This document shows positions 1 to 64,000 of a stretch of DNA of 64,000 bases, piece after piece. The translations under genes and the position numbers were made by a program. The stretch comes from Thioalkalivibrio sulfidiphilus (GTDB lineage: Bacteria > Pseudomonadota > Gammaproteobacteria > Ectothiorhodospirales > Ectothiorhodospiraceae). Numbering within the stretch: the stretch's first letter is position 1; every line of letters begins with the position of its first letter. The stretch spans positions 1 to 64,000 of the forward strand of contig NZ_KB898923.1 in assembly GCF_000377945.1 (NCBI RefSeq), written 5' to 3'. Below the pieces are notes generated by a model that was not told where the DNA came from, made no database searches, and was given only the letters and a program-made list of their open reading frames with translations.

Positions 1-236
1 GAGGAAAACACCCCGTTGGCGTAGGCATACGTCAGCACCTTCACCATCATCGCCGGATCAAACGGCTGTCGGCGCCTGCCATCGCCTTCATAGCGGGCAT
101 GAAACGCCGTGAGATCCAAGGCGTCCACCGCATCGGAGACGAAGTAGGCCAAATGCTGCTCCGGAAGCCACTCCTTGAGCGACGCGGGCAACAGTAACTG
201 CTGATCGGGATTGTAGGGGCGGTAGGTCGTCGGCAT
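1..236 (-). mobile_element. IS1182-type transposase, N-terminal part (cut by window edge)
   Basis: The minus strand from ATG at 236 opens MPTTYRPYNPDQQLLLPAS and continues with WLPEQHLAYFVSDAVDALDL and PFDPAMMVKVLTYAYANGV. This is the DUF772-like N-terminal region of IS1182/IS5-superfamily DDE transposases, which cut and paste the element. Only about 78 residues lie inside the window, so the catalytic DDE core is outside it. The next gene ends at 276, so the left end of the element must fall in 237-275. Family assignment is from the motif; intactness cannot be judged. Confidence 0.8.
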
Positions 237-275
237 AGCCAATTCTAACGCTGCAGGTTTCTACCGCCCAGGCTC

Positions 276-1766
276 CTAGCCCTTGTTCAAGCAGCATTTC
301 TTATACTTCCTGCCGCTGCCGCAAGGGCACGGGTCATTGCGCCCGAGCTTCGGCGTCTCTCGCACATAAGTCTCCACGGGTGCCCACAGACCATCGTCGG
401 ACTGCGACGCAAATCCGTTGGCTCGTTCATCTTCTTTCAACCACATCAATTTCCGCTGCCGGATGGCGATGGGATCATAGAAGGACAGGAAGTGGCCGGG
501 ATCGCGGGCGGGTCGGCGAGGCTCGTTGAACGCATCCTCCACATCGGCGACCCCAAAGGCGTAATCAAGTCCTCGCTCGCCCGCGTCGTTGATGCGTACC
601 TGCTCAAGGAGCGCCGAGCGGTGCCGTTCCCTCGGATGGTCCAACAGCGTACAGACTATCAGCTCACGCAGATCCGGATCCTGTGCCGGATCACCCATGA
701 TCGCTGCGGCGCGGTCCAGCACCTCCTCGAGACCTTCTTCACCGGCGCGGAAGGTCGATACCAGCCAATCTAGCGCGATACTCCGTCCGTACGCAGAGAC
801 AGTGCCGTCTTCCATGATGGCGCACAGAACGGGCCTGATGTGAGCCTCCTTGCCCGAGCTCAGTTGCGCATAATGGGGATGGAACCAGTCCCAGATCTCA
901 TCCTCCCCGTGCTTGCGCAACTGGGCCAGACCCGCCGCGAGCGCAGCTCCGGCAGCCTCACCCGATTGTGCCCCGAGGATGTTCATGGCATGAACCAAGG
1001 ACCACCACACACCATCGTCAGCGCTGTCCGGGGACCAGTTGGACTCGTCCGCGAGCAGCGCATGAAGCCGGGGGATCATGGCCTCGCCGCGCCGAATGCA
1101 CTCATCGATCAGGACTCGGGGCACTTCATCATGGAGATCCTGCAAGCGCTCCAGCAGGATCTGGTCATCTGCGGCGGCCAGCTCCTCATCGCGGAACTGC
1201 TCGTAGAAGGGGTCATCCTCGCTCAACAACAGTTCCAAGACCTCATCGTCGGCGAAATGGTAGATGGCTATCTTGCGCACGCTGGGCGCCACAAGCACGG
1301 ACCATTCGTCCAGGCTCGATGCATCATCTGCCTGCCCCGGCTCGGCGAACATCTCACGCAGATCGGGATTGATCATGGCATGGATGGGGAGTAATGCCTT
1401 GCCGGCATCTAAGTAATCATCATTGCGTGCACACCAAAACGACTCGGCAACCTCGATGCCCTGAACGAAGCCCGCACACCACAAAGCGATATCGGCGCTG
1501 CCTGTCCCCCGGGGAAACCTGAAGTTGCCGGCCCGAAGTGCGGCGGCGATTGCCTCCAAGGCCTCATACAGGGCCTCATGGGTCTGCTCTGAGAGCGCAT
1601 CGAGGGAACCGACTGCGAAGCCGCGCACGAACCAGTCCTCAACAGGGGCGTCTTCCGGTGTGAGCAGCCGAGCGGTCAGATAGCCGTGCAAGGCCTCCAG
1701 ACCGCCGAGACGTTCGGCAGCCTGTGTGAGCGGTGGAACCTGATGGTCAGCAAACAAAGGCATCAT
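276..1766 (-). CDS. UPF0149/DUF1186-like protein with C-terminal SEC-C zinc motif
   Basis: 496 residues. The first ~150 resemble the YecA/UPF0149 fold ([30 protein letters not shown]). The middle is a mostly helical region with a HEAT-like look, similar to DUF1186. The last 22 residues are a SEC-C motif ([18 protein letters not shown]), the zinc-binding tail also found at the end of SecA. SEC-C proteins of this kind are common next to mobile elements and have no settled function. A second Met at codon 2 could also be the start. The gene abuts the transposase fragment and has no obvious operon partner. Confidence 0.75.
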
Positions 1767-2070
1767 ATGCGGATCAAGAGATTTGGGAGAAACCGGGTCA
1801 GAGAGGAATTGTCGTTAATATTAGACCAACCCTGTCGGGTTGGCCTTAGGCTGTATGGTGGTGGGGTGGCAGCCCGCGCCAAACGACTGTTGAAAGTACG
1901 CGATACCGGCGTTCCGGCAAGTTGATAAGTCCTGCTGGCTGCGGCGAAAAGCGGGGGTTGACAGGCGAATCTGCGGACATTCAAGCAGGTTTTTTGCCCA
2001 GACTGGTCTCCGGAAATGGCCCTCAACCTCGTCTGCTCTGGGGGGCCAGTTCAATTCCCGAAACCGGAAT
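1767..2070. other. intergenic stretch without a convincing gene
   Basis: About 300 bases between the SEC-C gene and the PIN gene. Reading frames exist on both strands, but none has a recognisable protein, a good ribosome site or a sensible start. The right end leads directly into the ssrA-like 14-mer at 2071. It is probably an insertion scar left by past integrations. Confidence 0.5.
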
Positions 2071-2084
2071 CGAACCCGCGTCCG
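2071..2084 (-). repeat. ssrA-like att repeat, copy 1
   Basis: CGAACCCGCGTCCG on the plus strand; the minus strand reads CGGACGCGGGTTCG and runs on as ATTCC. This matches the T-arm found at the 3' end of gammaproteobacterial tmRNA genes. An identical 14-mer lies at 5022-5035. There is no tmRNA body here, so it is only a fragment, likely an attachment-site scar. Confidence 0.5.
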
Positions 2085-2657
2085 TTAGATCGCCACCTTC
2101 CACTCCCGCAGCAGGCCGACCGTCTGCGTGAGGCCTTGCTTGAGCAGGGTGTCTAGGTTCTCATCGGCCGTCTTCGGCGGGTTCTTCAGCGACCGGCGAT
2201 GGTTGGCGGCTGCCTCGCATACCCGCGCCGGGTGCAGGTCGAGCAGATCGAAGATGATGTCGTCAGGGTGCTGGGCCGCCAGGTTGTAGCGTTGGAGCTG
2301 CTCCGCCGGGAAGTCCTTCAGGTTGAACGTCACGATCAAGCTGGCGCCGCTGTGGATGGCGGCTGCGACCACATGGCGGTCGTCAGGGTCCGGCAGTTCG
2401 ACGGAAGGGATCAAGTGCTCGAACCCGGTGACCAGGCAATCTCGCACGTGGGAGTTCATCAGGGAACGGGTGCGCTCCAGGTCTTCGGGCTTCAGGTCCG
2501 GCCGTTGCGCGAGGATGTTGCGCATCCACTCATCGTGGATCATGTCCGACCAACGTGCCCGGAACAGATCGGTCAGGGCCAGGCGCATTAGAAAGTCGCG
2601 CAGCGGTGCCGGGTAGAGCACGCACGCGTCGTAGATGACGGTGAAGTGCGAGCTCAT
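2085..2657 (-). CDS. PIN-domain toxin (VapC-like ribonuclease)
   Basis: 190 residues with the PIN acidic set: YDACVLYP near residue 9, a conserved acidic patch HDEW, PDPDDRHVVAAAIHSGA, then TFNLKDF. PIN proteins are metal-dependent ribonucleases and usually act as type II toxins. The start codon directly follows the stop of the upstream antitoxin gene (TGA then ATG at 2657), so the two are translationally coupled. It is longer than classic VapC (~130 residues), with a helical C-terminal extension of about 50 residues. The stop falls close to the ssrA-like repeat. Confidence 0.85.
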   Translation of the reverse strand: MSSHFTVIYDACVLYPAPLRDFLMRLALTDLFRARWSDMIHDEWMRNILAQRPDLKPEDLERTRSLMNSHVRDCLVTGFEHLIPSVELPDPDDRHVVAAAIHSGASLIVTFNLKDFPAEQLQRYNLAAQHPDDIIFDLLDLHPARVCEAAANHRRSLKNPPKTADENLDTLLKQGLTQTVGLLREWKVAI

Positions 2658-3122
2658 TCATTCGTACCCCATCTTGAGCCCCTGCGCCTGCTCGGCCAGG
2701 GCGTCGAGGGCCTTGTTGCGGTCGGCGTCGATCCGCTCCTTGTAGGCGATGACGTCCTGGTAGCGGACCCGGCGGTGCGTGCCGACCTTGTGGAACGGAA
2801 TCTCGCCGCGCTCCAGCAACTGTACCAGGAACGGGCGTGAGACGTTGAGCACGTCCGCCGCCTCCTGCGTCGTCAGTTCGGCATGGATCGGAATGATGCT
2901 GACCGCGTTGCCCTCGCCGATCTCGGTCAGGACATCCACCAGCAACCGCAGCGCCGACACCGGGACGCAAACCGGGTGGGCTGCGCCCTTGTCGTCGAAG
3001 ATCTCGATCTGCTGCGTCTCGGCGTGGGTCTGCAGATAGGCGGACAGGGCCCGGCCACTCTCCCGGGCGAGCGCGATCTCCTCTGCCGAGGGCAGTGGGC
3101 GGGCAGATGAAAGAGTGGTCAT
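2658..3122 (-). CDS. excisionase-type HTH antitoxin of the PIN toxin
   Basis: 154 residues. A MerR/excisionase-type helix-turn-helix lies at about residues 70-120 (TTQEAADVLNVSRPFLVQLL, then HRRVRYQDVIAYK). The C-terminal tail probably contacts the toxin. A strong AGGAGG ribosome site lies just upstream of ATG 3122. The pair PIN plus excisionase-like HTH is a recurring type II toxin-antitoxin arrangement. Autorepression is likely, because the HTH gene comes first and iterated CGAAA words cover its promoter. Confidence 0.85.
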   Translation of the reverse strand: MTTLSSARPLPSAEEIALARESGRALSAYLQTHAETQQIEIFDDKGAAHPVCVPVSALRLLVDVLTEIGEGNAVSIIPIHAELTTQEAADVLNVSRPFLVQLLERGEIPFHKVGTHRRVRYQDVIAYKERIDADRNKALDALAEQAQGLKMGYE

Positions 3123-3161
3123 GGCAGCCTCCTGGGTTCATGGAATATCGTCATGGGAGGA

Positions 3162-3200
3162 AGTATAAACGAAACAAACGAAACGCCGAAATATCCGAAA
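3162..3200 (-). promoter_or_regulatory. antitoxin promoter with iterated CGAAA words
   Basis: The minus strand has TATACT (3162-3167) as a good -10 and TTTCGG (3186-3191) as a weak -35, spaced 18 bases apart. Four CGAAA words start at 3170, 3179, 3187 and 3196 on the plus strand, 8-9 bases apart, and lie across the -35/spacer region. This layout suits cooperative binding of the HTH antitoxin. Operator function is inference. Confidence 0.5.
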
Positions 3201-3303
3201 TAATGCTCGGGCGGTGTCGGGCGACCGCCAGCCGCCAATCGGACACCCATTCACACCCATTCCGGGGTAAAGCAGCCCGCGATGCGGGGCATCGCGCCTT
3301 CTA

Positions 3304-3324
3304 TCGCCGCATGTTATGCGGCGA
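3304..3324. repeat. short palindrome upstream of fic
   Basis: TCGCCGCAT, a 3-base loop, then ATGCGGCGA: a perfect 9-bp inverted repeat. It lies six bases upstream of the predicted fic -35 hexamer, in the divergent region shared with the antitoxin gene. It could be an operator or a small hairpin. Confidence 0.45.
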
Positions 3325-3329
3325 ATAAC

Positions 3330-3358
3330 TTGCGCATGCAGAGAATGGAGCCCATAAT
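3330..3358 (+). promoter_or_regulatory. predicted fic promoter giving a leaderless mRNA
   Basis: TTGCGC (3330-3335), a 17-base spacer and CATAAT (3353-3358). The expected transcription start, 6-7 bases downstream, falls on the A of the fic ATG at 3365. No Shine-Dalgarno sequence precedes the ATG. Confidence 0.5.
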
Positions 3359-3364
3359 CTCCGC

Positions 3365-4486
3365 ATGAAAAGCGGCGATTACAAGTACATCTGGCAGTCC
3401 AGTGACTGGCCGAACTGGCGCTTCGACCTGGCAGCACTGGCTGGACCCATGGCCGAAGTCAGTCGTGCCCAGGGGCTGTTGATGGGCCGTCTGGCCGACG
3501 TCGGCATGGCCTTGCGTGACCAGGCTAGCCTGGCGGCGTTGACCGAGGATGTGGTCAAGACCAGCGAAATCGAGGGTGAGCAGCTCAACGTCGAATCGGT
3601 GCGCTCGTCCATCGCGCGCAGGCTGGGCGTGGACATCGGCGCGCTTGCGCCGGTTGATCGGCACGTCGACGGCGTGGTCGAGATGATGCTGGATGCCACG
3701 GCCAACTGCCAGGCACCGGTCACGCGGGGGCGTCTGTTCGGCTGGCATGCCGCCCTGTTTCCCACCGGCTACTCCGGCATTTCCAGGATCAAGGTCGGCG
3801 GTTGGCGGGACGATGCCAGCGGGCCGATGCAGGTGGTTTCCGGACCCATCGGCCGCCAGCGGGTGCATTTCGAAGCGCCGCCTGCCGATCGTCTCGAGGC
3901 CGAAACCAGCCGCTTCCTCGACTGGCTCAATGGCGCATCAAACGAGCCGCCACTCGTCAAAGCCGGTCTCGGCCATCTATGGTTCGTCACGCTGCATCCG
4001 TTCGACGACGGCAACGGTCGTATCGCGCGCGCCATCGGCGATCTGCTCCTGGCACGTGCCGATGGCAGCCCGCAGCGGTTCTACAGTCTGTCGGCACAGA
4101 TCCAGCGCGAACGCAAAGCCTATTACGACATCCTGGAGCGGACCCAGAAGCAGTCCATGGACGTCACCGAGTGGCTCGCCTGGTTCCTCGACACGCTCCA
4201 TCGCGCCGTCGACCAGGCGCAGCACACCCTCGACGCGGTGCTGACCAAGGCGCGATTTTGGCAGCGCTGGGCAACCACACCACTGAACGAGCGACAGGTG
4301 AAGTTGCTGAACAAGCTGCTCGACGGCTTCGAAGGTAAGCTCACCAGCAGCAAGTGGGCGGCCATTGCCAAGTGCTCGCCTGACACAGCCCTGCGTGACA
4401 TCAACGATCTGCTTGCACGGGGCGTCCTGCGGAAATCGGATGCAGGTGGGCGCAGTACCAGCTACGAGCTGAACGATCTCCCGTAG
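3365..4486 (+). CDS. Fic-family AMP-transferase with self-inhibitory helix
   Basis: 373 residues. An N-terminal DUF4172-type region (YIWQSSDWPNWRFD) is followed by the inhibitory motif (S/T)xxxE(G/N), here TSEIEG at residues 66-71. The Fic motif HPFDDGNGRIAR is at 211-222 with all catalytic residues, and a winged-helix-like C-terminus follows (~300-373). Fic enzymes transfer AMP to target proteins. The N-terminal inhibitory helix puts this one in class II, which blocks its own ATP pocket until relieved. It probably acts as a stress or defence switch in the cytoplasm. It is transcribed away from the PIN module. Confidence 0.92.
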   Translation: MKSGDYKYIWQSSDWPNWRFDLAALAGPMAEVSRAQGLLMGRLADVGMALRDQASLAALTEDVVKTSEIEGEQLNVESVRSSIARRLGVDIGALAPVDRHVDGVVEMMLDATANCQAPVTRGRLFGWHAALFPTGYSGISRIKVGGWRDDASGPMQVVSGPIGRQRVHFEAPPADRLEAETSRFLDWLNGASNEPPLVKAGLGHLWFVTLHPFDDGNGRIARAIGDLLLARADGSPQRFYSLSAQIQRERKAYYDILERTQKQSMDVTEWLAWFLDTLHRAVDQAQHTLDAVLTKARFWQRWATTPLNERQVKLLNKLLDGFEGKLTSSKWAAIAKCSPDTALRDINDLLARGVLRKSDAGGRSTSYELNDLP

Positions 4487-4573
4487 TAACCGCGCGTCTT
4501 CTGAATTGACTTGGCTGGCGGACCGAACAGCGCCTTCATGGACTCCTACCAACTCATTCGGAAGGAGACCAAG

Positions 4574-4786
4574 ATGGAAGTCGCTCACCTCAACCAGAAG
4601 CAACTGGCCGCCTGCTGGAACATCAGCGAGGCCACCCTGGAGCGCTGGCGCAGCGCGGGGATCGGGCCCAAGTTACAGACGATCTGCGGCCGGGTGCTGT
4701 ACCGCCAAGTCGATATCGAGGCCTACGAGGCGTCGTGCCTGGCGGCATCAACCAAGACCGCCGCGGCTCAGGGCGATGCCGGCTGA
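4574..4786 (+). CDS. small HTH protein (AlpA/excisionase-like)
   Basis: 70 residues starting at ATG 4574 behind AAGGAG with 6-7 bases spacing; an upstream TTG at 4511 is less likely. The sequence (LNQKQLAACWNISEATLERW, then GRVLYRQVDIEAYE) is a winged helix-turn-helix of the HTH_17/AlpA kind that recognises DNA and recruits recombinases or represses promoters. It follows fic by 87 bases and may be the excision factor left from the element that carried this module. No integrase is present. Confidence 0.75.
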   Translation: MEVAHLNQKQLAACWNISEATLERWRSAGIGPKLQTICGRVLYRQVDIEAYEASCLAASTKTAAAQGDAG

Positions 4787-5021
4787 GAATGTTCCTTTAC
4801 GTCTGCAGATATCGATAAGTGTCGACGGTTTGCAACGCGAAGGCATCTCGACCACGGCGACAAGCCGGCGTACCGAAAGTCAGCAGTCCGCAAGCGCGGA
4901 CCGATCAAGCAGGTGATTCAAAATCAATGCCTTGGCATCGGGCCGTGCGGGCTGGTGAGGGTTCCTGCGGGCTCGTGCGGAAAGATTCGAACTCCTGCGG
5001 GGTCTCGGCGGAATACTGAAA
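4787..5021. other. intergenic stretch with no supported gene
   Basis: Only weak reading frames are present. GC-rich near-repeats of TCCTGCGGG words occur around 4960-5003. The stretch ends at the second ssrA-like 14-mer and is probably the right edge of the PIN/Fic island. Confidence 0.4.
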
Positions 5022-5035
5022 CGAACCCGCGTCCG
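5022..5035 (-). repeat. ssrA-like att repeat, copy 2
   Basis: Identical to 2071-2084. Here the minus strand reads TTGCGGACGCGGGTTCG, so the match to a tmRNA T-arm extends on the 5' side, whereas copy 1 extends on the 3' side (GGTTCGATTCC). That is the pattern expected of hybrid att sites flanking an integrated element. Confidence 0.5.
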
Positions 5036-5065
5036 CAATCCGGGCCAGGGATGTGGTTAGAGGGT

Positions 5066-5164
5066 GGTTAGGGACACCCATAAACCGGGATGGGCGGTGA
5101 TGTTGGACATCCACAACCCAGCCCGGTTAGGCAGGCAGCGTAGATCATGGATGTCCTAAACCGT
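5066..5164 (+). repeat. GGGACACCCAT element, copy 1 (left flank of defence operon)
   Basis: About 99 bases. It begins GGGACACCCATAA, has an internal TTGGACATCC, and ends ATGGATGTCCTAAACCGT. The ends form imperfect inverted repeats (GGGACACCCAT against ATGGATGTCC). It is about 90% identical to the copies at 16747 and 20099 and in the same orientation. It resembles REP/BIME elements mobilised by RAYT enzymes, though no RAYT gene is in the window. Confidence 0.8.
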
Positions 5165-5262
5165 ATCCTCACTTGGGGTACTCTGGCGACGCCCTGTCGG
5201 GTTTGGTGGCTACTCCAATCAATGCTTGGATGGTTGCGCCGAGCATTCGGAACTCCGGGTGG

Positions 5263-6198
5263 TTATGCTGCCTTACCGATGACGAAACGCCATTTCAGGC
5301 TGCCTGCGCGGGCGGCGGGATCGAACAGGCGCTGGATTTTGTCCTTGTCGTCGCGGCCGAGGCGGCCCCAGGTCGACCAATCGTCCGGTCTGGCGGTGAT
5401 GTCGAAGCCCGCGGGGACGCTGATGCCAATGACATCAGCGATGAGGTAGCGCTCGTGAAAGTCATCCCAGAAGAAGATCTCCGCTGTCAGACCATGGGCA
5501 TCGAGTGCGTTACCGAGGATGGCGAAGGCGGCCTTCCAGTCGGTTTCCGTGGGAAAGGTTCGGGCAGGGCCGTCGCCTTTGCAGAAGCTACGGTGAATTT
5601 CGATGCGTGGTTTGATCGCTCGGCCGGCAAGCGGCACCAGCAGCTGGCCGAACTCGCGGTAATTGTGGCTGCTCGGGTCCAGATTGGGATCGACGAACAT
5701 CAACGAATTGGCTTGTTGCAGGATCCGTCCGAGCACTGCGAGGTAGTTTGCCGTCTTGCGGTCCACAGTGACGGATGGGCTGCGAGCCTGCCACCAGGGC
5801 GTGCCCGTCAACTTCTCGATGCAAGCGACCTCGGCGGCGGTGCAGTGCTGTTTGGTGCCGTGAGCGGCGATGATGCCGGTGAGCGGGGCGATGCCGTGCC
5901 CGGCCAGACCCTCCTGGCACCATTCCAGGGCCGTCGCAGGCGCACTGGCGTTCTGCTGGGGGAAGCGGCGCAGCCGGTTGCTGGCCCGCAGCTTCTTGAG
6001 GATCTCCTTGCAGAGCCGGTGCAGGCTGCCGGCATTCTGAAAACAGAACTCACTCCAGCCGCCGTCGCGCAGATCGCGCACCACCGCTTCCTGCAGCAGC
6101 GGTTCCTTCAGATGCGGCAGGCACATCTCGATGAAGGCGGGATCGGAATAGGCCGCCGGATCGAAGATGTCCGGGATCAGCGCGTACTCGTCAAGCAT
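5263..6198 (-). CDS. unrecognised last gene of the defence operon, possible PLD-like effector
   Basis: 311 residues. The start overlaps the DUF3696 ATPase gene by 8 bases, so the two are made together. I do not recognise the family. The middle has LMFVDPNLDPSSHNYREFGQLL. The C-terminal third has FHERYLIADVIGISVPAGFD, which looks like half of a phospholipase-D/HKD-type site (H..RY..AD..G...G.D). If so, it may be a nuclease effector controlled by the ATPase. Family and activity are inference. The gene ends about 100 bases before repeat copy 1. Confidence 0.7.
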   Translation of the reverse strand: MLDEYALIPDIFDPAAYSDPAFIEMCLPHLKEPLLQEAVVRDLRDGGWSEFCFQNAGSLHRLCKEILKKLRASNRLRRFPQQNASAPATALEWCQEGLAGHGIAPLTGIIAAHGTKQHCTAAEVACIEKLTGTPWWQARSPSVTVDRKTANYLAVLGRILQQANSLMFVDPNLDPSSHNYREFGQLLVPLAGRAIKPRIEIHRSFCKGDGPARTFPTETDWKAAFAILGNALDAHGLTAEIFFWDDFHERYLIADVIGISVPAGFDITARPDDWSTWGRLGRDDKDKIQRLFDPAARAGSLKWRFVIGKAA

Positions 6199-7945
6199 CG
6201 CCGAACTGCTCCCTCAAGCCTTCCTCGAAGAAGCCACCGGGCCAGGATTTGACCAGCTCGCCCAATTCGTTCAGCGGCATTTCGCGCACGATGCTGCGGG
6301 CGCCGTCGGGTTCGACATAGAGCACGGACACATCCTCGGGTGTCACAGGTGGCAGGCCCGTTTCCTTTTTGAGGTAGGTCTCGCGCATCCGGCGCATGAT
6401 GCGCAGAATGAGATGCTCGCTGTGGGTTTCGAGGATGAAGGTGTTGCCGCGCTCGCCCAGTGCCGCCTCGATGAATACGTCGCCCAGCTCGGCCTGCAAC
6501 GCAGGATGCAAGTGGATCTCGGGCTGCTCCATCGCCAGAAGCTTTTCCTGCGAACCGTAGGCCATGACCAGCACGGGCAATACTTGTGAAATACCAATAC
6601 CTACATCACGGTGAGTGACAACCGTGTTGGTTCTCTGATCAAAAAGAACAAGCTCTCGGATCCGGTCTATATCGGAGGAATCCACGACCTTCACAAGTTT
6701 TTCAGCAGAATCCTCAACATCACGGAAAAATGGCCTCGCATCATCACGGATTGGAAAGTACTCCATGATCAAGCCATGTTTATCGACTGAACCGATAAAC
6801 ATGGCTTCATCATCATCTTCAATGGAGTCGAGCCCGCTCGCCAATGGCTCCTTAAGTTGATCAGAAGCCACCAAGGAGCGAACTACCAACTTGTATGGAG
6901 TTTTTAATTTTCCTGACCCTAACCAACCATTCACCGCTTCACGAACGGCATCATCACGCCGCACCACGTCCCAGGCGTAGCCGCCGCCGGCGTACCAGTT
7001 GGCATCCTCGTGCTCGGCGAAGGCGAGATGGCGGGGCGGGAAGGATCGCAAGGGACCGAGGTATTGCAGACGTTTGAGCTCGTTGGCCAGCATTTCGGCC
7101 AGCCCCTTGATCAGATCGTTCAGGGTGCGCGGCAGATAGAAGCGAACGGCTTGGGCGATGTCGTCCTTGCGGTTACCCTTGCTGACCGGGAACAGCATGC
7201 TCACCGGCGACAGTTCCCCGCCGTCGGCCTTCGGCAGCTCCACGGCGGCGGGGAAGAAGGGATCGACGCGCACCTGCAGCTCGGGCAAGAGGTCGGCGAT
7301 GGCCGCGTTCGCCCCCTCGAAGTCCTCGGGCCGCATCTCCTCGGAGGTGGTGGCCGACTCGACGATGGCCTTGAGCACCTGGCGAAAAACCGCGTGATCG
7401 CTGGCGAGACGATCCAGGCGCAGCGTGCCGCCCTGGCCGTCCGTCCGGCGGCGGCTCATGCGCATAAGCTCCGCGCCGTCGCCGCCGATCTCGATGGATT
7501 CCACCCGCGGCTCGGCGCCCGGCACGGGGCGGTCGTATTGATCGAGCGCGATGCCGAGGGCGATGGAGATCGTCACGCTGCGCACCGGCGCCAGCAGTTG
7601 CGCCAGCCGCCCTTCGATCGCCGCCACGTCGAGCTCCGCGCCCCACTCCACGCGCCGGTGGGCTTGCCCCCGGTGGACATACTGGCGGAAACCGCCCAGG
7701 TCGATGGCGCTGCCGCCGACAGCGGTGTGGTGCACGTCCAGCCGCCGGCCGCTGCCATTCAGGCTGGGCTTGTCGCGGCCAAACTGCGCCTCGTGCGCCA
7801 GCGCCAGGCTGTGGATGAAGCTGGACTTTCCCGCGCTGTTGGGGCCGAAGATCAGGGTGATCGGCTTCAAGGGAATGCGCTGGGTATCGGCGAAGGCCTT
7901 GAAATTGCCGATGCGAAAGGCGCGGATCGGGCGGCCGGCGCTCAT
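6191..7945 (-). CDS. DUF3696 AAA/ABC-type ATPase
   Basis: 584 residues from ATG 7945, which overlaps the hsdS stop (ATGA). Walker A is GPNSAGKSS at 34-42. Walker B is LLAMEQPEIHLHPALQAELG at about 470, the H-loop is LETHSEHLILRI, and the C-terminus is a DUF3696 tail (MPLNELGELVKSWPGGFFEE). This is a RecF/SMC-like single-head ATPase of the type that partners nucleases in anti-phage operons. Longer upstream frames enter hsdS and have no ribosome site. It is probably the sensor or motor for the 311-residue partner downstream. Confidence 0.88.
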   Translation of the reverse strand: MSAGRPIRAFRIGNFKAFADTQRIPLKPITLIFGPNSAGKSSFIHSLALAHEAQFGRDKPSLNGSGRRLDVHHTAVGGSAIDLGGFRQYVHRGQAHRRVEWGAELDVAAIEGRLAQLLAPVRSVTISIALGIALDQYDRPVPGAEPRVESIEIGGDGAELMRMSRRRTDGQGGTLRLDRLASDHAVFRQVLKAIVESATTSEEMRPEDFEGANAAIADLLPELQVRVDPFFPAAVELPKADGGELSPVSMLFPVSKGNRKDDIAQAVRFYLPRTLNDLIKGLAEMLANELKRLQYLGPLRSFPPRHLAFAEHEDANWYAGGGYAWDVVRRDDAVREAVNGWLGSGKLKTPYKLVVRSLVASDQLKEPLASGLDSIEDDDEAMFIGSVDKHGLIMEYFPIRDDARPFFRDVEDSAEKLVKVVDSSDIDRIRELVLFDQRTNTVVTHRDVGIGISQVLPVLVMAYGSQEKLLAMEQPEIHLHPALQAELGDVFIEAALGERGNTFILETHSEHLILRIMRRMRETYLKKETGLPPVTPEDVSVLYVEPDGARSIVREMPLNELGELVKSWPGGFFEEGLREQFGDA

Positions 7946-9213
7946 CGCACGGCCTCCAGTTCCTTGGGTAGCGGCAGATTGAGCAGGCGGGCCTGCTGCT
8001 CCATCTCCGCCAGCAGTTCCTTCATGTGGGCCTCGCGCCATTTGGCGGTGAGTTGGCCGGAGAAGGCGCGCTGAAGAAGCAGATGAAACTGTGCCCCCAA
8101 TTTCTCAGCAGCGCGCTCAGCCTGAATCTGGCACGCAATTAGCTGACGCATAACGTTCGAGAATTTGTGCAGGTCCGTTGCTGTCGGCACAGGGAGTCTG
8201 AATTGGCGCAGAAACTCTGTCGGCACACGCTGCTGACCCGCCGATCCGGTAAATGCGCTCATTGCATGATTTCTAAAAGATTGCAGCCGTACCAACGCGA
8301 AAAGGTATTCGGGCGTGACGTCTGGCCCTGCTCGCAGCACATGAAATTCAGTTGACCCGAAGCCAATTCCACCGACCAATCCGGAGGCAATAGCGGCCTT
8401 ACCATTTTGCATGCACGGGGTGATCTTTGCGAAAAGTACGTCCCCGTCTTTAAAAGGCGTAAACCCTTTCTTCACCTCACCGTATGGCCGAGACTGCGTG
8501 CCCGTGATTCGGCCGAGGACTTCATCCACATCGGCCATGGCTACAAAGGACACCAGAACGGAATCGTCCAACCGCACTCTAGTCCTCGGATTAATCTCGC
8601 ATACGGCCGGGTCACCCATCAATTTGACCGGCAACCCTTTTGGATTCGTTGCCGGGTCGCCGAACATCTTGAGGAACAGCGCGGGCAGGATGCGGGCGGC
8701 CTTGGCGTCGGCCTCGCGGCGCAGACGACGCAGGCGGTCGGCTTCGTCGAGCAGTTCGACGATGCGGGATTGCTCTTTGGGCGACGGAATCGGTGCCTCA
8801 TGTTCCCAAAACCAATCCATGACCACGCGTGGCATCTTGGCCCCAGCAACGTGATGCGAGGCCTGGTTTACGAATCTAGGGGAGCGCAGGTAATAAGCAA
8901 GAAAACGTGGATTGAGCGTTTTGGGGTCTGGTCGCAACGGAATCAACTCAGTTGTTGCAATCCCTACTTCGTCAGGGATCACCACTTTGTTCAAATAGGG
9001 TCGCAGCTTCGAATAGAGCACATTGCCAGTATCGAAATTAAATGTGGATGTCCCGGCATTTGAGGCGGCGGCATAGCGTTTTCCAACAATTTCACCGGTT
9101 TCGCTTTCGATCTGATCCAGTGAGAGCAGCCACACCTGGTCATCTGGCGCGAAGAGGATTTGCGCTGGAACGGGCGGAGCTACTTTACGCAGAGGTGCAG
9201 TTAGCCAACTCAT
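7942..9213 (-). CDS. hsdS: type I restriction specificity subunit HsdS
   Basis: 423 residues with two target-recognition domains, each followed by a helical spacer (PSPKEQSRIVELLDEADRLR near 160; VPTATDLHKFSNVMRQLIACQ near 335). HsdS reads the bipartite DNA target for both the methylase and the endonuclease. It overlaps hsdM by 4 bases upstream and the ATPase gene by 4 bases downstream. A central conserved region and a C-terminal conserved region (LQRAFSGQLTAKWRE) are both present, so it looks intact. Confidence 0.93.
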   Translation of the reverse strand: MSWLTAPLRKVAPPVPAQILFAPDDQVWLLSLDQIESETGEIVGKRYAAASNAGTSTFNFDTGNVLYSKLRPYLNKVVIPDEVGIATTELIPLRPDPKTLNPRFLAYYLRSPRFVNQASHHVAGAKMPRVVMDWFWEHEAPIPSPKEQSRIVELLDEADRLRRLRREADAKAARILPALFLKMFGDPATNPKGLPVKLMGDPAVCEINPRTRVRLDDSVLVSFVAMADVDEVLGRITGTQSRPYGEVKKGFTPFKDGDVLFAKITPCMQNGKAAIASGLVGGIGFGSTEFHVLRAGPDVTPEYLFALVRLQSFRNHAMSAFTGSAGQQRVPTEFLRQFRLPVPTATDLHKFSNVMRQLIACQIQAERAAEKLGAQFHLLLQRAFSGQLTAKWREAHMKELLAEMEQQARLLNLPLPKELEAVR

Positions 9214-10853
9214 TCCGCCAACTCCTGCATCAGCTTTTCCAGCCCCGCCACCACCTTGCGATAATCGCCCAGTGCGTCGGCAATCAGCTCACGCGGGTCT
9301 TCGTCACTGGTCTTTTCCGCCACGCGCGGTTTCCATTGACCGGCCCCCAGGTTGTAGTCGGCATCAGCCAGCTTCTCGCGGCTGACCCACCAACAAGTCG
9401 GTTCATCGCTGCCGTGCGGCAGCAGCGTGTTAGCTTCCAGCCCCGGCGGGTTGGCGAAGCCGCTGGCCTTGTAGGCTTTCCACTGCGTGAGCAGGTCGGG
9501 GATGTCATTCTTCTCCGGTGTCTCGACGCGGCCGCCGCCGGAAATCTTGTCCGGGTCGTAGCCGTCGTTCCTCACCTCGTAGAACCAAACCTTGTCCAGC
9601 CGCTTGGCGGTATCGGAGGCCGGTTTGCGGAACACGAGCACGGCGGTTTTGACGCCGGCGTAGGGCTTGAACACCCCGGCCGGCAGGCTGACCACGGCAA
9701 GCAGGTCGAAATCGTGCACCAATTTCTTGCGCAGATCGACGTGTGCGCCGGTGGAGCCGAACAGCAGGCCCTCCGGCACCACCACCGCGCAGCGACCGCC
9801 GGGGGCGAGGTGCTGCATCATCAAGGAGAGGAACAGCAGTTCGCTCTTCTTGCTGTGGGTGGGTAAATCGGCGCGGATCGAATCCTTGGGCAACTGGCCG
9901 GCAAACGGCGGATTGGCCAGGATGACCTTGTAGCGGCGGCGCAGGTCGTCTTCGGAGAGCCCGCCCATGTCGGAGAGCGCGTTGGCGCGCTTGAGCCTGG
10001 CGTGGCGGATGCCGTGCAGCACCAGGTTCATCATGCTGATGCGCACCATCTGGCGCGACACATCGGTGCCGTAGATGGAGGCCTCCAGCAGGTTCCAGTC
10101 CGGGATCTTCTCGCCGGCGCCCTTGCGGTAGGTCTGCAGGCGGGGGATCTCGGCCTTGAGCTCGGCCAGGGTCTTGCCCCTTTTCTCCAGCCAGTCCTCG
10201 CCATAGATGGGGTATTCGGTGACATGGTCCGAGTACTTGGCGAGCAGCCAGTCCACCGCGTCAATGAGGAAGCCCGCTGTGCCGCAGGCGGGGTCGTAGA
10301 TGGCATCGCCGATGTCCGGATCGACCATCTCGACCATGAAGGCGCGCAGTTGCCGCGGGGTGCGGAACTGGCCGTTGAGCGAGCTGGAGCCCAGATGGGT
10401 CAGCAGGTATTCGAAGATATCGCCTTTCACGTCCGGGCCGAGCTTGCGGAACTCGAAGCCGTCGAGCTCGTCGATGACCTGCTTGAGCACGTTCGGGTCG
10501 ACGATCTCCAGTACCGCGTCGCGGAAGTACTCGGCCACCTCCGGCTCGTCCTTGGCCAGCGAGGCCATATAGGGGAAGACCTCGTCGCGGATGAAGTCGC
10601 GCAACTCGGTCCCGCTCTTGAAGCGCCAATGGCTCCAGCGGTAGCGCTCGGACTGCGCGGGAAACAGCGGCTTGGCGTTGCCGCCGTTCGCACCCAGACG
10701 GGCGCGCAGCTCGCGGTCGGACTCTTCTTCGTCGAGCAGCTTCAGGAAAATGAGGTAGGAGATCTGCTCGATGTAGGTGACCGGATTGGTCACGCCACCG
10801 GCCCAGAGGACGTCGGTGATGTGATCGAGCTTGCGGCGCAGTTGCTGGTTCAT
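9210..10853 (-). CDS. hsdM: type I restriction DNA adenine methylase HsdM
   Basis: 547 residues. It has an N-terminal HsdM helical domain (LDHITDVLWAGGVTNPVTYIEQISYLIFLKLLDEE, first 40 residues). SAM motif I is DPACGTAGFL near 200, and catalytic motif IV is NPPF near 310, which indicates N6-adenine methylation. It forms the M2S1 methylase with HsdS. It overlaps the OLD-like gene by 4 bases upstream and hsdS by 4 bases downstream. All expected motifs are present. Confidence 0.95.
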   Translation of the reverse strand: MNQQLRRKLDHITDVLWAGGVTNPVTYIEQISYLIFLKLLDEEESDRELRARLGANGGNAKPLFPAQSERYRWSHWRFKSGTELRDFIRDEVFPYMASLAKDEPEVAEYFRDAVLEIVDPNVLKQVIDELDGFEFRKLGPDVKGDIFEYLLTHLGSSSLNGQFRTPRQLRAFMVEMVDPDIGDAIYDPACGTAGFLIDAVDWLLAKYSDHVTEYPIYGEDWLEKRGKTLAELKAEIPRLQTYRKGAGEKIPDWNLLEASIYGTDVSRQMVRISMMNLVLHGIRHARLKRANALSDMGGLSEDDLRRRYKVILANPPFAGQLPKDSIRADLPTHSKKSELLFLSLMMQHLAPGGRCAVVVPEGLLFGSTGAHVDLRKKLVHDFDLLAVVSLPAGVFKPYAGVKTAVLVFRKPASDTAKRLDKVWFYEVRNDGYDPDKISGGGRVETPEKNDIPDLLTQWKAYKASGFANPPGLEANTLLPHGSDEPTCWWVSREKLADADYNLGAGQWKPRVAEKTSDEDPRELIADALGDYRKVVAGLEKLMQELAE

Positions 10854-12646
10854 GCGGTGTTCCCGTCGATGTCGGCCGGCTCGTCCGGCAGGGCGTCGGA
10901 GATCAGTTTTTGCAGCAGGTCGAGCTTGTGCCGGACTTCCTCGTCGATGTGGGCCGGGTCGGCATATTGCACGAGCAGATGGAGCTGCCCTTTGCGCAAC
11001 AGCATTGGCCCACCGGCGACTTCCGCCAGACGGCGGAAATATTCTTCGGCGAAGTGCGACAGCTTAAGGCGCTGCGTCTGCGCCTGCCACAACAGGCGGG
11101 CGGCATCCGGCGGCAGAGACTTCCAGGTCTGGAAATCGCCATCCTTGTTGGCGAATACCTGCTCACGAATCAGTGTGTCCAGCACCTCGTCGGCCTGTGC
11201 TCGGAACAAGGGATCCAAGTGATCTTGCGCATAGGCGCGCAGGACATCGGGAGTGATGAAGTAGTTCTCGGCCTCGTAGCGCGACCAGTACGTGACCGTC
11301 AGGGCATTGTCCTGAAGGTCCTGGCGGTTGCGGCCGTCGTTGTCAAGGATGCCCAGCCCCTTGAGGCCTGGGATCAGATTACGCAGGGCGTTGAAATGAT
11401 CCCGGGGCGTGATGCCGAAGCCGCCCTCGACACGCTCCAGCTCGCTGTCGGCGGTTGCCAGCGGGAAGTTATCCTGCACATAGAACACATTGAGCCGCTC
11501 ATCCCATTGTCTGGCGACAGGATGATTCAACCGTTCGGCCAAGGCGCGCAATATCTCGACATCGGTACTGCCCTCGACATAGAACACATACCCCCGTTCC
11601 CGGGCGCGTATGTAGTGTGCGGCACCGAAATGTTTGAGGCTGTTTTTGATGTCGGCCTTGCGCGCCACATCGTCAGCCCGTCCTTCGAGAAGCAGGACGA
11701 GATGGTTGTCCAGGGCTTCGTCGAGGATCACTTCGGAATGGGTGGCCATGAGGATCTGGGAGCCGCATTCCTGGGCGATATCGCGCAGCAGGACATAAAT
11801 CTGCCGCTGTCGCAGGATCTCCAGATGCGCATCGGGTTCGTCGATCATCAGGATGCTGCCCTTGTGCGCGTAGAGGTAGGCAAACACCAGGAGCATCTGC
11901 TGCAAACCACGGCCTGCCTGGGAGAGATCGAAAGGCTCCTTCGCCCCTTGCTGACGGTAGTGCAGTTCCACTGCGCCGCGTGCGTTTTCCAGCGGCTCGC
12001 CCAGGTCGATATGGAACAGGCGTTTCATCAATTTCTTGATCTGATTCCAGTCGTCCGGATGGTCGCGATGCACCATGAGACAGAGATTGCGCAGCACCTC
12101 GGCGGTGCGTCCCTGGCCGAGAAGGACATCGATACGGCCGGGCTTGAGCACGGGCTCTTCGCTTTCCAGGCCGGACATGGGGTAGAGCAGCTCGACCTTG
12201 AGGCCGGCGGCATGGGCCATCAGCGCCATGTCTGCCTTGGCGGCATCGTCGGGATCGCAATAGATCAGTTCGTCGCCCTGGTTGCGAAACCGCATGGTGA
12301 TCGGCTTGCATAGGCCGTTGTGACACACGCCCACGGTGATGGTCAGCGGGATATCCTTGTTTCCGGTTCGCACCTTGGCCTGGTGCCACAACAGACGGGT
12401 GCGCGGTATGGGAACCGCTGTGATGGCCAGCCGGTTGATGGGGGCCGAGGTGCGATCCTTGGCGCTGCTCTCCTTGCGCAGGTCATACCAGGTTTTGACA
12501 GCCAGGGACCAGAGCGCGAGCGCCTGAATCGCGCTCGTCTTGCCGCAGTTGTTGGGGCCGATGAGAACGGCAGGATGATCCAGAGCGATGCGCTGCCGCG
12601 TGGCGAATCGCTTGAAGTGTTCGATTTCGATGTAGTCGATGTGCAT
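10850..12646 (-). CDS. OLD-like ATPase with TOPRIM nuclease domain
   Basis: 598 residues. Walker A is GPNNCGKTS at 30-38, the ABC signature-like LSQAGRGLQQ is at 241-250, Walker B is ILMIDEPDAH at 265-274, and the H-loop is ATHSEVIL at 301-308. A TOPRIM domain follows, with FYVEGSTD (Glu358) and GILDNDG (Asp435, Asp437). This is the domain order of OLD/GajA nucleases. Its place between hsdR and hsdM recalls the Rlo (R-linked ORF) genes of Campylobacter hsd loci. It may act as a second layer when restriction fails. The gene starts 14 bases after hsdR ends. Confidence 0.88.
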   Translation of the reverse strand: MHIDYIEIEHFKRFATRQRIALDHPAVLIGPNNCGKTSAIQALALWSLAVKTWYDLRKESSAKDRTSAPINRLAITAVPIPRTRLLWHQAKVRTGNKDIPLTITVGVCHNGLCKPITMRFRNQGDELIYCDPDDAAKADMALMAHAAGLKVELLYPMSGLESEEPVLKPGRIDVLLGQGRTAEVLRNLCLMVHRDHPDDWNQIKKLMKRLFHIDLGEPLENARGAVELHYRQQGAKEPFDLSQAGRGLQQMLLVFAYLYAHKGSILMIDEPDAHLEILRQRQIYVLLRDIAQECGSQILMATHSEVILDEALDNHLVLLLEGRADDVARKADIKNSLKHFGAAHYIRARERGYVFYVEGSTDVEILRALAERLNHPVARQWDERLNVFYVQDNFPLATADSELERVEGGFGITPRDHFNALRNLIPGLKGLGILDNDGRNRQDLQDNALTVTYWSRYEAENYFITPDVLRAYAQDHLDPLFRAQADEVLDTLIREQVFANKDGDFQTWKSLPPDAARLLWQAQTQRLKLSHFAEEYFRRLAEVAGGPMLLRKGQLHLLVQYADPAHIDEEVRHKLDLLQKLISDALPDEPADIDGNTA

Positions 12647-12660
12647 GATCCGGCCTCCCG

Positions 12661-14925
12661 TTATCCGACCAGCACCGACTGATTGATTTCATCCATCACG
12701 GCGCGCAGACCTTGCTCGCCAAACAGTTCAATACCGATGTTGGCCGCGTTGAGAATGGACAGCGGCGGGGCGAACAGGTCGTCGAGCGACACCTTGCCTT
12801 TCACCAGGCCACGGTTCTTGAGCAGCGCCAAATATTGCGCCTGCTCGGGGGTGAGGTTCTTGGCCACGAGCCAGGCGCGGAAGTTCTCTTCCACGCGCTC
12901 CTCGCGGCTCTTGATCTTGAGTAGCCCCAACGCGGCGCGGATGAAGTCCACCAGGTTGCCACCAGGGTTGCGGTAGGCGCGGCGCAGGTTCTCTTCGTTG
13001 AAGTAGCGTTCCGGTTGGTTCAGGCGCTGGGCGAGTGTCGCTTCTTCCTGCTCGCTCAGGGGTTCACCGGCCCTCACTTTGGCGATGATGGGATCGGATT
13101 CCACTCCCGCTCGGACGGTGCGCTCCCAGTCGGTGACATAGTCGCGCTTGTCCACTCGCTCGCCATCGGGACCAACCTCGATGTAATGCACGGCATCCAG
13201 CCATTCGTCTTCGAGGCCTAGCTCAACAAGCTCGCGTGGGGTCTTGCCGCCGGGCGCCTTGGGTTTGGGTGCGTAGCCGCCTCCGGCACCGCCAGCGAAG
13301 ATGTCGGTGTCCGAGTCGTTGAAGTGCTCGTGGTTGCGGAAGAAGTCGTAGATGACGAACTTCTCCTTGCCGATGTGGGGCGCCGTGCGCGTGCCGCGGC
13401 CTCGCATCTGTTGATAGAGGATGGGACTGCGCACGCGGCGGCACATCACCAGGTGCAGCACCTCGCGGCAGTCGAAGCCGGTGTCGAGCATTCCGACGCT
13501 CACGGCAACCATCGGCAGCACCTCCTGCTTGAAACGGCGGATCAGGTCGTCGGCGTTGGCCACGTCTGAGGTGATGACTTCGGCGTAGCGGCCTTTGTGC
13601 TCGGGGTGAAGCTCGTTGAGATATTCCGCGAGACGGGCGGCGTGGTGCTTGGTGATGGCGAAGACCACGGCCTTCCCTGGCCCCGTCTTCTGGCCGGGCG
13701 CCAGTTCCTTGTAGTTCTGCCAGGCGAGACGGTCGAACTCCTCCATCATCAGGCGATTGCTCGCCTCATTGGTCCACTTACGCTCGAACTCGGCGGGGTC
13801 GTAGTGCTCCTCGTCGATGTCCGCGCCTTCGGCCACCAGGGTGGTGATTCCGGTGGCGAACTTGTAGGGCACCAGGTAGCCGGCCTTGAAGGCCTCCTGA
13901 ATCGGGTAGGAGTAGTCGGGTGTGTCGTCCTTGCAGTGGTAGAACTGAAAAGTGTTGCGCTCGATGTACATGGCCGGGGTCGCGGTCAGCCCGACATGCA
14001 ACGCATCGAAATGGGTGAGCGCGGTCTGCCAGGCCCCATAAATGGAACGGTGGCATTCGTCGGCGACAACCACGTCGAAGTAGCCGCTGGTGAATTCCTG
14101 GTAACGCCCGATCATCGTCTGCAGAAGGCAGACGGTGATCTGTTTCTCCTGGCGCACCATGCCGGGCTTGAGCCAGTAACTGGAGTAGCCGGGCAGCAAG
14201 TCCTGAATAGCCTCGATGGCCTGTTTGGCCAACTGGTCGCGATCCACCAGGAACAGCACCCGCTCGGCTTGACCTGCCTGAATGAGGCGCTTGATGTAGA
14301 GGACGATCAAGTCGGTCTTGCCACAGCCCGTGGGCAGTTCGATGAGGAAGCGGCGCTTGCCCAATTCCACGGTCCGGTCGAGGGCCTGCATCGCCTCCGT
14401 CTGGTAGGGGCGCAGCGTGCGGGTTTCTCCCTGGCGCAGGTAGGTGTCGGGGATGGGGATGGTTGCCAGCGGCTTGCGCTCGGCCCGCATGTGCACCAAG
14501 CGCTCCAGGTCGCGCCGGGAAAAGAAGGAATTGACGATGCGGGCGTCGTCGTTCTGGTAATCCCAGAAGTAGATCAGTTCCCCGTTGGTCAGAAAGATGA
14601 AAGGGGCGCCGATTTGCTTGGCGTAGGGCAGGGCCTGCTGCTTGGCCACGTAGGGGTGGATCGCCTGTTTCTTGGCCTCGATCACCGCGAGCGGACGGCC
14701 CCGCTGATCGAGCAGCACATAGTCGGCGCGCCCGGTGGGAACGGCATCGCCGTCCGCGGTCGACAAGACGGTGGCCTCTGAGCCAGGCTCGGCGACACCC
14801 TGGGGAGCGCCCGATACCTTCACCTCGGTGAGGACCTGCGACTTGTCCGCCGGATTCCAGCCGGCCGTGCGCAGCTGATCGTCGATCAGGATGCGCGCGT
14901 CGGTTTCTTTGGTCTGGGTGGCCAA
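12661..14925 (-). CDS. hsdR: type I restriction endonuclease HsdR (EcoEI type)
   Basis: 754 residues from a TTG start at 14925 behind AAGGAG with 7 bases spacing. The PD-(D/E)xK nuclease is near the N-terminus (Asp68, then IEAKK at 82-86). Helicase motifs follow: LPTGCGKT near 200, a DECH box (VVADECHRS) near 290, TATP, and motif VI QQMRGRGTR. The C-terminus matches the EcoEI R type. HsdR translocates DNA and cuts unmethylated foreign DNA. It is the first gene of the operon, 46 bases downstream of the expected sigma54 start site. It is unrelated in type to the truncated hsdR at 16904. Confidence 0.95.
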   Translation of the reverse strand: MATQTKETDARILIDDQLRTAGWNPADKSQVLTEVKVSGAPQGVAEPGSEATVLSTADGDAVPTGRADYVLLDQRGRPLAVIEAKKQAIHPYVAKQQALPYAKQIGAPFIFLTNGELIYFWDYQNDDARIVNSFFSRRDLERLVHMRAERKPLATIPIPDTYLRQGETRTLRPYQTEAMQALDRTVELGKRRFLIELPTGCGKTDLIVLYIKRLIQAGQAERVLFLVDRDQLAKQAIEAIQDLLPGYSSYWLKPGMVRQEKQITVCLLQTMIGRYQEFTSGYFDVVVADECHRSIYGAWQTALTHFDALHVGLTATPAMYIERNTFQFYHCKDDTPDYSYPIQEAFKAGYLVPYKFATGITTLVAEGADIDEEHYDPAEFERKWTNEASNRLMMEEFDRLAWQNYKELAPGQKTGPGKAVVFAITKHHAARLAEYLNELHPEHKGRYAEVITSDVANADDLIRRFKQEVLPMVAVSVGMLDTGFDCREVLHLVMCRRVRSPILYQQMRGRGTRTAPHIGKEKFVIYDFFRNHEHFNDSDTDIFAGGAGGGYAPKPKAPGGKTPRELVELGLEDEWLDAVHYIEVGPDGERVDKRDYVTDWERTVRAGVESDPIIAKVRAGEPLSEQEEATLAQRLNQPERYFNEENLRRAYRNPGGNLVDFIRAALGLLKIKSREERVEENFRAWLVAKNLTPEQAQYLALLKNRGLVKGKVSLDDLFAPPLSILNAANIGIELFGEQGLRAVMDEINQSVLVG

Positions 14926-14981
14926 GTCACTGCTCCTTGCAATGTTCGTGCTGCAAAATTTCTTGTGAAGCTATCGGTTTA

Positions 14982-14998
14982 GGCATTTTTTGTGCCAA
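14982..14998 (-). promoter_or_regulatory. sigma54 (-24/-12) promoter of the defence operon
   Basis: The minus strand reads TTGGCACAAAAAATGCC. The sigma54 consensus is TGGCACGnnnnTTGCW; here TGGCAC is perfect, the GG-to-GC spacing is exact, and TTGC is ATGC. It lies between the stop codon of the sigma54 activator gene (14999-15001) and the hsdR start at 14925, leaving a leader of about 45 bases. No sigma70-type promoter of similar quality is visible in this gap. Confidence 0.82.
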
Positions 14999-16495
14999 TC
15001 ACGCGAGCCCGTACTTTTGGAGCCAGTTCGTCAGGGTCTGGTAGCTGCCCAGACCCAAGAGTCTTGCGGCTTTCGACTTGTTCCCGTGGGTTTGTGCCAA
15101 GGCGCGTTCAAGGTAGTGGCGCGCGACATCGGCCAAGATATCGGGTAGGGAAATGCCCGTCTCCAGGGGGCGTCCCAGGATCGTTTCAGTCTTGGGTGCG
15201 ACGGTCACGGCGAGAGCCTCAGCCACATCTTGTGCGGTGATCTCGCCTCCGGGAGCCCAGATGGTCGCCCGAGTCAGCGTGTTGTGCAGTTCGCGCACGT
15301 TGCCCGGCCAGGAATGCTGCAGCAGAAGGTTTCTTGCGCCGGCAGATAGTTTCTTGTGCTGAAAGCCTGGTTGGGTTGCCGCCTCGGCGTTGATGGCGGC
15401 CAACAGCGCGTCGATCAGGAGAGACAAGTCCCCTTCGCGCTCCCGCAAGGGCGGCAACAACAGCACGCCCACCGCCAGCCTGTGGAAAAGGTCTTCGCGG
15501 AAACGTCCTTGCCGGATCTCGTCAGGCAGGGCGCGATTGGTTGCAGCGATCACCCGCACATCAACCGGGCGGGATTTGGTCGTGCCAACACGGGTGATCT
15601 CGCGCTCCTGGAGCACCCGCAGCAGTCGCACCTGCGACGCAAGGGGTAACTCTCCGACCTCGTCCAGAAACAGGCTGCCGCCATGGGCGGCTTCGAAGTA
15701 GCCGGCTCGTGATGCCGCTGCGCCCGTGAAGGCACCCTTCTCATGGCCGAACAGCTCGGCATCAACAAGTTCTTGGGGGATCGCACCGCAGTTGACGGCA
15801 ACGAAAGGGGCATCTCTACGCGCGCTTGCCTGATGAATGGCTCGTGCAAACAACTCCTTGCCGGTTCCAGACTCCCCTTGAATAAGGACGGGTACGTCGC
15901 GCAGGGCAAGGCGGTGTGCCAACGCTACGCATCTTTTCATCGGTGCACATCGGTGGACGATGGACGAGAATTCGGGCGCCTCCGGGGGCAGTCCCTGCGC
16001 CAGTCGGGCCAGCGCTTCGTCAGCCTGCCTGCTCGCCCGAGGAATGAACTCGGCAGACAGTTCGAATGGAATGTGAACGTCCTTGACGCCGTGCTCGCGT
16101 GAGGACTCGATCAACCGCGCAGGGTAGCGGGTCTTGGCGAGCAAGACCCAAATCGCAGCCATTGCGGGAGTGCCTGGACTGAGGTGAAAGGTGAGCTCTT
16201 CGTCTGGCGCTTGAGCGCTAACCTTGCCCACGACGCGGACCGCCTCGCGATAGATATCCTCGAAGCTGGTGGGGTTCGTCAGCGTGACATGATGGGGCGC
16301 TATCTGGCCCGTGAAATGTTCCTGAAGCCAGGTGATGAACCGCGCGGTCCTTTCCTTGTCGTGGTCGGAAAGAAGATGTACAGATGAAAACGACCTTGCC
16401 TGGAGCGCGTTCAGGATGGGCCCCGGTTGATCCGATGCAGAGCCTTCGGACGCGCGGAGATCAGTATTGCCCAGCCATGTCAGCAAGGTGGTCAT
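14999..16495 (-). CDS. sigma54 activator with CARF/RtcR-like sensor domain
   Basis: 498 residues from ATG 16495 (a TTG at 16504 is an alternative). Residues 1-155 form a Rossmann-like sensor with [11 protein letters not shown] at the start and the CARF-style loop LSPGTPAM at 105-112. The AAA+ activator domain has Walker A GESGTGKE at 207-214, the sigma54-contact loop GAFTGA at 254-259, Walker [11 protein letters not shown] and the sensor-region R finger (FREDLFHRL). A Fis-type HTH ends the protein ([17 protein letters not shown]). It resembles RtcR, the CARF-containing activator of RNA repair, but no rtcBA genes are here. The likely role is to fire the hsdR promoter in response to a nucleotide or RNA-end signal. 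Confidence 0.88.
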
Positions 16496-16746
16496 TGATC
16501 GCAAGTTCTTCTATGGTATCACAAGAAAAATTGTACCCGCCGTTCGCGTAGATCGAAAGTACCAGCCTGATGGTCAACGGGTCTGGGTTTCGCGCTGACA
16601 TGGCCAGTAGTCCCCCGTAAGCAGGGGGCAAACCGCAAACTCTGCAAACCTCGGTTTGCACCCTGACGGTGGCGAAGCGCTGCGCTCGCGCCCCCCCGCA
16701 TGGCTTTTCGCCAAGGGGTGTAGTTTGGGAGGGGTGTAGTTTGGAT
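16496..16746. other. intergenic stretch leading into the repeat array
   Basis: No supported gene is present. From about 16700 the sequence turns into repeated GTAGTTTGG words (three copies before 16756), the outer head of the GGGACACCCAT element. The apparent minus-strand frames here translate the repeat and are not genes. The promoter of the activator must lie in the first 100 bases; no strong sigma70 match is visible. Confidence 0.45.
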
Positions 16747-16903
16747 GTAGTTTGGGACACCCATAACCCAGGATGGGCGGTGGTTTTGGACATCTACAAC
16801 CCGGCCAGGTTAGGCAGGTAGCGTAGATCATGGATGTCCCAAACCGTCCCCAGATTATGGATGTCCCAAACCGTCCGTCCCAAACCGTCCGCCAAACCGT
16901 CCG
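16747..16903 (+). repeat. GGGACACCCAT element, copy 2, with CCAAACCGTCC tail array
   Basis: A 103-base copy (16747-16849) starts GTAGTTTGGGACACCCATAA and ends ATGGATGTCCCAAACCGTCC. A partial second end (ATGGATGTCCCAAACCGTCC) and further CCAAACCGTCC words run to 16903. The terminal inverted repeat is TTTGGGACACCCAT against ATGGATGTCCCAAA with one mismatch. A GTAG head is typical of RAYT-linked REP sequences. The array ends exactly where the hsdR remnant begins. Confidence 0.82.
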
Positions 16904-18915
<2,012 letters not shown>

Positions 18916-18919
<4 letters not shown>

Positions 18920-19290
18920 TGAAGGCCGGTGGTGCAGCGTATCGCGACTCCCGAGCGACAAGGCGTACCGGATCCGGAAATGGCTCGCTCTATCCGGCTC
19001 AGGAACTCAAGCGCCGCGCCATGGCTTGGGCGGTGACTCTGCGTGTCAACCCGAAGGTGATCCGGGTGCAGGAGATGCGCAGGAAGTGGGGATCATGTTC
19101 CTCTGCGGGTACCGTCACCCTTGCATCCGACCTCGTCGAGCAAGAAGAGCGGTTCCAGGATTACGTCATCGTCCATGAACTGCTGCACCTCCGTTTCTCG
19201 ACGCACGGCAGAATGTTCAAGGCGCTGATGAGCGCGCATGTGCCGGGGTGGCGTCGCTGGGAAGTGGCGCGGCGCGGTAACACCAACTGA
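18916..19290 (+). CDS. YgjP-like M48-family metallopeptidase
   Basis: 124 residues. It starts inside the stop of the hsdR remnant (ATGA overlap). It contains [13 protein letters not shown] followed by [15 protein letters not shown], the zinc site HExxH...H of YgjP/DUF45 metal-dependent hydrolases. Such small proteins are regular companions of type I restriction genes. This one is shorter than the usual 160-240 residues and lacks much of the N-terminal region, but the active site is complete. The substrate is unknown. Confidence 0.82.
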
Positions 19291-19304
19291 AAGAGGACGG
19301 GCGT

Positions 19305-20009
19305 ATGGACCCGAAACACCTCTTCGTAGATGAGCGCCTAAAAGGAAGCTGCGTCTATTGTGGCGGCCCTCCGGAAACCGTCGATCATGTGCCATCGCGA
19401 GTATTCCTGGACGATCCGCTTCCCGAAAACCTACCGGTCGTCGAAGCCTGTAGGGAGTGCAACGGCGGCTTCTCGTTGGACGAAGAATATCTGGCGTGCT
19501 TGCTGGAGTGCGTCATGACCGGAACGACCCATATCGAGGGGCTTGCGAGGGAAAAGGTTAGGCGATCGCTGTCGAGAAATCCTCGGCTCACTGCTCAATT
19601 GGAGGCGTGTCGCTGGGATGACGACACCGGCCGTCCCTGGTGGAAGCCCGATGAAGCGCGAGTACGCAACGTCGTCATCAAGTTGGCAAAGGGACACGCC
19701 GCCTACGAATTGAGCGAGTCCTGGCACGACGAACCCGACGCTTACTCGGTTCGTGCAGTTCCTGCGATGCTGGAGGCGGAGAGGCAGGAGTTCGAATGCA
19801 TAGGGGGAGAAGCCCAGTGTTTATGGCCAGAGCTGGGAAGCCGCGCTTTCCTGCGTGCCTTGGGAAAATCCGTCCCTCCGGCCCAGGTCGGAGCGTGGCT
19901 GATCGTACAGCCAGGTCGTTATAGATATTCGGTCGACTGGCAGACCGGGATCGATGTCCGCATGGTGATCGGTGAGTATCTCGCCTGTAGGGTCGTGTGG
20001 AACCGATAG
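19305..20009 (+). CDS. HNH-like zinc protein
   Basis: 234 residues. The N-terminus has [17 protein letters not shown], then [10 protein letters not shown]: two CxxC pairs around a DH, the treble-clef layout of HNH nucleases, although the usual second His is not obvious. The rest is of unknown fold. It lies 14 bases after the metallopeptidase gene in the same direction, so it probably belongs to the same restriction-remnant cassette. Nuclease activity is inference. Confidence 0.7.
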
Positions 20010-20098
20010 GCAGGCACGCGTGGGAGGGGGCGTGGAAGAAACCAAGGTAGACAGGGTCGTCAGAGACTTGGTCGCGGACCATGATCGACTGGACGGCT

Positions 20099-20201
20099 GT
20101 AGTTTGGGACACCCATAACTCGGGATGGGCGGTGGTTTTGGACATCTATAACCCGGCCAGGTTAGGCAGGTAGCGTAGATCATGGATGTCCCAAACCGTC
20201 C
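20099..20201 (+). repeat. GGGACACCCAT element, copy 3
   Basis: 103 bases, from GTAGTTTGGGACACCCATAA to ATGGATGTCCCAAACCGTCC. It differs from copy 2 at about four positions and has the same orientation. With copy 2 it brackets the hsdR-remnant/YgjP/HNH cassette. Confidence 0.85.
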
Positions 20202-20298
20202 TTTGGCCTCATGGCTGGTCAAAGCGAATTGCTCAGACGTTCCTTAGTGCGTAGATCTGGGTGTCGCTGGACACCCAGCGTGCGCCCGATCGCTGTCC

Positions 20299-20532
20299 CT
20301 AGGCGGCCACGGCCTCGCGCAATGCCTCGACTGCGCCGCTGTTCCAGGCCGCATCGGCTGCGGCGGTGATTTCTGCCATGCGGGAGGCGCCGCGCAGTTT
20401 CTCGAATTCCAGCGCCTTGTCCTGCATGGCGAGTTCGTGGCCGCGCTCGCCCTTGCGGTCGAGCCACTTGAGGACCTCGGGTGCGAGGCGGAATGCGCCT
20501 CCGAGCAGTCCTCCGAGCAGGGTCTCGATCAT
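20299..20532 (-). CDS. phage-type small protein, probably shortened
   Basis: 77 residues: MIETLLGGLLGGAFRLAPEV, then a charged helix (WLDRKGERGHELAMQDKAL). This start is typical of a prophage protein found in lysis/tail regions that is usually more than twice as long. The frame stops at TAG but stays open beyond it for about 20 codons (GQRSGARWVSS), which suggests a nonsense mutation or a decayed C-terminus. It overlaps the 99-residue gene upstream by 4 bases, so both came from one phage operon. Confidence 0.6.
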   Translation of the reverse strand: MIETLLGGLLGGAFRLAPEVLKWLDRKGERGHELAMQDKALEFEKLRGASRMAEITAAADAAWNSGAVEALREAVAA

Positions 20533-20828
20533 TGCGCGCCTCCCATGAGCTTGAACTTGATCGCGGCGCCGACCAGGAGTGCGGCCAGCAGGCCCGTGGT
20601 CAGCACCTTGACGAAGGTCTGCCAGGCGGTGCGGCGGGCGTCGCGCCAGGCGTCGAGCAGGTCGCGTAGCTCGCGGATGTTACGCGCGGCACTGCCGTTC
20701 TCCAGGCCCAGGTGGGCGAGGCAGCGTTCGGCCCCGCGTTCGGCGGCGCAGTCGAGCAACTCTTCGAAGTCCTCGCGGCGCAGCAGGACCATGTTCTCGA
20801 CGAGGGCGGGTTTGGGGTCTTCGGTCAT
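20529..20828 (-). CDS. phage DUF6127-like protein with C-terminal membrane helix
   Basis: 99 residues. The N-terminal half is charged (VLLRREDFEELLDCAAERGA) and a single hydrophobic helix lies near the end (VLTTGLLAALLVGAAIKFKL). It resembles the small prophage membrane proteins next to tail and lysis genes. The start lies behind GGAGACCGCCG. It is co-directional with the genes on each side and separated from the tail gene by a hairpin. Confidence 0.65.
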   Translation of the reverse strand: MTEDPKPALVENMVLLRREDFEELLDCAAERGAERCLAHLGLENGSAARNIRELRDLLDAWRDARRTAWQTFVKVLTTGLLAALLVGAAIKFKLMGGAQ

Positions 20829-20847
20829 CGGCGGTCTCCAGAAACGA

Positions 20848-20872
20848 CGAACCCGCCTCGTGGGCGGGTTCG
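20848..20872 (-). terminator. hairpin between phage genes
   Basis: CGAACCCGCC, a 5-base loop, GGCGGGTTCG: a perfect 10-bp stem. On the minus strand it is followed by a weak T-rich stretch (TCGTTTCT), so it may be an inefficient terminator between the DUF2793 gene and the lysis-region genes. Confidence 0.5.
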
Positions 20873-20894
20873 GGACGGTGGGGTGAGGGATGGT

Positions 20895-21248
20895 TCAGAC
20901 GGGCAGGCCGGCGCTCCAGCCGGTGGGCTTGTAGACGGCGAGCACGTCCTCGTCCTCGATGAAGCAGGCCCAGCCGACTTTCGGGACGTGATACTCCCAG
21001 GCGCCCGCGATGCGCACGGCGATCTGGTCGGTCCTGCCGGACCAGGCGCCGGTGGCGCCGGCGGGCACGATGTAGCGGTCGCCGTTGGCGGGACTGGCCG
21101 GTGGCGTGGTGAGGTCGCGGTCCTTCACGGACAGCCCCACCACCGCGCCGAGGCGCTTGAGGTTGGCGTCCATGCCGGCGGCCCAGCCGGATTCACCGGT
21201 GCTCCAGCCGTAGTTGAGGCCGAGGTTAGGATCAAGGCTTGCGGGCAT
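20895..21248 (-). CDS. DUF2793 phage tail-associated protein
   Basis: 117 residues. LGLNYGWSTGESGWAAGMDANLKRLG and SPANGDRYIVPAGATGAWSGR are hallmarks of DUF2793, found in tail-fibre-region proteins of prophages and gene transfer agents. Its ATG overlaps the stop codon of the upstream remnant by one base. It is probably a structural leftover and not active now, since the rest of the tail cluster is missing. Confidence 0.75.
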   Translation of the reverse strand: MPASLDPNLGLNYGWSTGESGWAAGMDANLKRLGAVVGLSVKDRDLTTPPASPANGDRYIVPAGATGAWSGRTDQIAVRIAGAWEYHVPKVGWACFIEDEDVLAVYKPTGWSAGLPV

Positions 21249-21463
21249 CAGATGCCTCCGTAGTACTTGCCGTAGTGAAGTCCATAGCCGGCGCGCTCGA
21301 AGCTCACCGAGTGTTTCTGCAGGCTCGTCACGCCCGAGCGGTTCGCCTCGAGCTCGATGCGCAGCAGCGCGTTGGGGCGACCGAGCCCGGAGTCGGTCTC
21401 GTCATTTGCCAGGGGGTAGGTCTGGCTCGTGCCGGTCAGCCCGCTGTAGGTGCGGCGCAGGTT
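21248..21463 (-). pseudogene. C-terminal remnant of a phage tail protein
   Basis: The minus strand reads NLRRTYSGLTGTSQTYPLAN, and further on SVSFERAGYGLHYGKYYGGI and a stop, in one open frame coupled to the DUF2793 gene. A stop codon immediately upstream (TGA before AAC at 21463) and the tandem repeat at 21477 cut off the rest. About 71 residues remain. Confidence 0.65.
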
Positions 21464-21476
21464 TCACGACTGACCG

Positions 21477-21604
21477 CAGATCCGCATTGGAACACCCATA
21501 GTCTGGTATTGTGGGTGTCCCAAACCGCTGTCTCGCACAGCAGATCCGCATTGGAACACCCATAGTCTGGTATTGTGGGTGTCCCAAACCGCTGTCTCGC
21601 ACAG
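21477..21604. repeat. perfect 64-bp tandem duplication
   Basis: Two identical 64-base units (21477-21540 and 21541-21604). Each has the palindrome GGAACACCCATA...GTGGGTGTCCCAAACCG, a shorter relative of the GGGACACCCAT element. It marks the breakpoint of the prophage remnant. Confidence 0.9.
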
Positions 21605-21680
21605 CCGAAGGCTGCCCGCAGGGCGGCGCACAGGATGTGCGCCGTGAACCCACCCCGGAAACCCTTGAGGAGGCCGTGAC

Positions 21681-22187
21681 ATGACAAATTCGTCGGGAAC
21701 GAATTTGGACAGCCGCAAGGCTGGTCCCGCAGGGACGGGCTCCAGGGATGGAGCCCGCAGCGAAATCCTGATCGACAAGACCGGCCAGGCCGAGGTGATC
21801 ACCGCGAGCGACGGCAGCCTCACCGTCACCGTGCCGATCCGGATCAAGCGCCGTGGCAGCCGCAAGGCCGTGGCCCTGCCGGACGGCAGCGCCATGCAAC
21901 CACGCCCGTGGGACGACACGCCGACACCGATCCAGCTTGCGCTCGCCCGCGGCCACCGTTGGCTGGCGATGGTGGAGTCCGGCGAGGCCCGCACGCTATC
22001 CGAGGTGGCCGAGCGCGAGGGGATGGATCGGGCCTATGTGAGCCGGATGGTGAACCTCACCACCCTGGCGCCGGACATCGTCGCCGCCATCCTCGACGAG
22101 ACCCTGCCGCCGGAGGTGACGCTGTTCGATCTGGCGTCGGGGACGCCGTTGTTGTGGGAGGAGCAGCGGGAGCGAGCTGGGCTTTGA
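21681..22187 (+). CDS. KorB/ParB-like HTH protein, mobile-element associated
   Basis: 168 residues behind a strong GAGGAGG site. The C-terminal half (LALARGHRWLAMVESGEART, EREGMDRAYVSRMVNLTTLAPDI) is the KorB/ParB-type helix-turn-helix seen in short proteins that accompany large serine recombinases in prophages and integrative elements. No recombinase follows, since the AbiE genes come next on the other strand. The first ~25 codons translate a dispersed repeat (see 29783-29966), so the native N-terminus may have been replaced. Confidence 0.7.
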   Translation: MTNSSGTNLDSRKAGPAGTGSRDGARSEILIDKTGQAEVITASDGSLTVTVPIRIKRRGSRKAVALPDGSAMQPRPWDDTPTPIQLALARGHRWLAMVESGEARTLSEVAEREGMDRAYVSRMVNLTTLAPDIVAAILDETLPPEVTLFDLASGTPLLWEEQRERAGL

Positions 22188-22198
22188 AACGGCCGACT

Positions 22199-23224
22199 TC
22201 AAGCCAGCCGATTGACCTTGTCCTGGATGGCGGCGCAGGTTTCCAGAATCGCATCGAACTCCGGCTGATCCGACACCAGAAGGCCGTCCTCGCGCATCGC
22301 CGCAAAATCCTGTGCCAACGCCGTGCGTGATGCGCCTTCGGGTACCAGCCTGAGCGAGCCGCTCACAGCCTCGACGTAGTCGATCTTGCCGCCGTTGGCA
22401 TCCTTCTCGGCAAAGAACATCGACTTGTGCTTGGCCACCTGATGCGCCAGTTCTCGATCGGCGGCGGCCTTGTCGAAGTACTCGGTTTGCGCCAGCGCGG
22501 CCAAGTCGTACCAATGACGTGAGTAGCGCTCGCCGCGCAGGCGTTCCTGACGACAGTAGACGTGTGCGGCCGTGGCCTTCTCCCAGAACGTGCGCTCGGC
22601 GGCCATCACCAAAGGGCGTGCCGTCGGAAAGGTCACGCCCTCGATCCACGGCGCGATGTCGCAAGCCACCGGATGGAACTCATGCGGCTCGCCCGTGGCC
22701 CGCGCCCCGAACTCCAGTTGGACCGTCGCGGAGACATAGCCCGTGCCGGTCTTGACGGCGGGATAGGCGATGATCAGCTTGTCGCGGTCCTGGCCGGCGA
22801 GACGCAAGTCCGCCTGCAAGCCGTTCGCGGCCAAGGCGTCATCGATGACGGGGCGTACCGTCTGCTCGATCCAGTCGGGAAGCCGTGCGCGCACCGCGCG
22901 GGTGATCTTCTTCTCCTGGCTGGCAGACGCTGGAATCGGATTGCCTTCGCGCAGCAGATCCGGCACCAGGGCGCGGATGTCGTAGGTCAGATCGATGTCT
23001 TCCGAGAACCGGTCGATGACCTTGTAAACCTTGGAAAGCGAGGTACCGCCCTTGAAGGTCAGCGTGTCGGCGATGGGGGAAACGTAGATCGCCGCGAGCG
23101 TCCACACCACCCAGATGTCTTTTTCCAGCAGATGTGCCGGGCGGCCGCTCTGCGCCGCCGCGTATTCCAGGGCCTCGACCCGATCGGCCTGGCTGAGCCC
23201 AAACCAGGACTCAGCCATGCGCAT
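22199..23224 (-). CDS. abiEii: AbiEii/AbiGii nucleotidyltransferase toxin
   Basis: 341 residues. FKGGTSLSKVYKVIDRFSEDIDL is the GS...D.D nucleotidyltransferase signature of AbiEii toxins. Downstream motifs are LEFGARATGEPHEF and EKATAAHVYC. This family is the toxin of type IV toxin-antitoxin systems and protects against phage by abortive infection through nucleotide transfer to tRNA or other targets. The start overlaps the antitoxin gene by 14 bases. All key residues look present. Confidence 0.93.
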   Translation of the reverse strand: MRMAESWFGLSQADRVEALEYAAAQSGRPAHLLEKDIWVVWTLAAIYVSPIADTLTFKGGTSLSKVYKVIDRFSEDIDLTYDIRALVPDLLREGNPIPASASQEKKITRAVRARLPDWIEQTVRPVIDDALAANGLQADLRLAGQDRDKLIIAYPAVKTGTGYVSATVQLEFGARATGEPHEFHPVACDIAPWIEGVTFPTARPLVMAAERTFWEKATAAHVYCRQERLRGERYSRHWYDLAALAQTEYFDKAAADRELAHQVAKHKSMFFAEKDANGGKIDYVEAVSGSLRLVPEGASRTALAQDFAAMREDGLLVSDQPEFDAILETCAAIQDKVNRLA

Positions 23225-23807
23225 TCATCTCGCTGACGGCGCGCGCCATCCAGCCTGGCAGGACCGCCCGCGCGGCCTGTAAGGCGGCCCATTCTTCGGC
23301 AGGCAACTTGGCACGAAGGATGTGCAGGGCGGAGGGCGCTTGCTCGGGCCCTAGCCAGGACAGGGCGCGAATGGCTTTGCCGGCCGCGCGCTTGCCGAGC
23401 GCGAGCTGCCAGCGGCTGCCGTGCTTGAACTCGACGATGCGGTTGCCCAGGCGCAGCTTGCGCGTGGGTCCCGAGGTCAGAAAGATCTCCCGGGTCGGCA
23501 CTTGCGTGGTCAGCCCCAGCGCATTGGCTTCCGCCGCGCCGTTGGGCACGACGACTTCACCGTGGGTGGACGCGATGGCTTCGACGACGGCCTCGGTCGA
23601 GGGCGGGCGCGAACCGAAGCGGCTGGCTACCGGCAGGGCGTAGGCCCCCCGTCCCACGCGCAGCAACTTCCCCTCGCGGGCCAGTCGGGCCAGCGCCTGA
23701 TCGACCGCCGCCCTGGAAGCCAAATGCAGAAATTCCTTGGGCGAGACCAGGCCTCCCTCCGGGAGGGCCTGGGCGGCGGACAGAATGGCTTCGCTGAGGT
23801 GACTCAT
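23211..23807 (-). CDS. abiEi: AbiEi/DUF6088 antitoxin of the type IV system
   Basis: 198 residues from ATG 23807 behind GGAG with 8 bases spacing. It has an N-terminal winged helix (GGLVSPKEFLHLASRAAVDQ, LLRVGRGAYALP) and a C-terminal antitoxin domain (SGPTRKLRLGNRIVEFKHGS). AbiEi-type antitoxins do not bind the toxin but repress the operon through inverted repeats; one such repeat is present upstream at 23823. It is the first gene of a two-gene operon with abiEii. Confidence 0.92.
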   Translation of the reverse strand: MSHLSEAILSAAQALPEGGLVSPKEFLHLASRAAVDQALARLAREGKLLRVGRGAYALPVASRFGSRPPSTEAVVEAIASTHGEVVVPNGAAEANALGLTTQVPTREIFLTSGPTRKLRLGNRIVEFKHGSRWQLALGKRAAGKAIRALSWLGPEQAPSALHILRAKLPAEEWAALQAARAVLPGWMARAVSEMNAHG

Positions 23808-23822
23808 GGGGTGGTCTCCGAT

Positions 23823-23850
23823 TGTCAGAAGTATATAGATGTTTCTGACA
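23823..23850 (-). promoter_or_regulatory. AbiEi operator-like inverted repeat
   Basis: TGTCAGAA, 12 bases, TTCTGACA: a perfect 8-bp inverted repeat 16 bases upstream of abiEi. The spacer carries TATATAG/CTATATA, a likely -10 region, so a repressor bound here would block the promoter. This matches the known autoregulation of AbiEi. Confidence 0.7.
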
Positions 23851-23977
23851 TTCTTCAAACTGCGTCGGCACCAGCGTGAACGGTGTGGTTTCCTTTGGTC
23901 GGGCGATGCTGCAATCCAACCGCTTGATTCGTCCGCGCGCAACGCATTGATTTGTAATGGCCGCGCTCGCGGCCTTT

Positions 23978-24082
23978 GCGGACTTCGGGCGTGTCCGGGG
24001 GAGCGAGGCCGGAGAGAAAAATGGCCGGGAGAGAGAGGAAGGTGGCCCTGGACGGGGCCAGGGGCCGGACGCCGAAGTCCGC
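23978..24082. repeat. long imperfect inverted repeat beside tRNA-Phe
   Basis: GCGGACTTCGGGCG (23978-23991) pairs with CGCCGAAGTCCGC (24070-24082), with one bulged base. A smaller palindrome GGCCGCGctCGCGGCC lies at 23959-23974. The 365-base gap between abiEi and tRNA-Phe has no gene otherwise. It may be a remnant of an integrated element or a structured RNA. Confidence 0.5.
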
Positions 24083-24133
24083 AGGCTTCCGCAGGAATCC
24101 TCGCGAACACGCGGGAGCCGGCGCGATCGGGCA

Positions 24134-24165
24134 AGAAAAAAGGCCAACAGCGAACTGTTGACCTT
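24134..24165 (-). terminator. rho-independent terminator of tRNA-Phe
   Basis: The minus strand reads AGGTCAACAG TTCG CTGTTGGCCT followed by TTTTT: a 10-bp stem with one G-T pair, a UUCG tetraloop and a T tract. It lies eight bases after the tRNA 3' end. Confidence 0.88.
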
Positions 24166-24172
24166 TATGTAT

Positions 24173-24248
24173 TGGTGGCCAGGGACGGAATCGAACCGCC
24201 GACACGGGGATTTTCAATCCCCTGCTCTACCAACTGAGCTACCTGGCC
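24173..24248 (-). tRNA. tRNA-Phe (GAA)
   Basis: 76 bases including an encoded CCA. The acceptor GGCCAGG pairs with CCTGGCC, the D-arm is GCTCAGTTGGTAGAGC, the anticodon stem-loop is GGGGATTGAAAATCCCC with anticodon GAA, and the T-arm contains GGTTCGATTCC. It matches the standard bacterial tRNA-Phe layout. Its 3' end points into the accessory region, as expected for an island integration site. Confidence 0.97.
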
Positions 24249-24344
24249 TGATCTGACTGACACCACCCGTATCGGGCCTTGAGATGGCCTGGGGCGGGGT
24301 CGAAGGGGCTGTATTAAAGCGGGCGCGGGGCCCGGCGTCAAGAC

Positions 24345-24419
24345 AGTGGCTAGTGGCTAGTGGCAAGTGGCAAGGGAAAACCGGTCTTTCCTTGCCACTA
24401 GCCACTTGAGACTTGCTAC
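24345..24419. repeat. AGTGGCTAGTGGCAAG palindrome
   Basis: GTGGCTAGTGGCAAGTGGCAAGG on the left pairs with CCTTGCCACTAGCCACTTGAG on the right. The same word family recurs at 29783, 29944, 38143 and 58231. It lies directly after the yggX stop codon. Confidence 0.8.
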
Positions 24420-24422
24420 TGT

Positions 24423-24695
24423 TTATTTGCTGGGGGCTACATAACCCTCGGGCTTGGTGGAGCCGCCGCTGAAGAAGAACTTGTCCATTTCCTCTTCCAG
24501 GAACTTGCGGGCCTTGGGGTCCACGGGGGTGAGGCGGTATTCGTTGATCAGCATGGTCTGGTGCTTGACCCACTTCTGCCAGGCCTCCTTGGAGACGCCT
24601 TCGTAGATCTTCTTGCCCAGTTCCCCGGGGTAGGGGGGGAAGTCCAGGCCTTCGGCCTCTTTACCCAGCAGTACGCAGTTCACCATGCGAGCCAT
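24423..24695 (-). CDS. yggX: Fe(2+)-trafficking protein YggX
   Basis: 90 residues: [23 protein letters not shown] with the conserved Cys7 and the family's [17 protein letters not shown] block. YggX protects Fe-S clusters from oxidative damage in the cytoplasm. It follows mutY by 12 bases, the same order as in E. coli, where MutY itself carries an Fe-S cluster. Length and motifs are standard. Confidence 0.97.
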
Positions 24696-24707
24696 GTGTC
24701 TTTCCTT

Positions 24708-25754
24708 CTAGAGATCCAGTTTTTCAAGCAGTTGGGCCACCGGGGCTGCGAGCCCGAGGCCTGATGAGGTCCGGGTGTTATACCAGACCCGCCCGGGCGC
24801 TTCCATCACACAGCCGGCAGGGTCTTGCAACGAGACCCGCAGCGGGGTGATGCGCAGACGGAAGTGGGTGAAGGTGTGAATGAAGGGATTCCAGGCCTCC
24901 AGCCGTTGCGGATCCAGGCCCAGGGACGCGCGGCACCAGGCCAGGGCCGATGCCTCGTCATCCACCTCGGGGAAGCCCCAGAGACCACCCCAGAGCCCCC
25001 GCGCCGGGCGCTGTTCCAGCAGCACCCCTTGGGGCGTGGTGACCATGAGCATGCAGGTCTCGCGCAGGGGCTGGACGCGCTTCGGGCGCGGCGCGGGCAG
25101 CTCGCCGGTGCGGCCCTCGAGACGCGCACGGCAGTCTTCAGCGACGGGACAGTGGCCGCAGGCGGGGCGGCTGCGGGTACAGACCGTGGCACCCAGGTCC
25201 ATGATGGCCTGGGTGTACTCGGCCACCCGTTCAGCGGGGGTGTGGGCCTCGGCCAAGCGCCACAGATCCCGCAGCACCGCCGTCTCGCCGCTCCAGCCCT
25301 CCACGGCCCGGTGCCGGGCCAGTACCCGCTTGACGTTGCCGTCGAGGATGGGCTGGCGCTGCCCGCAGGCCAGCGCAAGGATGGCCCCGGCAGTGGAGCG
25401 GCCGATGCCCGGCAGGGATTTCAGTGCCTCGATGTCCTCGGGGAATCTTCCGGCGTGCTGATCGCGGACCACCTGGGCGGCCTTGTGCAGGTTGCGGGCC
25501 CGGGCGTAGTAGCCGAGCCCGGACCAGTGATGCAGCACCTGGTCCAGGGGCGCATTGGCGAGGCTCGCCACGTCCGGGAAGCGCGCCATGAAGCGTTCGT
25601 AATAGGGGATCACGGTGCCCACCTGGGTCTGCTGGAGCATGATCTCCGAGACCCAGACCCGGTAGGGGTTGATGTCCTGTTGCCAGGGCAGGTCATGGCG
25701 GCCATGGCGTTCGAACCAGGCGAGCAGGCGTTGGCTGAAATCGGATGCGGACAT
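24708..25754 (-). CDS. mutY: A/G-specific adenine glycosylase MutY
   Basis: 348 residues. The N-terminal HhH-GPD glycosylase has [20 protein letters not shown], the helix-hairpin-helix [12 protein letters not shown] and the catalytic Asp of ILDGNVKRV near 140. The 4Fe-4S loop is C-x6-C-x2-C-x5-C ([17 protein letters not shown]). A Nudix-like 8-oxoG recognition domain forms the C-terminus. MutY removes A mispaired with 8-oxoG. It forms an operon with yggX. Confidence 0.97.
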
Positions 25755-25772
25755 GAGGCGTTGGCAGTTATC

Positions 25773-26462
25773 TCAGCGGCCCCGGTGAGCCCAGGCGACC
25801 CGCTCCAGGCGCGGCATGGATTCACGGAATTGCCGCTCCACGGAGCGGCGCACCATGGGCGGACCGATCAGGGGCGGGATCCACACGTCGGGTTCCACCC
25901 GGCCGGAGAACACCAGGCGCGTCTGGCGTTGCGAGACCGCCTCGGTGCGCCAGGAGAAATGCCCGGCGCGCACGTCGCTCAAGGCAGGCACGCTCTGGGC
26001 ACTGCTCCAGGCGCCACCACCGGGCGCCCGTCGCACGTCCAGGACGTGCTCCAGGCGGCGGCAGAAGAACAGCACACAGCCCTCCATGTGGGCGCGCACC
26101 CGCTGCACACCATCGCCGAAGTCCTGCTCGATGCCGCTGTCGACCACCAGGGGGAAGATCAGGCCCAGCCGCTCGTAGTCGTGGATGGCCGCGATGACCC
26201 CCTGCTCCGGGGCGACCAGCAGCACGTCCAGGTGGATATCCATGCGCGCACCGTCGAAACGCACCTGCACCGGCTGGCCGGTAGCAGCAGGTGTCGCAGC
26301 CGCGATGGCCGACGCGCACAGCGTGAGCGCCATCACAAAACAAAGCACCGGCCACCGGCGCGACCGACGAAGGGTCTCGTACGATCGGCGAACGGGGCCG
26401 GTCTGGATTGCTCCGGGGGAAACACCGGGAGTACCGTGAAATCGCAGCATCATCATCAGCAA
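25773..26462 (-). CDS. exported SRPBCC-like (START/cyclase fold) protein
   Basis: Up to 229 residues. A basic stretch and hydrophobic segment (RRSRRWPVLCFVMALTLCAS) ending AIAAATP look like a signal peptide. The rest has the spacing of an SRPBCC/coenzyme-Q-binding-like fold (IHDYERLGLIFPLVV, SWRTEAVSQRQTRLVFSGRV, RQFRESMPRLE). The ligand is unknown. The start is uncertain: the longest frame begins only 14 bases from the divergent gene, and a GTG within the signal region is possible. It ends 18 bases before mutY begins and may share its transcript. Confidence 0.6.
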   Translation of the reverse strand: MLMMMLRFHGTPGVSPGAIQTGPVRRSYETLRRSRRWPVLCFVMALTLCASAIAAATPAATGQPVQVRFDGARMDIHLDVLLVAPEQGVIAAIHDYERLGLIFPLVVDSGIEQDFGDGVQRVRAHMEGCVLFFCRRLEHVLDVRRAPGGGAWSSAQSVPALSDVRAGHFSWRTEAVSQRQTRLVFSGRVEPDVWIPPLIGPPMVRRSVERQFRESMPRLERVAWAHRGR

Positions 26463-26476
26463 CGAGGTAAGCCGTC

Positions 26477-26962
26477 ATGGACAAGACCGGCATCTACAGC
26501 AAGACCCCCAAGGGCCTCGAGGAAATCGACACCCGGGCCCTCAAACTCCCTCCCAAGCTTCGCCAGCTGCTCATCATGGTCGATGGCCAAACCGACGTCG
26601 CCAGCCTGGTCGATCGTTTCGAGCAGGAGAACGCCGTGGGTCACATCATCGCCCTGGAACACATGGGCCTGATCACCCTCAGCCGGGGCACCGCGGTACA
26701 CGACGTGTCGGAATTCGGCGACGGGGCCAACGACCCGGTGGGCCGCGATGAGGACGTCAGCGAGCTGCGGCTCGAACTCAGTCACCTGCTGCTCGACAGC
26801 CTCGGTCCCATGGCCACCGACATGGCCATGAAGCTCGAGTCCTGCAAGAGCCGCGCGGAACTGCGCGCCCTGTGCGAGACCTGCCGCAACATGGTCACCG
26901 GCATGGTCGGCAAGACCCGGGGCGACAAGTACTGGGCCCAGGTCGAGACCCTGCTCGGCTGA
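26477..26962 (+). CDS. conserved hypothetical protein, N-terminal winged-helix-like region
   Basis: 161 residues. The first half (KTPKGLEEIDTRALKLPPKL, LVDRFEQENAVGHIIALEHM) has the look of a small winged helix as in bacterial DUFs linked to regulation. The second half is helical with two Cys in a row of repeats (LESCKSRAELRALCETCRNM). No enzyme motif is visible and I do not recognise a named family. It is divergent from the SRPBCC gene and ends at a strong hairpin. Confidence 0.65.
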   Translation: MDKTGIYSKTPKGLEEIDTRALKLPPKLRQLLIMVDGQTDVASLVDRFEQENAVGHIIALEHMGLITLSRGTAVHDVSEFGDGANDPVGRDEDVSELRLELSHLLLDSLGPMATDMAMKLESCKSRAELRALCETCRNMVTGMVGKTRGDKYWAQVETLLG

Positions 26963-26966
26963 ACGC

Positions 26967-26996
26967 ATGTGGCCGGTGCGGGTGCACCGGCCACAT
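26967..26996 (+). terminator. perfect 13-bp hairpin between convergent genes
   Basis: ATGTGGCCGGTGC, loop GGGT, GCACCGGCCACAT. There is no T tract on either side, so intrinsic termination is uncertain, but its position between the convergent 26477 gene and asmA suits a shared transcription boundary. Confidence 0.6.
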
Positions 26997-27044
26997 GGAT
27001 GGTTCCTTCACGGCGATGTGATCGCACAGCGCCCGGGTGGTCTG

Positions 27045-29174
27045 TTATCGCAGGCCAGGCAGCCGGGGCAGGCGGTCGCGCAGCTGCTGTTCGATCTCTT
27101 CGCGTCGCTCCTCGATGCGCGGCGTCACCTGCTCCTCGATGCGGCGCCCCGCCTCTTCCCGCACCCGGCCTTCCAGGATCGGCCTGAGATCCAGGCTGAA
27201 GGACGGATCGCTGAAGGAACCGCGGATGCGAATCGGCAGGTTCACACCGCGCAGCTCATCCAGGCTGCGCCCGCCCTGGCCTTCCAGGGTCGCCACCAGG
27301 GTGGTGTCCACCCGGTAATCCAGCTGTTCCCGGGGCAGGTCCGCGGTGCCCTGGCCGCGCACCCTCAGCAGCGGCGAGGATGCCGCCAGATCGTTGTTTG
27401 TGACCACGCCGTTGGCGATGGTGAAGCTGCCGCGCAGTTCGGAGAAGTCGGTCTGGTTGGGTTCGTCGCTGCGCTCCACGGTGCGGCCCCGAAAGCGGGC
27501 CTCGGCGTCGCGGATGATCTGGGCGATGTTGATGCCCTTGACCGCGCCATTGGCAAACTCGAAACGCCCGTCCCCGTTCAGGGCGGAGACCATCTGCTTG
27601 ACGCTGTTGCCCCGGGTGGTGATGCGCGCGTTGAGCTGGGTGGTGCCGGCCAGCTTGCCCTTGCCCTCGGTCATGTCATCCAGCAGCGGTCCGATCTGCA
27701 CCCCCTGGAGCCTGGGCTCGAAGCTGTAGCGGGGCGTGTCGCCACGCACGTCCAGGCTCATGAGCGCCTCCACGGAACCGTTGTAGAGGTTGGCGGTGAG
27801 CGGCTTGACCTCCACCAGGCCGTCCCGGGCGGTGAGCGTCAGGGAGATGCGCGCCAGGTTCAGGCGGTTGATGATCATCTCTCCGATGGTCAGCTGCGCA
27901 TTGAGGTTCAGGCTGCGCAGCATCTCGACGGGCAGGTCGATGGGGTCATCGGGCCAGCCCTCCCGGGCCGGAGCATCCGGGCGGGGCGCGGCCTCCTTGG
28001 CCGGCGGGGGCAGGTAGCGGTCCAGGTTGATGCGGTCCACGTCCAGCTCGGCACGGATGGCCGGGCGCTCGTAGTTGCTCACCCGGGCATTGCCGCGCAG
28101 GCGCGTGTCATCCAGCTGAATCAGCAACTGGGACAGGCTGGCTGCCTCGGCGTTGGCCTCGAAGGCCAGATCCACGGCGACCTTCTTGAGCACCTCGGGA
28201 TCGGCGGTCTCGGGGGCGGCCTCGCCGAGCTTGGTGAGCAGTTCGCGCACGCTGAAGGTGTTGGAACGCAGCTCGCCGGTCGCCACGGGCTTCTCGCCGG
28301 TGAGGTTGTTCACCCGCACCAGGCCGACCAGCTGCACCCCCAGGCTCTCCAGGGTCAGGCGTTCCAGGCTCGCCACGTCCTCGGCCAGGTTTACGGCCGC
28401 GTCCGCCTCGAGCTTCGCCTCCATGGCCCGGGGCAGGGCCTCTCCCTCGGCCTGGAGCCTGGCCACCAGTCGGCGCAGGGCATAGCGCTGGGCGTCCAGG
28501 TCCAGGTTCACCAGGGCATTGAGATCCACCGAGGCGCGCAGGGCGGGATCCTCCTGGATCAGGGTCAGGGACAACGAGAGAGGGGTCTCGACGCCCAGGC
28601 GGATGCGGCCCAGCTCAAAATTCAGGGGGTCCACGCGCAGGGCGGTGCCCGCCTGGGCATCCCGCCAGGAGACCCGGGCGTCCAGGATCTCCACACCGCC
28701 GATGTCCAGGTCCTTGAGGCCGGGGGCTTCGCGCTCGTGACGCTCACGGTCCTCGCGTTCATCTTCTTCCGCCTCGGCCACCAGGTCGTCCCAGTTGCTG
28801 CGGCCCTGGGCGTCGCGCTCGAGATTCAGGCTCAGACCCACCAGGCGGATGCGTTGCACCTGCAATTCACGGCGCAGCAGGGGCATCAGGGCGACGGACA
28901 GTTCCACCTCGCCGATGCGCGCGAAGGGTTCGTCGGCGAAGCCCTCCGCGTTGGACAGCCAGGTCTCACCCAGAGACAGGCCCAGCCAGGGGAACAGGGA
29001 CAGGCCGATCTCGCCCTCGATGACCAGGTCCCGGCCGGTCTGCTCCTTGACCACCGCACTGATGCGGTCCTTGTAGGCGTTGGGATCGAAGGTGGCGATC
29101 AGGTAGACGGCCAGCACACCGGCAAGCACCACCAGCAGGACCAGGGCAATCAGGACGCGCTTTAACCATTTCAT
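27045..29174 (-). CDS. AsmA-family protein
   Basis: 709 residues from ATG 29174 (MKWLKRVLIALVLLVVLAGV). A single N-terminal membrane helix is followed by a long periplasmic beta-rich region with AsmA motifs (FDPNAYKDRISAVVKEQTGR at the start, LNARITTRGNSVKQMVSALN and VVTNNDLAASSPLLRVRGQG near the C-terminus). AsmA-like proteins are predicted lipid-transport bridges between inner and outer membrane. Upstream frame extension into 29309 has no ribosome site. It stands alone and convergent with the 26477 gene. Confidence 0.92.
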   Translation of the reverse strand: MKWLKRVLIALVLLVVLAGVLAVYLIATFDPNAYKDRISAVVKEQTGRDLVIEGEIGLSLFPWLGLSLGETWLSNAEGFADEPFARIGEVELSVALMPLLRRELQVQRIRLVGLSLNLERDAQGRSNWDDLVAEAEEDEREDRERHEREAPGLKDLDIGGVEILDARVSWRDAQAGTALRVDPLNFELGRIRLGVETPLSLSLTLIQEDPALRASVDLNALVNLDLDAQRYALRRLVARLQAEGEALPRAMEAKLEADAAVNLAEDVASLERLTLESLGVQLVGLVRVNNLTGEKPVATGELRSNTFSVRELLTKLGEAAPETADPEVLKKVAVDLAFEANAEAASLSQLLIQLDDTRLRGNARVSNYERPAIRAELDVDRINLDRYLPPPAKEAAPRPDAPAREGWPDDPIDLPVEMLRSLNLNAQLTIGEMIINRLNLARISLTLTARDGLVEVKPLTANLYNGSVEALMSLDVRGDTPRYSFEPRLQGVQIGPLLDDMTEGKGKLAGTTQLNARITTRGNSVKQMVSALNGDGRFEFANGAVKGINIAQIIRDAEARFRGRTVERSDEPNQTDFSELRGSFTIANGVVTNNDLAASSPLLRVRGQGTADLPREQLDYRVDTTLVATLEGQGGRSLDELRGVNLPIRIRGSFSDPSFSLDLRPILEGRVREEAGRRIEEQVTPRIEERREEIEQQLRDRLPRLPGLR

Positions 29175-29326
29175 GGTCGGATGACTCCAGCAAACCAATG
29201 GATGAACGATTTTGCCACTCAGTGTAACGCGCGCAGAGACGGCTTGCAGAGGCGACAACCTGTCATGAGCGCGCGTCCCGTGTATACAATGGGCTGACAC
29301 CCAGCGCATCGACGAGACCCTGCCCC

Positions 29327-29779
29327 ATGGCCACCGGCAAAGCCAATCTGAGACGCAAGCCCCACATCCTGTTCGTCAGCCAGGCCACCTCGGCACGCAC
29401 GCCCATGGCAGAGGCCTATGGCAAGCGGCTGCTCGGCGATGTGGTGGAGGTACGTGCCGCCGGCATGGACATGAGCAGCCTGGATCCGCGCACCGTCGAG
29501 GCGCTCAAACAAGACGGCCTGAAGACAGATGGGCTCGACGCCCGGCGCCTGGACGAGGACCTGCTGGCATGGGCTGACCTGGTGGTAACCCTGTGCGCCG
29601 ATGTGCAGCGTATCCGCCTACCGGAGCGGGACAGCTTCGTGCACAAGAACTGGCCCATCGACAGCCCCGAGCGCCAGGCCGCCGGCAGCGAGGACAGCAA
29701 GCCATACCTGCGCACCCGGGACGAGATCAAGCGCCGGGTCCATCAGCTGGCCACGTCCATCAAGCTGATGCACCGGTAA
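29327..29779 (+). CDS. ArsC/LMW-phosphatase-fold protein without catalytic cysteines
   Basis: 150 residues. The fold matches thioredoxin-coupled ArsC and low-molecular-weight phosphatases: ILFVSQATSARTPMAEAYGK aligns with the P-loop LFxCTGNSCRSxMAEA, but the nucleophile Cys is Ser and the second Cys is Ala; the Arg is kept. Later motifs are WADLVVTLCADV and KNWPIDSPE. It is therefore probably not a phosphatase or arsenate reductase and may bind an anion or a partner. No ars genes are nearby. A repeat begins right after its stop. Confidence 0.75.
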   Translation: MATGKANLRRKPHILFVSQATSARTPMAEAYGKRLLGDVVEVRAAGMDMSSLDPRTVEALKQDGLKTDGLDARRLDEDLLAWADLVVTLCADVQRIRLPERDSFVHKNWPIDSPERQAAGSEDSKPYLRTRDEIKRRVHQLATSIKLMHR

Positions 29780-29782
29780 ATC

Positions 29783-29966
29783 AGTGGCTAGTGGCAAGTC
29801 TCAAGTGGCAAGGGAGACCACCCTCACCCCAACCCTCTATTCCGGGCGTCCTGCCCTCCACCCTTCGGGCCAGCCTGGCGGCTGTTCAAATCCGCTCCCG
29901 GCGGATTTGTCCCTGAGGGAGAGGGGGTTAAACTTTTTGATCTTCCTTGCCACTTGAGACTTGCCA
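29783..29966. repeat. nested palindromes: GTGGCAAG family enclosing two other repeat words
   Basis: Outer arms CAGTGGCTAGTGGCAAGTC (from ~29784) and GACTTGCCACTAGCCACTG (to ~29975) enclose an inner CCCTCACCCCAACCCTC...GAGGGAGAGGGGG pair. A third word, GGACAAATCCGCCGGGAGCGG on the minus strand (~29890-29918), also occurs at the start of the 21681 gene. The right outer arm overlaps the end of moaC and gives its stop codon. Confidence 0.8.
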
Positions 29967-30452
29967 CTAGCCACTGCCTTTCAAATCCCACGTACCCGAC
30001 TTGCCGCCGGACTTGTGCACCAGGCGCACGCCGCCCATGGTCATGAACCGGTCCACCGCCTTGCACATGTCGTAGACCGTCAGCAGGGCCACCTGCACGG
30101 CGGTCAGCGCCTCCATCTCCACGCCGGTCTGGCCGCGGGTCTCGGCGGTGACGCGACAGTGCACCGAGGGGGGCGAATCCGCCGTGGAGAGCTCCACCTC
30201 CACGTGGGTCAGGGAGATGGGGTGGCACAGGGGCACCAGCTCGGAGGTCTTCTTGGAGGCCATGATGCCGGCCACCCGGGCGATACCCAGCACGTCCCCC
30301 TTCTTGTGGGTCCCGGAACGGATCAGGGCCAGGGTCTCCGGCTCCATGGTGATGTGGCCCTCGGCGACGGCCACCCGGTGGGTGACGGACTTGTCGCCCA
30401 CGTCCACCATGTGGGCCTCGCCCTTGGCGTTGAAGTGGGTCAGCGTGCTCAT
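29967..30452 (-). CDS. moaC: cyclic pyranopterin monophosphate synthase MoaC
   Basis: 161 residues with the family's [34 protein letters not shown] and [20 protein letters not shown], including catalytic Lys and His residues. MoaC works with MoaA to turn GTP into cPMP in molybdenum cofactor synthesis. The last residues before the stop (KGSG) and the TAG itself come from the adjacent GTGGCTAGTGG repeat. It is divergent from moaD and moaE, with 54 bases between the starts. moaA is not in the window. Confidence 0.97.
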
Positions 30453-30506
30453 AGCGGGTATACTTCCGGTTGGTTATTCAAGCTTTCGAGAGTGTAAGCC
30501 TAAACC

Positions 30507-30740
30507 ATGTCCATCACCGTGCGTTACTTTGCCAGCCTGCGCGAGCGCGTCGGCCGCGCCGAGGATCAACTGGATGCCGACGGCAACGACACCGCCGGCG
30601 GCATCTGGGCCCGGGCCGTGCCCGAGCAAGCCATGCCCGACCGGGTGCTGATCGCCATCAACCAGGAATACGCCGATGCGGATCACCCGGTGCGCGACGG
30701 CGACGAGGTGGCCTTCTTCCCACCGGTCACGGGCGGCTGA
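30507..30740 (+). CDS. moaD: molybdopterin synthase sulfur carrier MoaD
   Basis: 77 residues, ubiquitin-like: SITVRYFASLRERVGRAEDQ at the start, DGDEVAFFPPVTGG at the end. The C-terminal Gly-Gly is adenylated and thiolated to carry the dithiolene sulfur. moaE starts one base after its stop codon. A TATACT word at 30459-30464 lies in the divergent promoter region with moaC. Confidence 0.95.
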   Translation: MSITVRYFASLRERVGRAEDQLDADGNDTAGGIWARAVPEQAMPDRVLIAINQEYADADHPVRDGDEVAFFPPVTGG

Positions 30741-30741
30741 G

Positions 30742-31176
30742 ATGAGCGTCTCGCTACACCCCGAACCCTTCGACCCCTGGGCCCGCCTGGCGGCCCACCA
30801 GGCCCAGCTGCCCGCCGGCAGCTTCGGCGCCACCGCCGTGTTCGTGGGCACCATGCGGGATTTCAACGAGGGCGACGACGTGCGCGGCATGACCCTGGAG
30901 CACTATCCGGGCATGACCGAGAAGCACCTGGAAGGCATCGTCGCCGAGGCCCGCAGCCGCTGGCCCCTGGACGACTGCCTGATCGCCCACCGGGTCGGCC
31001 CCATCGAGCCGGGCGATCCCATCGTGCTCACCGCCGTCTGGTCCGCGCACCGCAAGGCCGCCTTCGAGGCCTGCCGTTACCTGATGGAAGAGCTCAAGCA
31101 CCGCGCCCCGTTCTGGAAGCGCGAGACCCTCAAGGACGGGCAGGTGCGCTGGGTGGAGAAGAACACGGAAGGGTGA
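30742..31176 (+). CDS. moaE: molybdopterin synthase catalytic subunit MoaE
   Basis: 144 residues from ATG 30742. FGATAVFVGTMRDFNEGDDV, LEHYPGMTEKHLEGI, the HRxGxxxxGD site (HRVGPIEPGDP) and YLMEELKHRAPFWKRE with the two catalytic lysines are all present. MoaE and MoaD together convert cPMP to molybdopterin. Longer frames upstream lie inside moaD. The gene is followed directly by a repeat cluster. Confidence 0.97.
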   Translation: MSVSLHPEPFDPWARLAAHQAQLPAGSFGATAVFVGTMRDFNEGDDVRGMTLEHYPGMTEKHLEGIVAEARSRWPLDDCLIAHRVGPIEPGDPIVLTAVWSAHRKAAFEACRYLMEELKHRAPFWKRETLKDGQVRWVEKNTEG

Positions 31177-31182
31177 AAATCA

Positions 31183-31420
31183 AGTGGGAAGTTGGAATTG
31201 GGAAGTGCGAAGTTAACCCGAATGTTTCATGAATTCGCGCGATGATCGCGCAGGATATTGGCCGCACAGGGGATTTTCCGAGGGAGCGCCGTATCGGGCT
31301 ATACGGCCGACTGAGGAAAATCCCCTGTGCGGACAAGAGACAAGCGAGGGCGTGCGCAATTCATGAAACATTCGGGTTAAGGGTCTTTCAATTCCGACTT
31401 CCCAATTCACACTTCCGACT
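31183..31420. repeat. GGGAAGT palindrome with an inserted 168-bp element
   Basis: Outer words GGGAAGTTGGAATTGGGAAGT (31188-31208) and ACTTCCCAATTCACACTTCC (~31398-31417) form one palindrome of the AATTGGGAAGT family. Its loop is occupied by the separate 168-bp element at 31213-31380, so one palindrome has inserted into another. Confidence 0.75.
31213..31380. repeat. 168-bp MITE-like element with triple nested inverted repeats
   Basis: Perfect 23-bp terminal inverted repeats (31213-31235 against 31358-31380; outer end TTAACCCGAATG). Inside is a perfect 18-bp pair, CCGCACAGGGGATTTTCC (31262-31279) with 31315-31332. At the centre is GCCGTAT (31288-31294) with ATACGGC (31301-31307). No coding capacity. 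It fits a non-autonomous mobile element or a structured RNA. Confidence 0.85.
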
Positions 31421-31424
31421 TCCC

Positions 31425-32807
31425 TCATTGCAGTATCAGAAAGAACGCCCCCTCGTCCCGCCGGATGTTCAGCAGCAAGCGCTGGCCATTGCTGCCCACG
31501 GCGCGGCGCATCTCCTCCAGATTGCTCACCGGCTGACGGTTGACCGACAGGATCACATCCCCCTCCCGAAGACCCGCGCGCGCGGCGGGACTGCCGCTTT
31601 GCACACCGGTCACCAGGACCCCCTGCACGCGGCCGTGCAGGGGCGAGGCCTCGGTGATGTCGCTGAAACTCGCACCCTCCAGGCGACGGCTGAACTGCGC
31701 GCCCTCGGTGGTGGCGGCGCGGATCTCCGCCACCACGGCGGTGAGGGTGCGGCGGCGGTTGTCGCGCACCACCTCCAGCTTCACCTCGCTGCCCACCCGC
31801 AGCAGGCCGATGGCATTGCGCAGCTCCGTGGCATTGCGCACCCGGCGCTCGTTGACCCGCAGCACCACGTCGCCCTCCTTGAGCCCGGCGCGCTCGGCGG
31901 CGGAACCGGGCTCCACCTGGGCGATCACCGCGCCCTGGGTCTGGGAGATGCCGAAGGCCTGGGCCAGCTCCGGAGTCAGATCCTGCACCGTCACACCCAG
32001 GCGGCCGCGCCGCACCTCGCCGTGCGCCACCAGGTGCTCCTTGACCTGCAGGGCCATGTTCACGGGGATGGCAAAGCCGATGCCGATATTGCCGCCCGCC
32101 GGGGTCAGAATGGCGGTATTGATGCCCACCAGCTCGCCGCGCAGGTTCACCAGGGCGCCGCCGGAGTTGCCGGGGTTAATGGAGGCGTCCGTCTGGATGA
32201 AGTCCTCGTAGGACTCGATGCCGAGACCGCTGCGCCCCAGGGCGCTCACGATCCCGGAGGTCACCGTCTGACCCAGACCGAAGGGGTTGCCGATGGCCAC
32301 CACGAAATCGCCCACCCGCAGGGCGTCGGAATCGGCCACCTTCACCGCGGTGAGGCTGTCACCCTGCACCTTGAGTACCGCCAGGTCCGTGGCCGGGTCG
32401 GTGCCCACCACCTCGGCGTCCAGACGCCGGCCGTCGTGCAGGGTGACCACGATCTCGTCGGCCCGCTGGATGACGTGGAAGTTGGTGATGATGTAGCCCT
32501 GCTCCGCGTCCAGGATCACGCCGGAGCCAAGTCCCTGGGTCTGGCGCTCACGGGGCTGCTGGGGCAGGTCGAAGAAGCGCCGGAAGAAGGGGTCCTCCAT
32601 GAGCGGATTGCGCTCCACCACGCGCCCGCGGGTAGCGATGTTCACCACCGCGGGGATGGTACGATCCAGCATGGGGGCGAGCGAAGGCAGTGGCTCGCCG
32701 TCCACCTCCACCGGCAGGGTGGCCGAGGCCATGGGCGCCATGGCCAGCAGCAGGAGGCAGAGGAAAACGGTCAGGGTGTTTCGAAGTTTGAAATGCACGT
32801 GATACAT
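31425..32807 (-). CDS. degP: HtrA/DegP-type periplasmic serine protease
   Basis: 460 residues. A signal peptide (FLCLLLLAMAPMASA) is followed by the trypsin-like domain with His in TNFHVI, Asp in TDLAVL and Ser in GNSGGALV, and two PDZ domains (~270-350; ~375-460). Do-family proteases degrade or refold damaged envelope proteins; they could equally be called MucD or DegQ. It is monocistronic here. The repeat cluster ends within a few bases of its stop codon. Confidence 0.93.
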   Translation of the reverse strand: MYHVHFKLRNTLTVFLCLLLLAMAPMASATLPVEVDGEPLPSLAPMLDRTIPAVVNIATRGRVVERNPLMEDPFFRRFFDLPQQPRERQTQGLGSGVILDAEQGYIITNFHVIQRADEIVVTLHDGRRLDAEVVGTDPATDLAVLKVQGDSLTAVKVADSDALRVGDFVVAIGNPFGLGQTVTSGIVSALGRSGLGIESYEDFIQTDASINPGNSGGALVNLRGELVGINTAILTPAGGNIGIGFAIPVNMALQVKEHLVAHGEVRRGRLGVTVQDLTPELAQAFGISQTQGAVIAQVEPGSAAERAGLKEGDVVLRVNERRVRNATELRNAIGLLRVGSEVKLEVVRDNRRRTLTAVVAEIRAATTEGAQFSRRLEGASFSDITEASPLHGRVQGVLVTGVQSGSPAARAGLREGDVILSVNRQPVSNLEEMRRAVGSNGQRLLLNIRRDEGAFFLILQ

Positions 32808-33088
32808 GGGACCTCACCAGTCGATGACTCGCGGTTGATACCACCGAATGCCCCTGTGACTGCCCTGCGGCGGCGGAAGTTCACCGCTTGCTTTCGTTCT
32901 GCAACTCGCTGCGCTCCCGGCGGGTCTGCTCCATCTCCTTGGAGAGGAAATAACTCAGGGCGATACGGAATGAAAGATCTCCATGTCACTCCCCTGAACC
33001 GCATGCCGTTCGTCGGGTCGAACCGAAAAACCGGTCAAGAACTCCGGGCACTGGCCGACAACAAGCACAAACCGGCTGACATCACCCC
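32808..33088. other. intergenic stretch, possible small remnant on the minus strand
   Basis: A minus-strand frame at 32881-32985 reads FRIALSYFLSKEMEQTRRER and then SELQNESKR and a stop. It looks like the C-terminus of a real protein but has no start codon, as a TGA stands directly before it. Otherwise nothing is supported. The degP promoter should lie in the left part. Confidence 0.35.
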
Positions 33089-33727
33089 ATGGCCCCCATG
33101 ACACATGCCAACCCCCAGCGCCCGCATCGCTGGCGCCAGATGGCCGCCCTGGCCCTCGTGCTGCCCTGGCTGGCGGGCACCGCCGTGGCCTTCTGGTGGT
33201 TTGAGCAGGGTCCGGGCAGCCCGCCTGTTCATGCCGCGCTGGCCAGCTTGGATGAGGCCCGGGTGGATGCCCTGACCCGGCAACTGCATAAAGACTCGGT
33301 TCAAGAAGGCATTCATCTGGTGCACTTCTGGGACCCCGCCTGCGCCTGCAGTCAGGCCAGCAGTGATCACCTGCACCGCATCCTCGCCGCCGAACCCGCA
33401 CAGGACACCCGGATCACTGTGGTGGTGCCGGACGAGGGGAGCCTCGAACGGGCCCTGAGGCATTTCCGGCGCATCGACGGCCTGCAGGTGACGGTTGCCG
33501 ATCCGGACACGGCCCCGCCGGCGAGCCCACTGGCCGCAGTCCTGTCGCCGGAGGGCAGCCTCGCGTATCTGGGCCCCTATCGCGCCAGCACCAGCTGTCG
33601 GCCCGCGGCCGACGGCCCGGTGGCCGACACCTTGCTCGATCTGCAGCGGGGCGAAGACCCGCGCCGCCTCAACCTGCTCGATACCGCCTGTTTCTGTGCC
33701 TGGCCCGAGACGCACCGTCGCACCTGA
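33089..33727 (+). CDS. DUF6436-like membrane-anchored thioredoxin-fold protein
   Basis: 212 residues; ATG at 33089 or 33098. One N-terminal membrane helix ([20 protein letters not shown]) is followed by a thioredoxin-like region with the active-site-like [20 protein letters not shown] and a Cys pair near the C-terminus (TACFCAW). It resembles DUF6436 and is probably a periplasm-facing redox protein. It lies 14 bases upstream of the chemoreceptor gene, so co-transcription is likely. Confidence 0.7.
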
Positions 33728-33741
33728 CTCCGGAGAGACCC

Positions 33742-35247
33742 ATGTCCGCCACCGAAAGCTTCAGCCTCCACAACCTGCACCGCCACGGCGATCTCATCAT
33801 GGTCGCCGTGTGCTGGTTCCTGCTGGCACTCGCCCTGGCCCTGGCCGGATGGCACAGCACCTGGACCGCGGCCCTGGTCATCGGACTGCCCGCCGCCCTG
33901 GTGCCCACCGCCCTGCTGTGGCTGACCCCGGGCAGCCTGCTCAACCGCCTGGTCAACGCCACGGCGCTGATGGTGTTCTCGGCGCTGATCATTCACCAGA
34001 GCCGGGGCATGATCGAGATGCACTTCGCCATCTTCGTGCTACTGGCCTTCCTGCTCTACTACCGTGACTGGCTGCCCCTGGTGACCGCGGCGGCGGTGAT
34101 CGCCGTGCACCACCTGGCCTTCAACTGGATGCAGGAGGCAAACCTGGGCGTGTACATATTCGAATGGCGCACCGGCCTGGACATCGTGTTCATCCACGCA
34201 GGATTCGTGGTGTTCGAGACCGCCCTGCTGGTGTACATGGCGGTGCTGCTCAGACGCGAGGCGGTGCAGTCGGAGGAACTGCACCTGATGGGTGGACACA
34301 TGCGTGTGGATAACGGCATGGTCGACCTGACCTTCCGCAACCCGGCGGCACGCAGTCCGCTGGCCCGTGGGCTGAACGACTACGTGGCGGCCCTGCACGA
34401 CGCCATCCGCCTGACCCGCTCCAGCAGCCACGAACTTTCCGAGACCGCCCAGGGCCTGGCCCAGGCGGCGGAGCGCACGGACCGGGCCGCCCGGGACCAG
34501 CAGGCCGAGACCCAGCAGATCGCCTCGGCCGTCACCGAGATGGAGGCCAGCGCACGGGAAGTGGCGCACAACGCCCAGGAGGCCGCCGCCGCCACCCGCG
34601 AGGCGGACACGCAGGCCCGCTCAGGCCGCGAGGAGATCGAGCGCACCGTGGCGGTGATCAACGAACTGGCGCGCCAGGTGGAGACCTCGGCCCGGGTGAT
34701 CGACCAACTGGAACAGCAGAGCGACAAGGTGGGCGGCGTGCTGGAGGTGATCCAGTCCATCGCCGAGCAGACCAACCTGCTGGCGCTGAACGCCGCCATC
34801 GAGGCCGCGCGCGCCGGTGAACAGGGCCGGGGTTTCGCAGTGGTGGCCGACGAGGTGCGCACCCTGGCCTCGCGCACCCAGGATTCCACGCAGGAGATCC
34901 GCGCCATCATAGAGCAGCTCCAGGGTGGCGCACAGCAGGCCGCCCAGACCAGTCGGCAGGCCCGCGACCAGGCGGAACAGGGGGTCACGCGCATCGGTCA
35001 GGCGGGTCAGGCCCTGCGCGCCATCGCCGACGCCATCGGCCACATCAACGACATGAACATGCAGATCGCCAGCGCCGCCCAGCAGCAGACCCGGGTCACC
35101 GAGGCGATCGCCGAGAACGTCAATCAGGTGAGCGAGGCCTCTCTGAGCGCCGCGAACCAGGCCGCCGAGAGCCGTCGCGCCGTGGAACTCCTGCTGGGCC
35201 TGAGCCGGGAACTGGAAAAACGCATGGGGCAGTTCAAGACTGAGTAA
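33742..35247 (+). CDS. methyl-accepting chemotaxis protein with multi-helix membrane domain
   Basis: 501 residues behind GGAGAGACCC. The first ~180 residues hold about six membrane helices ([37 protein letters not shown] and others) with no large periplasmic sensor and no clear HAMP. The cytoplasmic signalling domain has the hairpin tip [20 protein letters not shown] and [10 protein letters not shown]. It should signal to CheA/CheW on a membrane or intracellular cue. Its stop codon merges into the following repeat. No che genes are nearby. Confidence 0.92.
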
Positions 35248-35325
35248 TTCAAAATTCAAGATTCAAAATTCAAAGGAGATTCGCGTCCAGGTTCCCTTTG
35301 AATTTTGAATCTTGAATTTTGAATC
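35246..35325. repeat. AATTCAAAATTCAAGATTC palindrome
   Basis: Left arm AATTCAAAATTCAAGATTC and on to AAAATTCAAAGG; right arm CCTTTGAATTTTGAATC and on to TTGAATTTTGAATC. The same element recurs at 52218-52294. It lies between the convergent chemoreceptor and cbpA genes. Confidence 0.85.
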
Positions 35326-35329
35326 GCCT

Positions 35330-36271
35330 TCACCCCAGATGCGCCCTGGGATCGAAGGGCATCTCCTTCGCCATGCGCTCGTAGAACTTGCGCGCCGCCT
35401 CGCTGCTGGCCGGCGGGGTGTGGATCTGCAGGATCACATACTGGTCACCGGGTGGCTTGCCGGCCAAGCCCTTGCCCTTCAGACGCAGGCGCCGGCCCGA
35501 CTGGGAACCCGGCGGGATCTTCAATTCCACGCGACCGCCCAGGGTGGGCACGTTGACCGTGGCGCCCAGGGCCGCCTCCCAGGGGGTCACCGGCAGGTCC
35601 AGGTGCAGGTCACGGCCCTCCACACGGAACCAGGGATGGGGACGGATGGCCACCTCCAGGAACAGGTCCCCCGAGGGACCGCCTCCGGCGCCGGGACCGC
35701 CCTGCCCCGCCAGGCGGATGCGCTGGCCCTCGGTCACGCCGGCCGGGATCTTCACCTGGAGCTTGCGGCCATTGCCCAGCTGCACCGGCATGGAGCCGCC
35801 GTGGGCGGCCTGCTCCAGGGTGATCTCGATGCGCGCGGTCTGGTCCGCGCCCCGGGCCTGGAAACCACCCCCGGGACGACGCCCACCGGCACGGCGCGCA
35901 CCGCCGCCGAACAGGGTCTCGAAGAAATCGGAGAAGCCGGCCTCGTCGCCACCGAACCCCGGCCCCGCGCGACCGGCGCCAGGGCCCGCGCCGCGGAAGC
36001 CGCCGGAGAAGATGTCCTCCCAGCCCGGCGGCGGACGAAAGTCCTGACCCGACTTCCAGTTGGCGCCCAGGTCGTCGTAGGCACGGCGCTTGTCCGCGTC
36101 ACCCAGCACCTCGTAGGCCTCGTTGATCTCCTTGAAGCGCTCCTCGGCGTTGGGTTCCTTGCTCACGTCCGGGTGGTACTTGCGCGCCAGCTTGCGATAG
36201 GACTTCTTGATCTCGTCCTGGGTCGCGGTCCGGGAGACACCCAACAGCTTGTAATAATCTTTGTATTCCAT
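35330..36271 (-). CDS. cbpA: DnaJ-class co-chaperone CbpA
   Basis: 313 residues from ATG 36271. A J-domain at 1-70 ([20 protein letters not shown] with the HPD triad in YHPDVS) is followed by a Gly/Phe-rich linker and two DnaJ C-terminal beta domains. It has no zinc-finger repeats, which separates CbpA from DnaJ. It stimulates DnaK and binds misfolded proteins. It lies 110 bases downstream of hsp20 in the same direction, behind two hairpins, so partial read-through from the sigma32 promoter is likely. Confidence 0.93.
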
Positions 36272-36294
36272 GATCCGTCTACGATAGCGCAAAC

Positions 36295-36324
36295 GATTGC
36301 GCCGCGTGGGAACGCGGCGCAATC
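36295..36324 (-). terminator. hairpin between hsp20 and cbpA
   Basis: GATTGCGCCGCGT, 4-base loop, ACGCGGCGCAATC: a perfect 13-bp stem followed on the minus strand by GTTTG. A second, smaller stem CGTCCCGG/CCGGGACG lies at 36339-36362. They may attenuate transcription into cbpA rather than end it. Confidence 0.55.
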
Positions 36325-36381
36325 ATGAACATGGGCTCCGTCCCGGCACGAACACCGGGACGGGAACCGACTCAGGCGAGA

Positions 36382-36813
36382 TCAGCCCTCCACGGAGATG
36401 CGCCGGGGCTGCACGGTTTCCTGCTTGGGAATGCGCACCTCCAGCACACCGTTGACGCTCTTGGCGCTGATCTTCTCCGCATCCGCGGTGTCCGGCAGGG
36501 TGAAGCGGCGGTAGAAGGTGCCGCGTACCCGCTCCACGCGCTTGTAGTTCTCGCGCTCTTCCTTGGTCTCGGACTTGCGCTCGCCGCGGATGGTGAGCAC
36601 GCCGTTCTCCATGTTCACCTCGATGTCCTTCGGGTCCACGCCGGGGATGTCCGCGTGGATCACGTAGGCATCCTTGTCCTCGCGGATGTCCACCGCCGGG
36701 GTCCAGTCGCTGGTGGCGGCGGACTCGCCCGCCTCGGCGCCCGGGTACAGGCGATCCAGTTCGCGGGTCAGCTGGTTGAGCAGGCTCCAGGGTTCGTAAC
36801 GCATCATTGCCAT
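36382..36813 (-). CDS. small heat-shock protein Hsp20
   Basis: 143 residues from ATG 36813 behind a strong AGGAGG. The alpha-crystallin domain (DWTPAVDIREDKDAYVIHAD to EKISAKSVNGVLEVRIPKQE) is complete, and the C-terminal I-x-I/V-like tail is VQPRRISVEG. These holdases bind unfolding proteins for DnaK/DnaJ. A textbook sigma32 promoter lies about 75 bases upstream. It is first in a heat-shock pair with cbpA. Confidence 0.95.
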   Translation of the reverse strand: MAMMRYEPWSLLNQLTRELDRLYPGAEAGESAATSDWTPAVDIREDKDAYVIHADIPGVDPKDIEVNMENGVLTIRGERKSETKEERENYKRVERVRGTFYRRFTLPDTADAEKISAKSVNGVLEVRIPKQETVQPRRISVEG

Positions 36814-36891
36814 GATATGACCTCCTATACGTCCGGGCCGCCACGGCGACACCGGGGGTTGTTCATCAGTGGTTCGCTGTTGTTCTCGACG

Positions 36892-36917
36892 ATGGGGTCG
36901 GGCGAGAAGATTTCAAG
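36892..36917 (-). promoter_or_regulatory. sigma32 heat-shock promoter of hsp20
   Basis: The minus strand reads CTTGAAA (36911-36917), 13 bases, CCCCAT (36892-36897). Both hexamers and the spacing match the RpoH consensus exactly. The transcript would have a leader of about 70 bases. Confidence 0.88.
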
Positions 36918-37038
36918 CGCGTCGCACGCTCGAAAGATAGGACCGCGGGGACAGGTCGTCCTTGATCCAGATCAGTCTTTATAGACCAGCGCTGGAGAGG
37001 CGGGGGGATGATGCGCGGGGACGGCGAACAACAGCCTG

Positions 37039-37257
37039 CTAGAGTCGCTCCAGGCGCAGGAGCTTGTGGTTCTCGTCGGTGACCAGGCAGAAACTGCCGC
37101 TGATGCCCGTGGGCGTCACGTGACCGCGCAACGCCGAGGCGGGGAAGCGCACGCCGCGACCCTCGCGGTCCACGACGCGCACCGCCGTCGCTGCGCCCTG
37201 GTAGTAACGCAGGTATTCATCGCGGCTGATCTTCAGGTCGAAGTAGTAGCGGGGCAC
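37039..37257 (-). CDS. DUF2835 protein
   Basis: 72 residues: YYFDLKISRDEYLRYYQGAA, then GVRFPASALRGHVTPTGISG. This is the compact beta-sheet DUF2835 family of gammaproteobacteria, function unknown. It starts 3 bases after yicC ends and is surely co-transcribed with it. Confidence 0.9.
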   Translation of the reverse strand: MPRYYFDLKISRDEYLRYYQGAATAVRVVDREGRGVRFPASALRGHVTPTGISGSFCLVTDENHKLLRLERL

Positions 37258-37260
37258 GGC

Positions 37261-38127
37261 TCACTCCACGTTCTGCACCTGCTCGCGCATCTGCTCGATG
37301 AGCACCTTCAGTTCCACCGCCGCCTTGGTGGTCTCCATGTCGCTGGACTTGGAGCCCAGGGTGTTGGCCTCGCGGTTGAACTCCTGCATGAGGAAGTCCA
37401 GACGCCGGCCCACCGGCTCGTCGCGCTCGAGGATCAGGGCCACTTCTTTCAGGTGTCCGTCCAGACGGTCCAGCTCCTCGTCCACGTCCAGGCGCTGGGC
37501 CTGCAGGGCCAGCTCCTGCTCCAGGCGGCCCGGCTCCATGTCCACGCCCAGGTCGGCGATGCGCGCGCGCCATTTCTCGCGCAGGGCCTCCACCACCTTT
37601 GGCCGGCGCTCGCGCACCTGGGCCACCAGTTCCGAGATCGCCTTGCAGCGGGTCTCCAGGGTCTCGCGCAGGCGAGCCCCTTCCCGGGCCCGAGTGGCGG
37701 CCAGTTCGTCCAGGGCGGCATCCAGCAGCGTCATGGCCTCGCCGTGCAGGGACTCCAGATCCGGGGCCGGTTCGCGCACCACCCCCGGCCAGCGCAGGAT
37801 CTCCAGGGCCGTGATGCGTGCCGGGTTCATGACCCAGTGCTCCACCTGCCCGCACACCTCGATGAGCCTTTTCGCCAGGGGTTCGTTCACCTCCAGCCCC
37901 GCCTCGCCGCCGGCGGGTGCCTGGTGACGCAGGGACACCTCCACCTTGCCCCGCCCCAGCCGGGCCTGCACCCGCTCGCGCACCGCGTTCTCCAGGGCCC
38001 GGAAGGCCTCCGGCAGCCGCAGGCTCACCTCCAGGTAACGGTGATTCACGCTCTTCATCTCCCATGCAAGGGTGCCGTTGGGGGTTTCCGCTTCGGCGCG
38101 GGAGAAGCCGGTCATGCTATGAATCAT
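37261..38127 (-). CDS. yicC: YicC-family endoribonuclease
   Basis: 288 residues from ATG 38127 (MIHSMTGFSRAEAETPNGTL). It has the conserved N-terminus, VKSVNHRYLEV-like block and C-terminal DUF1732 (EVALILERDEPVGRRLDFLM, QEFNREANTLGSKSSD). YicC cuts RNA and takes part in sRNA turnover. It is divergent from rph across a repeat, a gene pairing (yicC/rph) that is conserved in many proteobacteria. An upstream frame extension into the repeat is rejected. Confidence 0.96.
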   Translation of the reverse strand: MIHSMTGFSRAEAETPNGTLAWEMKSVNHRYLEVSLRLPEAFRALENAVRERVQARLGRGKVEVSLRHQAPAGGEAGLEVNEPLAKRLIEVCGQVEHWVMNPARITALEILRWPGVVREPAPDLESLHGEAMTLLDAALDELAATRAREGARLRETLETRCKAISELVAQVRERRPKVVEALREKWRARIADLGVDMEPGRLEQELALQAQRLDVDEELDRLDGHLKEVALILERDEPVGRRLDFLMQEFNREANTLGSKSSDMETTKAAVELKVLIEQMREQVQNVE

Positions 38128-38142
38128 GGAGAGATCCTTCGG

Positions 38143-38240
38143 ACAAGTGGCAAGTGGCAAGTGGCAAGTGGCAAGTATAAAGCCCCAGACAACCACGCAA
38201 GGGGTTTCCCTTGCCACTTGAGACTAGCCACTTGCCACTT
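38143..38240. repeat. GTGGCAAG palindrome between yicC and rph
   Basis: Four consecutive AAGTGGC words on the left and CCTTGCCACTTGAGACTAG plus further words on the right. It ends five bases before TATAAT (38245-38250), the likely -10 of rph, so the repeat sits in the promoter region. Confidence 0.8.
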
Positions 38241-38281
38241 AGGCTATAATCCGCCCCCCGCACGCCCCCAAGGAGTTACCC

Positions 38282-39001
38282 ATGCGACCCAGTGGCCGCC
38301 AGCCCGACCAACTGCGCGAAATCCGCTTCACCCGCCGGTTCACCAAGCACGCCGAAGGCTCGGTGCTGGTGGAGTTCGGCGATACCCGGGTGCTGTGCAC
38401 CGCCAGCGTGGATGACCGCACGCCGCCCTGGCTGCGCAACAAGGGCAGCGGCTGGGTGACCGCCGAATACGGCATGCTGCCCCGCTCCACCCACGAGCGC
38501 ATGGCCCGCGAGGCCGCCCGCGGCAAGCAGGGCGGGCGCACCCAGGAGATCCAGCGCCTGATCGGCCGCTCCCTGCGCGCCGCCGTGGACCTTGAAGGCC
38601 TGGGCGAACGCCAGATCACCGTCGACTGCGACGTGCTGCAGGCCGATGGCGGCACGCGCACCGCCTCCATCAGCGGCGGCTACGTGGCCCTGCACGACGC
38701 CATCACCCACCTGATGAAACAGGGCAAGCTCAAGCGCAACCCCCTGTTCGGCGCCGTCGCGTCGGTGTCCGTGGGCATCTACCAGGGCGTGCCGGTGCTG
38801 GACCTGGACTACGCCGAGGATTCCAACGCAGAGACCGACATGAACGTGGTGATGAACGACGCCAACGCCTTCATCGAGGTGCAGGGCACCGCCGAGGGCC
38901 ACGCCTTCCGCATGGACGAACTCAACAGCATGCTGGCGCTGGCCCAGAGCGGCATCCAGGACATCATCGCCGCCCAGCGCGCGGCGCTGGAACAGGACTG
39001 A
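38282..39001 (+). CDS. rph: ribonuclease PH
   Basis: 239 residues behind [26 protein letters not shown], then [19 protein letters not shown] and the phosphate-binding [17 protein letters not shown] are all standard. RNase PH trims tRNA 3' ends with phosphate. A consensus TATAAT lies 32 bases upstream of the ATG. Length matches the family (238-240). Confidence 0.97.
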
Positions 39002-39017
39002 ACTGACTTGAACTGAA

Positions 39018-39200
39018 CTGAATGCCGCAGAGGCGCGGAGGCGAAGAAAGATCAAAGTTCATTGACAGGATGAACATGATTCACAGGATTTAAAGCACTT
39101 CTTTTGATGACTGATTTTTCATCATGTCAATCATGTTAATCCTGTCCGATCCTTTGATTTTCTCTGCGCCCCTGCGGCAAGTCACTGCAAAAGGCATACA
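39018..39200. repeat. nested palindromes: CGCAGAGGCGCGGAGGC enclosing GACAGGAT..ATTCACAGG
   Basis: Outer words CCGCAGAGGCGCGGAGGCG and TCTCTGCGCCCCTGCGGC pair across the gap. Inside, ATTGACAGGATGAACATGATT and AATCATGTTAATCCTGTCC pair with each other. The same nesting of the same two families occurs at 63625-63796. Confidence 0.82.
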
Positions 39201-39203
39201 ACC

Positions 39204-39794
39204 ATGAAGATCGTGCTGGCCACCGGTAACGCGGGCAAGGTGCGGGAGCTGTCGGAATTGCTCGCCGGCACCGGCATCACCATCCTGCCCCAGTCGGACT
39301 TCGGTGTGCCCGAGGCCGAGGAGAACGGGCTGAGCTTCGTCGAGAACGCCATCCTCAAGGCGCGCAACGCCGCCGCCCACACCGGCCTGCCCGCCATTGC
39401 CGACGACTCGGGCATCGAGGTGGACGCCCTCAACGGCGCCCCCGGCATCTACTCCGCCCGCTACGCCGGCCCCGGCGGCGACGCCGAGGCCAACAACCGC
39501 AAGCTGCTCAAGGCCCTGGAACACGTGGAGCCTTCCCAGCGCACGGCGCGGTTTCGCTGCGTGATGGTCTACCTGCGCCACGCCGACGACCCCTCGCCGG
39601 TGATCGCCGAGGGCAACTGGGAGGGCCGCATCGCCAGCGAGGCTCGGGGCCCGGGCGGCCACGGCTACGACCCCATCTTCGAGATCCCCGAACTGGAACT
39701 CACCGCCGCCGAGATCAGCCCGGCGGAAAAAAACCGCCGCAGCCATCGCGGGCAGGCGCTTCGGATCCTGCTGGAGCGGCTTCAGGGGCGCTGA
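39204..39794 (+). CDS. rdgB: dITP/XTP pyrophosphatase (RdgB/HAM1)
   Basis: 196 residues: [20 protein letters not shown] (SxNxxK-like base-binding loop), [32 protein letters not shown] and [11 protein letters not shown]. It removes non-canonical purine triphosphates from the nucleotide pool. It follows rph in the common gammaproteobacterial order rph-rdgB-hemW, here interrupted by repeats and the EF-hand gene. Confidence 0.97.
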
Positions 39795-39804
39795 AAAGAC
39801 CAAA

Positions 39805-40012
39805 ACCGTTTCTCTCGCAGAGGCGCAGAGACGCGGGGAAAAGATGATTGAATGGGTTTTCTTGGCGTCTTTGCGGCTTTGCGAGAGATCTGGTTTTTTC
39901 CAACGAATCTGCTCAAACAAAAACCCGATCCTCTCACGGAGACACGGGGGCACGGGGTTTTTTCTACAAGATTTTCCCCGCGTCTCCGCGCCTCCGCGAG
40001 AGAACAGCCTTT
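39805..40012. repeat. CTCTCGCAGAGGCGCAGAG repeat cluster
   Basis: Four word blocks: TCTCTCGCAGAGGCGCAGAG near 39812, CTTTGCGGCTTTGCGAGAG near 39870, CTCTCACGGAGACACGGGGGC near 39932, and CGCGTCTCCGCGCCTCCGCG near 39978. They form two adjacent palindromes. No gene is present. Confidence 0.8.
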
Positions 40013-40029
40013 GACTTTACCCCGCCAGC

Positions 40030-41010
40030 TCAGGCCAGCGCCCGATACCCCAGCAGCACATCCACCGCCTGACCGGTGCTGCCGTCGGCGCGCTCGAAGC
40101 GGCCCACCTGGGCGATGAGGTCATCCTCGTTGAGCGCCTTCTCGGTGTTGACGTAGGCGAGATGGATGGCGCTCACGCCCGCGGTCTCCAGGGACTTCAG
40201 GTGCTGTGTGCCGTCGGCGTCCATGCGGAACAGGCGCAGCCGGTCGAACACCTCGTCACGGGCGTCGATGACGCCGTCGCCGTTGCTGTCGAAACGGGCC
40301 AGTTCGTCGAAGCCGTTGGCGGCACCGTGCTGGTCACCGAAGAGTTCACGCCCGTCGTCGATCACCCCGTTGCCGTTGCGGTCCAGGGCCAGGAACCAGG
40401 AATTGCCCGACACGAAGCTCACCTGCTCCTTGCGGCCATCGCCGGTGATGTCGAAGGCCACGCCCTCATCCACCCCGGTGGTCGTCACGCCCTCGCCGCC
40501 CAGGTCCAGCACCAGGGGGTCGGCCCGCTGGGGCTGGTCCTGGATGTTCAGGCTGACACTGAAACTCTCCTGGCGGAAGGCCTCGAAACGGATGCGGAAC
40601 TCGCCGGTGACGGCATTGCCCTCCACCTCCACGCTGATGAAGGTGGTGCGCTCGAAACGCATGTCCAGCTCCAGGCCCGCCGTACCCTGGACCGCAGCAC
40701 CCTGGGCCGGCGGAGCGGACTCGACCACGGGTTCGATATTGCCTGCCGCCTGCTTCGACGCCTCGGCCGGGGCCTTGTCGTCGTCACCGATGCGGAAGGT
40801 GCGCTTGATGATCTGGAAGTCCGTGTCCTGCTCCAGGCGCGCCTTGACCTCTTCCAGCACCCGCACCTGTTCCGCCTCGGGCGGCTCGGCGGGCACCCGT
40901 CCCGGCGGCACCGCCGGGACGGCCGGGGTGGCCCGCTGACCGGGACCGTTGGGCTGGGCGGGGATGGCCGGGGTGGCGCGCAGCGGCGCATTGGTAAGGG
41001 CGGCAAGCAT
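40030..41010 (-). CDS. calcium-binding EF-hand/VCBS-like protein
   Basis: 326 residues. A Pro/Ala-rich N-terminus (ATPAIPAQPNGPGQRATPAV) precedes a middle beta region (FERTTFISVEVEGNAVTGEF). Two EF-hand-like calcium loops then follow, DRNGNGVIDDGRELFGD (~215-231) and DSNGDGVIDARDE (~243-255). It has no signal peptide or membrane segment, yet such repeats are mostly found on surface or secreted proteins, so it may use a non-Sec route or act in the cytoplasm. Function unknown. It interrupts rdgB-hemW on the opposite strand. Confidence 0.75.
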   Translation of the reverse strand: MLAALTNAPLRATPAIPAQPNGPGQRATPAVPAVPPGRVPAEPPEAEQVRVLEEVKARLEQDTDFQIIKRTFRIGDDDKAPAEASKQAAGNIEPVVESAPPAQGAAVQGTAGLELDMRFERTTFISVEVEGNAVTGEFRIRFEAFRQESFSVSLNIQDQPQRADPLVLDLGGEGVTTTGVDEGVAFDITGDGRKEQVSFVSGNSWFLALDRNGNGVIDDGRELFGDQHGAANGFDELARFDSNGDGVIDARDEVFDRLRLFRMDADGTQHLKSLETAGVSAIHLAYVNTEKALNEDDLIAQVGRFERADGSTGQAVDVLLGYRALA

Positions 41011-41080
41011 GTTTCGGGTCCTGCGTAGGGGATACCTGAACCAGAATATCGGCCGACAACCGCAAACCTTGAATCCGAAC

Positions 41081-41150
41081 GTAGGTCGGCCTTCAGGCCG
41101 ACGAACCAGGCTCCGATGAACAGCGGCGTCGGCCTGAAGGCCGACCTGCG
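41081..41150. repeat. GTAGGTCGGCCTTCAGGCCGAC palindrome pair
   Basis: GGTCGGCCTTCAGGCCGAC (41083-41102) and GTCGGCCTGAAGGCCGACC (41128-41146) are inverted copies of each other, each itself palindromic. The word is widespread in gammaproteobacterial intergenic regions. Confidence 0.85.
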
Positions 41151-41165
41151 GGCCCTGTCAGAAGG

Positions 41166-41222
41166 GCTTTCAACTTCCCACTTCCCCATTCACACTTCGC
41201 ACTTCCATTCCCAACCTCCCCT
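41166..41222. repeat. AATTGGGAAGT-family half element
   Basis: CAACTTCCCACTTCCCC, CACACTTCGCACTTCC and further CTTCCC words. They match the right arms of the copies at 31398 and 42850; no clear left arm is present here. It lies just upstream of hemW. Confidence 0.6.
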
Positions 41223-41231
41223 TCCCGCCCC

Positions 41232-42395
41232 ATGCTCCTGCCCCCCCTGAGCCTCTACATCCACCTCCCCTGGTGCGTGCGCAAGTGCCCCTACTGCGAC
41301 TTCAACTCCCATGAGGCCCGGGAGGCGGTGCCCGAGGCGGCCTACGTGGATGCCCTGCTGGCGGACCTGGAATCTGAGCTGCCCCGGGTCTGGGGGCGGC
41401 GCCTGGAGTCGGTGTTCCTGGGGGGCGGCACGCCGAGCCTGTTCTCGCCGGAGGCCCTGGACCACTTGTTCTCGGCACTGCGTGCGCGCCTGCCCTGGCG
41501 GCCGGACATGGAGGTGACTCTGGAGGCGAACCCGGGCACCACGGACGCGGGCCGGTTCCGGGGTTACCGGGAGGCGGGGGTCAACCGGCTGTCCATCGGC
41601 GTGCAGAGCTTCGATGACGACCAGCTCAGGCAGCTGGGGCGCATCCACGGCGCCCGGGAGGCGCGGGCGGCCTTTGAGGCGGCCCGCTCGGCGGGCTTTG
41701 AGAACATCAACATCGACCTGATGTTCGGCCTGCCGGGGCAGACCGTGGCCGGCGCGCTCAAGGACCTCGCCGAGGGCCTGGCCCTGGGTCCGGAGCACCT
41801 GTCCTGGTACCAGCTCACCCTGGAGCCCAACACCCGCTTCGCCGCCCACCCCCCCGTGCTGCCCGAGGAGGACACCCTCTGGGACATGCACACGGCCGGT
41901 CAGGCGCATCTGGCCGAGGCCGGCTATACTCAGTACGAGGTCTCCGCCTACGCCCGCGCCGGCCGCCCCTGCCGCCACAACCTCAACTACTGGGAGTTCG
42001 GCGACTACCTGGGGATCGGCGCCGGGGCCCACGGCAAGATCTCGCTGCCGGCGGAAGGCCGCATCCTGCGGCGCTGGAAACACCGCCAGCCCCGGCAGTA
42101 CATGGAGACGGCCCGCTCGGGCGAGGCCGCCAGCGGCGAACACACCCTCACACGGGAGGAGACGGTGTTCGAATTCATGCTCAATGCCATGCGGCTCAAC
42201 CAGGGCGTGCCCCTGGCGCTGTTCACCGAGCGCACCGGGCTCTCCCCCGAGGCCCTGGAGCCCATGCGCGGCGAGGCCGTGGCACGGGGCCTGCTCACCG
42301 CTGACCCCGAACGCCTGGAACCCACCGAACTGGGCCGGCGTTTCCTCAACGACCTGCAGGCCCTGTTCCTGCCCGACGGCGATGCAGCCCCTTGA
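41232..42395 (+). CDS. hemW: radical SAM heme chaperone HemW
   Basis: 387 residues. SLYIHLPWCVRKCPYCDFNS has the radical-SAM CxxxCxxC; VFLGGGTPSLF, NPGTTDAGRF and the HemN C-terminal domain follow. It lacks the extra Cys of true coproporphyrinogen oxidase HemN and ends in the HemW style, so it is taken as the heme-handling chaperone. Its stop overlaps the start of the CPXCG gene by 14 bases. Confidence 0.93.
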   Translation: MLLPPLSLYIHLPWCVRKCPYCDFNSHEAREAVPEAAYVDALLADLESELPRVWGRRLESVFLGGGTPSLFSPEALDHLFSALRARLPWRPDMEVTLEANPGTTDAGRFRGYREAGVNRLSIGVQSFDDDQLRQLGRIHGAREARAAFEAARSAGFENINIDLMFGLPGQTVAGALKDLAEGLALGPEHLSWYQLTLEPNTRFAAHPPVLPEEDTLWDMHTAGQAHLAEAGYTQYEVSAYARAGRPCRHNLNYWEFGDYLGIGAGAHGKISLPAEGRILRRWKHRQPRQYMETARSGEAASGEHTLTREETVFEFMLNAMRLNQGVPLALFTERTGLSPEALEPMRGEAVARGLLTADPERLEPTELGRRFLNDLQALFLPDGDAAP

Positions 42396-42570
42396 GTTCG
42401 TCAGCCTGATCTGCCCCCACTGCGGCGCGGGCTTCGACACCGAGGTGGACCTCACCACCCTGCCCGCCAGCTACGTGGAAGACTGCCAGACCTGCTGCGC
42501 CCCCATCCTGATCACCGCCACCGTGGACGGCGGTGGCATCGCCATCCACGCCCGTCGCGAGAACGACTGA
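42382..42570 (+). CDS. CPXCG-motif cysteine-rich small protein
   Basis: 62 residues from ATG 42382. CPHCG near residue 11 and C-x2-C-C (DCQTCCAPI) near 35 form a zinc-ribbon pair. It belongs to the small CPXCG family often found near hemW or in gammaproteobacterial operons; function unknown. It overlaps hemW and is followed by rof 3 bases later. Confidence 0.85.
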   Translation: MQPLEFVSLICPHCGAGFDTEVDLTTLPASYVEDCQTCCAPILITATVDGGGIAIHARREND

Positions 42571-42573
42571 ACG

Positions 42574-42813
42574 ATGACGTCGGATTACACCCCGATCTCC
42601 TGCGAGCTCTACAGCGAATACGAACTGGCCATCATGCGTGGCCGGACCCTGAAGGTGAGATGGAAGGACCGCTACGGCATGGACCGGGTGGAGACCCTCA
42701 GGCCCACGGATCTGCGCACCCGCCGGCACGCGGAATTCATGATCGCCCGCAATCAGCTGGGACAGCGGCGGGTGTTGCGCCTGGATCGGATCGTTATGAA
42801 GGAAGAAATGTGA
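42574..42813 (+). CDS. rof: Rho-binding antiterminator (Rof/YaeO)
   Basis: 79 residues: YTPISCELYSEYELAIMRGR, VRWKDRYGMDRVETLRPTDL and TRRHAEFM match Rof. Rof binds Rho and blocks transcription termination. It is the last gene of hemW-CPXCG-rof. Its TGA stop touches the start of the AATTGGGAAGT repeat. Confidence 0.88.
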   Translation: MTSDYTPISCELYSEYELAIMRGRTLKVRWKDRYGMDRVETLRPTDLRTRRHAEFMIARNQLGQRRVLRLDRIVMKEEM

Positions 42814-42890
42814 ATTGGGAAGTACGAATGAAAAGCCCTTAACTTCGCGCTTCGCAGTTCACACTTCCTACTTCCCAATTCCTACTTCGC
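42812..42890. repeat. AATTGGGAAGT palindrome overlapping rof and rimO ends
   Basis: Left arm TGAATTGGGAAGTACGAA; right arm TTCGCAGTTCACACTTCCTA and CTTCCCAATTCCTACTTCGC. The right arm lies inside the end of rimO and encodes its last residues and stop. Confidence 0.85.
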
Positions 42891-44226
42891 CCTTCCGCTT
42901 GCCGAACAGGTCGTGTTCTGACGCCGCCGTGATCTCCACGTCCACGAACTGTCCGGCCTCGAGCCCCTCGCCGTCCTCGATCACCACCACGCCGTCGATC
43001 TCCGGCGCATCGGCGCTGGAACGGGCGATGATCGCACCGTCCTCGTCCTCGCCGTCCACCAGCACCGTGAGCGTCCGGCCCACCTTGGACTGGAGCCGGT
43101 CGGCGCTGATGGCCGCCTGCACCTCCATGAAGCGCTCCAGGCGCTCGGCCTTCACCTCCTCCGGCACCGGGTCCGGCAGGGCGTTGGCGGCGGCGCCCTC
43201 CACCGGCGAGTAGGCGAAACAGCCCACCCGGTCCAGCTGCGCCTCCTTGATGAACGCCAGCAGTTCCTCGAATTCGTCCTCGGTCTCGCCGGGGAAGCCG
43301 ACGATGAAGGTGCTGCGCAGGGTGATGTCGGGGCAGATCTCGCGCCAGGCACGGATGCGCTCCAGGGCCTTCTCCGAGGCGGCGGGACGGCGCATGGCCT
43401 TGAGCACCCGGGGACTGCCGTGCTGCAGGGGCACGTCCAGGTAGGGCAGCAGCTTGCCCTCGGCCATGAGCGGGATGAGCTGGTCCACGTGGGGGTAGGG
43501 GTAGACATAGTGCAGGCGCACCCAGACCCCCAGGCTGCCCAGGGCCTCGGCCAGCTGCTGGATGTGAGTGCGCAGGGGCCGGCCCTGCCAGAAACCGGTG
43601 CGGTATTTCACGTCCACGCCGTAGGCGCTGGTGTCCTGGGAGACGATCAGCAGTTCCTTCACGCCGGCGGCCACCAGGTTCTCCGCCTCCTGCATCACCT
43701 CGCCCACCGGGCGGCTCACCAGGTCGCCCCGGAACTGGGGGATGATGCAGAAGGTACAGCGGTGATTGCAGCCCTCGGAGATCTTCAGGTAGGCGTAGTG
43801 GCGCGGGGTGAGCTTCACGCCGCCCAGGGGCACTAGGCTCTCGAAGGGGGCATGGGACGGGGGCAGGTGGCGGTGCACCTCGGCCATCACCGCCTCGTAG
43901 GCGTGGGGACCGGTGATGGCCAGCACCCCGGGGTGGGCGTCACGCACCTTGTCCGCCTCGGCGCCCAGGCAGCCGGTGACGATCACCCGGCCGTTCTCGG
44001 TGAGCGCCTCGCCGATGGCCTCCAGGGACTCCTCCACCGCCGCGTCGATGAAGCCGCAGGTGTTGACCACCACCAGGTCGGCGTCCTCGTAGCTGGGCGA
44101 GATCCCGTAGCCCTCGGCCCGCAACTGGGTGAGGATGCGCTCGGAATCCACCAGGGCCTTGGGGCAGCCCAGGCTGACGAAACCCACGCGCCCGCCGCAA
44201 GCCACCTGTTCAGACGATTTGCTCAT
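42868..44226 (-). CDS. rimO: ribosomal protein S12 methylthiotransferase RimO
   Basis: 452 residues. The N-terminal UPF0004 domain ([18 protein letters not shown]) and the radical SAM CxxxCxxC ([20 protein letters not shown]) are followed by a TRAM domain. RimO methylthiolates Asp89 of S12. The last six residues (EVGIGK) and the TAG stop are encoded by the AATTGGGAAGT repeat, so the native C-terminus was altered. It is convergent with rof. Confidence 0.96.
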
Positions 44227-44578
44227 GCACCGACCTCGACAAAATCCTGACGTTTATGCACATCAATGGGGCAGACAATTCGGCCGATGACCGGTTGATG
44301 AAAATGATGACAGCCCCCGCGCAGGGAATGCTAATAAAGCAAGCATTTCAGACACTTAAATAATTGGCTATTTTTTAACCGATCCAACAGCCCCCCTGAT
44401 CCGGCAAGCCCCGGGACCTGTTGACCCCATTTCTTCCACAAAGTTATCCACAGGTTTTGTGGAAAACCCCTGAAGCGCTTGGGGGACAAGCACTTACCCG
44501 GACAAGCTGCACGCGGGGGCATGACTCTGGGGCAGCGCAGCATAGTGCCCGGCACCGGTCCTGTGAAGCCCTGACCCC
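44227..44578. other. AT-rich stretch with DnaA boxes upstream of rpmE
   Basis: No supported gene. Unusually AT-rich for this genome at 44330-44385 (AATAAAGC, TTAAATAATTGGCTA, TTTTTTAACC). A consensus DnaA box TTATCCACA lies at 44444-44452, with related TTCCACA words at 44433-44439 and, on the other strand, TTTTCCACA at 44457-44465. Confidence 0.5.
44430..44467. promoter_or_regulatory. cluster of three DnaA-box-like sites
   Basis: TCTTCCACA, TTATCCACA (perfect) and, inverted, TTTTCCACA within 38 bases, next to an AT-rich segment. It may titrate or reactivate DnaA, or regulate the flanking genes; a full origin is unlikely (no dnaA, dnaN or gidA nearby). Confidence 0.5.
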
Positions 44579-44607
44579 TTGCCCCCGGGGTCCGGATTCA
44601 GTATATT
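44579..44607 (+). promoter_or_regulatory. sigma70 promoter of rpmE
   Basis: TTGCCC (44579-44584), 17 bases, TATATT (44602-44607). The leader to ATG 44650 is about 35 bases. Confidence 0.6.
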
Positions 44608-44649
44608 GCGCCTCTTTTCCTTGCCAGACATGGTTTTGAGGACGCTTCC

Positions 44650-44853
44650 ATGAAGCCCGATATTCATCCCGATTACCACGAAGTCGCCGTGACCTGCAGC
44701 TGCGGCAACAATTTCAAGACCCGCTCCACCTACCAGGGTTCGGAGCTCAACGTGGAAGTGTGCTCTGCCTGCCATCCGTTCTTCACCGGCAAGCAGAAGA
44801 TCATGGACACCGCCGGTCAGGTGGACAAGTTCCGTCGCCGCTACGGCATGTAA
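44650..44853 (+). CDS. rpmE: ribosomal protein bL31 (zinc form)
   Basis: 67 residues: [20 protein letters not shown], then [20 protein letters not shown]. Four metal ligands (CSC..., C..CH) mark the zinc-binding C+ form. It is part of the large subunit central protuberance. A strong terminator follows 34 bases after the stop. Confidence 0.97.
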
Positions 44854-44862
44854 TACCCGCTC

Positions 44863-45699
44863 ATGGTTCTCGCTCGAACCATGCAAGGGGCGCACGCACG
44901 GTGCGCCCTTTTTTTTGCCGTCCTGTTCGCCGCGCTCCTGCTGGCGACAACCCCCGCCCTCGCCCAGCTGCCGGAGAGCTGCCTGCCCCCGGGCCAGGAC
45001 CACGGGAAGGCGCGGGTGGACTTCGTCTATGACGGCGACACCGTCAGGCTGGTGGACGGGCGGCGCATCCGCCTGATCGGCCTGGACACGCCGGAGTTCC
45101 ACCACCGGGACGAGCGGCGCGAGGCTGAGCCCTATGCGGAGGAGGCCCGCCAGGCCCTCATGGACCTGCTCGCCGAGCACGGTCAGCAGGTGCTCGTCGT
45201 CCACGACCGGCAGCGCCACGACCGCTACCAGCGCACCCTCGCCCATCTCTACACACCCGACGGCCGGAGCATCACCGCCCTGATGCTGCAGCAGGGCCTC
45301 GGCACCCGCCTGACCATCCCGCCCAACGACTGGAACCTGGACTGTTACCGGGACGCGGAACGGGAGGCCGGCATCGCCCAGCGGGGTATCTGGTCCCTGA
45401 GCCACAACAGCCTGTTCGAGGCCTCGGAGCTGCCCCGGGACGCCACCGGCTTCCGGCGCGTGGAAGGCCGCGTGACACGCATCGGCGAAAGCAGCCGGGC
45501 GATCTGGATCAACCTGGAAGGCGACGTGGCCCTGCGCATCGACCGGGAAGACCTGCAATTTTTCCCGGATCTGGATGTCACAAGCCTCATGGATGCGCGG
45601 GTACGGGGACGCGGCTACGTCTATAATCATCGCGGCCAGCTGCGCATCCGCCTGCGACACGCGGCAGACCTCGAGATCCTCGCCGTGAACGGATCCTGA
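44863..45699 (+). CDS. secreted thermonuclease (SNase-like) with C-terminal domain
   Basis: Up to 278 residues from ATG 44863, or 272 from ATG 44881. A signal peptide (ALFFAVLFAALLLATTPALA) is followed by an SNase domain with the catalytic set (DGDTVRL, RIRLIGLDTPEFHH, DRYQRTLAHL) at ~50-175. A C-terminal OB-like region of ~90 residues follows (RRVEGRVTRIGESSRAIWIN). It degrades nucleic acids outside the cytoplasm. The rpmE terminator stem and T tract lie inside its signal-peptide coding region, so expression depends on read-through or an internal start. Confidence 0.85.
   Translation: MVLARTMQGAHARCALFFAVLFAALLLATTPALAQLPESCLPPGQDHGKARVDFVYDGDTVRLVDGRRIRLIGLDTPEFHHRDERREAEPYAEEARQALMDLLAEHGQQVLVVHDRQRHDRYQRTLAHLYTPDGRSITALMLQQGLGTRLTIPPNDWNLDCYRDAEREAGIAQRGIWSLSHNSLFEASELPRDATGFRRVEGRVTRIGESSRAIWINLEGDVALRIDREDLQFFPDLDVTSLMDARVRGRGYVYNHRGQLRIRLRHAADLEILAVNGS
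44888..44916 (+). terminator. rho-independent terminator of rpmE
   Basis: GGGCGCAC, loop GCACG, GTGCGCCC then eight Ts. It overlaps the 5' coding part of the nuclease gene. Confidence 0.9.
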
Positions 45700-45754
45700 G
45701 CCCCGGCACACGGCAGCCGCCCCGATCACCCACACCTGATCACGAAGCACCGCC

Positions 45755-46582
45755 ATGACAAAGCGCACCCTCAGTCTCCTGCTGATCCTCCTGGGCCTGG
45801 TCAGTCTGTTCATGGCCGGCTGTGCCACCAACCCGGTCACCGGCCGCCAGCAGCTCATGCTGGTCCCCGAAAGCCAGGCCATCTCCGCCTCCCGCCAGGC
45901 CTATGCCCAGATGCTCGCCCCCATCCGCGAGGAGGGCCGGCTCAACAGCGACCCGGCGGTGAAGGCACGCATCGACCGCATCACCGGCCGCGTGGTGGCC
46001 CAGGCCATCGCCTACCGTCCCGAGACCCGCAACTGGGAGTGGGAGATGCAGGTGATCGACAACGACGTACCCAACGCCTTCGCCATGGCCGGCGGCAAGA
46101 TGGGCATCTACACCGGGATGATCACCAAGCTCAACGCCACCGATGACGAGCTGGCCCAGGTGATCGCCCACGAGGTGGCCCACGCCCTGTCCGCGCACAC
46201 CGCCGAGAAGATGTCCGTGGCACTGGCCACCAACCTGGCGGTGGCCGGCTTCGCCCTGTCCGGCGAACGTTCCCAGGTGGCCATGACCGGCGCGGTGCTG
46301 GCCGCGGCCCTGGCCGTGCAGCTGCCCAACAGCCGCCAGATGGAGCGCGAGGCCGACGTGATCGGCATCGAGCTGGCCGCCCGGGCCGGTTATGACCCCC
46401 AGGCCGCCGTGACCCTGTGGCAGAAGATGGCTGCCATGGGCAACGGCAGCCCGCCTGCGTTCCTGAGCACCCACCCAAGTTCAGACGCCCGTATTCGCTA
46501 TCTGAGCGAACTGGCGGTGAAGATGCAGCCCCTCTACGAGGAGGCCCGTGCCGGCACCCCGCCCAGCCACCCGGTCATGTGA
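45755..46582 (+). CDS. M48-family lipoprotein metalloprotease (YcaL/LoiP-like)
   Basis: 275 residues. The lipobox LFMAGCATNP (Cys near 23) anchors it in a membrane. The zinc site is IAHEVAHALSAHTAE (HEXXH) with a downstream READVIG Glu. Oma1/LoiP-like peptidases help with envelope quality control. The conserved NPVTGRQQLMLV follows the lipobox. It is a single gene between the nuclease and malic enzyme genes. Confidence 0.92.
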   Translation: MTKRTLSLLLILLGLVSLFMAGCATNPVTGRQQLMLVPESQAISASRQAYAQMLAPIREEGRLNSDPAVKARIDRITGRVVAQAIAYRPETRNWEWEMQVIDNDVPNAFAMAGGKMGIYTGMITKLNATDDELAQVIAHEVAHALSAHTAEKMSVALATNLAVAGFALSGERSQVAMTGAVLAAALAVQLPNSRQMEREADVIGIELAARAGYDPQAAVTLWQKMAAMGNGSPPAFLSTHPSSDARIRYLSELAVKMQPLYEEARAGTPPSHPVM

Positions 46583-46629
46583 ATCCTCACACCCGACACA
46601 CCACACCCGATAACCGATAACAAAACACC

Positions 46630-47859
<1,230 letters not shown>

Positions 47860-47871
47860 CCCAGAAATACC

Positions 47872-47955
47872 GATCCTCTCACGGAGACACGGAGGCACGG
47901 AGGTGTTGAAATCTTTGCCTTTCTCCGAGTCCCCGTGGCTCCGTGAGAGGATCGA
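47872..47955. repeat. CTCTCACGGAGACACGGAGGC palindrome
   Basis: CGATCCTCTCACGGAGACAC (left) pairs with CCGTGGCTCCGTGAGAGGATC (right). The same family occurs at 39805, 55813 and 63625. It lies between the malic enzyme gene and mdh. Confidence 0.85.
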
Positions 47956-48045
47956 CTTTTGCTTCATCCTTCATCCTTCCCGGGTACCGGTCACCGGCGT
48001 TATGTGTCTACACTTAGGTGAGGCCCAAAACCACGGGAGACCCCC

Positions 48046-48969
48046 ATGGAAAAGATAGCGATCATCGGCGCCGGCCGGGTCGGCGAATCCACCGCGCAGT
48101 TCCTGGCCAAGAACGACACCTGTCGTGAACTGGTCCTGCTGGACGTCAGGGAAGGGGCGGCGGAAGGCGCGGCCCTGGACATCCAGGAGACCGCGCCCCT
48201 GTTCGGTTTCGACACCCGCCTCAAGGGCGGCACCGATGCCGCCATCCTCAGCGGCGCCGAGCTGGTGGTGATCACCGCCGGCATCCCCCGCAAGCCCGGC
48301 ATGTCGCGCTCCGACGTGCTGGACACCAACGTGGCGATCCTGGACAAGCTCGTGGACGGGATCATGGAACACGCCCCGGATGCCATGCTGCTGCTGGTCT
48401 CCAACCCCGTGGACGTGCTCACCTACCGGGCCTGGCAGCGCACCGGCTGGCCGCGCAACCGGGTGTTCGGCCAGGCGGGCGTGCTGGATTCCTCGCGCAT
48501 GGCCTCCTTCGTCGCCCTGGAGACCGGGCTCTCGGTCAATGACATCAACGCCATGGTGCTGGGCGGGCACGGCGATTCCATGGTGCCCATGCTGCGCTAC
48601 TCCACCATCAACGGCATCCCGGTGCGCCATTTCCTGTCCGAGGAGGCCATCGCGCGCATCGTCGAGCGCACCCGCCACGGCGGCGCCGAGATCCTGGCCC
48701 TGAAACAGACCTCCAGCGCCTACGACGCCCCGGCCGCGGCCATCGCCGCCATGGTAGACGCCATCGCCCTGGACCGTAAGCGCGTGCTGCCTACCGTGGC
48801 CCTGTTGGAGGGCGAATACGGCGAGCGCGACGTGGCCATGGGCGTGCCCTGCATCCTGGGCCGCAACGGCGTGGAGTCGGTGATTGAACTGCCCCTGGAG
48901 CCCAGCGAGCGCAAGGAATTCGATCAATCCCTGGCCGGCGTGCGCAACGACATCAACCGGCTCAAATAG
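48046..48969 (+). CDS. mdh: malate dehydrogenase (LDH-like)
   Basis: 307 residues. The NAD-binding GAGRVGEST is at the N-terminus; the substrate loop RKPGMSRSDVL with Arg and the catalytic His of GGHGDSMVPM are present. It catalyses malate/oxaloacetate exchange in the TCA cycle. It belongs to the lactate-dehydrogenase-like class rather than the dimeric E. coli type. Confidence 0.96.
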   Translation: MEKIAIIGAGRVGESTAQFLAKNDTCRELVLLDVREGAAEGAALDIQETAPLFGFDTRLKGGTDAAILSGAELVVITAGIPRKPGMSRSDVLDTNVAILDKLVDGIMEHAPDAMLLLVSNPVDVLTYRAWQRTGWPRNRVFGQAGVLDSSRMASFVALETGLSVNDINAMVLGGHGDSMVPMLRYSTINGIPVRHFLSEEAIARIVERTRHGGAEILALKQTSSAYDAPAAAIAAMVDAIALDRKRVLPTVALLEGEYGERDVAMGVPCILGRNGVESVIELPLEPSERKEFDQSLAGVRNDINRLK

Positions 48970-48974
48970 GCCCC

Positions 48975-51254
48975 ATGCGATTGCACCCCACCCCTGCTGC
49001 CGTCACCTGGCTGCTGCTCCTGTGCCTGGCCTGGGCGCCCGCCCAGGCCCAATTCCAGACACTGAACAGCGGACAGGCCAGCGGTGAGACCCTGCGGGTG
49101 GGCATCTACGTGAACCCGCCCCTGATCGGCATCGATGCCGAGGGACCCCGGGGCCTGGTCATCGACCTGCTGGAGGAGGCGGCGCGCCGGGAGGGCTGGA
49201 AGATCCATTACGTGGCCGCCTCCTTTGCGGAGCTGCTGGAAATGGGCCAAAACCGGCAGATCGACCTGATCGCCGCCATCGCCTACACCCCGGAGCGGGC
49301 CCAGGTACTGCAGTTCAACCGCGAGGCCATGCTCACCAACTGGGGCGTGATCTACCGGCACCGGGACGTGGTCGTGGATTCCGTGCTGGACCTGGCCGGC
49401 GCGCGCATCGCCGTGAAGGCCGGCGACACCCACGCCCAGGCCCTGGAGTCCCTGCTGCGCGAGTTCAACGTGCAGGCGGAGCTCCGTCCCGTGGCCGACT
49501 ACCGGGAAGTGATGCAGCTGCTGGCCCATGGCGAGGTGGACGCCGCCGCCGTGAACCGCCTGGTGGGGCGCCAGTTCCGGGTGCCGGAGGCCATTCCCAC
49601 CCACATCATCTTCAACCCGGTGGAACTGCACTTCGCCAGCGCCCGCCCGGAGATGGCGCCGGTCCTGCAGGCCATCGACCGGCACCTCAGAGAGCTCAAG
49701 ACCCAGCCCGGCTCCCTGTACCACTTGAGCATGAACCGCTGGCTGGGCGATACCGGCGGGACGCCCAGACCGCTTCCCGGCTGGCACCCGGTGATTCTGG
49801 CCGGCATCGTGCTGCTCACGCTGCTGGTCATCGGCCTGGCCCTGTTCCTGCGCCAGCAGATCCGCCACCACACCCGGGCCCTGCGCGCCCAGTCCGAGGC
49901 ACTTGCCCAGGAGGTCCGGGAGCGCGAGCAGGCCCAGGAACGGCTCAACGAACTGGCCTACTCCGACAGCCTGACCCAACTGCCCAACCGCACGCTGTTC
50001 CAGGACCGCCTGCACCAGGCCATGGAATACGCCAAGCGCCACGAGCGGCTGATCGCCCTGCTGTTCATCGACCTGGACGACTTCAAGCGGGTCAACGACA
50101 GCCTGGGGCATGCCGCCGGCGACCGGCTGCTGCAGGAGATCGCCCGGCGCTTCGGCCGGGTGCTGCGCGAGACCGACACCCTGGCGCGCCTGGGGGGCGA
50201 CGAGTTCACCGTGATCCTTACCGACATCCAGCGCCCCGAGGACGCGGTCACCTTCGTGCGCAAGCTGCTGGACACCCTGCGCGCGCCCTTCATGCTGGGT
50301 GAACAGAGCATCACCATGAGCGCCAGCATCGGCATCACCCTCTATCCCAGCGACGACACCGCGGAGGCGGACCTGCTCAAGGACGCCGACACCGCCATGT
50401 ACCAGGCCAAGTCCCGGGGCAAGAACACCTTCGATTTCTATTCGCCGGAACTGACCCGGAGCGTGCGCGCCCGGCTGACCATGGAGGGCGAACTGCGCAC
50501 CGCCCTGGACACGAACCAGTTCCTGCTCCACTACCAGCCCATCGTCTCCCTCAGCGGCGCGGGGGTGCGGGGCCTCGAGGCCCTGATGCGTTGGCAGCAC
50601 CCGGTGCGCGGCCTGGTGCCACCGGACGAGTTCATCCCCGTGGCCGAGGATTCCGGGCTGATCCACGAGATCGGCGACTGGGTGATCGATGCCGCCTGCG
50701 CGCAGCTGGCCCAGTGGGACGCACGGGGGCTTTCGCACCTGACCCTGGCCATCAACCTCTCCCCCGTGCAGTTCCGCCGCGACGGCCTGGTGAGCCGCAT
50801 CGCCCGCCGCCTGCGCCAGCACCGCATCGCCAGCGAGCGCCTGCACCTGGAGATCACCGAATCCCTGCTCATGGAGCAGAACCGTCACGTGGCGGAGACC
50901 CTGCAGACCTTGGATGCCATGGGCATCGGCCTGTGCATCGACGACTTCGGCACCGGCTATTCGGCACTCAACTACCTGCGCCACTTCCCCATCCGGCAGC
51001 TCAAGGTGGACAGGAGCTTCGTGGAAGACATGCTGCACGCCGAGGACACCCGCGCCCTGGTGCGCGCCATCGTACTCATGGCCCACGCCCTGCGCCTGGA
51101 GGTGGTGGCCGAGGGCGTGGAGGAGAAATCCCAGCTGGACCTGCTGCGGGAGATGGGCTGCGACCAGGTGCAGGGCTACCTGCTGTCCCGCCCCCTGCCC
51201 GCCGCCGAGATCCCCGGCTGGATCGAGACCCAGCGGCTGCGCATCGTGAGCTGA
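48975..51254 (+). CDS. periplasmic-binding sensor with GGDEF and EAL domains
   Basis: 759 residues. A signal peptide (LHPTPAAVTWLLLLCLAWAP) precedes an SBP_bac_3-like solute sensor (~35-255) and a membrane helix (VILAGIVLLTLLVIGLALFL, ~275). A coiled linker leads to GGDEF (RLGGDEFTVIL near 410) and EAL (GLEALMRWQHP near 530; DDFGTGYSALNYLRHFP). Both c-di-GMP motifs look intact, so it could make and degrade the messenger according to a periplasmic ligand such as an amino acid. It starts 5 bases after mdh. Confidence 0.93.
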   Translation: MRLHPTPAAVTWLLLLCLAWAPAQAQFQTLNSGQASGETLRVGIYVNPPLIGIDAEGPRGLVIDLLEEAARREGWKIHYVAASFAELLEMGQNRQIDLIAAIAYTPERAQVLQFNREAMLTNWGVIYRHRDVVVDSVLDLAGARIAVKAGDTHAQALESLLREFNVQAELRPVADYREVMQLLAHGEVDAAAVNRLVGRQFRVPEAIPTHIIFNPVELHFASARPEMAPVLQAIDRHLRELKTQPGSLYHLSMNRWLGDTGGTPRPLPGWHPVILAGIVLLTLLVIGLALFLRQQIRHHTRALRAQSEALAQEVREREQAQERLNELAYSDSLTQLPNRTLFQDRLHQAMEYAKRHERLIALLFIDLDDFKRVNDSLGHAAGDRLLQEIARRFGRVLRETDTLARLGGDEFTVILTDIQRPEDAVTFVRKLLDTLRAPFMLGEQSITMSASIGITLYPSDDTAEADLLKDADTAMYQAKSRGKNTFDFYSPELTRSVRARLTMEGELRTALDTNQFLLHYQPIVSLSGAGVRGLEALMRWQHPVRGLVPPDEFIPVAEDSGLIHEIGDWVIDAACAQLAQWDARGLSHLTLAINLSPVQFRRDGLVSRIARRLRQHRIASERLHLEITESLLMEQNRHVAETLQTLDAMGIGLCIDDFGTGYSALNYLRHFPIRQLKVDRSFVEDMLHAEDTRALVRAIVLMAHALRLEVVAEGVEEKSQLDLLREMGCDQVQGYLLSRPLPAAEIPGWIETQRLRIVS

Positions 51255-51305
51255 GCGCGCAGCTGATAAGCTACGGGCCTTGCTCCCTGCCCGCCCGGAC
51301 ACCCC

Positions 51306-52283
51306 GTGACAGACCCCGACCGCGCCAGCCCCCTGTGGCTGGTGGACTCCAGCATCTACGTGTTCCGCGCCTGGTTCACCCTGCCCGAGGCCATCACCGA
51401 CCGTGAGGGCCACCCGGCCAATGCGGTGACCGGTTTCGGCGAGTTCCTGGTGCGCCTGCTCACCCGGGCCGCGCCGGCGCCGGTGGTGTTCGCCTTCGAC
51501 GAAAGCCTCGGCCAGTCCTACCGTCACGAGATCTACCCCGAATACAAGGCCAACCGCCCGCCGGCCCCGGAATCCCTCAAGCGCCAGTTCCGCCAGTGCC
51601 GCGCCCTGGTCACTGCCCTGGGCTTTCCCGCCTTCTCCAGCCCCCGCTACGAGGCCGACGACATCATCGGCACCCTGACCGCCCGTCAGCAGGCCGCGGG
51701 CGGCAGCGTGCACCTGATCACCGCCGACAAGGACCTGACCCAGCTGGTGGGCCCCGGCGACCTGTGGTGGGAATTCCAGCAGGACCGGCGCCTGGACGCC
51801 CGGGGCGTGGAGAAGAAGCTGGGCGTGCGCCCGGAGCAGGTGGCCGATCAGCTGGCCCTGGCCGGCGACAAGGTGGACAACATCCCCGGCGTGCCCGGCA
51901 TCGGCATGGCCACCGCCGCGCGCATCCTGCGCCGGTTCGGCGACCTGGACACGCTGTTTGCCGATACCGATGCAGTGGCGAAACTGCACATCCGCGGCGC
52001 CAGGCGCCTGGCGGACCTGATCGCCGAACACGAGCACAGCGTGCGCCTCTCGCGCCGGCTCACCGGCATCCACTGCGACATCGAAGACCTGCCGCAAGAC
52101 CTGGACCTCACCCCCGCCGCCCCGGACCGCGCGGCCCTGACCGCGCTCCTGGATCAGCTCGGCATCGACGGCCCGCGCCGGGTACGTTGGGAAGCGCTGA
52201 TCGACCGGCTGGAAGACAATTCAAGATTCAAAATTCAAAATTCAAAGAAACACGACTCCACCCCTTTGAATTTTGAATCTTGA
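51306..52283 (+). CDS. 5'-3' exonuclease (FEN/ExoIX-like)
   Basis: 325 residues from GTG 51306. LVDSSIYVFRAWFTLPEAIT, FAFDESLGQSYRHEIYPEYK, YEADDIIGTLT, LITADKDLTQLV and the HhH GDKVDNIPGVPGIG match the stand-alone homologues of the Pol I 5' nuclease domain. It should process flaps and primer ends. The last ~18 residues (FKIQNSKKHDSTPLNFES) and the stop codon are encoded by the AATTCAAAATTC repeat, so the native tail was lost. Confidence 0.9.
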   Translation: MTDPDRASPLWLVDSSIYVFRAWFTLPEAITDREGHPANAVTGFGEFLVRLLTRAAPAPVVFAFDESLGQSYRHEIYPEYKANRPPAPESLKRQFRQCRALVTALGFPAFSSPRYEADDIIGTLTARQQAAGGSVHLITADKDLTQLVGPGDLWWEFQQDRRLDARGVEKKLGVRPEQVADQLALAGDKVDNIPGVPGIGMATAARILRRFGDLDTLFADTDAVAKLHIRGARRLADLIAEHEHSVRLSRRLTGIHCDIEDLPQDLDLTPAAPDRAALTALLDQLGIDGPRRVRWEALIDRLEDNSRFKIQNSKKHDSTPLNFES

Positions 52284-52294
52284 ATTTTGAATCC
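52218..52294. repeat. AATTCAAAATTC palindrome, second copy
   Basis: AATTCAAGATTCAAAATTC on the left, then TTTGAATTTTGAATCTTGAA and TTTTGAATCC on the right. It matches 35246-35325. It lies across the end of the exonuclease gene and reaches to two bases before the cobW start codon at 52296. Confidence 0.88.
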
Positions 52295-52295
52295 A

Positions 52296-53363
52296 ATGCC
52301 CATCCCCACCCACCTGATCACCGGCTTCCTCGGCGTAGGCAAGACCACCGCCATCCGCCATCTGCTGGCCCATCGTCCAGCGGGCGAACGCTGGGCGGTG
52401 CTGGTCAACGAGTTCGGCCAGGTGGGGGTGGACGAACAACTGATGGAAGGCGAGGACGTGGCCATCCGCCAGGTGCCGGGCGGGTGTCTCTGCTGCGTCA
52501 GCAGCCAGGCCTTCACCGTGGGGCTCAACCGGCTCATCCGGGAGGAGCGCCCCGCGCGCATCCTCATCGAACCCACCGGCCTGGGCCACCCGGCCCGGGT
52601 GATCGAGACCCTCACTGGTGAGTTCTACCGGCAGGTGCTTGATCTGCGCGCCGTGATCACCCTCATCGACGCACGCCATCTGGCCTCACCCCGGCACCGG
52701 ACGCACCCCACCTGGCAGGACCAGATCGCGCTCGCCGACGTGCTGGTGGCCAACAAGGCCGATCTGTACAGCGATGCGGAGCGGGAGGCCTTCCTGGACT
52801 TCGCCCGGAGGCTGGACCCGCCCAAGTCCCGCACCGCCCTGGTCAGCCAGGGTGCCCTGGACCCCGCCTGGCTGGACCTGCCAGCCCATCCAAAGCGATC
52901 CGTTGAGGACACCCATGATCCACTTGGGGACACCCATCATCCTGGGCACGATGATCTACTTGGGGACACCCATCATCCTGAGTACGCGCATGGTGATCTA
53001 CTTGGGGACACCCATCATCCTGAGTACGCGCATGGGGACAGCCATGATTCACCTGCGGGCACGCGGTCCGACTGGTTCCTGGCGACCCAGCACGGCGACG
53101 GCTACCACGGCATCAGCTGGCTGCTCGGCCCCGCCGTTCGGCTGGCGCACGAAGGCCTGATCGAGCTGCTGCACGGGGGTGCATGGGACCGGACCAAGGG
53201 CGTGCTGCACACCGACCGGGGCTGGTTCACCCTCAACCGGGTCTCCGGCGAGGGCACCCTTGAACCCCGCACACCGGGGCAGGAGACCCGCCTGGAGATC
53301 ATTCATCACGCGCCATTGGATGCCGGACGGCTCGATGCCAGGCTGCGTTCCCTGCGGCTCTGA
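52296..53363 (+). CDS. cobW: CobW/COG0523 GTPase (metal chaperone) with His/Asp repeat linker
   Basis: 355 residues from ATG 52296. Walker A GFLGVGKTT, the metal-binding GGCLCC (CxCC) near 62-67, NKAD for guanine specificity, and a C-terminal CobW_C domain. The linker at residues 204-251 consists of repeats of GDTHHPEYAHGDLL-like units with about 11 His and as many Asp, and its DNA is a tandem array of GGGGACACCCAT words. COG0523 proteins deliver zinc or cobalt, often under Zur control. The neighbours (Zur-like box and zevAB-like genes) favour zinc. Confidence 0.92.
   Translation: MPIPTHLITGFLGVGKTTAIRHLLAHRPAGERWAVLVNEFGQVGVDEQLMEGEDVAIRQVPGGCLCCVSSQAFTVGLNRLIREERPARILIEPTGLGHPARVIETLTGEFYRQVLDLRAVITLIDARHLASPRHRTHPTWQDQIALADVLVANKADLYSDAEREAFLDFARRLDPPKSRTALVSQGALDPAWLDLPAHPKRSVEDTHDPLGDTHHPGHDDLLGDTHHPEYAHGDLLGDTHHPEYAHGDSHDSPAGTRSDWFLATQHGDGYHGISWLLGPAVRLAHEGLIELLHGGAWDRTKGVLHTDRGWFTLNRVSGEGTLEPRTPGQETRLEIIHHAPLDAGRLDARLRSLRL
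52905..53045. repeat. in-frame GGACACCCAT array inside cobW
   Basis: GGACACCCAT starts at 52907, 52928, 52964 and 53006, and GGACAGCCAT at 53036. The spacings 21, 36, 42 and 30 are all multiples of three. One 42-bp unit is exactly duplicated (52952-53035). The word is the end sequence of the dispersed element at 5066, 16747 and 20099. Confidence 0.88.
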
Positions 53364-53411
53364 AGCGCCCCTTGATGAACTTTGCCCAGCCTGCACTTAC
53401 CAAGCAGTCAG

Positions 53412-53424
53412 GTTATGTGATAAC
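53412..53424 (+). promoter_or_regulatory. Zur-like box upstream of the zinc transport pair
   Basis: GTTATGTGATAAC: a perfect GTTAT-N3-ATAAC palindrome, close to the gammaproteobacterial Zur core GTTATANTATAAC. It lies 33 bases upstream of the DUF1007 gene, so Zur plus zinc would repress the pair. Confidence 0.65.
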
Positions 53425-53457
53425 AAGGCACCCCACGATCAGCGACCCGTTTCACCC

Positions 53458-54129
53458 ATGCAGCCATTCGCCCTACAGCCCCTGCGCCGCCTGCTCACTG
53501 GCCTCGTCCTGTTCCTGGCGGTTCTGCTGAGTGCCCAGGCCCACGCCCACCCCCACGCCTGGATCGACCTGCGGGTGGCGGTGGTGTTCGACGAGGCGGG
53601 GCGCATTACCGCCCTGCGCCAGGTCTGGCGCATCGATCCCTTCTACAGCCTGGTGCTGCTGGAAGAGATGGCCACCGATGCCCGGGGCAACACACCGGAG
53701 GAAAAGCTCGCGGACATCGGCAACCGCATGATCGAGAACCTCGCCCCCTACCACTATTTCACCGAGGTGAGCCACGGCGGGCAGCGCATGCAGGGCTTCA
53801 GCGTCCGGGATCATGGCCTGGTCAATGCCGCCGGTCGCCTGGAACTGGGCTTTACCCTGGTGTTGCCGGCACCAGTGAACCCTGAGACCGCGCCGCTCAC
53901 CTACGCCGTGTTCGATCCCAGCTACTACATCGAGATCCTCCACGACCCGGACGCGACCGTGGCCCTGGAGGGCGCCTCGGAACGCTGCGGCCTGCAGATC
54001 CGCCAGCCCCGGCCCGATCCCGTGATCGTCGCCCGGGCCGCCGCCCTGGACGCCAACCAGACCGGCGACCCGGACCTGGGCCGCCACTTCACCGAACACG
54101 GGGAGGTGCGATGCGACCCGGCACCCTGA
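53458..54129 (+). CDS. DUF1007 periplasmic zinc-uptake protein (ZevA-like)
   Basis: 223 residues from ATG 53458. A signal peptide (LTGLVLFLAVLLSAQAHA) is followed by HPHAWIDLRVAVVFDEAGRI, the DUF1007 start. The rest is beta-rich with YHYFTEVSHGG and DPSYYIEILHDPDA. In Haemophilus the DUF1007 protein ZevA works with the RcnA-like ZevB in zinc acquisition; the same gene order is seen here. It overlaps the downstream gene by 19 bases. Confidence 0.85.
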   Translation: MQPFALQPLRRLLTGLVLFLAVLLSAQAHAHPHAWIDLRVAVVFDEAGRITALRQVWRIDPFYSLVLLEEMATDARGNTPEEKLADIGNRMIENLAPYHYFTEVSHGGQRMQGFSVRDHGLVNAAGRLELGFTLVLPAPVNPETAPLTYAVFDPSYYIEILHDPDATVALEGASERCGLQIRQPRPDPVIVARAAALDANQTGDPDLGRHFTEHGEVRCDPAP

Positions 54130-55139
54130 TCCCGGCCGTGCTGATCGCACTGCTGCTGTGGGCCCCGCTGCTCGGGGCCTCACCCCTGTCCGGCGGCAGT
54201 TCAGCGCCCCATGCCACGGCCAGCGAACCGGAAGCCCTGAACGCCTGGGAGCGGGCCACCCTGTGGGTGCTCAACACCCAGCGGGACCTGCACCGGCAGC
54301 TGGCCCGGGGCATGGAGCGCATCCAGAACGCCCCCACCGCCGCCAATACCTTCGCCCTGGTGCTGGTGGGCTTCCTGTACGGCATCTTCCACGCCGCCGG
54401 GCCCGGCCACGGCAAGGCGGTGATCACCACCTACCTGCTCACCCATCGCCAGCACATGACCCGCGGCCTGGTGCTCTCCTGGGCCTCGTCCCTGCTGCAG
54501 GGACTGACCGCCATCGCCCTGGTGGTGGGCGTGGTGGTGATCGCAGAGCGCCTGACCCGGGATGCCCTCGGACAGGTGAGGACGCTTGAGATGATCAGCT
54601 TCGCCCTGGTGGCTGCGGTGGGTGCCTGGCTGGTGTTTCGCGCCCTGCGCGGCCTGTGGCGCCTGCGCCCGGTGGCGCAGCATGCACATGATCATGATCA
54701 CGCGCACGGACACGACCATCATCACGATCATGAACACGGCTGCGGCTGCGGCCACGCCCACCACGTCACCCCCGAACAGGCGGCCCGCAGCGACAGCCTG
54801 GGTGCCATGATCGGCACCGTGGTGGCCGTGGGCATCCGCCCCTGTACCGGCGCGATCCTGGTGCTGGCCGTGGCCAACGTGCTGGGCCTGTGGCTGGCGG
54901 GCATCGCCGCCGTGCTGGCCATGTCCGTGGGCACCGCCATCACCGTGTCGGTGCTGGCGATCCTCGCCGTGCAGGCCCGCCACTGGGCCGGGCGCATCGC
55001 CGGCAACCAGGGCGGCAGCCTGGCCTGGGCCCGGGCCGGCCAGGGGGTGGCGCTGGCCGGCGGGTTGCTGATCTTCGCCTTAGGTCTAAGCCTGCTGGGC
55101 GCCGGCCTCGACGCCCCCGCCCACCCGCTGGGGCTGTGA
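54111..55139 (+). CDS. NicO/RcnA-like membrane transporter (ZevB-like)
   Basis: 342 residues. Six or more membrane helices with the family motifs FLYGIFHAAGPGHGKAVITT and GIRPCTGAILVLAVANVLGL. A cytosolic or periplasmic loop (~185-220) is very rich in His (HDHDHAHGHDHHHDHEHG, then CGCGHAHH). With the ZevA-like partner and the Zur-like box it most likely moves zinc; nickel or cobalt export cannot be excluded from sequence alone. Confidence 0.87.
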   Translation: MRPGTLIPAVLIALLLWAPLLGASPLSGGSSAPHATASEPEALNAWERATLWVLNTQRDLHRQLARGMERIQNAPTAANTFALVLVGFLYGIFHAAGPGHGKAVITTYLLTHRQHMTRGLVLSWASSLLQGLTAIALVVGVVVIAERLTRDALGQVRTLEMISFALVAAVGAWLVFRALRGLWRLRPVAQHAHDHDHAHGHDHHHDHEHGCGCGHAHHVTPEQAARSDSLGAMIGTVVAVGIRPCTGAILVLAVANVLGLWLAGIAAVLAMSVGTAITVSVLAILAVQARHWAGRIAGNQGGSLAWARAGQGVALAGGLLIFALGLSLLGAGLDAPAHPLGL

Positions 55140-55149
55140 CACCGGCCGG

Positions 55150-55245
55150 GTTTCTTCACTGCAGGAGGCCCGACTTCGTGCCGAAAACCGCAGCCCGGTA
55201 AACTCCGCTGTTCGCGACGAAGTCGTTGCTCCTACAAGTCAACAT
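55150..55245. repeat. GGAGCAACGACTTCGTCGCG-type palindrome
   Basis: GCAGGAGGCCCGACTTCGTGC near 55163 and CGCGACGAAGTCGTTGCTCC near 55213 are inverted versions of the well-known TAGGAGC(N)ACTTCGT(C)GCG word of gammaproteobacteria. Confidence 0.75.
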
Positions 55246-55259
55246 CCGACGAGGCCCCG

Positions 55260-55802
55260 GTGCCGCGCATCATCCTGCTCAACAAGCCCTTTGACGTGCT
55301 CTGCCAGTTCACCGATCGGGAAGGCCGGCGCACGCTGGCGGACTACGTGCCCGAACCCGGGGTCTACGCCGCCGGCCGCCTGGACCGGGACAGCGAGGGC
55401 CTGGTGGTGCTCACCGACGACGGCCGGCTTCAGGCGCGCATCAGCGACCCGAAACACAAGATGAGCAAGACCTACTGGGTGCAGGTGGAAGGGGTGCCCG
55501 ATGCGCAGGCCCTCAAGACCCTGGCCGAGGGGGTGGAACTCAAGGACGGCCTCACCCTGCCGGCCCGGGTGAAGATCATCGACGAACCGCCCGGCCTCTG
55601 GTCCCGGGATCCGCCCATCCGGGTGCGCCAGTCGATCCCCACCACCTGGCTGGAACTGACGATCTCCGAGGGCCGCAACCGCCAGGTCCGGCGCATGACC
55701 GCCGCCGTTGGCCACCCAACCCTGCGCCTGATCCGCTACCGGGTCGGCTCCTGGACCCTGGACGGCCTCGGGCCCGGGGAGCGGCTGGTGCTGGAAAGCT
55801 GA
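55260..55802 (+). CDS. rluE: 23S rRNA pseudouridine synthase RluE
   Basis: 180 residues from GTG 55260. [20 protein letters not shown], then [17 protein letters not shown] with the catalytic Asp, KTYWVQVEG and [20 protein letters not shown]. It has no S4 domain and is short, as for RluE, which modifies U2457 of 23S rRNA. A monocistronic gene flanked by repeats. Confidence 0.94.
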
Positions 55803-55812
55803 AAGCGAAAAC

Positions 55813-56015
55813 CTTGTGCTCTCGCGGAGGCGCAGAGACGCGGAGAAAGAATTGCTGATCAGCTTTCCCCGTGCCTCAGTGGCTCCGTGAGAGGATCGTG
55901 TTTTCTGCGATGCCCGGCAAAACCCATGTCCTCTCACGGGGGCACGGAGCCGCGGGGAAAGCCGTTTGATCAAATAAGGTTTTCCCCGCGTCCCTGCGCC
56001 TCCGCGAGAGAAAGT
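55813..56015. repeat. CTCTCGCGGAGGCGCAGAG repeat cluster
   Basis: Blocks GTGCTCTCGCGGAGGCGCAG, GTGGCTCCGTGAGAGGATC, CCTCTCACGGGGGCACGGAG and GCGCCTCCGCGAGAGAAAG: two adjacent palindromes from the same family as 39805. No gene is present up to the slt start at 56170. Confidence 0.82.
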
Positions 56016-56169
56016 CTTTTGATCTTCAGTCGCGACCAGGCAAAGACCCCTCCATCGGCCATTCCGCGACGTCCCTTGAATATCAACCCGCCCTTATTTG
56101 CATTACTTAGGCGGTAAATTTAAAGTCGATTCCAGGCGTGGCCGACCCGGCCCGCCGCGGAGGTCACCC

Positions 56170-58227
56170 GTGTACACGCGCCGTTCACTGTCCTGGCTGC
56201 TGGCCCCCCTGCTGGCGGTTCTCCTGGCCGGCTCTGCCAACGCCGCCACCACCCCCGAATCCCGGCTCGAAGCACAACGGGCCCTGTTCAAGGCCACCGA
56301 AGAGGCCCTCAACCGACGGGACCGGGACGCCTTCAGTAAGGGCCTGGAAGGGCTCGCCGACTATCCCCTGCTGCCCTATCTCCTGTTCGCGGATCTCGAA
56401 TTTCGCCTTTCCCGCGCCAGCAGCAAGGAAGTGCGCGAGTTCCTCAAGGCCCACGCCGACACCCCCTACGCCGAACGCCTGCGCCATGCCTGGCTCAACC
56501 GCTTGGCCCGGGAGAAACGCTGGGCGGAACTGACCCGCGACTTCGACGCCCCCAGCGCCACCCCGACCCTCAGCTGCCTGCACAGGCAGGCCCTGCTCAA
56601 CCTGGGCCACGACGACGAGGCCCTGCGCGGCGTGGAACAGATCTGGCTCAGCGGCCGCTCCCTGCCCGAGGCCTGCGACCCGGTGCTGGACGCCTGGCGC
56701 AAGGCCGGCCACCTCAGCACCGAGCTGGCCTGGGGCCGCTTCAGCCTGGCCATGGAGGCCGGACAGCCGGGTCTGGCCCGCTACATCTCCCGCTACCTGC
56801 CCGAGGCCGAGCGCGCCTGGGCACAGCGCTGGCTGGACCTCTACCACCGGCCCGCCCAGGTCGGGCGGGTGGCGTGGAAGGCCGGCGATCACCCCCGCGC
56901 CGGCGCCATGCTCGCCCATACCTGGACCCGCCTGGCCCGCCAAGAGCCGGAACAGGCCATGGAGATGTGGCAGCGTTACGGTGAGGCTCAGGCCCTGCCC
57001 GAGGCCCTGGCCCGGGAAGTGGAACGCACCCTCGCCCTGCGCCTGGTGCTGCGAACCGGCGCCGAAAGCCTCCCGCATCTGGCCGGCCTGCCTGCCGAGG
57101 TCTTCGATGCCCAGTTGCGGGAATGGCAGGTGCGCGCCGCGCTCAGCGCTGGCGACTGGCAGACCGTGCAGCAGGCCATCGCCGAAATGAGCCCCGAACA
57201 GCGCGACGATCACGCCTGGCGCTACTGGCGCGCCCGGGCCCTGGAGGCCACGGGCCAGAGCGGCCAGGCCCGCGCCCTGTACGGTGCCCTGGCCGAGGAA
57301 CGCAACTTCTATGGCTTCATGGCCGCCGATCGCGCAGGCCTGCCGTATCGCATCGGCCACCGCCCCCTGGAGGTCCCCGCCGAGCGGCTCGATGGGCTGG
57401 CATCCCGGCCCGAATTGCAGCGGGTCCGGGAATGGGTGGCCCTGGAAAGGGGCATCGAGGCACGCAGGGAATGGGAACGGGTGCTGGCCGGTCTGGACCG
57501 GGAGGACCTGAAGGCCGCAGCCCTGCTGGCCCACCGCTGGGACTGGCACGACCGGGCCATCTTCGCCGCGGCCCGGGCCGGTGAGTTCGATGACATGGAC
57601 CTGCGCTTCCCCCTGGCCCATGCCCGCCTGATGCTGGAACAGTCCGCCCGCCAGGGCATCAACCCCGCCTGGTCCATGGCCGTGGCCCGGCAGGAAAGCG
57701 CCTTCATGGTGGATGCCCGCTCCCACGCCGGCGCCCTGGGCCTGATGCAGGTGATGCCCGACACCGGCCGGGCCATGGCCCGCCACGTGAACATGACCCT
57801 GCGCAATCCGAACGACCTGCTGGATCCCCGGATCAACGTGCCCATCGGCACCTACTACCTGCGCCGCAACCTGGACCGCTTCGGCGGACACCCCATCCTG
57901 TCCACCGCCGCCTACAACGCCGGCGCCCACCGGGTGAGCGGCTGGCTGCCGACAGAGGGCGCCATGGACGCGGACATCTGGGCCGAGCTGATCCCCTTCC
58001 CCGAGACCCGCGGCTACGTGCGCCGGGTGCTGGCCTACCAGGTGATCTACGAGATGCGCCTGGGCCTGCCGCCCACCCGCATCAGCAGCCTGTTGCCCCC
58101 CATCACCGCCCAGTCGGATCTGGAGGCCTCACGCCTGGCTCACAACGAGCGCTGGGACAATGGGGGCTTGGCGGCCTTTACGCAGGTGTGTGATGCGCCG
58201 GGTTACGAGGAGATTCCTTGCTCCTGA
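56170..58227 (+). CDS. slt: soluble lytic murein transglycosylase Slt
   Basis: 685 residues from GTG 56170 behind GGAGG. A signal peptide (LSWLLAPLLAVLLAGSANA) is followed by a long helical superhelix domain and a C-terminal SLT domain with the catalytic Glu in ARQESAFMVDARSHAGALGL, MQVMPDTG and STAAYNAGAHRV. It cleaves peptidoglycan with formation of anhydro-muropeptides in the periplasm. Length is close to E. coli Slt70 (645). A longer frame from 56098 is not supported. Confidence 0.95.
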   Translation: MYTRRSLSWLLAPLLAVLLAGSANAATTPESRLEAQRALFKATEEALNRRDRDAFSKGLEGLADYPLLPYLLFADLEFRLSRASSKEVREFLKAHADTPYAERLRHAWLNRLAREKRWAELTRDFDAPSATPTLSCLHRQALLNLGHDDEALRGVEQIWLSGRSLPEACDPVLDAWRKAGHLSTELAWGRFSLAMEAGQPGLARYISRYLPEAERAWAQRWLDLYHRPAQVGRVAWKAGDHPRAGAMLAHTWTRLARQEPEQAMEMWQRYGEAQALPEALAREVERTLALRLVLRTGAESLPHLAGLPAEVFDAQLREWQVRAALSAGDWQTVQQAIAEMSPEQRDDHAWRYWRARALEATGQSGQARALYGALAEERNFYGFMAADRAGLPYRIGHRPLEVPAERLDGLASRPELQRVREWVALERGIEARREWERVLAGLDREDLKAAALLAHRWDWHDRAIFAAARAGEFDDMDLRFPLAHARLMLEQSARQGINPAWSMAVARQESAFMVDARSHAGALGLMQVMPDTGRAMARHVNMTLRNPNDLLDPRINVPIGTYYLRRNLDRFGGHPILSTAAYNAGAHRVSGWLPTEGAMDADIWAELIPFPETRGYVRRVLAYQVIYEMRLGLPPTRISSLLPPITAQSDLEASRLAHNERWDNGGLAAFTQVCDAPGYEEIPCS

Positions 58228-58230
58228 GAG

Positions 58231-58347
58231 CAGTGGCTAGTGACTAGTGGCAAGGTAAGTCAAAAAATTTTTCTCCCTCTCCCTCAGGGAGAGGGTTGGG
58301 GTGAGGGTGGCTTCCCTTGCCACTTGAGACTTGCCACTAGCCACTTC
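58231..58347. repeat. GTGGCAAG palindrome enclosing a CCCTCTCCCTCAGGGAGAGGG word
   Basis: Outer AGTGGCTAGTGACTAGTGGC and GACTTGCCACTAGCCACTTC; inner TCTCCCTCTCCCTCAGGGAG hairpin followed by GGTTGGGGTGAGGGTGG. The same nesting as at 29783-29966. Confidence 0.82.
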
Positions 58348-58348
58348 A

Positions 58349-58738
58349 TCAGCGCAGCTGATGATGCACCACGATCTGCCGCAGCCGCCCGGCAATCCCC
58401 TCCGCCATGAACACCCACTGCTCCGCCAGCCCCGGTTCCAGGTGCTCGGCGGTGGTGGCGCGGAAATGCTCCAGCCAGCGGTCGATGTCCGCGTCCTGAA
58501 TCCCCAGCGGAAAGTGCTTGCCCACCATGTCCACCTGGGGCGGATGCTCCAGCCGCCCGCCCATGGCCGTGTACCAGAAATCCGAGATACGGGCCTCGTG
58601 GGCGCTGAAGTCCTCGATATGGGCGAAGAAATGGCCCAGCTGTGCATCGCTGCGCAGCTTGCCGTAGAAGGCGTGGATCACGGCCTTGATGCGCTCATGG
58701 CCGATCTTGTCGCACAGGGGTTGCAGGGTTCGTTTCAT
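58349..58738 (-). CDS. group III truncated haemoglobin
   Basis: 129 residues from ATG 58738. IKAVIHAFYGKLRSDAQLGH at the start, FSAHEARISDFWYTAMGG and HFPLGIQDADIDRWLEHFRA with a proximal His are typical of trHbP. Such globins handle oxygen or nitric oxide in the cytoplasm. It is shorter than Hmp-type globins and single-domain. It is convergent with slt across the repeat. Confidence 0.9.
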   Translation of the reverse strand: MKRTLQPLCDKIGHERIKAVIHAFYGKLRSDAQLGHFFAHIEDFSAHEARISDFWYTAMGGRLEHPPQVDMVGKHFPLGIQDADIDRWLEHFRATTAEHLEPGLAEQWVFMAEGIAGRLRQIVVHHQLR

Positions 58739-58914
58739 AAAAGTCGAGAGGCCAAGAATGAAGGATGAACCTCTCATTCTACCTCGTAGGGGCCCGGGTC
58801 TCTCTGCGAACCGACACCGCCAACCTGGACGGGTTTGCTCCAGGGCTTCCGGACGACTAAAGTCGATGTGAGAAACTGATTGCATCAATCTCGCCAGCCA
58901 AAGGGAGACGGCTC

Positions 58915-59151
58915 GTGCCAACTGTGCTCAAGGAGGGGCCGTATCGGTTCTATTGGTACAGTCACGAACCAGGCGAACCGCCCCATATACATGTGGACCG
59001 CGACGACTGTTCCGCCAAGTTCTGGTTACAGCCCGTATCACTGGCCCGGAACCTGGGCTTCCCTGCACACGAACTCCGTACCATCAGGGGTATTGTAGAA
59101 TCAAACCATTCGGCACTTCTGGAGGCTTGGCATGGGTACTTTGGCGCTTAA
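58915..59151 (+). CDS. DUF4160 protein (first gene of a two-gene cassette)
   Basis: 78 residues: MPTVLKEGPYRFYWYSHEPG, EPPHIHVDRDDCSAKFWLQP. This is DUF4160, nearly always paired with DUF2442. The pair behaves like a mobile toxin-antitoxin-like cassette by context, but its function is unknown. The stop overlaps the next gene by 20 bases. Confidence 0.87.
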   Translation: MPTVLKEGPYRFYWYSHEPGEPPHIHVDRDDCSAKFWLQPVSLARNLGFPAHELRTIRGIVESNHSALLEAWHGYFGA

Positions 59152-59401
59152 CGCTGACGAACGCGTCGCATCGGTGGAATTCTCTGAAGACTACCTGACG
59201 GTCAGCCTAAAGGACGGGCGGAGGATTTCTGTACCCGTCGAATGGTATCCGCGCCTTGCCCACGCGACAGCGCGTCAGCGAAACAACTGGAAGATCTGTG
59301 GCGGAGGCTACGGTATCCATTGGCCTGATCTGGACGAAGACCTCAGCACCGAGGGACTATTGCGAGGGGCGCCCTCACCGAATGCCGCAATTAACAAATG
59401 A
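59132..59401 (+). CDS. DUF2442 protein (second gene of the cassette)
   Basis: 89 residues: VASVEFSEDYLTVSLKDGRR, then ISVPVEWYPRLAHATARQR and GYGIHWPDLDEDLSTEGLL. It matches DUF2442, a small winged or beta-rich protein thought to bind DNA or its DUF4160 partner. It is translationally coupled to DUF4160. Beyond it, 59402-59610 shows no supported gene. Confidence 0.87.
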   Translation: MGTLALNADERVASVEFSEDYLTVSLKDGRRISVPVEWYPRLAHATARQRNNWKICGGGYGIHWPDLDEDLSTEGLLRGAPSPNAAINK

Positions 59402-59610
59402 ATCTCATCTGCCTGCTGACCGGACTTCCTTTTTCCCTTGCCATCGGCCGGGCGGTTCTTCATCCGATCTTCATTCTCCACCTAAAGCTATGCGATCGCC
59501 CTTCTTTGCGCAGTGCGCGATATCTGCCTTTGAGCACTGGCGATACCGGGAAATCTTCAGGCACGATTGTTCTTCAAACTTCCGTCCTCGGGCTTCATCC
59601 ATTCTGACCC

Positions 59611-60480
59611 ATGTCTCTCGAATCCCTGATCACACAGTCCACCGGCAAAGCCTTTCGCCTTGCCGATGAACGTGCGACCGGCGGCGGCTGCATCAACCAG
59701 GCCGCCGTCCTCACCGGCACCGACGGGCGGCGCTTTTTCGTCAAGCGCAACAGCGCCCGGCTCTCGGACATGTTTGCCGCGGAGGCCGAGGGGCTGCTGG
59801 CGCTCGCCGAGTCGCAGGCCATCCGCGTGCCGCTGCCTGTGTGCCACGGGGTGGAGGGCGCTCAGAGCTTCCTGGTCATGGAACTGCTGGAACTGGGTGG
59901 ACGCCTCGATCCGGCTGTCTTCGGCGAGCAGATGGCGCAGATGCACCGGCACACCGCCGAGCGCTTCGGCTGGCACCGGGACAACACCATCGGTGCCACG
60001 CCCCAGGTGAACACCTGGCGGGAGGACTGGATCGGCTTCTGGCGCGAGCAGCGCCTGGGATGTCAGATCGACCTGGCCACGCAACGGGGCGGCGGCAGGG
60101 GGCTCCAGGATGCGGTGCGCAGGCTCATGGAGGCCCTGCCCGGCTTCTTCGACGGCTACAACCCGGTGCCCTCGGTGCTGCACGGTGATCTGTGGAGTGG
60201 CAACTGGGACGCGGACCGGGAAGGCAACCCGGTGATCTATGACCCGGCGGTGTACTTCGGCGACCGGGAGACGGACCTGGCCATGACGGAACTGTTCGGC
60301 GGGCCCGGCAGCCGCTTCTACGACGCCTACCACGCCACCTGGCCCATCGACCCGGGCTACCGGGTGCGCAAGGACCTCTACAACCTCTACCACCTGCTCA
60401 ACCACTACAACCTGTTCGGCGGCGGCTATGCGGGCCAGTCGGAGCGGCTTGCCAGGCGCCTGCTCAGCGAAGCGCGGTGA
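59611..60480 (+). CDS. fructosamine-kinase-family protein
   Basis: 289 residues of APH-kinase fold. FRLADERATGGGCINQAAVL, a Lys in RFFVKRNSARLS, the catalytic loop LHGDLWSGNWDADREGNPVI and YDPAVYFGDRETDLAMTELF (metal-binding Asp). It phosphorylates fructosamines or related sugar-protein adducts so that they fall off. All catalytic residues are present. A single gene. Confidence 0.9.
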   Translation: MSLESLITQSTGKAFRLADERATGGGCINQAAVLTGTDGRRFFVKRNSARLSDMFAAEAEGLLALAESQAIRVPLPVCHGVEGAQSFLVMELLELGGRLDPAVFGEQMAQMHRHTAERFGWHRDNTIGATPQVNTWREDWIGFWREQRLGCQIDLATQRGGGRGLQDAVRRLMEALPGFFDGYNPVPSVLHGDLWSGNWDADREGNPVIYDPAVYFGDRETDLAMTELFGGPGSRFYDAYHATWPIDPGYRVRKDLYNLYHLLNHYNLFGGGYAGQSERLARRLLSEAR

Positions 60481-60526
60481 ACCGGCCGGGTTCGAGGTAT
60501 CACCAAACTGTCCCGAGTCACAAATC

Positions 60527-61621
60527 TCAGCCGGCCTGCGGGTCCGGCCTGGGCGGTTCCGGGTGCCCCTGGCCCGCGCGCTTGGCCGGGGGCAGGTCGC
60601 GCACGTGGATATCCATCTGCGGGTAGGCGATCTCGATGCCCTTGTCGCGGAATTCCTTGATGATGGTGCGGTGCAGTTCGCTGATGGTGATCAGCCGGTC
60701 CTTCATCGCATTGACGTAGACGCGCAGCTCGAAACTCAGGGCACTGTCGCCGAACTTCAGGAACAGCACCGTGGGCGCCGGCTCCTTGAGCACCAGCGGG
60801 CTCTCCTCGGCGATGGTCTTCAGGGTGCCCATCACCTCGTCCACGTCGGCGTCGTAGCTCACGCCCACCGGGATCACGATGCGGGTCATGGTGTCTGAGA
60901 GGGTCCAGTTGATCAGGCGCTCGGTGATAAAGTTCTTGTTGGGCACCACGATCTCCCGGTTGTCCCAGTCGACGATGGTGGTGGCGCGGGTGCGGATACG
61001 GGCGACGGTGCCGCTGTATTCACCGATGGTGATGGTGTCGCCGACGCGCACCGGGCGTTCGAACAGCATGATGATGCCCGAGACGAAGTTGGCCACCACC
61101 TCCTGCAGGCCGAAGCCCAGGCCCAGGGTCAGGGCCGCGATGTCCGCCTCGATGGCGGACAGGCTGGTTTCCTCACCGATGCGCGGCTGGGTGCCGAGCA
61201 TCAGGGTGATGCGCTGCAGGGCCTCGTCGATGCGCTCCCCCGCGGCCCGGGCCAGTGCCGCCCGTTCCAGGGCGCCACGCAGACGCTCGGCCCCTTCGGT
61301 CTCCAGGTCGATGGCCGCCTGCCACATGCTGCGCTCCGCGGAGTCCTCGGCCGTGGCCACCATGCGCTCGGCAAAGCGCGCCGCCGGACTTGCCTCCAGC
61401 CAGGCCTCTGCCCGGGCGATGTCGATCACCTCCGCCATCTGCATCAGCCGCGCGCGGTTGTCCTGGAGCGAGGCGCGCAGCTCCAGCAGCTGCTGGGGCG
61501 ATACCGCCGGCATGGCAGGGCCAACGGCCCCGTTCATCTCCTGTGCCGTGGCAAACGCGAACCAGGGCAACAGGACGGCAAGGATCAGGAGGCGTAGCAA
61601 GGTCTTCAACGGGAGGCGCAT
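60527..61621 (-). CDS. MscS-like channel with shortened membrane region
   Basis: 364 residues. A signal peptide (LLILAVLLPWFAFATAQ) and a periplasmic helical part (~30-150) are followed directly by the MscS pore helix and beta domain (ALTLGLGFGLQEVVANFVSG, ERPVRVGDTITIGEYSGTVA). The helices that normally precede the pore (TM1-TM2 or more) are missing, leaving about 150 residues between the N-terminus and the pore. An internal deletion is likely, and gating of osmotic shock may be lost or changed. The beta domain and C-terminus look complete. Confidence 0.8.
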   Translation of the reverse strand: MRLPLKTLLRLLILAVLLPWFAFATAQEMNGAVGPAMPAVSPQQLLELRASLQDNRARLMQMAEVIDIARAEAWLEASPAARFAERMVATAEDSAERSMWQAAIDLETEGAERLRGALERAALARAAGERIDEALQRITLMLGTQPRIGEETSLSAIEADIAALTLGLGFGLQEVVANFVSGIIMLFERPVRVGDTITIGEYSGTVARIRTRATTIVDWDNREIVVPNKNFITERLINWTLSDTMTRIVIPVGVSYDADVDEVMGTLKTIAEESPLVLKEPAPTVLFLKFGDSALSFELRVYVNAMKDRLITISELHRTIIKEFRDKGIEIAYPQMDIHVRDLPPAKRAGQGHPEPPRPDPQAG

Positions 61622-61838
61622 GTGAGGGTGGCGGCGTCAGGATTGGGGTGATCGGCCGGTCGGATTCCCGATGGCGGAAAGGGGGAAGCGCTCATGGATC
61701 AATCGTGTGATGAAGATCCATTGCATAGTCCGGCACAAATCGGCGCGAAACGCCCTCAGGCAGGCAATGTGATGGGGTCGTTGTCCTGGGGGCTATCAGG
61801 GCATGTGCACCGCCAGCGCAGTCACTTGTCTTTGGCGG
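61622..61838. other. intergenic stretch upstream of mscS
   Basis: No supported gene. It should hold the mscS promoter on its left. It leads into the strong hairpin at 61839. Confidence 0.4.
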
Positions 61839-61883
61839 CGTCGTGCTGAATGAATCGCCGGGAGCGATTCATTCAGCACGACG
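61839..61883. repeat. perfect 19-bp hairpin
   Basis: CGTCGTGCTGAATGAATCG (61839-61857), a 7-base loop and CGATTCATTCAGCACGACG (61865-61883). No T tract. It lies between the mscS 5' side and the end of the dehydrogenase gene, which is transcribed toward it, so it may end that transcript or be a small mobile palindrome. Confidence 0.8.
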
Positions 61884-61932
61884 GGGTAAGGCGCATGGAA
61901 GCGCCGAACAAGCCTGACCTACGCCTGGGATC

Positions 61933-62814
61933 TTAAGTGCGGTCCGGCTTGCGCTGTTCGAGGCCGAGGTACAGGGCGGAGTAGTCTTCCTCCCCGTGCC
62001 CTGTGGCCATGACCCGTTCCAGGTTCTCCCGCACCGGCGCCAGCAGGCCCGCGTCCACGCCCGCCTCCCGGGCGGCGAGGGCCACCAGGTTCACGTCCTT
62101 GAGCATGTGCTTCACGGGGAAGTTGGGGTTGGAGAAATCCGCCTTGAGCATGCGTTCCAGCTTCTTGTCGAAGGTGGGCGCATAGAGGGCGCTCTCGCGC
62201 AGCATGTCCATGAACAGATCCACGGAGACCCCTTCGCGGCGGATCAGGGCGAGGCTCAGGGAGAAGGCGGTGGTGAGGCTGGCGATCAGCTGGTTGAAGG
62301 CGAGCTTGAGCGCCGCCGCCTGGCCCACCCCGCCCACGTGCACCGGATTCGGACCGAAGGCGGTGAACACGTCTCGCCATTGCTCGAACGCCTCGGCCGA
62401 GTCCGCACCCACCATGACCAGCAGATTCGAGGCCCTGGCCTCCGGAATGCTGCCCAGCACCGGCGCCTCCAGGTACTCGCCGCCCGCCTCGACCACCGCA
62501 TCGCGCACGGAACGGCTTTCGTGGGGGGCGATGGTGCCCATCTGGATCACCGTACGCCCGGCGAGCGCTGCGCGTGACGCGTCGGACAACAGGCTCGCCT
62601 CGATGGCCGCCCGGTCGCTGAGCATGAGCACCACCACCTCGGCCTCGGCCAGCACCCGGGCTGGTGCATCGCACCACGACGCGCCCGCCTCCAGCAGCGG
62701 CTGCGCCCGTTCACGGGTGCGGTTGTAGACCCGCAGTTCGTGCCCCGCACGCAGCAGCGCCTCGCCCATGGGCACCCCCATCAGCCCCGTGCCCAGCAGT
62801 CCGACCTTTGACAT
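61933..62814 (-). CDS. 3-hydroxyisobutyrate-dehydrogenase-family oxidoreductase
   Basis: 293 residues. NAD(P)-binding GLLGTGLMGVPMGEALLRAG, the substrate loop VLGSIPEARASNLLVMVGA and the catalytic Lys of ALKLAFNQLIASLTTAFSL. The family includes 3-hydroxyisobutyrate, tartronate semialdehyde and glyoxylate/succinic-semialdehyde reductases; the exact substrate cannot be told. Single gene. Confidence 0.9.
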   Translation of the reverse strand: MSKVGLLGTGLMGVPMGEALLRAGHELRVYNRTRERAQPLLEAGASWCDAPARVLAEAEVVVLMLSDRAAIEASLLSDASRAALAGRTVIQMGTIAPHESRSVRDAVVEAGGEYLEAPVLGSIPEARASNLLVMVGADSAEAFEQWRDVFTAFGPNPVHVGGVGQAAALKLAFNQLIASLTTAFSLSLALIRREGVSVDLFMDMLRESALYAPTFDKKLERMLKADFSNPNFPVKHMLKDVNLVALAAREAGVDAGLLAPVRENLERVMATGHGEEDYSALYLGLEQRKPDRT

Positions 62815-62849
62815 GTAGTTCCCCTAAAACCCGAAATACCTTGGTCCGC

Positions 62850-63012
62850 AAATGAACGCGAATAAACGCGAATTGATGCTCAAGCGCCGTGCCGCAAGGC
62901 CGGCAAAGATTTTGCCACGGACACAACGGAGTTATCTCAATGAAATGAGTTCAGGTCCTTGGGCGTTCGAATCTCTATCATTCCATTTGCGTTCATTCGC
63001 GTTCATTCGCGG
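62850..63012. repeat. CGCGAATGAACGCGAAT palindrome overlapping the rsmD end
   Basis: GCAAATGAACGCGAATAAAC and on to GCGAATT on the left; TTTGCGTTCATTCGCGTTCA and on to TTCGCGGACC on the right. The right arm encodes the last residues and stop of rsmD. Confidence 0.85.
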
Positions 63013-63610
63013 ACCCCATCCCGATCGGCGCCGTGAGGAGATGCGCGCTGTCGCCGGCGCGGCCTTCTCGGGCGATGCGCCAGCCCTCAGGCAGCGCGGG
63101 CGGCTGGCCCGAGGCGGCGTATTCCACGTAGACCCGCGCGCCGGGGCGCAGGCAGTGTCCCCGGGCAAGGCCTGCCAGGGCCTTGTTCAGGAGGTCGCTG
63201 TGGAACGGCGGGTCCAGGAACACCAGATCGAAACCCTCGTCGCAGCGCGCCAGGTAGGCAAGCGCATCGCCGGCGATGATCTCCACCCGATCGGCCGCGC
63301 CGAGCAGCTGCACCTGCTCGCGCAGGTGAGCCGCCACCCGCGGCGCCGCCTCCACCATCACCACCCGCGCCGCGCCCCGGGAGGCGGCCTCGAAAGCGAG
63401 CCCACCGGCGCCTGCGAACAGATCCAGGCAGCGAGCCCCGGGCACGATACCCTGCAGCCAGTTGAACAGGGTCTCACGCACCCGATCCGGCGTGGGCCTA
63501 AGCCCCGGCGCCGAAGGTACCGCCAGCCGCCGCCCACGCCATTCCCCGGCGACGATACGCAAACGCCCCGGAGCACCGGGGCGTGGCTGGCTGGTGTGGC
63601 GTTGTTTCAT
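62993..63610 (-). CDS. rsmD: 16S rRNA (guanine-966-N2) methyltransferase RsmD
   Basis: 205 residues. RIVAGEWRGRRLAVPSAPGL, RPTPDRVRETLFNWLQ, SAM motif LDLFAGAGGLAFEAASRG and the catalytic DPPF (LVFLDPPFHSDLL). It methylates G966 of 16S rRNA. The last residues (GSANERE) and the stop are encoded by the repeat at 62850-63012. rsmD and the M16 peptidase genes on its right are a common pair. Confidence 0.95.
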   Translation of the reverse strand: MKQRHTSQPRPGAPGRLRIVAGEWRGRRLAVPSAPGLRPTPDRVRETLFNWLQGIVPGARCLDLFAGAGGLAFEAASRGAARVVMVEAAPRVAAHLREQVQLLGAADRVEIIAGDALAYLARCDEGFDLVFLDPPFHSDLLNKALAGLARGHCLRPGARVYVEYAASGQPPALPEGWRIAREGRAGDSAHLLTAPIGMGSANERE

Positions 63611-63624
63611 GATGAGACAAGACC

Positions 63625-63796
63625 TCGTTCGCCGCAGAGGCGCGGAGACGCGGAGACGCGGAGAAATCCAGGGATCTGACAGGATTTACATGATTAACAG
63701 GATTTGATCCATTGGCCTGAAGCTTCTGCCTTGAAATCATGTCAATCATGTAAATCCTGTCCAGTTGTTTTTTCCTCTGCGTCTCTGCGGCAAAAC
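63625..63796. repeat. nested palindromes: CGCAGAGGCGCGGAGAC enclosing ACAGGATTTACATGATT
   Basis: Outer CCGCAGAGGCGCGGAGACG and CTCTGCGTCTCTGCGGC; inner TGACAGGATTTACATGATTA and AATCATGTAAATCCTGTCC. The same two families are nested in the same order at 39018-39200. Confidence 0.85.
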
Positions 63797-63808
63797 CATC
63801 CCCGCGCT

Positions 63809-64000
63809 TCAGCCCTCACCACCCACGATCACCGTGACCATGCGCTCCGGATCGAGGCGGCGCTGGAAGGCGTCGCGAATGGTCCGTTCATTCACGGACT
63901 CCACGCGTTCATTGAAACGCTCCAGGTAATCCAGGGGCAGACCATAGAAACCCATCATCGCCAGGTTGTCCATCATGGAACTGTTGGAGGCGATGCGCAG
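63809..64000 (-). CDS. M16-family peptidase, C-terminal end (cut by window edge)
   Basis: The minus strand from 64000 reads LRIASNSSMMDNLAMMGFYG, then YLERFNERVESVNERTIRDA, VTVIVGGEG and a stop. This is the end of a pitrilysin/M16 zinc peptidase of the inactive-partner kind or the catalytic half; only 63 residues are in the window. It is upstream of and in line with rsmD, the usual order in gammaproteobacteria. Confidence 0.8.
   Translation of the reverse strand: MRIASNSSMMDNLAMMGFYGLPLDYLERFNERVESVNERTIRDAFQRRLDPERMVTVIVGGEG

Follow-up and report, generated by a model that had tools for sequence, protein, structure and literature searches.

Comparative analysis of a 64,000-nucleotide stretch of the Thioalkalivibrio sulfidiphilus genome (contig NZ_KB898923.1, hereafter the window) led us to a conserved -24/-12 element lying directly behind the stop codon of a CARF-domain activator gene and ahead of a Type I restriction-modification (R-M) operon. 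In the absence of transcript or binding data, this element, TGGCACAAAAAATGC, is likely a real sigma54-dependent promoter of the operon, under the control of the adjoining activator. The activator gene itself holds a tandem pair of 14-bp dyads constrained at the DNA level, which we infer to be the enhancer (UAS) of the activator, no binding data being available. The overall model that we consider likely is that of an autoregulated CARF sensor firing restriction from an enhancer within its own gene, in which activator binding, enhancer role, upstream repression and ligand remain inferences.

Type I R-M is usually regarded as constitutive housekeeping immunity. A sigma54 promoter stays inactive unless an ATP-hydrolysing activator acts on it, and activators of the PspF/NtrC class work from a pair of dimer sites that are separated by about two helical turns and lie a few hundred bp away from the -24/-12 promoter. 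RtcR-like CARF-NtrC proteins have been described as often R-M-associated and as likely acting via sigma54 on downstream genes (Makarova et al. 2014, PMC4012209), and the CoCoNuT paper (PMC11090510) makes a similar statement on RtcR homologues. In Escherichia coli, the CARF domain of RtcR keeps the protein inactive until RNA-repair signals release it (PMC9650030). The regulator family, its R-M neighbourhood and its predicted sigma54 role are already known; the surprising part here is the intragenic tandem element and its implication for inducible restriction.

Homologous loci

Relatives of the activator were fetched through their CARF domain alone, blind to the promoter. Among 364 existing relatives, ranging over Proteobacteria, Desulfobacterota-type groups, Acidobacteria, Planctomycetes, Myxococcota, Chloroflexi and others, we sampled 10 regions from whole genomes and 80 named contig loci, and a representative set of 44 diverged loci (activator protein identity <75%) was defined. 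Loci with a broken or cut-off activator frame (L043, L045, L052, L078) or with a gene running off the contig (L061, L062, L069, L070, L075, L106) were excluded. Distant RtcR-type loci recovered by class and phylum searches (L018, L021, L022, L024, L140, L142-L145) had no promoter at the stop and were treated as a different subfamily. CARF-domain relatives were also sought in viral contigs and phage records, where none was found.

A CARF-domain activator adjoining a Type I R-M operon

The activator matched the Pfam families Sigma54_activat, HTH_8 and RtcR (the divergent RtcR/CARF N-terminal domain), and the PADLOC model RtcR_PspF2--CARF_AAA_HTH (PDLC01995) over its full length (E 6.5e-206, residues 1-495), with intact GAFTGA and Walker motifs (Table 1). 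Its N-terminus adopts a CARF fold as predicted by AlphaFold and Foldseek, the nearest solved folds to the model of residues 1-175 (pLDDT 86) being Csm6, Card1, Can2, Cad1 and ring nucleases. Lys119 was invariant across 45 homologues; a positive residue following strand 4 is mostly missing from RtcR (Makarova et al. 2014, PMC4012209), and it is possible, by our own inference, that Lys119 occupies the equivalent position. By its neighbourhood this protein is not the E. coli-type RtcR that regulates rtcBA, as hsdR, an ATPase gene, hsdM and hsdS lie downstream with no adjacent rtcBA, and the sole rtcB of the genome is on another contig. The host genome encodes one sigma54 (PF04963), and a gene for an enhancer-binding protein of the cognate type adjoins the promoter.

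Table 1. Coordinates of the activator, its R-M operon and the predicted regulatory elements within the window
Feature	Position	Strand	Evidence
Activator, CARF - AAA+ (sigma54-interacting, GAFTGA) - Fis-type HTH, 498 aa from ATG 16495	14999..16495	-	Pfam, PADLOC, structure
Predicted sigma54 -24/-12 promoter driving hsdR, TGGCACAAAAAATGC	14983..14997	-	Sequence and conservation
Intragenic dyad 1 of candidate enhancer, ACAAGAAACTATCT	15344..15357	-	Synonymous-conservation peak codons 379-388; matrix scan
Intragenic dyad 2 of candidate enhancer, GCAAGAAACCTTCT, 20 bp from dyad 1	15324..15337	-	Synonymous scan; matrix scan; plasmid loci
Dyad at the activator's own promoter, ACAATTTTTCTTGT, overlapping a TACAAT -10-like box	16521..16534	-	Held-out matrix; conserved tandem spacing
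Second, weaker dyad, ATAGAAGAACTTGC, 20 bp from ACAATTTTTCTTGT, directly ahead of the activator start codon	16501..16514	-	Matrix scan
Dyad in the hsdR leader, ACAAGAAATTTTGC, about +6 to +19 of the predicted transcript	14953..14966	-	Matrix scan
hsdR, 754 aa (ResIII, EcoEI_R_C, HSDR_N)	12661..14925	-	Pfam, PADLOC
AAA_21/OLD-like ATPase, between hsdR and hsdM	10850..12646	-	Pfam, PADLOC
hsdM, 547 aa (HsdM_N, N6_Mtase)	9210..10853	-	Pfam, PADLOC
hsdS, 423 aa (Methylase_S)	7942..9213	-	Pfam, PADLOC
AAA_15 ATPase, recurrent operon partner	6191..8041	-	Pfam, PADLOC, neighbourhood comparison
311-aa protein, no Pfam family, recurrent partner of the AAA_15 gene	5263..6198	-	Domain search, neighbourhood comparison

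The co-occurrence of hsdR, hsdM and hsdS with their expected domains identifies the operon as a Type I R-M system, its restriction and methylation activities being inferred. Across the homologous loci, hsdR of two very different types was found within the first two downstream genes in 48 of 74 cases, and the other downstream content comprised vWA-PP2C-kinase operons, methylase-ATPase fusions, AAA_15 genes and one reverse-transcriptase gene. Most homologous loci are Type I R-M systems of several subtypes, with a minority of other apparent defence operons.

Several of these loci displayed particular gene arrangements. Fusions of about 1300 aa combining N6_Mtase, Methylase_S-like and AAA ATPase domains were observed with the same activator and promoter in L038 (16585-20522), L095 (11570-15592) and L105 (11513-15418), following an hsdR-hsdM-hsdS set in the first and being the first operon gene in the other two. 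In L082 (11552-16353), the activator-promoter cassette is followed by a PcfJ-like gene and a 918-aa reverse transcriptase carrying a conflict-type histidine-kinase domain. A more distant CARF activator (39% identical) in L031 (6579-10826) lies ahead of an hsdR-hsdM pair 79-83% identical to that of the window; there, the sigma54 motif is found 116 nt past the stop and precedes a short ORF, and no intragenic dyads are present.

A 107-nt repeat (85-96% identical), with the 25-nt unit AGATCATGGATGTCCCAAACCGTCC, occurs at 5060-5166, 16743-16849 and 20095-20201. It flanks the activator-R-M island on both sides and recurs past the neighbouring gene cluster, an arrangement suggestive of island-border markers. 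On the plus strand, a 668-aa ORF (16913-18919) with SWI2/SNF2 and T1R_D3-like domains and no HSDR_N is likely a truncated second hsdR, pointing away from the activator, and a YgjP-like metallopeptidase ORF (18916-19290, plus strand) lies directly 3' of it. Near the island, an AbiEii-type nucleotidyltransferase gene and an upstream DUF6088/AbiEi_4 gene (22199-24134, minus strand) probably form an AbiE toxin-antitoxin pair.

A conserved, predicted sigma54 promoter at the activator stop codon

Read along the minus strand, the activator stop TGA (15001-14999) is followed by a single T (14998), TGGCAC (14997-14992), AAAAAA and TGC (14985-14983). The element thereby lies 1 nt 3' of the activator stop and 57 nt 5' of the hsdR start, a TTG codon preceded at 7 nt by the Shine-Dalgarno sequence AAGGAG, and its GG-to-GC register is exact (12 bp) for a -24/-12 element; the hsdR transcript is predicted to start at about 14971. 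The initial annotation of the window, which had proposed a near-consensus sigma54 promoter between the activator stop and hsdR, held, including both gaps and the register. The string that it gave, TGGCAC-N5-TTGC, was not exact, the actual sequence being TGGCAC-N5-ATGC, with two mismatches to TGGCAC-N5-TTGCW (ATGC for TTGC, and the final C). Because a search of both strands of the 64 kb returns two exact copies of TGGCAC-N6-TGC, the presence of the motif in the window is weak evidence by itself, and it is conservation that carries the case for the promoter and rules against a chance match.

Within -25 to +60 of the activator stop, the motif was found with at most two mismatches in 33 of the 44 diverged loci, and with at most one in 27, against dinucleotide-shuffle means of 0.49 and 0.06, respectively. 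The same test on the opposite strand over the 44 loci returned no motif, and control windows in and after the gene gave a mean of about 1% (maximum 4.5%) at up to two mismatches and 0% at up to one. The commonest offset was 0-4 nt past the activator stop, frequently in the form TGATGGCAC, with a consensus across loci of TGGCAC[G/A]N4TTGCT. Part of the information content of this consensus is a by-product of hit selection, and kinship inflates the locus counts even under 75% identity. The promoter was present in 42 of the 48 R-M loci. In L028, L030 and L031, it was located 83-116 nt past the stop, without a good intragenic pair. Seven paralogous activators of the same genome, checked after their stops, had neither the sigma54 motif nor the dyads. 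Eight of the 44 representatives were without a clear promoter; since the intragenic dyads described below are kept in seven of these eight, the intragenic pair is not strictly coupled to the stop-codon promoter.

Conservation in homologous loci, the absence of which had been named beforehand as a refutation, was strongly supported. The earlier claim that the promoter ties the activator to the operon also held, as the motif stays anchored at the activator stop even with a different HsdR subtype or a non-hsdR gene downstream. That earlier reading had missed the CARF-domain, RtcR-like nature of the activator, its published link with R-M, and the conserved candidate activator sites lying within the activator ORF, at the promoter of this gene and along the hsdR leader.

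A tandem dyad constrained within the activator gene

Dyads of 14 bp resembling ACAAGAnnTCTTGT were first noticed upstream of many activators and, unexpectedly, within activator ORFs at about 340-360 nt from the stop. The intragenic element consists of two such dyads 20 bp apart, reading ACAAGAAACTTTCT then GCAAGAAATCTTCT, 333-360 nt before the activator stop; in the window, the centre of the pair lies about 370 bp upstream of the predicted hsdR +1.

A motif-free scan was performed on a codon alignment of 43 activators (487 columns), scoring synonymous conservation beyond the codon usage of each gene. The top four columns were codons 388 (CTT), 385 (GCA), 382 (TCT) and 386 (AGA), and the best 12-codon windows, starting at codons 377-381, scored 0.23-0.25, the highest value of 0.246 comparing with a median of 0.024. 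Codons 378-391 contain all four leading columns as well as the leading window. AGC/AGT serine columns proved to be false synonymous peaks produced by codon-family inertia; in a scan rerun without serine the peak stayed, with a top window of 0.268 and 0.091 for the best window elsewhere. In GC-rich genes, the arginine codon AGA was used at 33 of 777 positions gene-wide versus 12 of 16 at codon 386, and the leucine codon CTT at 130 of 1125 versus 13 of 16 at codon 388. Dyad matches at 'REDLF' codons were discarded as a coding coincidence, the motif-free scan giving no excess there. These results establish a DNA-level constraint on the intragenic element.

Matching dyads ahead of the activator gene and within the hsdR leader

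A symmetrised matrix built from the intragenic sites only was applied to 120-bp activator upstream regions. The best score exceeded the 95th percentile of shuffles in 72% of these regions, versus 0-14% of other regions, and the two best upstream sites were spaced by 20 bp in 23 of 43 loci. The intragenic and activator-promoter dyads therefore match in both sequence and spacing. In 14 of 34 cases, against 0.9 expected, the upstream dyads hold a -35-like TTG(T/C) and abut a -10-like TAnnnT with a 17-bp spacer; embedding these boxes, they point to a repression of the activator's own sigma70 promoter. It is likely, as an inference without binding data, that the activator limits its own level via tandem dyads at this sigma70-type promoter.

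A held-out matrix was derived from 39 genes <65% identical to the activator of the window, which was itself left out. Its three best sites in the 64 kb were those at 14953 (hsdR leader, first), 15324 (intragenic) and 16521 (activator promoter, third), and the two best tandem pairs of the window were the intragenic pair, followed by the activator-promoter pair. Dyads in the hsdR leader at up to two mismatches were restricted to 2 of 44 loci, comparable sites being found in L026 and L042 (close clade only), and many loci have a leader too short for a dyad.

Independent loci

Six unused plasmid loci (Rhodoferax, Azotobacter, Vitreoscilla, Pseudomonas, Polaromonas and Vibrio), 46-68% identical to anything in the set, were scored with a fixed matrix over their whole 12-18 kb. 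All six placed the intragenic pair, again at 333-360 nt ahead of the stop, first or second by score among the tandem pairs of the entire locus, and the sigma54 motif stood at the activator stop in five. The upstream dyad pair was absent or weak in some loci, including at least four of these six. Among other held-out loci, L127, L134, L136 and L137 had both the promoter and the intragenic pair, the latter being weaker in L134, L136 and L137; L131-L133 had neither, with the upstream pair retained in L132 and L133. Coupling of the intragenic pair with the promoter was not significant in the main set (32/7 vs 3/1) and is not claimed.

Comparison with known systems

The RtcR-like CARF-NtrC activators previously described (PMC4012209) belong to the same protein family as the activator of the window; unlike here, the text of that study, which we searched, does not describe a promoter element, activator-binding sites or an intragenic enhancer. 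The E. coli RtcR-rtcBA system (PMC9650030) likewise combines a CARF-AAA+-HTH protein, a sensory and inhibitory CARF domain and a sigma54 promoter of the adjacent operon; RtcR acts there through a UAS and an IHF site located at the promoter of rtcBA. It differs in that the target here is an R-M operon rather than rtcBA, that the promoter abuts the activator stop and that the candidate enhancer lies within the activator gene. CoCoNuT defence superoperons (PMC11090510), which may include Type I R-M, are headed at their 5' end by an RtcR homologue; however, none of the CoCoNuT genes was identified in the operon of the window, and the promoter architecture is not described in that work. Compared with the PspF/NtrC class in general, the conserved sites are here inside the activator's own ORF. 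In the open-licence literature searched, we found no description of the stop-codon promoter, of the dyads or of their intragenic location, and nothing relevant to an intragenic enhancer of such kind.

Proposed mechanism

In the absence of a signal, the sigma54 holoenzyme would remain closed on the promoter and the restriction operon would be silent. The CARF domain would sense a nucleotide derived from infection or damage; the ligand is unknown, and we infer that either a cyclic oligonucleotide or an RNA fragment ending in a 2',3'-cyclic phosphate is the probable candidate. The liganded activator would then assemble on the two intragenic dyads, loop from there to the sigma54 promoter and open it, turning on the R-M operon. 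The same tandem dyads at the activator's sigma70-type promoter would hold the activator level down, resulting in autoregulation.

Alternative explanations

The alternative that survives best, which we nevertheless regard as unlikely, is that the promoter is real and driven by the activator from an enhancer located elsewhere, in the hsdR-leader or upstream dyads, the intragenic pair being a roadblock or an autorepression site. In its favor, the activator promoter and the hsdR leader both carry the same dyad, the leader site being the best single site in the window. However, leader dyads are confined to a close clade, many leaders being too short to hold one, and among the plasmid loci that keep the intragenic pair, most have a weak upstream pair or none at all. 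Furthermore, L131-L133 lack both the promoter and the intragenic pair, and yet the upstream pair is kept in two of them.

Intragenic conservation could also arise from mRNA structure, translational pausing, an internal promoter or the site of another protein, since synonymous conservation by itself names no binder. This appears very unlikely, as the element matches the non-coding pair at the activator promoter in sequence and 20-bp spacing, which a coding or RNA constraint would not yield, and as the paralogous activators are without it. Finally, a chance TGGCAC...TGC match, with transcription of the operon starting instead at a sigma70 promoter or reading through from the activator gene, could invoke the second exact occurrence in the 64 kb and the imperfect copy of the window, but is all but excluded by the conservation of position and sequence across phyla.

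Implications for restriction as a possible inducible defence

Under the preferred reading, that of a CARF activator firing the operon from within its own gene, a tight and signal-dependent sigma54 switch placed before hsdR-hsdM-hsdS implies inducible restriction, tied to CARF, a nucleotide-sensing domain best known from Type III CRISPR. Restriction at this locus thus looks like immunity that is induced on demand instead of being always on, no transcript data being available. This raises the question of whether the host genome is methylated while the operon is off and, if not, of the fate of the cell once HsdR appears.

A bolder reading, towards which we lean by a narrow margin, is that of a widespread family of immune regulators with an enhancer in their own ORF, in which the sensor gene, the enhancer and the sigma54 promoter would travel as one cassette that can be placed before any defence operon, including Type I R-M subtypes, vWA-phosphatase-kinase and reverse-transcriptase operons. 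Restriction would then be inducible by the CARF ligand and may, in a conditional or abortive response, hit self DNA whose methylation is incomplete. The pair of 14-bp dyads, together with one promoter, provides a handle for finding further operons of this activator family and their signal, and the locus offers a clear bacterial example of a putative regulatory element seen as a constraint on synonymous codons in the gene of its own regulator.

Follow-up and report, generated by a model that had tools for sequence, protein, structure and literature searches.

The locus lies in a stretch of 64,000 nucleotides from contig NZ_KB898923.1 of Thioalkalivibrio sulfidiphilus, hereafter called the window. 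Two convergent genes enclose a MITE that sits inside a separate palindromic repeat. The second gene encodes Trypsin_2 and PDZ domains and is presumably of the HtrA/Deg type. The features of the locus are as follows.

30676..31176, plus strand: upstream gene with a MoaE domain, reading towards the element; its true start may lie inside the open reading frame
31182..31212, plus strand: GGAAGT palindrome, left arm; this repeat is a family of its own and was the insertion target (the arm as reported extends to 31216 and takes in the TTAA duplication)
31213..31216, no strand: left copy of the target duplication TTAA, 4 bp, from the sequence and the flanks of copies
31217..31376, plus strand (the orientation used for the core): MITE of 160 bp, defined by its ends and copies
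31217..31235, plus strand: left terminal inverted repeat CCCGAATGTTTCATGAATT, 19 bp, from an inverted-repeat search
31236..31356, plus strand: conserved structured core of about 121 bp, matched by covariance model R1 with 147 bits, the window core being one of the 28 training sequences of this model
31241..31257, plus strand: basal internal loop, 5' side, GATGATCGCGCAGGATA; holds the 5' half of a 3-pair helix
31262..31279, plus strand: main helix, 5' arm, perfect over 18 bp; 22 nt at 95% from 31258
31280..31287, plus strand: apical internal loop, 5' side, GAGGGAGC; GAnGGAGC in the family
31288..31307, plus strand: apical hairpin GCCGTAT-loop-ATACGGC with a 7-bp stem, from a palindrome search
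31308..31314, plus strand: apical internal loop, 3' side, CGACTGA
31315..31332, plus strand: main helix, 3' arm, from the inverted-repeat search
31337..31349, plus strand: basal internal loop, 3' side, GAGACAAGCGAGG; holds the other half of the 3-pair helix
31358..31376, minus strand: right terminal inverted repeat, 19 bp, from the inverted-repeat search
31377..31380, no strand: right copy of the target duplication TTAA, 4 bp, from the sequence and the flanks of copies
31387..31421, minus strand: GGAAGT palindrome, right arm
31425..32807, minus strand: convergent gene with Trypsin_2 and PDZ domains, from a domain search

A sequence-only reading of this DNA had described three nested perfect inverted repeats at 31213-31380, and arms of 23, 18 and 7 bp were indeed all found. 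The inverted repeats are real, but the proposed extent of 168 bp has to be narrowed. The perfect 23-bp arms (31213-31235 and 31358-31380) are composed of the 19-bp ends and the TTAA target duplication. Since the outermost TTAA of each arm is duplicated target, and not part of the ends as had been assumed, the element proper comprises 31217-31376 and has ends of 19 bp. The perfect 18-bp arms are located at 31262-31279 and 31315-31332. A MITE of 160 bp is too short to hold a transposase gene, although mechanically called open reading frames cross it. Folding of positions 31150-31430 (281 nt) gave -154.1 kcal/mol compared to -86.1 (sd 4.9) in 200 dinucleotide shuffles (z -13.85). Perfect 18-nt arms at most 200 nt apart form 48 18-mer pairs in the window and none in 20 mononucleotide shuffles of the whole window; as reckoned from the arm lengths, seven of the 48 fall in the element. 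Perfect arms of at least 15 bp exist at no fewer than 10 other places in the window, and together with the 48 pairs this indicates that long palindromes are common in this genome. Other long perfect palindromes in the window were found at 29782-29976, 35247-35324, 41083-41147 and 52218-52286 (arms of 32, 30, 21 and 22 bp); they apparently belong to different repeat families.

The element had further been placed in the loop of a AATTGGGAAGT palindrome. This was borne out, since congeners that lack the element do have the palindrome, but the arms (35 nt, 31182-31216 and 31387-31421) are imperfect, with 80% complementarity. We rejected the idea that the outer palindrome is part of the element on three grounds. 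The printed flanks of the other copies in the same genome have no such palindrome, the GGAAGT repeat has 279 matches in this genome (up to 2 mismatches) compared to 21 for the reversed pattern, and at the empty sites of the congeners G001 and G002 the palindrome is present with a short loop. The MITE is inserted into a GGAAGT palindrome, a separate and abundant repeat. Pieces of the GGAAGT repeat recur in four congeners, and in one place it forms a tandem 7-bp array (C4:39659-39790).

A search for further copies, which the reading had proposed, yielded 12 matching places in the own genome (G000; 3.05 Mb, 69 contigs) and more in other genomes; the element is not, as the reading had allowed for, without another copy in any genome. 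Eight of the 12 places, the window copy included, are 97-100% identical to the query and cover 163 or more of its 168 bases, and two more match near the whole query at 92% and 87%. The remaining ones are truncated by a contig end in one case and interrupted by an insert in the other. Since C34 and C54 share a flank, and C45 stops where C17 starts inside the element, the 12 places correspond to about 10 separate copies. These copies have TTAA or CTAG as target duplication, and one has TTAG. The suggestion that the element has the ends of a MITE is supported by further copies that share the ends and are flanked by target duplications, and by the gap between the MoaE and HtrA genes, which is devoid of the element in the two congeners G001 and G002. 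G004 carries the element at the same MoaE-HtrA position (98% identity over an 801-bp query). In one copy (L030, G000:C12:48977-49142) the apical part looks inverted relative to the other copies, as recombination between the stem arms would produce. A second MITE-like element of 176 bp with CCCGCATATCTCACCA ends is located about 260 bp from a copy of the element studied here (L111:1071-1246; G000:C1, about 62578-62753). It is flanked by CTAG and CCAA, and its CCCGCATATCTCACCA ends resemble those of a decayed IS1380 element of G088.

How far does this family extend? Searching with the element DNA gave matches in 14 of 96 genomes, and the end pattern was found in 14 of 369 genomes of the class, the own genome included in both cases. 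We built a covariance model (R1) from an alignment of 28 core sequences. In the class Gammaproteobacteria this model found 38 of 369 genomes, the own one included, in 30 of 272 sampled genera. Eight of the 38 positive genomes had contributed to the training (G000, G055, G067, G071, G103, G214, G321 and G401), and the other 30 had not been used. Because no more than nine candidates per genome were scored, under strict filters, the numbers of copies and of positive genomes are minimum estimates. A broader covariance model (R2, 37 sequences) was used on a draw of the phylum Pseudomonadota and found 43 of 398 genomes, or 42 of 397 without G000. All 42 lie outside the class, none was in the training set and most belong to one family (f207); the rest of the 398-genome draw includes members of the class. 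The 29 printed loci of these R2 matches mostly show CC[CT]-type ends and YTA-like flanks, with a few ends cut or degenerate. Named hosts of the end motif include Thioalkalivibrio denitrificans (L010), Thiobacillus denitrificans, Hydrogenovibrio halophilus, a Halothiobacillus MAG and two Desulfobacteraceae MAGs; the loci L011 and L018 likewise aligned as core carriers.

The window element had no match at E up to 0.01 in 72,556 plasmid records or in 50,697 phage records, and two divergent relatives had none at E up to 0.001 in the plasmid records. In viral contigs, a single element end was found in one contig. The core pattern matched 99 viral contigs, of which five passed a loose second-motif filter and none of these five looked element-like by eye. 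Searches of open-licence PMC papers on the end and core motifs, on MITEs together with IS1380 and on MITEs of Thioalkalivibrio brought up no description of the family. The element belongs to a widespread and seemingly undescribed MITE family.

In order to compare whole elements, 178 model matches were reduced to 163 separate places and 156 unique cores of 113-126 nt, leaving out cores with larger inserts. A script that looks for CCC..GGG ends near the core, and that would miss lengths outside roughly 145-175 bp, recognized ends for 116 of the 156 cores and none for the other 40. Within this range, the 116 elements are close to uniform in length: 63 have 160 bp, 28 have 159 bp, 19 have 161 bp and six others range from 158 to 163 bp. 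YTAR is found on both sides of 74 of the 116 MITEs, compared to a background of 0.5%. An identical 4-bp duplication flanks 66 of them (31 CTAG, 21 TTAA) and is absent in 50. The end types include CCCGAATGTTTC, CCCGCATTTCTC and CCCGGAAAGTCC, and the same core is located behind each. Other lengths that we found are 461, 273, 243, 196 and 46-56 bp. The longest two (L009:5682-6142 and L017:6090-6362), from Thiobacillus denitrificans and a MAG labelled Rhizobium, have a core that is split or trailed by extra sequence. A different MITE-like element of 245 bp with similar ends is present twice in L013 (286-530 and 1971-2215), where the two copies flank a stretch with a 475-codon open frame. The shortest forms, of 46-56 bp, contain hardly anything besides the ends and have TTAA on both sides (L124:1504-1559 and L134:1504-1549 in G067, L119:1504-1558 in G294). 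Their existence means that the core is perhaps dispensable for movement; these forms may be later deletions or a sign of such dispensability.

The core is one long interrupted hairpin of about 121 nt with two conserved internal loops. Compensatory changes were found in 23 of the 28 predicted pairs of alignment A2 and in 33 of the 37 pairs of the broader alignment A5. In A5, 91.3% of the cells pair, compared to 72.9% in shuffles that ignore relatedness. Cells changed on both sides number 242, compared to 68.3 in these shuffles and at most 62 in partner-slid controls, over which the structure is favoured because it was predicted from the same alignment. None of the five measures was reached by any of 500 shuffles. 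Covariation thus shows pairing beyond chance, in RNA or in DNA. The unpaired columns are as conserved as the paired ones (mean information 1.05 and 1.01 bits), and CGACTGA on the 3' side of the apical loop has the highest mean of the seven core segments measured (1.32 bits). In Rfam 15 no family reached its gathering score on the window element or in 20 loci; at E up to 10 there were three hits, all far below their own gathering scores.

Wobble pairs allow a comparison of the two strands. The helices for this test were picked by Watson-Crick pairing alone, which is neutral to strand. We counted 462 G-T cells and 122 A-C cells, or 124 and 53 after down-weighting of similar sequences. By parsimony, 206-212 changes led from a pair to G-T and 98-101 from a pair to A-C, while 117-127 went directly from pair to pair. 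Among 27 host groups, 25 favour G-T, one favours A-C and one is tied. As RNA, the plus strand is also the more stably folded one, in 152 of 156 sequences and in 26 of 27 groups. A strict subset of 24 pairs, counted by sequence cluster, gave nine for, three against and five ties, which is not significant (p 0.15). The element ends, intended as a negative control, were biased as well (16 groups for, four against, five ties; 70 and 19 cells), and this leaves two options, a constraint on the whole strand or a mutation bias. DNA folding parameters favour the plus strand too (16 of 17 clusters), hence RNA and single-stranded DNA are not separated by this test. One strand of the element is special, but RNA is not proven. 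The sequence-only reading had offered a long cruciform or an RNA structure; covariation and the bias of wobble pairs to one strand strengthen the latter and stop short of proving RNA. A strand-linked mutation bias, for instance from transcription of the plus strand, would fit these data too.

Could the core be passive nonetheless? It might be the old interior of a MITE in which template switching or gene conversion between the arms (quasi-palindrome correction) preserves their complementarity, with no selection for a function. Every copy is a long DNA palindrome, the apex of L030 looks as arm recombination would leave it, end-only forms exist and neighbouring genes show no bias in orientation. 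However, correction of the arms alone would not favour G-T over A-C on one strand, as 25 of the 27 host groups do. Moreover, unpaired columns, with CGACTGA at their head, are as conserved as paired ones, and the length of the element is nearly constant. We consider a passive core unlikely, although it is an explanation to be taken seriously.

A role of the core in the transcripts of host genes, as a 3'-end, stability or insulation element, was judged against the gene neighbourhood. ERIC and Correia elements are reported in such roles (PMC10969869), and the strong plus-strand fold and the position of the window copy between convergent genes would agree with them. Insertions lie close to genes (median distances of 39 and 37.5 bp with a simple ORF caller that allows short overlaps). 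After leaving out 12 sites at contig edges, both neighbours were called at 150 insertion sites. Of these, 39 are convergent, 32 divergent and 79 tandem, the latter with the plus strand of the element along the genes in 35 cases and against them in 44, and these counts reveal no preference in orientation. Such random orientation speaks against a function in host transcripts, and so does the window copy itself, in which no terminator-like site was seen; positions 31150-31450 showed no sigma-70-like promoter either. We therefore regard a host-transcript role as improbable and infer that the core acts in the life of the element itself rather than in host genes.

With respect to the enzyme that moves the element, the reading had proposed a full-size parent with TTAACCCGAATG ends. 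No exact match to such a parent was found; the nearest are insertion sequences of the IS1380 family with CCCG ends and CTAG duplication. Neither the own genome nor the other genomes searched yielded a transposase gene with exactly the ends of the window element. Using PF13701 we searched 43 genomes, the 37 core-bearing ones and six relatives, mostly as draft assemblies, and obtained matches in 15, of which 12 were over the cut-off; accordingly, 28 of these genomes lack a match altogether and 31 lack one above the cut-off. The scan for ends covered 18 loci and yielded only four separate elements that combine CCCG ends with a CTAG duplication:

L170, 1570 bp, in G401
L182, in G401
L171, 1748 bp, in G330
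L054, decayed, in G088

The transposases of L170 and L171 belong to the IS1380 family (NCBIfam NF033539, 403 and 393 bits, cut-off 180), and the ends of these two elements, next to their CTAG duplications, are CCCGGATATTTCAC and CCCGCATTTCTCAC. The MITEs share 15 of 16 end positions with the resident IS1380 element in G401 and 16 of 16 in G330. MITEs of G351 match the G401 element equally well (15/16), and those of G098 and G224 match the G330 element (16/16), while in G067 the MITE ends agree with the resident IS1380 element at only 11 of 16 positions. Because near-identical ends and CTAG duplications accompany the MITEs in two genomes, IS1380 transposases are the likely movers. The own genome holds two parts of an IS1380-family element at contig ends (L071 at the end of G000:C28 and L059 at the start of C5), possibly a collapsed repeat, with CCCAGATTGTCCATTAG ends of the CCATTAG type. 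In the 18 loci with transposase matches, several of which are fragmentary, model R1 located no core within a transposase element; its sole match there (L182:1-95) is in a flank outside the element. There is thus no clear sign that the core arose from these insertion sequences by deletion.

A mover other than IS1380, such as an enzyme acting on a hairpin of single-stranded DNA, would be in line with the strand bias, which recalls single-strand mechanisms, and with the lack of a PF13701 match in most core-bearing genomes. The inverted ends, the YTAR duplications and the IS1380 elements of two core-bearing genomes, whose ends fit the resident MITEs, point the other way, and we hold a different mover to be very unlikely. 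The MITE is non-autonomous and, judged from ends and target sites, is probably moved by IS1380-family transposases. These enzymes would recognize the 19-bp CCCG ends in trans, excise the MITE and insert it at YTAR (TTAA, CTAG or TTAG) with duplication of 4 bp. The fold of one strand of the core, as RNA or as single-stranded DNA, would help the element itself, and the core would be retained for this reason. We have good confidence in this account as a whole, namely a MITE mobilized by IS1380 with a folded core that is kept for the benefit of the element. On this account, a large number of intergenic repeats would depend on IS1380 transposases.

A more far-reaching version is possible, although we put it forward only tentatively and would not rely on it. 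Here, the MITE would carry a structured RNA so far undescribed, or a strand-specific single-stranded DNA, which has spread widely in Pseudomonadota. The whole plus strand including the ends would fold as one molecule on which the element depends for its spread, and the module would have moved between several IS1380-type sets of ends. The interior of MITEs is usually taken for filler. In this family, an interior of 121 nt keeps its shape by compensatory changes across many host families and behind different ends, and it was found in none of the presumed parents. The core is consequently a testable case of function inside a MITE, with natural variants that could help to separate RNA, single-stranded DNA and transposase binding.

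Among known systems, ERIC (127 bp, Enterobacterales) resembles the element in being a short intergenic palindrome with inverted ends and an interrupted hairpin. This resemblance was followed with covariance models in both directions and one profile, which left homology unsupported. That the element belongs to ERIC, which would then occur in other bacteria as well, is scarcely credible: the sequences share AGGAGC-hairpin-GTGACT and a nearby AGCGA motif, and R2 with its filters off places the ERIC locus as top match in a 2-kb stretch, but with only 6.3 bits (E 0.66), while R1 ranks it fifth (3.1 bits, E 3.2), default filters leave no match in two loci for R1 and in ten for R2, an ERIC model (R3, 10 sequences) recovered one of its own training loci and none of 47 element-bearing sources, and a full-length profile, run without a positive control, gave no ERIC match. 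ERIC differs from the element in ends and length, and there is no homology at the sensitivity of the three covariance models.

The IS1380 family (NF033539, PF13701) is similar to the MITE in its CCCG ends and in the 4-bp CTAG duplication, as seen in the elements of G401, G330 and G088. In contrast, the MITE has no transposase, and its structured core was not found in the autonomous elements examined. Insertion contexts of IS1380 are treated in PMC9208149. The eukaryotic piggyBac superfamily, for which IS1380 transposases serve as outgroup and TTAA with variant targets is listed in PMC10813416, shares targets of the TTAA/CTAA/TTAG type and ends starting with CCC; this likeness concerns targets and ends only. 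Chunjie and other classical bacterial MITEs, as reviewed in PMC10969869, are likewise small, with inverted ends, target duplications and many copies. According to the same review, full-length copies of Chunjie have 178-235 bp, whereas the members of the family described here are mostly 159-161 bp long. What sets this family apart from the classical MITEs is a covarying core that is common to several types of ends.

Follow-up and report, generated by a model that had tools for sequence, protein, structure and literature searches.

The locus analyzed here raises the question of how a CobW-like GTPase came to carry a His/Asp-rich linker written in the same DNA as a repeat that lies between genes. 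The window is a stretch of 64,000 nucleotides, part of contig C3 of the genome assembly G000. The original prediction held that the end word of a dispersed, non-coding element in this window had been turned into coding sequence, and the gene, the repeat outside it and the genomes of relatives each provide part of the answer.

The CobW-like gene and its linker

The host is a COG0523/CobW-like P-loop GTPase gene of 355 aa (52296..53363, + strand). Its product scores 160.6 bits against PF02492 in a profile search (cut-off 20.7), and both the Walker A sequence GFLGVGKT and the metal motif GCLCC (GCxCC) are present in the translation, which places it in the COG0523/CobW family; it misses the equivalog cut-off of TIGR02475, CobW sensu stricto (102.2 vs 332.1 bits). 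Downstream are a DUF1007 family gene (53458..54129, +; PF06226, 203.1 bits) and a NicO family (nickel/cobalt transporter-like) gene with a His-rich loop of its own (54111..55139, +; PF03824, 132.5 bits), and the order cobW-DUF1007-NicO, read by eye, is the same in two related genomes (G002 and G004). On the upstream side, inverted heptamers AATTCAA / TTTGAAT at 52218-52293 encode the last ~20 residues of a 5'-3' exonuclease gene and are possibly another repeat read as protein; a similar pair occurs at 35246-35325.

The linker itself (52896..53060, +) spans 55 aa with 11 His and 13 Asp+Glu, and its position between the GTPase and C-terminal domains was established from relatives. A search of solved structures returned a good match for the GTPase domain only (YjiA, residues 2-163). 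The AlphaFold2 model, built from three sequences, is poor (mean pLDDT 46.5), with hardly any secondary structure and the lowest confidence in residues 195-259; the poor modelling of these residues would be weakly suggestive of a linker.

Four exact copies of GGACACCCAT start at 52907, 52928, 52964 and 53006, and a fifth word at 53036, GGACAGCCAT, differs by one mismatch. Thus the five in-frame end words originally counted do share one frame, but only four of them are exact. Start-to-start distances of 21, 36, 42 and 30 bp are all multiples of three, as had been stated, and the residues encoded (EDTHD, LGDTHHP three times, GDSHD) bear out the predicted GDTHH-like units. The three central words sit in longer units: unit 2, CACTTGGGGACACCCATCATCC (52921..52942, +), matches the array consensus of the sister genome, CACTTTGGGACACCCATCATCC, at 21/22 bases, and unit 3, TACTTGGGGACACCCATCATCC (52957..52978, +), matches the array consensus of its own genome equally well; unit 4 is again TACTTGGGGACACCCATCATCC (52999..53020, +). 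Word 1 (52907..52916, +) is an exact GGACACCCAT within degenerate flanks, GTTGAGGACACCCATGATCC, and both it and word 5 (53036..53045, +) could be native coding sequence. The 42-bp unit TGATCTACTTGGGG...CGCATGG (52952..52993, +) is followed by a second, exact copy (52994..53035, +), the tandem duplication that the original prediction had described, and Tandem Repeats Finder reports a period of 42 with 3.0 copies and 89% matches over 52916-53035. It should be noted that the G000 assembly consists of 69 contigs and that repeat copy numbers may be wrong.

The repeat outside the gene and its transposase

Exact GGACACCCAT occurs eight times in the window, compared to 0.20 expected. The copies at 5072, 16755 and 20107 sit in elements of ~100 bp that end TTTGGGACACCCAT ... 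ATGGATGTCCCAAAC, the first of these copies being diverged, and the copy at 3241 is isolated. The elements are non-coding and lie on the + strand at 16747..16849, where the word forms one end and ATGGATGTCCCAAAC lies close to the opposite one, at 20099..20201 and, more diverged, at 5070..5165. The linker word is therefore the end of a dispersed element, as originally read, with a correction that comes from outside the window: this end word belongs to the neighborhood of a Y1/RAYT-like transposase. As a single strand, the element at 16747..16849 folds better than 192 of 200 shuffles (z -2.06), and three single repeat units show no such advantage over their shuffles (z +1.38, -0.85 and +0.40), which is not the behavior of a REP palindrome. 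In a check for the GT(A/G)G tag, the word was found to be preceded by GTAG in two window elements, those at 16747 and 20099; at this place most array units show GTAC, CAC or other letters. The window also contains a 64-bp unit in exact tandem duplication with a variant word, GAACACCCAT ... GTGGGTGTCCC (21476-21605), and a palindrome-like CTGGGTGTCGCTGGACACCCAG (20257-20278) adjoining a copy of the dispersed element.

Elsewhere in G000, GGACA(C/T)CCAT fills intergenic arrays, with 23 copies on contig C60 and 14 on C65, for which the consensus is TACTTTGGGACACCCATCATCC. Units 3 and 4 of the linker are one base from this consensus and unit 2 is two bases from it, such that the three 22-bp units are identical to the intergenic arrays of their own genome at 20-21/22 bases. 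None of the three forward frames of the array unit is interrupted by a stop (YFGTPII, TLGHPSS and LWDTHHP), and cobW reads the His-coding one. The TTTGGG of the arrays is replaced by TTGGGG in the full G000 CobW units, which turns LWD into LGD. The arrays contain several unit variants and cobW only one, and neither the C60 nor the C65 array has a single fit to GGGGWSAS, hence to GGGGACAC.

Other captured genes were sought through conserved reading frames at the word sites on G000 contigs C14, C22, C24, C29 (twice) and C38; the one match, of 10 bases, was judged to be chance and lies in a C38 gene that we take to be molybdopterin-binding-like. The same inspection of the G004 word sites at 347700-349500 and 814700-816700 and of four array regions revealed no captured gene. 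In another genome, G021, five GGACACCCAT at 17-bp spacing (locus positions ~991-1068) lie at the edge of a gene fragment, presumably metallo-beta-lactamase-like as named from its translation.

The C65 array adjoins a FitA-type antitoxin gene, a PIN-domain gene and a 343-aa relative of Y1 (IS200-like) transposases. The antitoxin/PIN pair (locus positions 1672-2489) stands between the array and the transposase, and the longest antitoxin frame starts inside the array. In G004, the orthologous transposase is 98% identical and has arrays in opposite orientation on both sides. The C65 transposase is under both RAYT cut-offs (PF01797, 20.6 vs 23; NF047646, 42.9 vs 80) and is accordingly called RAYT-like, a relative and not a scored RAYT. 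Relatives of it occur in 36 of 50 genomes and, class-wide at E <= 1e-50, in 36 of 274.

Upstream of these transposases, the core word GACA(C/T)CCA (GGACACCCA-type) is found on the coding strand at 9 of 12 loci and GACACCCA at 10 of 20 (one of them masked). Class-wide, GGACA(C/T)CCA lies within 300 bp upstream at 16 of 27 loci, compared to 0.07 expected from shuffles, and the inverted word lies downstream at seven; these 27 loci are the 30 returned minus G000 itself and two examined before. Inverted words flank the transposase on both sides in G001, G002 and G004. The core word is also upstream of the transposase in G001, G002, G009, G013, G021, G025 and G028, genomes in which the cobW linker is without it. 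Within the 20-locus set, the word was not found upstream in a subgroup of ~48% identity (the loci of G010, G016, G020, G022 and G026). Direct arrays of 6-7 words occur upstream of other transposases of the family in G013 and G002.

At 10 of the 12 loci tried, a TTGA(C/A) box comes 7-8 bases after the word and precedes a -10-like box, a pattern picked post hoc; with this spacing the word may overlap the transposase promoter. Consequently, GGACACCCA upstream of many Y1/RAYT-like transposases is a candidate recognition word or operator. The transposase may correspond to TnpA-Y1 subclass 2.3 of PMC6006769, as its length of 343 aa and its host group fit the description there, and the available part of that paper reports that subclasses 2.1 and 2.3 yielded no REP-like sequences. 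Should the group be subclass 2.3 or 2.1, it is conceivable, though rather unlikely, that GGACACCCA(T/C) would be the word bound or cleaved by a class-wide Y1 group reported as REP-less, maybe also the operator of the transposase itself, and that a G3E GTPase would have domesticated this word here as a peptide repeat that binds metal. For a transposase group this widespread, a candidate recognition word is of interest, as the target of the group is not described in the available part of PMC6006769.

Origin of the linker DNA

The distribution of the word among genomes places the linker and the arrays together. CobW relatives occur in 51 of 96 genomes; a scan of genome contigs for CobW gave three loci only, none from the species of the window. 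Among the 30 cobW loci examined (G000 included), GGACA(C/T)CCAT on either strand is present in two, those of G000 and its sister species, G004. With up to two mismatches, the 19-base word is found in three of 96 genomes: G000 (41 sites), G004 (32 sites) and the distant G078 (two weak sites with two mismatches each); reversed-pattern controls gave none in each of the 96. The comparison of relatives' linkers therefore agrees with the original prediction, in that both cobW loci with the word belong to array-bearing genomes and species without the extended repeat are without this DNA in the linker. The shorter exact GGACACCCAT exceeds its reversed control in all nine genomes tried, including those without it in cobW. 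Two genomes of the same genus, G001 and G002, have a shorter His-containing linker (DDHDHGHGASG...) at the same place without the word, and other relatives have linkers of the HDHDH type or with few His, with several Thioalkalivibrio having few or none. As G001 and G002 already have a His-containing linker, the repeat replaced or enlarged an existing one; the claim that the His stretch came from a non-coding repeat holds for the origin of the DNA but not for the creation of the stretch from nothing.

Based on this distribution, the match between linker and arrays and the reading frame, the linker DNA is very probably a captured transposase-associated repeat that was tolerated and then amplified in the cobW-like gene. 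The proposed course would begin with a Y1 transposase family that carries GGACACCCA just upstream of its own gene and with an extended form, TACTTTGGGACACCCATCATCC, that fills intergenic arrays by the transposase and elsewhere in the lineage of sulfur bacteria formed by the window species and its sister species. One unit or a short cluster would then have entered the length-variable, His-containing cobW linker in the frame L-W-D-T-H-H-P, a T-to-G change would have made this L-G-D-T-H-H-P, and tandem duplication in steps of three bases would have enlarged the linker, most of which the repeat now encodes. The insert was most likely tolerated because the linker is a spacer, with a His/Asp content compatible with the loose metal-holding role that has been proposed for COG0523 His stretches. 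Weighing against this course are the scores of the transposase that would move the word, under both family cut-offs, and the degeneracy of the two outer words of the linker.

An alternative is that a native His/Asp-rich linker expanded through slippage and resembles the dispersed word by chance and codon bias. His-rich linkers of the family do differ widely in length, and the last unit, GDSHD, could be native. This reading was set against a codon-level null of 100,000 synonymous recodings of DLLGDTHHPE, using the codon usage of 26 window genes (11,408 codons). The best recodings scored 20/22 (21 cases), and none of the 100,000 reached the observed 21/22; on this basis chance or codon bias was rejected as the source of the linker-array match, and the original reading stands on this point. 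Recodings of the whole linker had four exact words once in 100,000, but the single-unit figure is the fair one because the units of the linker are not independent. The units also use codons rare in the genome (CTA accounts for 1.2% and CTT for 3.4% of Leu codons, and CAT for 23.5% of His codons) and none of the remaining 28 cobW loci contains the word, making slippage a highly improbable origin.

The direction of transfer has to be considered as well, as the two genomes with extended arrays are also the two with the cobW insert. This would be expected if the cobW linker had seeded the intergenic arrays, and it leaves no genome with arrays before the insert, such that the direction rests on the core word. 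The core word accompanies related transposases in genomes where cobW lacks it, and the most likely direction is from the transposase repeat to cobW. All three full CobW units of G000 read TTGGGG, and the C60 and C65 arrays have no GGGGACAC. This is consistent with amplification of a single altered founder and, like the several variants of the arrays against the one of cobW, speaks against seeding by the linker, for which the probability is very small. It could also be proposed that arrays and linker were independent targets of the preferred site of one transposase, neither being copied from the other, as many separate sites with differing flanks contain the word. The identity, however, extends over 20-22 bases, beyond the 9-base core common to the class, and independent targeting is improbable.

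The cobW linker of G004 contains the same units, and a 109-bp tandem duplication inside the array (locus positions 2102-2211) shifts the second half of the gene out of frame: the first frame meets a stop where the second 109-bp copy begins, and the C-terminal domain continues in another frame, while the DUF1007- and NicO-type neighbors are still readable. This cobW would be either a recent pseudogene or a sequence error. Between G000 and G004, dN/dS is 0.22 for the GTPase domain and 0.57 for the C-terminal domain, figures that few changes underlie. The shared history of the two linkers and the frameshift in G004 count among the evidence for the capture. A frameshift within the array points to unstable DNA that is tolerated and not to a prized adaptation, and the captured repeat in cobW is a mutational liability, as illustrated by the 109-bp duplication of the sister genome.

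Metal holding and known systems

According to the available part of PMC2770081, His stretches in COG0523 proteins are thought to hold metal, and the pattern HxHxHxH was present in 365 of 887 surveyed proteins. With x as 0-4 residues, as defined there, HHPEYAHGDSH in the linker has this pattern, and from this motif and the His and acidic content, metal holding by the linker is plausible. It is possible, though we consider it only tentatively, that the GDTHHP units were selected as extra metal sites, an exaptation that would add to the capture origin and not replace it. The 11 His and 13 acidic residues in 55 aa, together with HxHxHxH, would suit such a role, as would the place of cobW beside DUF1007 and NicO genes in an order kept in G002 and G004. 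Use of the His-coding frame out of three open ones could be a sign of selection but has a prior of one in three; similarly, all three full G000 CobW units read LGD and none LWD, but amplification from one founder unit explains this form. The sister gene is frameshifted within the array, and the few or no His in several Thioalkalivibrio cobW linkers indicate that the family can do without a His stretch; both observations speak against a strong selection for the repeat.

The linker shares with the COG0523 His-stretch proteins of PMC2770081 the G3E GTPase, the GCxCC motif and the His-rich stretch itself; an origin of the stretch in a mobile repeat is not mentioned in the available part of that paper. 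Among open-licence papers, no literature linking CobW with repetitive extragenic palindromic sequences was found. Mobile repeats inside genes are known from other systems. The Rickettsia palindromic elements (RPE) are palindromes found in many protein-coding genes. They resemble the present case as mobile repeats inserted in frame in genes and kept, and differ from it in that one gene is involved here and the word is short and mostly non-palindromic. Their presence in protein-coding genes is mentioned in the available part of PMC3733652, which also describes REPs (GTAG/CGTC) inside genes, clustered and in frame and proposed to be tolerated in flexible linkers, as well as REP dimers in a Thioalkalivibrio uvrA gene; in-frame REPs inside transposase genes are described in the accessible text of PMC6006769. 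Like the intragenic REPs of PMC3733652, the CobW units are transposase-associated repeats in a gene, clustered and in frame. They differ from those REPs in that their word is no GTAG palindrome, in that they sit in a metal-chaperone gene, and in that they encode residues similar to the usual His/Asp of the linker.

A further parallel to the repeat type comes from the TIRYT/TIRtron arrangement in the same part of PMC3733652, in which RAYT-like genes are flanked by non-REP inverted repeats, sometimes multiplied into clusters, with the motif GGGGWSAS. Inverted repeats at similar distances are found at some of the loci here, and the three full CobW units fit GGGGWSAS through GGGGACAC. As inverted repeats sharing this motif are published there, the repeat type has in part been described before. 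Conversely, the C60 and C65 arrays do not fit the motif, and the core shared here is GGACACCCA, often in direct arrays. In-frame mobile repeats in genes are thus already known, while a CobW-type protein as the host and the present repeat seem to be new. The locus allows one to follow how selfish non-coding DNA turned into part of a protein: the two sister species have the source arrays and, between them, an intact and a broken copy.
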